Below the pieces are notes generated by a model. The model worked only from the letters and a program-made list of their open reading frames with translations. It was not told the DNA's origin and did not search any database. Position numbers and translations under genes: made by a program. Of a stretch of 10,117 bases of DNA, positions 1 through 10,117 are shown piece after piece. How positions within the stretch are numbered: the first letter of the stretch is position 1; every line of letters begins with the position of its first letter. This DNA comes from an uncultured Eubacterium sp. (lineage in GTDB: Bacteria; Bacillota; Clostridia; Lachnospirales; Lachnospiraceae). The DNA lies in the NCBI GenBank assembly GCA_946412445.1, contig CAMKHH010000018.1, positions 1 through 10,117 on the forward strand, given 5' to 3'.

Positions 1-965
1 TATTGATCTTTGATGAACTGGATAAAGGAAATCTGGAATTGACAGATCAGGTGACTACCAGTGCTCATGCGAAAAGTATGGGTGGGTCACAGGTGTTTCT
101 GGAGGAAGGGGAGCAGCAGACTGTTGAAACGATGATTAAATGTATCGTCATAGCATCGGGAAACGATGCATCAGTGGCTATGGCCGAGCACATCGCAGGC
201 AGTGAGGCGGAATTCGTCTCCCGGATGAACACACGTGCAAAAGAACTTGGTATGAATGACACAAATTTTGAAGACTGCTGCGGCTTGACGGACTCAACCA
301 ATCATTATACCACGGCTCATGATGTAGCATTGATGTCTCGTGAACTAGTCACACATTATCCCCAGGTGCTGAAATATTCCTCTATCTGGATGGAGGACAT
401 CACGCATGTAACAAAGCAGGGCACAAAACCGTTTACCTTGTCCAATACCAATAAATTGATTCGTGGATATGAGGGATGTGTGGGTTTAAAAACAGGCAGT
501 ACCAGTTTGGCTAAATACTGTGTATCTGCTGTGGCAGAGCGGGGAGGGATACAGCTGATATCTGTGGTGATGGGGGCACCGGATTACAAAGTCCGCTTCG
601 CTGATGCGGCCTCTATGTTGAACTATGGATTTGGAATATGTAACCTTTACGTGGATGAGAATCAGGAGAATCTTGGTAAAATCACCGTAAAGGGGGGGAC
701 AGAGAAGCAGGTGGGCTGTACATATGAAGGGGAATTCCGCTATCTCGATACGGAAGGAAAACCTCTTGATCAGATTGAAAAAACAGTTGAGCTTCCGAAG
801 GATGTAAAAGCACCTATAAAAAAAGGAGAGGCAGCTGGAAAGGCGGTCTATACGCTGGAAGGAAAAGAAATCGGACAGGTGAAACTGCTCTATGAGGCAA
901 GTGTGGAAAAAGCAGGATATCTTCATTGTCTGGGTGAGGTATGGGAAAGCTTTTTCGCCTTCTAG
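1..965 (+). CDS. D-alanyl-D-alanine carboxypeptidase (peptidase S11, DacF/PBP5 type), 5' end missing
   Basis: This is the C-terminal part (about 320 codons) of a low-molecular-weight penicillin-binding protein, which trims the terminal D-alanine from peptidoglycan stem peptides outside the membrane. The reading frame is already open at the left edge, with the first full codon at position 3. The TTG there is an internal leucine, not a start. The signal peptide and SxxK nucleophile motif must lie upstream of the window. Counting from the codon at position 3, the second active-site motif S-G-N is at residues 52-54, within IASGNDAS, and the third, K-T-G, at 163-165, within GLKTGST. A beta-rich PBP5 C-terminal domain follows from about residue 220. 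The end, EVWESFFAF, is a short aromatic tail that could act as a reduced amphipathic membrane anchor. A terminator follows the stop, so this unit ends before the dlt-like operon. Family assignment is firm; DacF versus another S11 paralogue is not resolved. Confidence 0.93.
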   Translation, partial: LIFDELDKGNLELTDQVTTSAHAKSMGGSQVFLEEGEQQTVETMIKCIVIASGNDASVAMAEHIAGSEAEFVSRMNTRAKELGMNDTNFEDCCGLTDSTNHYTTAHDVALMSRELVTHYPQVLKYSSIWMEDITHVTKQGTKPFTLSNTNKLIRGYEGCVGLKTGSTSLAKYCVSAVAERGGIQLISVVMGAPDYKVRFADAASMLNYGFGICNLYVDENQENLGKITVKGGTEKQVGCTYEGEFRYLDTEGKPLDQIEKTVELPKDVKAPIKKGEAAGKAVYTLEGKEIGQVKLLYEASVEKAGYLHCLGEVWESFFAF

Positions 966-990
966 TCTTTAAGCAAATAACAGTTTTCGC

Positions 991-1045
991 AGGTGTTCCA
1001 ATGCCTTTATATATTATATGAGGGTATTCAGGAGCACCTTTTCTT
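991..1045 (+). terminator. Rho-independent terminator of the carboxypeptidase gene
   Basis: AGGTGTTCC AATGCC (991-1005) pairs with GGTATT (1023-1028) and GGAGCACCT (1031-1039). This gives a 15-bp stem with two G-T wobbles and a two-base bulge, around a 17-base AT-rich loop. It is followed at once by TTTTCTT (1039-1045). The position, 26 bases after the stop codon, fits the end of the carboxypeptidase transcript. It separates that transcript from the promoter at 1105-1134. Confidence 0.75.
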
Positions 1046-1080
1046 ATATATGAAGGCACTGACTGGCCTGATTTTTTAAT

Positions 1081-1102
1081 GTAAGGAAAAAGTAAGAAAT
1101 AA
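1081..1102 (+). repeat. Two tandem 11-bp direct repeats just upstream of the dlt-like operon promoter
   Basis: GTAAGGAAAAA (1081-1091) is followed directly by GTAAGAAATAA (1092-1102), identical at 9 of 11 positions. An 11-bp period puts both copies on one helix face, and the block ends two bases before the putative -35 box. This is the geometry of tandem sites for OmpR/PhoB-family response regulators. That it is an operator is inference, and A-rich sequence makes chance similarity easier. Confidence 0.3.
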
Positions 1103-1104
1103 AA

Positions 1105-1134
1105 CTGAATATCATTAAAAATATTTGCTATAAT
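1105..1134 (+). promoter_or_regulatory. Probable sigma-A promoter of the dlt-like operon
   Basis: There is a perfect TATAAT at 1129-1134, preceded by TG at 1126-1127, which forms an extended -10 element. The -35 region CTGAAT (1105-1110) matches TTGACA at only three positions, with an 18-bp spacer. A strong extended -10 with a weak -35 is typical of an activator-dependent or moderately active promoter. The start of transcription would be near 1141, leaving a leader of about 50 bases. Confidence 0.6.
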
Positions 1135-1191
1135 CAAGCTTGTCACTTACTGCTATGAGGACAGAAACATATATAAAAGGAGTGTGCTTGG

Positions 1192-2709
1192 ATGAACAGG
1201 AGTATATTAGATTACCTGGAACAGTCCAAAGAGAAATTTCCAAATAAGACGGCATTTGCAGATGTAGATACTTCCTGTACATACAGTGAATTATGGGAGA
1301 GATCAAAAAAAATCGGATCAGAATTGTCCAGATATTTGAAGCCGGGTCAGCCGGTGCCTGTATTCATGGATAAGAGCGTGGATACGATTTGTCTGTTCCT
1401 GGGAATTGTGTATGCGGGCTGTTTTTACGTTTTACTGGATACAAAGCAGCCAAAGGCAAGGCTGCATCAGATACTCAATACTTTGGATGCGGATGTTTTA
1501 ATTACTTCCAAAGATTATGACGGAGACAGAGAGGGACTTTTATTCGATAAGCCTGTATATGATCTGCAGGAACTGGAGAAGGGGGAAATCGATGAAAAAA
1601 AGCTGGCAGAAATCCGGAATCATGCTTTAGATATCGATCCGCTGTATGGGATTTTTACTTCCGGTTCCACGGGGACGCCCAAGGGTGTGGTGGTGAGCCA
1701 CCGCAGTGTGATAGATTTCATTACATACTTTACGGATATTTTTGGAATAACATCTGAGGATGTCATCGGAAATCAGGCTCCCTGGGATTTTGATGTTTCG
1801 GTAAAGGATATTTATTCCACTTTAATGGTGGGGGCTACTATGGAAATAATACCAAAACAGTATTTTTCATTTCCTGTCAGGCTAATAGATTTTTTGTGTG
1901 AACGTAAAGTGACTACTCTGATCTGGGCCGTTTCAGCATTGTGCATCATCACCACGCTGAAAGGATTTGAATATAAGATACCGTCCCGGATTGGGAAAGT
2001 CATGTTCAGCGGAGAAGTGATGCCGGTGAAGCACTTAAATCTCTGGAGACAGGCCATACCGGATGCCATGTATGTGAATCTTTATGGTCCTACTGAAATC
2101 ACCTGTAACTGTACGTATTATATTATTGAAAGGGAATTTTTGCCCGGTGAGGTGCTGCCAATCGGCAAAGCTTTCCCGAATGAGAAGGTGTTCCTTCTGG
2201 ATGAAACGGATAACCTGGTAACAGAACCGGGAAAGCAGGGAGAAATCTGTGTATCGGGAACTACGCTGGCTCTTGGCTATTTCAATAACACGGAACAGAC
2301 AAGGCAGGCATTTGTGCAAAATCCATGCAATCCTTTTTATCCGGAGATCATCTACCGAACCGGAGATCTGGGATTGTATAACGAGACTGAGGAATTATGC
2401 TTTCTATCCAGAAAAGATTTTCAGATTAAGCATTTGGGGCACCGTATTGAACTGGGTGAAATCGAGAATGCCATGGATCAGGTGGAGCAGATTATTCGTT
2501 CCTGCTGCCTCTACGATGATAAGAGCAGTAAGATTCTGCTATATTATGAAGGGGCTGTCGATAAGAGGCAGATCCAGAAGCGATTGAGGGAGATACTGCC
2601 GGCCTATATGCTGCCGAACCGTTATTATGCAGTGGACAAGCTTCCCTTGACGAAGAACGGAAAAATTGACAGAAAGATGCTGATGGCGCTTTATAAGGGG
2701 GAAAACTGA
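1192..2709 (+). CDS. DltA-like amino-acid adenylation enzyme (aminoacyl carrier-protein ligase)
   Basis: At 505 aa this is about the size of DltA (~500 aa). It is an ANL-superfamily ligase that should activate an amino acid with ATP in the cytoplasm and load it on the phosphopantetheine of the carrier encoded at 3953. Core motifs are all present: A3 TSGSTGTPKG (156-165), the substrate-amine aspartate in WDFDVSV (D201), A5 NLYGPTE (296-302), A7 YRTGD (388-392), A8 GHRIELGE (416-423), and A10 LTKNGKIDR with catalytic K491. The ATG at 1192 is preceded by AAAAGGAG (1175-1182) at 9 bases. The pocket differs from B. subtilis/B. cereus DltA as I recall them: FSGE (272-275) replaces FCGE, and YGPTE is followed by ITCNCTYY instead of ATVAVT. 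The symbol dltA is withheld because the substrate may not be D-alanine. The adenylation role is near certain. Confidence 0.88.
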   Translation: MNRSILDYLEQSKEKFPNKTAFADVDTSCTYSELWERSKKIGSELSRYLKPGQPVPVFMDKSVDTICLFLGIVYAGCFYVLLDTKQPKARLHQILNTLDADVLITSKDYDGDREGLLFDKPVYDLQELEKGEIDEKKLAEIRNHALDIDPLYGIFTSGSTGTPKGVVVSHRSVIDFITYFTDIFGITSEDVIGNQAPWDFDVSVKDIYSTLMVGATMEIIPKQYFSFPVRLIDFLCERKVTTLIWAVSALCIITTLKGFEYKIPSRIGKVMFSGEVMPVKHLNLWRQAIPDAMYVNLYGPTEITCNCTYYIIEREFLPGEVLPIGKAFPNEKVFLLDETDNLVTEPGKQGEICVSGTTLALGYFNNTEQTRQAFVQNPCNPFYPEIIYRTGDLGLYNETEELCFLSRKDFQIKHLGHRIELGEIENAMDQVEQIIRSCCLYDDKSSKILLYYEGAVDKRQIQKRLREILPAYMLPNRYYAVDKLPLTKNGKIDRKMLMALYKGEN

Positions 2710-2711
2710 TT

Positions 2712-3911
2712 ATGGATATGAATGTTTATCAGGAAGTCGTTGAAAAGTTTGGTACTCCCTGTTATATCTTTGATCTGGATCGGTTCCGGGACAGACTGAA
2801 GGAGGTACAAGAGATACTTGGAAACAGAGCACAGATCTGCTATGCCATGAAGGCGAATCCATTTCTGGTAAAGGAAGCTTCCGAATGGGTGGATCACCTG
2901 GAGGTCTGTTCCCCCGGAGAATTTGCAATCTGTGAACGGGCAGGAGTCCCTGTGAAGCAAGTAGTATTATCCGGTGTCAATAAAGAAGAGAAGGATATCC
3001 GGTATATAGTAAAACATTATGGAGAACAGGTCACATACACAGTAGAATCGCTGCTGCAGCTGGATAATTTACAAAAAGCTGGGAAGGACTTTCAAAGGAA
3101 GCTTCCTGTTCTCTTAAGAGTGACAAGCGGAAACCAATTTGGCTTAAGTGAAGAACTTGTGAGAAGTATCATCGGGAAACGAAGCAGTTATCCGGCACTG
3201 AATTTTATCGGGTTACAGTATTTTTCAGGAACACAGAAAAAGAGGATAGGGGTACTGGAAGAAGAGCTTATGTACATGGAACGTCTGCTATGTGACCTGG
3301 AGAAGTATGGATATGAAGCGGAAGTGCTGGAATTTGGCCCGGGACTTTATGTTGAGTATTTTCCTGGGGATACCAGGACAGACGAATTTAAACTGTTAAA
3401 GGAATTTGCTGCTTTATTGCCGAAAGTACATTTTAAAAAAAAGATAAATCTGGAATTGGGAAGATATCTGGCTGCTTCCTGTGGTATATATCTGACCAGC
3501 ATTGTGGACCAGAAGATAAATAATGGGAAGGGATTTTGTATCGTCGATGGTGGTATCCATCAGGTGAATTACTTTGGACAGACTATGGCAATGAAGATAC
3601 CTGCATACCGCCAATTAAAGAAATGTGTGTTTCAGCCGGTTACTGAAAAAGATACCGCCTGGAATATTTGTGGTTCCCTGTGTACGATCAATGACATAAT
3701 TGTAAAGAAACTTCCGCTACATGATGCGTCGGTTGGAGATACCCTGGTATTTGAAAATGCCGGTGCATATTCTGTTACCGAAGGAATGGCTTTATTTTTA
3801 AGCAGGGACCTTCCAAAAGTTTTATATTATGATGAGGCAAAAGGGCTTAGACTGGTCAGAGACCGTATAGAGACGAATTTTTTGAATTATGATTCCAGGG
3901 TTAAAAACTGA
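2712..3911 (+). CDS. Fold-III PLP-dependent decarboxylase (LysA/ornithine decarboxylase family), likely acting with the adjacent ligase and carrier
   Basis: This 399-aa protein has the alanine-racemase-like barrel and the C-terminal beta domain of DAP/ornithine/arginine decarboxylases. PLP would bind K47 in YAMKAN. CSPGE (66-70) matches the conserved SxGE region, FGPGL (208-212) sits at the glycine-rich phosphate loop, ELGR (248-251) at the usual EPGR, and GSLCTIND (321-328) supplies the cross-dimer cysteine C324 and D328. ENAGAYS (348-354) is the family's GAY motif. The usual CES of diaminopimelate decarboxylase is CTI, and the HxHxGSQ loop reads QYFSGTQ (169-175). It therefore looks unlike a biosynthetic LysA and closer to carrier-associated decarboxylases such as BtrK. 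It starts two bases after the ligase stop with AGGGGG as ribosome binding site, so the two are co-translated. Alternatives are a free amino-acid decarboxylase or a racemase-like enzyme. Fold is certain, substrate unknown. Confidence 0.85.
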   Translation: MDMNVYQEVVEKFGTPCYIFDLDRFRDRLKEVQEILGNRAQICYAMKANPFLVKEASEWVDHLEVCSPGEFAICERAGVPVKQVVLSGVNKEEKDIRYIVKHYGEQVTYTVESLLQLDNLQKAGKDFQRKLPVLLRVTSGNQFGLSEELVRSIIGKRSSYPALNFIGLQYFSGTQKKRIGVLEEELMYMERLLCDLEKYGYEAEVLEFGPGLYVEYFPGDTRTDEFKLLKEFAALLPKVHFKKKINLELGRYLAASCGIYLTSIVDQKINNGKGFCIVDGGIHQVNYFGQTMAMKIPAYRQLKKCVFQPVTEKDTAWNICGSLCTINDIIVKKLPLHDASVGDTLVFENAGAYSVTEGMALFLSRDLPKVLYYDEAKGLRLVRDRIETNFLNYDSRVKN

Positions 3912-3952
3912 TAACTATCTATATGTATAAGGAATGAGAGGAGAAAATTATT

Positions 3953-4180
3953 ATGGAAAAATTACTTGAGATTTTAGAAGATATAGTACCGGATGTGGAC
4001 TTTGAAGGCTGTGAAACATTAATCGATGATGGACTTTTGGACTCTTTTGCAATATTGACGATTGTAGGAGAGCTGGAGGATGAATTTGGTGTATCCGTGA
4101 CACCTGCTGAGATTGTTCCGGAAAATTTCAATTCCGCAAAATCACTCTGGTCCATGGTTTTGCGCCTGAAGGAGGACTAA
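3953..4180 (+). CDS. DltC-like acyl/aminoacyl carrier protein
   Basis: This is a 75-aa acidic four-helix carrier, close to the size of DltC (about 78 aa). The phosphopantetheine attachment serine is S31 in DDGLLDSF (25-32), the characteristic DS motif at the start of helix II. It is followed by AILTIVGELEDEFG, typical of helix II and loop. The protein would carry an aminoacyl thioester from the ligase at 1192 to the MBOAT at 4190, possibly with processing by the decarboxylase at 2712 on the way. ATG at 3953 has AGGAG (3939-3943) nine bases upstream. The 41-base gap from the decarboxylase shows no promoter or terminator. The symbol dltC is not assigned because the cargo is uncertain. Confidence 0.88.
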   Translation: MEKLLEILEDIVPDVDFEGCETLIDDGLLDSFAILTIVGELEDEFGVSVTPAEIVPENFNSAKSLWSMVLRLKED

Positions 4181-4189
4181 AGAGAGTGT

Positions 4190-5698
4190 ATGGCACTTAC
4201 ATCTGTGAAATTCCTCTTGTTTTTACTGGTATCTGTTGTCGGGTATTACCTGATTCCTAAGAAATTCCAGTGGATATGGCTCCTTCTTTTTAGTTACATA
4301 TATTACATGGCATCCGGTGTGAAACTGGTAGTATTTCTGCTGTTTACTACAGCGACGACCTATGGTGCAGCCTGTCTGATTGATAAGAAGAGGGAAAATA
4401 AAAAGACAGCGAAGAGAATTCTGATTCTGGGATTATTCCTTAATTTCGGAATGCTGGGAATATTGAAGTATACAAACCTGGTAATAACAAGCGTCAATCA
4501 CATTTCAGGAATAGAGCTTCCATTTGTAAAGTTCCTCCTGCCCATTGGGATATCCTTTTATACATTTCAATCTATGGGATACCTGATGGATGTCTACTGG
4601 GGGCGGTTTCATGCGGAGAAAAACCCGTTTCGTTTCGCCTTGTTTGTTTCTTTTTTCCCTCAGATCATGCAGGGTCCGATTGGACGTTATAGCCGCATGG
4701 GCAGTCAGCTTTATGAAGGCCATAGTTTTGACTGGAACAGGATAGAGCAGGCCTGTCAGCTGATGCTATGGGGATTTTTCAAGAAAATGGTTCTGGCAGA
4801 CAATGCAGCACTCTTTGTGAATGTGATATTTGATGATTATCAAACATATCAGGGTCTTTCAATGGCTGGTGTACTGCTGTATTCAGTCCAGCTCTATGGG
4901 GATTTTTCCGGGGGTATGGATGTGGTCATGGGTGTGGCAAACCTATTTGGAATTCAGATGGACGAAAATTTTAAGCGTCCTTATTTTGCGCGTTCAATTA
5001 CAGATTTCTGGCACAGGTGGCATATCACCCTTGGCACATGGATGAAGGACTATGTGTTTTATCCATTTTCTCTGTCCAGAGTTATGGGAAGGTTTGGACG
5101 GTATGCGAAGAAAAAATTCGGAAAGCAGCTGGGCAGAACACTGCCTATCTGTATTGCTAATATCGTAGTATTCCTGCTGGTGGGAATCTGGCATGGCGCG
5201 GCCTGGAAATTTATTGCATATGGACTCTATAATGGTCTGATTATAGGCATGAGCGGGTTGCTGGCCAGACAATTCAGAAGCTGGAAAAAGAAGCTGCATA
5301 TTGATGACAAGGCACCCTGGTTTGTGCTGTTTCAGATACTCAGGACGTTTCTTCTTGTAAACATCAGCTGGTTTTTTGACCGCGCAGATACGGTGGGGCA
5401 GGCTCTTACCATGTTTAAGAATGCCCTGACAAGAACAGACTGGTCTATGTTGACCAGAATTCAAACCACTGCGGGTGGAAATACTTACACGAAACTGATT
5501 CTGGCCATACTGTTATTTGGCTGTATGGTTTTATTTGTTGTCAGCATTCTTCAGGAACGGGGGATACAGATTAGGGAGTCATTGTCCCAAAGGCCTTTGA
5601 TTCTTAGGATGGCAGTCTACCTGGCGTTGTTGTTTTCTTTAAGTGTCATGGGTCAGATGCCGTTGGCGTCAGGAGGTTTTATCTATGCACAATTTTAG
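4190..5698 (+). CDS. MBOAT-family O-acyltransferase (AlgI/DltB type)
   Basis: This 502-aa polytopic membrane protein should move the acyl group from the cytoplasmic carrier to an acceptor at or across the membrane. It begins with hydrophobic segments (about 5-22 and 28-57). It has the AlgI-like block LPIGISFYTFQ (117-127), FFPQIMQGPIGRY (155-167), the conserved WHRWHITL (274-281), and the invariant active-site histidine H335 in GIWHGA (332-337). Canonical DltB is near 400 aa; the length and the LPIGISFYTFQ block fit the longer AlgI/PatA-like branch. The last residues are FIYAQF (497-502), with Y499 near the C-terminus (see findings). ATG at 4190 follows AAGGAGG (4169-4175) at a slightly long 14 bases; no better in-frame start exists. 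The next gene overlaps its end by 14 bases. Enzyme class is firm, acyl cargo and acceptor unknown. Confidence 0.92.
   Translation: MALTSVKFLLFLLVSVVGYYLIPKKFQWIWLLLFSYIYYMASGVKLVVFLLFTTATTYGAACLIDKKRENKKTAKRILILGLFLNFGMLGILKYTNLVITSVNHISGIELPFVKFLLPIGISFYTFQSMGYLMDVYWGRFHAEKNPFRFALFVSFFPQIMQGPIGRYSRMGSQLYEGHSFDWNRIEQACQLMLWGFFKKMVLADNAALFVNVIFDDYQTYQGLSMAGVLLYSVQLYGDFSGGMDVVMGVANLFGIQMDENFKRPYFARSITDFWHRWHITLGTWMKDYVFYPFSLSRVMGRFGRYAKKKFGKQLGRTLPICIANIVVFLLVGIWHGAAWKFIAYGLYNGLIIGMSGLLARQFRSWKKKLHIDDKAPWFVLFQILRTFLLVNISWFFDRADTVGQALTMFKNALTRTDWSMLTRIQTTAGGNTYTKLILAILLFGCMVLFVVSILQERGIQIRESLSQRPLILRMAVYLALLFSLSVMGQMPLASGGFIYAQF
5671..5676 (+). promoter_or_regulatory. Ribosome binding site that fixes the start of the SGNH gene inside the MBOAT gene
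   Basis: AGGAGG lies 8 bases before ATG 5685, within the last codons of the MBOAT gene. An earlier in-frame ATG at 5643 has no such site and would add an Arg/Trp-rich stretch ahead of the membrane anchor, so 5685 is preferred. Confidence 0.8.
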
Positions 5699-6656
5699 AC
5701 GGATCGTGAAAGCCGGCATTTTTTTGCTATTGGTGATTTTGATTAATGGGGGTTTAGACTATGCACTGTATCCCTATACCTATTCCAGAGCCGAGATGCA
5801 CCAGATGGAGAAAAGAGAAGTGAATCAGCTGATTGTTGGCACCTCGCATGGAAAGTGTGGAATTGATCCGGCAATCATGGATGAGATTCTGGGAACAAAG
5901 ACCTTTAACTCCTGCCAAGGGGGGGAGTATCCAATCGATTCTTACTATCTTATAAAAGAGGCCAGCAGAGTACACGATATAAAGCGTGTAATCTATGAGC
6001 TGGATCCCGGCTATTGGGTGACAGGTGACGGACAGAATGCACAATATATTTCTTATATTAGAGAATTTCCCATATCGGGATTGAAATTTAACTACTGGAA
6101 GGATAAGCTTCTGGACGGGGATTTCCGGTCAACCTTCTTTCCCTGGTATTTTTATCGTAACCAGGTAAAGAATGTGGGAGAAATCATAAACCGAAAGCGA
6201 TCAGATGAATACAAAAATTATTCTTTTGCTCCTTTCGACAGTGCGGCACAGACCTGCAGAAAGGATGGCTTTATAAAGCGAAACCGTGTGGAGACAGAGA
6301 AGGCACCTGTGGATCCGCTTAATCTCTGGCAGGATGATAATCTGGATCCGAGAAATGTGGAATGGTTTGAAAAGTTGTATGACTACTGTAAAGAGCAGAA
6401 GATTCAACTCACAGTAGTGGTAACACCTGTACCGGAAGAAACCTGTGCTCTCTATCCCGAAAACTATAAGATGGCATATGAATATTTGAACAGGTATCTG
6501 AGGGATAAAGACTTACTCTACCTCAATTATAATTTGAAGGAGGATGAAGGATACAGCCGCAGCATTCTTGATTTTGCAGATCAGGAGGGGCATATGTATG
6601 GAGATGCTGCGGAAACATTCTCCAGATGCCTCGCCAGGGACTTGCTGTGTAAATAA
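5685..6656 (+). CDS. DltD-like membrane-anchored SGNH-type acyltransferase/esterase
   Basis: From ATG 5685 this is 323 aa. Basic residues then a single hydrophobic segment (about 7-27, including GIFLLLVILI) make a signal anchor, so the catalytic domain should face outside. LIVGTSHGKCGIDP (49-62) is the SGNH/GDSL nucleophile block with S54, comparable to the GSS motif region of DltD. The C-terminal DFADQEGH (296-303) supplies a candidate Asp (D299) and His (H303), followed by the usual Gly/Phe-containing helix. The spacing between this Asp and His is one residue longer than the common DxxH. It overlaps the MBOAT gene by 14 bases, so the two are probably translationally coupled. By analogy with DltB-DltD or AlgI-AlgJ/X, it would receive the acyl group from the MBOAT and pass it to an extracellular polymer. 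It is shorter than typical DltD (around 400 aa) and only distantly similar by eye, so the symbol is withheld. Confidence 0.8.
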   Translation: MHNFRRIVKAGIFLLLVILINGGLDYALYPYTYSRAEMHQMEKREVNQLIVGTSHGKCGIDPAIMDEILGTKTFNSCQGGEYPIDSYYLIKEASRVHDIKRVIYELDPGYWVTGDGQNAQYISYIREFPISGLKFNYWKDKLLDGDFRSTFFPWYFYRNQVKNVGEIINRKRSDEYKNYSFAPFDSAAQTCRKDGFIKRNRVETEKAPVDPLNLWQDDNLDPRNVEWFEKLYDYCKEQKIQLTVVVTPVPEETCALYPENYKMAYEYLNRYLRDKDLLYLNYNLKEDEGYSRSILDFADQEGHMYGDAAETFSRCLARDLLCK

Positions 6657-6658
6657 TG

Positions 6659-6687
6659 TTGCAGTCCGGCTATAAATATAGTATTAT
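6659..6687 (+). promoter_or_regulatory. Possible promoter of the metallophosphoesterase gene, with start site at or next to its ATG
   Basis: TTGCAG (6659-6664), a 17-bp spacer and TATTAT (6682-6687) make a plausible sigma-A promoter: three of six matches at -35 and five of six at -10. The expected start of transcription, 6 to 8 bases downstream, falls at the ATG at 6694, which implies a leaderless mRNA. The region is AT-rich, so a chance -10 is possible. Confidence 0.35.
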
Positions 6688-6693
6688 ATCGTT

Positions 6694-7509
6694 ATGAGAA
6701 AAAAGTTTGTGACTACAACATACCAATTGACAAAACGTTTACCGACCGAACCTCAGGCTGCCTGCCTGCGGTTCGTTTTTGTGAGCGATTTGCACAATGT
6801 GTCTATAGGAAATAAAAATCAGGAGCTTATTCGTGCCATAGAACTGCAAAATCCGGATGTTGTTCTAATTGGGGGCGATACTTTGGTGGGCAAACCGGAT
6901 TATCCCATGGATGTTGCAATAGATTTTGTAAAGAATGTGGCCGGCAGATATCCTGTATATTATGCCAACGGGAATCACGAGTACCGGCTTCGCATCTATC
7001 CGGATATATATGGGGATATGTATGATCGATTTTCAGAGGCGATAAAGGAAGCCGGCGTTCATTACCTGATCAATCAGACAGCCAGGATTAATGTTCGGGG
7101 AATCCCCGTGGCTATACACGGATTTGAAGCAGACAAAAAATACTATCAACGTTATAGCAAAGCAGATATGCCTGTCTTTGAACTGAACCAGATATTCGGA
7201 CAGCCGGATCCGAATGATTATCATATATTATTGGCACATAATCCGGAGTACAGAGAGACATATTTAAACTGGGGCGCAGATTTGACCCTATCGGGGCACT
7301 GCCATGGCGGCGTGATACGCTTTGGAGAGCATTATGGATTAATCAGTCCCAATTTTAATTTGATCTATAAGTACTGCCATGGGAGATTTGACAACTCTTA
7401 CGGAAGAACAATGATAGTCAGTGCCGGGCTTGGAGAGCATACGATACCACTTAGACTTTTCAATCCGAGGGAACTGGTAGCACTTGAAATTCAATTTATT
7501 GGGAAATGA
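6694..7509 (+). CDS. Calcineurin-like metallophosphoesterase (YkuE/YaeI type)
   Basis: This 271-aa two-metal phosphoesterase shows all family motifs in order: SDLH (D32, H34), GGD (D62), GNHE (93-96), the isolated histidine in LAHNPE (H182), and GHCHGG (201-206) with H202 and H204. The YkuE/YaeI branch often has an N-terminal membrane segment or export signal ahead of this domain. Here the protein starts directly with MRKKFVTTTYQL and has none, so it is probably cytoplasmic. No Shine-Dalgarno sequence is visible before ATG 6694, in contrast with every neighbouring gene. The 37-base gap from the SGNH gene holds no terminator, so it may also receive read-through from the dlt-like operon. The substrate is unknown; members act on phosphomonoesters or phosphodiesters, including envelope lipids. 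A role in the upstream system is only suggested by position. Confidence 0.9.
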   Translation: MRKKFVTTTYQLTKRLPTEPQAACLRFVFVSDLHNVSIGNKNQELIRAIELQNPDVVLIGGDTLVGKPDYPMDVAIDFVKNVAGRYPVYYANGNHEYRLRIYPDIYGDMYDRFSEAIKEAGVHYLINQTARINVRGIPVAIHGFEADKKYYQRYSKADMPVFELNQIFGQPDPNDYHILLAHNPEYRETYLNWGADLTLSGHCHGGVIRFGEHYGLISPNFNLIYKYCHGRFDNSYGRTMIVSAGLGEHTIPLRLFNPRELVALEIQFIGK

Positions 7510-7510
7510 C

Positions 7511-7539
7511 TTGCAAATTTCCTGTGAAAAAGTTAGAAT
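7511..7539 (+). promoter_or_regulatory. Promoter of the scpA-scpB operon
   Basis: TTGCAA (7511-7516), a 17-bp spacer and TAGAAT (7534-7539) match the sigma-A consensus at four of six and five of six positions with ideal spacing. It begins two bases after the metallophosphoesterase stop codon. Transcription would start near 7546, leaving a leader of about 37 bases before ATG 7583. Confidence 0.6.
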
Positions 7540-7565
7540 TTAGGTAACAGTTCAGCTATTGACGG

Positions 7566-7571
7566 AAAGGA
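7566..7571 (+). promoter_or_regulatory. Ribosome binding site that decides the scpA start
   Basis: AAAGGA, within GGAAAGGAA, lies 11 bases before ATG 7583. The alternative in-frame TTG at 7559 would place this site inside the coding region and add eight residues not expected before the family-typical beginning MGIPVKL. Confidence 0.75.
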
Positions 7572-7582
7572 ATAAAAGCGAC

Positions 7583-8380
7583 ATGGGAATTCCTGTGAAA
7601 CTGCCGGTTTTTGAAGGACCGTTAGATTTGCTGATGCATCTGATTGAAAAGAATAAAATTGATATCTACGATATTCCCATTGTGGAGATCACAGATCAAT
7701 ACCTGGAATATGTACAGCAGATGGATCATGAAGATTTGGATGTGGTCAGTGAGTTTATGGTTATGGCGGCTACATTAATTGATATCAAGTGCAGGATGCT
7801 GCTTCCCAAAGAGATAAATGAGGATGGTGAGGAAGAGGACCCAAGGGATGAACTTGTCCGTCAGCTTCTGGAATATAAGATGTACAAGTACATGTCCTAT
7901 GAACTAAGGGAGCGAATGGCTGAAGCATCCAGAAGCATCTACAAGGAGCCGACACTTCCAAAAGAGGTTAAGCAATACAAGGTACCTGTAGATCCGCAGG
8001 AGCTGCTGGACGGGATAACACTGGACAAGCTGCATAAGATCTTTGAATCGATATTGAGAAGACAGGAAGACAAGATTGATCCGATTCGAAGTAAATTCGG
8101 GCAGATAGAAAAAGAAGAGATTTCTTTACCGGAAAAGATGACATACGTGGAACGGTATGCGGTTAAAAACCGAAAGTTCAGTTTCAAAAATCTGCTGGAG
8201 CAGGAATGCAGTAAATTCCAGCTGATTGTTACATTTCTGGCAGTTTTGGAGCTGATGAAAACCGGAAAGATACAGATTTCTCAGGAAGAGGTTTTCGGCG
8301 ATATCCAGATTGAATTGTTGGAGGCCGAGGATACCAGTGTAGAAGCATATACGGAGGAGGCTGAGGATGAATACGAATGA
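7583..8380 (+). CDS. scpA: Segregation and condensation protein A (ScpA, kleisin subunit of SMC-ScpAB)
   Basis: This is the bacterial kleisin that bridges the heads of the SMC dimer and binds ScpB, compacting and segregating replicated chromosomes. From ATG 7583 it is 265 aa, a normal length. The N-terminal signature is textbook: GIPVKLPVFEGPLDLL (2-17), then HLIEKNKIDIYDIPI, the helical region contacting the SMC neck. The middle is acidic and charged (about 85-150), including DEDGEEEDPRDE-like residues that form the ScpB-binding linker. The C-terminal winged helix (about 205-255, around FSFKNLLEQE and LAVLELMKTGKI) binds the SMC head cap. The C-terminus overlaps scpB by 14 bases, so the two proteins are translated together. 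The gene appears intact. Confidence 0.97.
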   Translation: MGIPVKLPVFEGPLDLLMHLIEKNKIDIYDIPIVEITDQYLEYVQQMDHEDLDVVSEFMVMAATLIDIKCRMLLPKEINEDGEEEDPRDELVRQLLEYKMYKYMSYELRERMAEASRSIYKEPTLPKEVKQYKVPVDPQELLDGITLDKLHKIFESILRRQEDKIDPIRSKFGQIEKEEISLPEKMTYVERYAVKNRKFSFKNLLEQECSKFQLIVTFLAVLELMKTGKIQISQEEVFGDIQIELLEAEDTSVEAYTEEAEDEYE

Positions 8381-8945
8381 TGTGAAGCATCTGGAAGCAG
8401 CAATTGAAGCCATCCTGTTTTCCATGGGTGATTCTGTGGAGGTGGACAAAATTGCCAGGGCAATTAACTGTGATGTAGCTACTACAAAGCGGATATTGCA
8501 CCAGATGATGATGAATTACGAAGCCGAAGGCCGGGGAATTAAAATTATAGAGCTGGAAGATATGTATCAGATGTGCACAAAAAAGGAATACTATGATTAT
8601 CTGGTCAATGTGGCACTGCAGCCAAAGCAGGCGGTACTCAGTGACGTTATGATGGAGACACTGTCCATAATCGCTTATAAGCAGCCTGTTACAAAAGCAG
8701 AAATAGAGAAAATCCGCGGAGTCAAGAGTGATCACGCGGTGAATAAACTGATAGAATATAATCTGGTTCAGGAATTGGGCAGACTGGATGCGCCGGGGCG
8801 TCCTATATTATTTGGTACGACGGAAGAGTTTTTAAGAAGCTTTGGCGTGGATTCTACAGATAACCTTCCTGTAATCAGCCCAGTCAAGCTGGAGGATTTT
8901 AAAGCGGAAGCGGAAGAGGAGATTCAAATCAAAGTGGATATATAG
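8367..8945 (+). CDS. scpB: Segregation and condensation protein B (ScpB)
   Basis: This 192-aa protein is the dimeric tandem winged-helix partner of ScpA in the SMC condensin complex. The first winged helix spans about residues 8-80, beginning HLEAAIEAILFSMGD. The second holds the family signature ETLSIIAYKQPVTK, then EIEKIRGVKSDHAV, ending in GRLDAPGRPILFGTTEEFL. An acidic tail follows, as in other ScpB proteins. ATG 8367 lies inside the end of scpA and follows GGAGGAGG (8353-8360) by six bases. It appears complete, and the shared promoter at 7511-7539 likely drives both genes. Confidence 0.97.
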   Translation: MNTNDVKHLEAAIEAILFSMGDSVEVDKIARAINCDVATTKRILHQMMMNYEAEGRGIKIIELEDMYQMCTKKEYYDYLVNVALQPKQAVLSDVMMETLSIIAYKQPVTKAEIEKIRGVKSDHAVNKLIEYNLVQELGRLDAPGRPILFGTTEEFLRSFGVDSTDNLPVISPVKLEDFKAEAEEEIQIKVDI

Positions 8946-8950
8946 GAGGT
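8944..8950 (+). promoter_or_regulatory. Ribosome binding site overlapping the scpB stop codon
   Basis: AGGAGGT (8944-8950) shares its first two bases with the scpB TAG stop (8943-8945) and lies six bases before ATG 8957. It fixes that start and makes the downstream gene the third member of the scp operon, probably by ribosome re-initiation. Confidence 0.75.
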
Positions 8951-8956
8951 GCTTAT

Positions 8957-9562
8957 ATGCCTGCAACTTATACACATGACCGGTTCGGAAAAGATGTGTA
9001 CCGCCATCTTTCAGGTGATCTGAAAAAAGTGATTCGCAAGGAGAAGAAGCTTTATCTGACAGGGCTTCAGGGACCGGATATTTTTTATTTTTATCATCCA
9101 TTATATACAAATCCAATTGTCAGTATGGGGCATAAAATTCATGAAAGAAATGCGGATGAGTTTCTGATTAGATGCAGAAACCAATATCAAAAGAGGCCGG
9201 AAGGTGGTTTGATGGCTTACCTTATGGGGTTTGCCTGTCATTTTCTTTTAGATTCCGCCTGCCACCCATATATTAACGAGTATGCAGAGCAAATCGGTGT
9301 GACGCATGCAAAACAGGAGGCAGAGTTAGACAGAGTATTTCTTTTAAAGGATCATAAAAATCCATTTACCTATGACCGTTCTGCGGGAATTTGCCCTGTA
9401 ACTTCCGGCAACAAGATTATCCTTAAGTGTTACCCCAACATAGCGCTGGAGGATTTGGTTGAAGCGTTAAAAGGGATGAAGCTTTATTCGAATCTTCTGA
9501 ATCAACAGCACGTCCTTTTAAGAAACGGGCTTTTGCTGGGGATGAAAGGTCGCAATTTCTGA
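8957..9562 (+). pseudogene. Zinc-dependent phospholipase C-family protein, N-terminal 201 aa before a frameshift
   Basis: The frame from ATG 8957 gives 201 aa of the bacterial zinc-dependent phospholipase C-like family, which is common in Clostridia. Metal-binding-type residues are in the expected order: H7 in TYTHDRFG, D41 in GLQGPDIF, H62 in HKIHE, and H95, D99 and H103 in CHFLLDSACHPYI, then H117 and acidic residues up to D125. No signal peptide is seen, unlike secreted clostridial alpha-toxins, so it is probably a cytoplasmic relative of unknown substrate. The frame stops at TGA 9560-9562, but coding resemblance continues in the +1 frame to 9731 and supplies the C-terminal region normally found in the family. 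The intact protein would be about 258 aa. The metal site is complete in this part. Either the gene carries a recent frameshift or the sequence has a one-base error. Confidence 0.8.
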
Positions 9563-9731
9563 TCAGGTTCTAAGGAAAAAAGTGGATCCGGGAGCAAAGT
9601 CTGCGGTAGAAAATCTGCTTCTGTTATACGAAAACACCTTAGATGAAGCCCCGGAGCTGTTGGAGAATCTGGCAGACTATCTGTCACAGGGAGCAAAACT
9701 ATCAGGAAGATATCATAGAAATTTTTGCTGA
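9546..9731 (+). pseudogene. Displaced C-terminal part of the zinc-dependent phospholipase C-family gene (+1 frame)
   Basis: Starting after TGA 9543-9545, the +1 frame stays open for 61 codons to TGA 9729-9731. Its product includes SDQVLRKKVDPGAKSAVENL, then a leucine- and glutamate-rich helix, and ends GAKLSGRYHRNFC. From memory, related Lachnospiraceae proteins end in a similar helix followed by a GxLSxRFHxTF-like terminus. The piece has no start codon or ribosome binding site of its own and ends right at the terminator stem. It is therefore read as the tail of the gene at 8957, shifted by one base somewhere in about 9543-9562. Confidence 0.75.
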
Positions 9732-9777
9732 AAAAGAGGAATGGTCATGTGTAAAATGTCCATTCCTCTTTTTCTTC
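9731..9777 (+). terminator. Strong Rho-independent terminator ending the scpA-scpB unit
   Basis: AAAAAGAGGAATGG (9731-9744) is perfectly complementary to CCATTCCTCTTTTT (9760-9773), a 14-bp stem around a 15-base loop. It runs into further T and C residues. The stem starts on the last base of the TGA of the displaced phospholipase frame, which supports 9731 as the true gene end. The A-run on the left side means it could also stop transcription coming from the other strand. Confidence 0.92.
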
Positions 9778-9823
9778 CCTTGCTTAATAATATTATACCA
9801 CAGAATTTCCATCTTTTAAAGAC

Positions 9824-9852
9824 TTGTAATGGATGAATTCCGGCTCTATAAT
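9824..9852 (+). promoter_or_regulatory. Sigma-A promoter of the last gene
   Basis: TTGTAA (9824-9829), a 17-bp spacer and a perfect TATAAT (9847-9852) form the best promoter in the window. Transcription would start near 9859, giving a leader of about 35 bases to ATG 9894. The stretch 9778-9823 between terminator and promoter shows nothing else I can name. Confidence 0.75.
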
Positions 9853-9893
9853 AAACAAACTACCAGTATGGGATACTGAAAGAGGGGTGCGTT

Positions 9894-10117
9894 ATGGAGA
9901 AGAATATTTTTGAATTGATGCAACTTAAAAATCAGGAGAAAGACTGTCGCCAATTGCTTGCATGTAATGAGAAAACCGGGAATTTCGGGCTAATGCTGAC
10001 TCCAGAGGATGCGAGGGAATTGATTATCAGAAAAAATGCCGTTCTTAAGGTGCATAAAAGAGTTGAGTTCAGTGAAAGCATATTACCTCAATTGATTTTT
10101 CAGTTTTGTGATTCTCA
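9894..10117 (+). CDS. Hypothetical protein start, resembling the DUF6323 family (3' end outside window)
   Basis: An open frame starts at ATG 9894 with AGAGGGG (9881-9887) six bases upstream and a good promoter ahead of it. It runs 74 codons to the right edge without a stop. The N-terminus reads MEKNIFELMQLKNQEKDCRQ. It is followed by LACNEKTGNFGLMLTPEDA (22-40), a predicted helix with LIIRKNAVLKVHKRVEF, and LPQLIFQFCDS at the edge. From memory this pattern (cNE-GL-LTpeeA, RVEFg, FCdS) matches DUF6323, a small uncharacterised protein of Lachnospiraceae and relatives. I cannot confirm this without a search. No signal peptide or membrane segment is visible in the part seen. It is in a separate transcription unit from the scp genes. 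Confidence 0.65.
   Translation, partial: MEKNIFELMQLKNQEKDCRQLLACNEKTGNFGLMLTPEDARELIIRKNAVLKVHKRVEFSESILPQLIFQFCDS

Follow-up and report, generated by a model that had tools for sequence, protein, structure and literature searches.

A carrier-fed MBOAT-SGNH operon with an embedded PLP decarboxylase that probably attaches a small amine to the clostridial cell surface

The operon and its surroundings

The window, as we call the whole analysed stretch of 10,117 nucleotides, is contig C18 of G000, a draft genome of 1.85 Mb that is 59% complete. Open reading frames, family profiles, and PDB and Foldseek matches confirm the five genes of an earlier note on this DNA in place, order, and orientation, all on the + strand:

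1192..2709, + strand: ligase, an NRPS-type adenylation enzyme, 505 aa (TIGR01733; pocket alignment)
2712..3911, + strand: fold-III PLP decarboxylase, 399 aa (PF02784/PF00278; K47, E248, R251, C324, Y353)
3953..4180, + strand: carrier protein, 75 aa (PF00550; phosphopantetheine site S31 in GLLDSF)
4190..5698, + strand: MBOAT, 502 aa (PF03062; H278, H335; C-terminal FIYAQF)
5678..5695, + strand: codons of the putative FIYAQF acyl shuttle at the MBOAT C-terminus, overlapping the SGNH start codon
5685..6656, + strand: SGNH protein, 323 aa (N-terminal membrane helix; S54 in GTSHG, D299, H303; predicted DltD-like fold)

The first three gaps measure 2 bp (ligase to decarboxylase), 41 bp (decarboxylase to carrier), and 9 bp (carrier to MBOAT), and the SGNH start codon (ATG, 5685) falls inside the 3' end of the MBOAT gene, preceded by AGGAGG. 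This spacing is compatible with one transcript, but for the single promoter that had been claimed only a weak upstream site was found (986-1015, 9/12 matches), and promoter-like matches exceed the shuffled mean over the entire window. A D-Ala-D-Ala carboxypeptidase gene (3-965) lies on the 5' side; genes for a metallophosphoesterase, ScpA, ScpB, and a Zn-dependent phospholipase C family protein follow on the 3' side. The SGNH and metallophosphoesterase genes are 37 bp apart (6656-6694), no terminator-like site was found between them, and the metallophosphoesterase gene might belong to the transcript as its sixth.

Within the MBOAT codons for GGFIYAQF (5672-5698) lie both the ribosome-binding site and the ATG of the SGNH gene. 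An identical 14-base overlap occurs in 27 of the 57 genes for MBOATs with a terminal Phe, and in 26 of the 29 that encode FIYAQF; the three exceptions are L014 and L032, where no SGNH gene follows, and, in L008, the second MBOAT.

Conservation and distribution of the gene set

A decarboxylase search of genome_contigs gave at least 553 confirmed relatives, and gene neighbourhoods were taken from the best 80 of these. Clustering of the neighbours placed a ligase of the same family in 79 of these 80 loci (it is missing in L026) and a carrier in 74, company that the carrier-acting decarboxylases BtrK and VinO also have; in the six carrier-less loci, the sequence stops within 0.72 kb of the decarboxylase. 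The MBOAT is present in 57, the SGNH protein in 55, and the complete five-family set in 54 of the best 80 of at least 553 loci. Co-occurrence of the five genes is thus conserved and exceeds chance. Because these loci were selected by their decarboxylase, the frequency of operons without one cannot be read from the set. According to their sequence records, the best 80 loci belong to Lachnospiraceae, Erysipelotrichaceae, Oscillospiraceae, and other Clostridia. Among genomes drawn at the family level, the decarboxylase was found at E<=1e-60 in 35 of 150 (26 of the 125 of good quality); at the phylum level and E<=1e-90, it was found in only 3 of 299, one of these being the window's own.

Among the 23 loci without an MBOAT (best 80 of at least 553), eight lie within glycan clusters and many others are short or one-sided; in at least L024, L025, L038, and L063, no MBOAT lies within the roughly 10 kb present on each side. 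The glycan-cluster trios (L043, L057, L058, L061, L062, L071, L072, and L077) all include a UDP-GlcNAc 2-epimerase family member, and most include hexapeptide-repeat and DegT-aminotransferase families. Given these eight, the aminoacyl-carrier may also feed other acyltransferases. The same trios count against the explanation that we prefer below, and they speak for a main acceptor that is a sugar nucleotide or other small molecule, with the MBOAT and SGNH protein working on the precursor of a glycan and not on a wall polymer. We consider that improbable: an MBOAT is present in 57 of the best 80 loci, and MBOAT/SGNH pairs with this C-terminal motif act on extracytoplasmic polymers in the systems described in the accessible part of PMC12148441.

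Where the MBOAT ends in [LP][IM]YA[GN]F (e.g., L021, L036, and L044), genes for a histidine kinase (18 loci) and a response regulator (17 loci) often lie directly upstream; these identities come from scanning a single member per family.

The ligase pocket

The ligase scores 323 bits against the amino acid adenylation model TIGR01733 (cut-off 317.4). Its predicted pocket consists of D201, V202, K205, W245, M271, S273, L297, C305, N306, and K491, which we take to correspond to GrsA positions 235, 236, 239, 278, 299, 301, 322, 330, 331, and 517. The pattern DVKW[LMI]S[LVI]CNK is shared by all 75 decarboxylase-adjacent ligases aligned (the window and 74 loci from the best 80 of at least 553), and the alignment bears out the view that this pocket is distinct from that of DltA: the window reads DVKWMSLCNK vs. 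DLMSLCTVAK in 5/5 canonical DltA. In the surfactin Glu module, we presume, Lys239 is the position at which replacement by Gln turns a preference for Glu into one for Gln. Lys239 as a carboxylate binder leans on this analogy, which counts against our preferred explanation. The Glu-to-Gln switch itself is confirmed in a review, the accessible part of which does not give the residue (PMC7960918).

At E<=1e-120, a match to the ligase profile was present in 63 of the 150 genomes. In a wider survey of stretches fetched around ligase-profile matches and around decarboxylases, 76 ligases scored above 400 bits; an MBOAT lies within 3.5 kb of 57, of which 25 have and 32 lack an adjacent decarboxylase. 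By pocket, 38 of the 76 read D[VI]KW.S.CN, 18 read DAKW, and 12 are without Asp235. A decarboxylase adjoins 30 of the 38 D[VI]KW.S.CN ligases vs. 3 of the 38 others (Fisher 2e-10, computed on related sequences with kinship ignored). In a ligase tree, the window falls into a clade of 30, 28 of which have the decarboxylase; both exceptions look technical, L153 being a ligase split in two beside a decarboxylase and L163 a contig end. Six D[VI]KW.S.CN operons (L091-L095 and L100) truly have no neighbouring decarboxylase; of their genomes, G079, G081, and G082 have one elsewhere, and G002, G057, and G147 have none at E<=1e-60. The earlier note's worry that the decarboxylase is only sporadically present is thus allayed for the window's clade, where it is nearly constant, but not for these six operons, whose shared pocket counts against our preferred explanation.

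The DAKW ligases also carry Lys239, and because an asp_race-family racemase adjoins 10 of the 18, the Lys239 ligases as a group appear to take an acidic substrate, which accords with our preferred explanation. The four racemases scanned reach 191-215 bits on asp_race (cut-off 93); that they also clear the cut-off for cysteate racemase CuyB (201-209 vs. 190) counts against that explanation. None of 33 decarboxylase-adjacent ligases has an adjacent racemase, the single match, at L075, being weak and distant. Such sister operons, with a racemase and without a decarboxylase, together with the six operons above, would suit a system in which the acidic amino acid is loaded via its alpha-carboxyl and transferred unchanged, the decarboxylase having another role or making a competing product. 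The pairing in the window's clade (28 of 30, with a ligase in two pieces and the end of a contig as the remainder) argues against this, and we judge unchanged transfer to be rather unlikely. A second association with a decarboxylase, in a different gene order, is seen for the IARW ligases (L150 and L161), and the lack of Asp235 in these operons again counts against our explanation.

Several other arrangements were seen in the survey. Two of the six decarboxylase-less same-pocket operons contain a formyltransferase (PF00551; L093:2-850 and L094:5422-6303). The pocket SM[LTS]WLALDIK, without Asp235, occurs in L099, L106, L109, L116, L119, and L123; these ligases may use acids that have no amino group. 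Beside a DAKW ligase, L110:6713-10057 is a 1114-aa ORF with a decarboxylase domain first, followed by Rib, Ig-like, and transglutaminase domains.

The decarboxylase

The best PDB matches of the decarboxylase are BtrK (2j66; 9e-29) and 7ru7, and its closest named relative is that of Novisyntrophococcus fermenticellae (92% identity). K47, E248, R251, C324, and Y353 are invariant among 30 aligned decarboxylases; K47, E248, and C324 align with BtrK, and the motif LCT is the same in both. Gln169 replaces the PLP-stacking His of BtrK, and this counts against our preferred explanation. The placement of the enzyme nearest to carrier-acting BtrK agrees with the earlier note, and the enzyme is separate from LysA.

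It is hardly credible that the enzyme is instead the lysine-pathway diaminopimelate decarboxylase and came into the operon by chance. The lysA model does match it with 169 bits, but the cut-off is 297.9, and in 9/9 near-complete genomes carrying the operon decarboxylase another gene matches better (272-318 vs. 120-177 bits); in this comparison, 1 of 10 genomes clears the curated cut-off, and the window's genome gives only a partial second match. Lysine synthesis is predicted to be served by a gene other than the operon decarboxylase. It is also very doubtful that the PLP enzyme is a racemase supplying a variant of Dlt with a D-amino acid: several database records are named "alanine racemase" and the N-terminus matches PF01168, though that match is common to the whole fold, while the C-terminal PF00278 is a decarboxylase domain, Glu248 and Cys324 are as in BtrK, and the pocket is unlike that of DltA at 6/10 positions.

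TIGR03099, from the exosortase-A-associated trio, is the top NCBIfam match of the decarboxylase, below cut-off. That trio has the same three enzyme classes, but the window scores far under both of its cut-offs (TIGR03098, 187 vs. 592.35 bits; TIGR03099, 179 vs. 478.45) and it was rejected as an identity; we know of no MBOAT or SGNH partner for it.

Closer parallels are BtrI/BtrJ/BtrK, VinL/VinN/VinO, and the FlvN system, in which a stand-alone carrier is loaded with an amino acid and the carrier-bound residue is the substrate of a PLP decarboxylase from the same fold family; these supply antibiotics (butirosin for the first, macrolactams for the others), whereas the window operon would supply a membrane acyltransferase. 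BtrJ is, to our knowledge, not an NRPS-type ligase. The majority of fold-III decarboxylases use free substrates, and this favours an arrangement in which the free amino acid is decarboxylated first and the ligase receives beta-alanine or GABA already formed, later transfer being unchanged. In the accessible parts of the sources, both routes have precedents: VinN attaches the residue to VinL by its side-chain carboxyl and VinO decarboxylates it there (PMC11284099), BtrK acts on BtrI in the same carrier-bound manner (PMC7857480), and in the IdnL3 case free beta-glutamate is decarboxylated ahead of loading (PMC11284099). The free-substrate route seems unlikely to us, since a loaded molecule lacking a second carboxylate would make the invariant pocket Lys239 difficult to account for, and the closest solved relative of the decarboxylase, BtrK, is itself carrier-acting.

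The MBOAT and the SGNH protein

In a sequence search, DltB gave the only PDB matches of the MBOAT, and H278 and H335, which align with DltB, are invariant in 28 relatives. A structural model predicts two additional C-terminal helices (427-456 and 470-487), terminating in FIYAQF. Tyr at -4 and a terminal Phe are present in 57 of 58 MBOATs and the exact FxYxxF in 35 of 58 (relatives from the best 80 of at least 553). The SGNH protein has no match in Pfam, NCBIfam, or PDB by sequence; its AlphaFold2 model (pLDDT 92.6, pTM 0.90) has DltD as the first Foldseek match, suggesting a DltD-like fold. S54 is invariant among 26 relatives, and D299 and H303 are conserved in at least 90%. The parts of a complete MBOAT/SGNH shuttle (FIYAQF, H278/H335, and S54-D299-H303) thus appear to be present and conserved.

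The C-terminal Tyr motif is a proven acyl shuttle in PatA (PMC12148441, accessible part). PatA/PatB and other O-acetylation pairs resemble the window system in the Tyr hexapeptide fused to the MBOAT, the two extra helices, and the separate SGNH protein. They differ in their acyl supply: in the accessible part of that 2025 source, fused-motif MBOAT-SGNH systems of the PatA/PatB type are fed by acyl-CoA without a carrier (PMC12148441), whereas the acyl group of the window system would come from the ligase and carrier.

Relation to D-alanylation

The operon shares with Dlt (DltX-A-B-C-D) the ligase, carrier, MBOAT, and SGNH protein, a DltD-like fold, and the FxYxxF shuttle motif; it differs in adding a decarboxylase, in its ligase pocket, and in fusing the putative shuttle to the MBOAT rather than carrying it on DltX. 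Its proteins fall under every NCBIfam Dlt cut-off. Canonical DltA, DltB, and DltC were rejected as identities (TIGR01734, 301 vs. 559.85 bits; TIGR04091, 173.5 vs. 375; NF003464, 30 vs. 68), as were a DltA-type D-Ala pocket, a separate DltX microprotein (in the window's ORF list the motif sits on the MBOAT C-terminus), and the DltD family PF04914 for the SGNH protein, which has no Pfam match and is predicted to be DltD-like in fold alone. The window system may be described as a hybrid, carrier-fed as in Dlt and with a fused shuttle as in PatA.

Contig C281 of the same genome carries dltC, DltD (PF04914, E 1.9e-94), a 53-aa DltX with C-terminal FIYEQF, and the end of dltB. DltD matches strongly (E<1e-50) in 8 of the 150 genomes and at 0.001 in 13. 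Both systems are found in 3 of these Lachnospiraceae-level genomes, the decarboxylase only in 32, DltD only in 5, and neither in 110 (Fisher p 0.39). The five-gene system neither replaces dlt nor is tied to it, and in the window's genome it runs alongside D-alanylation. The earlier note's "alternative to D-alanylation", if meant as a replacement, is thus not supported. Nor is added positive charge a distinguishing trait, as had been suggested: a beta-alanyl or GABA group bears one positive charge, just as D-Ala does, and differs in reaching further out.

Discussion

We propose, with a probability of roughly 0.58, that this carrier-fed MBOAT-SGNH system links a small omega-amino acyl group by an ester bond to a molecule of the cell envelope; the amino acid, the acceptor, and each chemical step are predictions. 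The ligase would adenylate an acidic amino acid (most likely Asp and, failing that, Glu) and load it onto the carrier via the side-chain carboxyl, because alpha-decarboxylation on the carrier, if it occurs, means that the residue must hang by that group. The decarboxylase would then strip the alpha-carboxyl on the carrier, like BtrK and VinO, to give beta-alanyl-carrier (or GABA-carrier). The acyl group would cross the membrane via the MBOAT to the Tyr of its own FIYAQF, from which the SGNH Ser would accept it and esterify a hydroxyl of a surface polymer. This chain, from ligase through carrier, decarboxylase, MBOAT Tyr, and SGNH Ser to polymer, is the simplest account. We favour beta-alanyl as the loaded and decarboxylated product, giving it about an even chance; GABA is a more tentative candidate. 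In plain terms, many gut Clostridia have a five-gene device, sometimes beside the alanine-adding machinery, that probably attaches a small amine to a surface molecule.

With slightly better than even odds, Dlt belongs to a large, diversified clostridial family in which the acyl group that a carrier-fed MBOAT-SGNH pair places on the surface is set by a swappable ligase pocket and a likewise swappable tailoring enzyme (a decarboxylase, a racemase of the aspartate family, a formyltransferase, or no such enzyme), the window representing the beta-alanyl/GABA branch. Surface charge in gut Clostridia is mostly discussed via D-alanine. In the 150 drawn genomes, strong DltD was found in 8, the decarboxylase in 35, and a wider-family ligase in 63. 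If this reading is true, the MBOAT-SGNH shuttle model, which in the accessible part of the 2025 paper covers acyl-CoA systems only (PMC12148441), would gain carrier-fed, motif-fused members, the ligase-pocket code would be readable across genomes, and a whole class of surface esters would have been overlooked.
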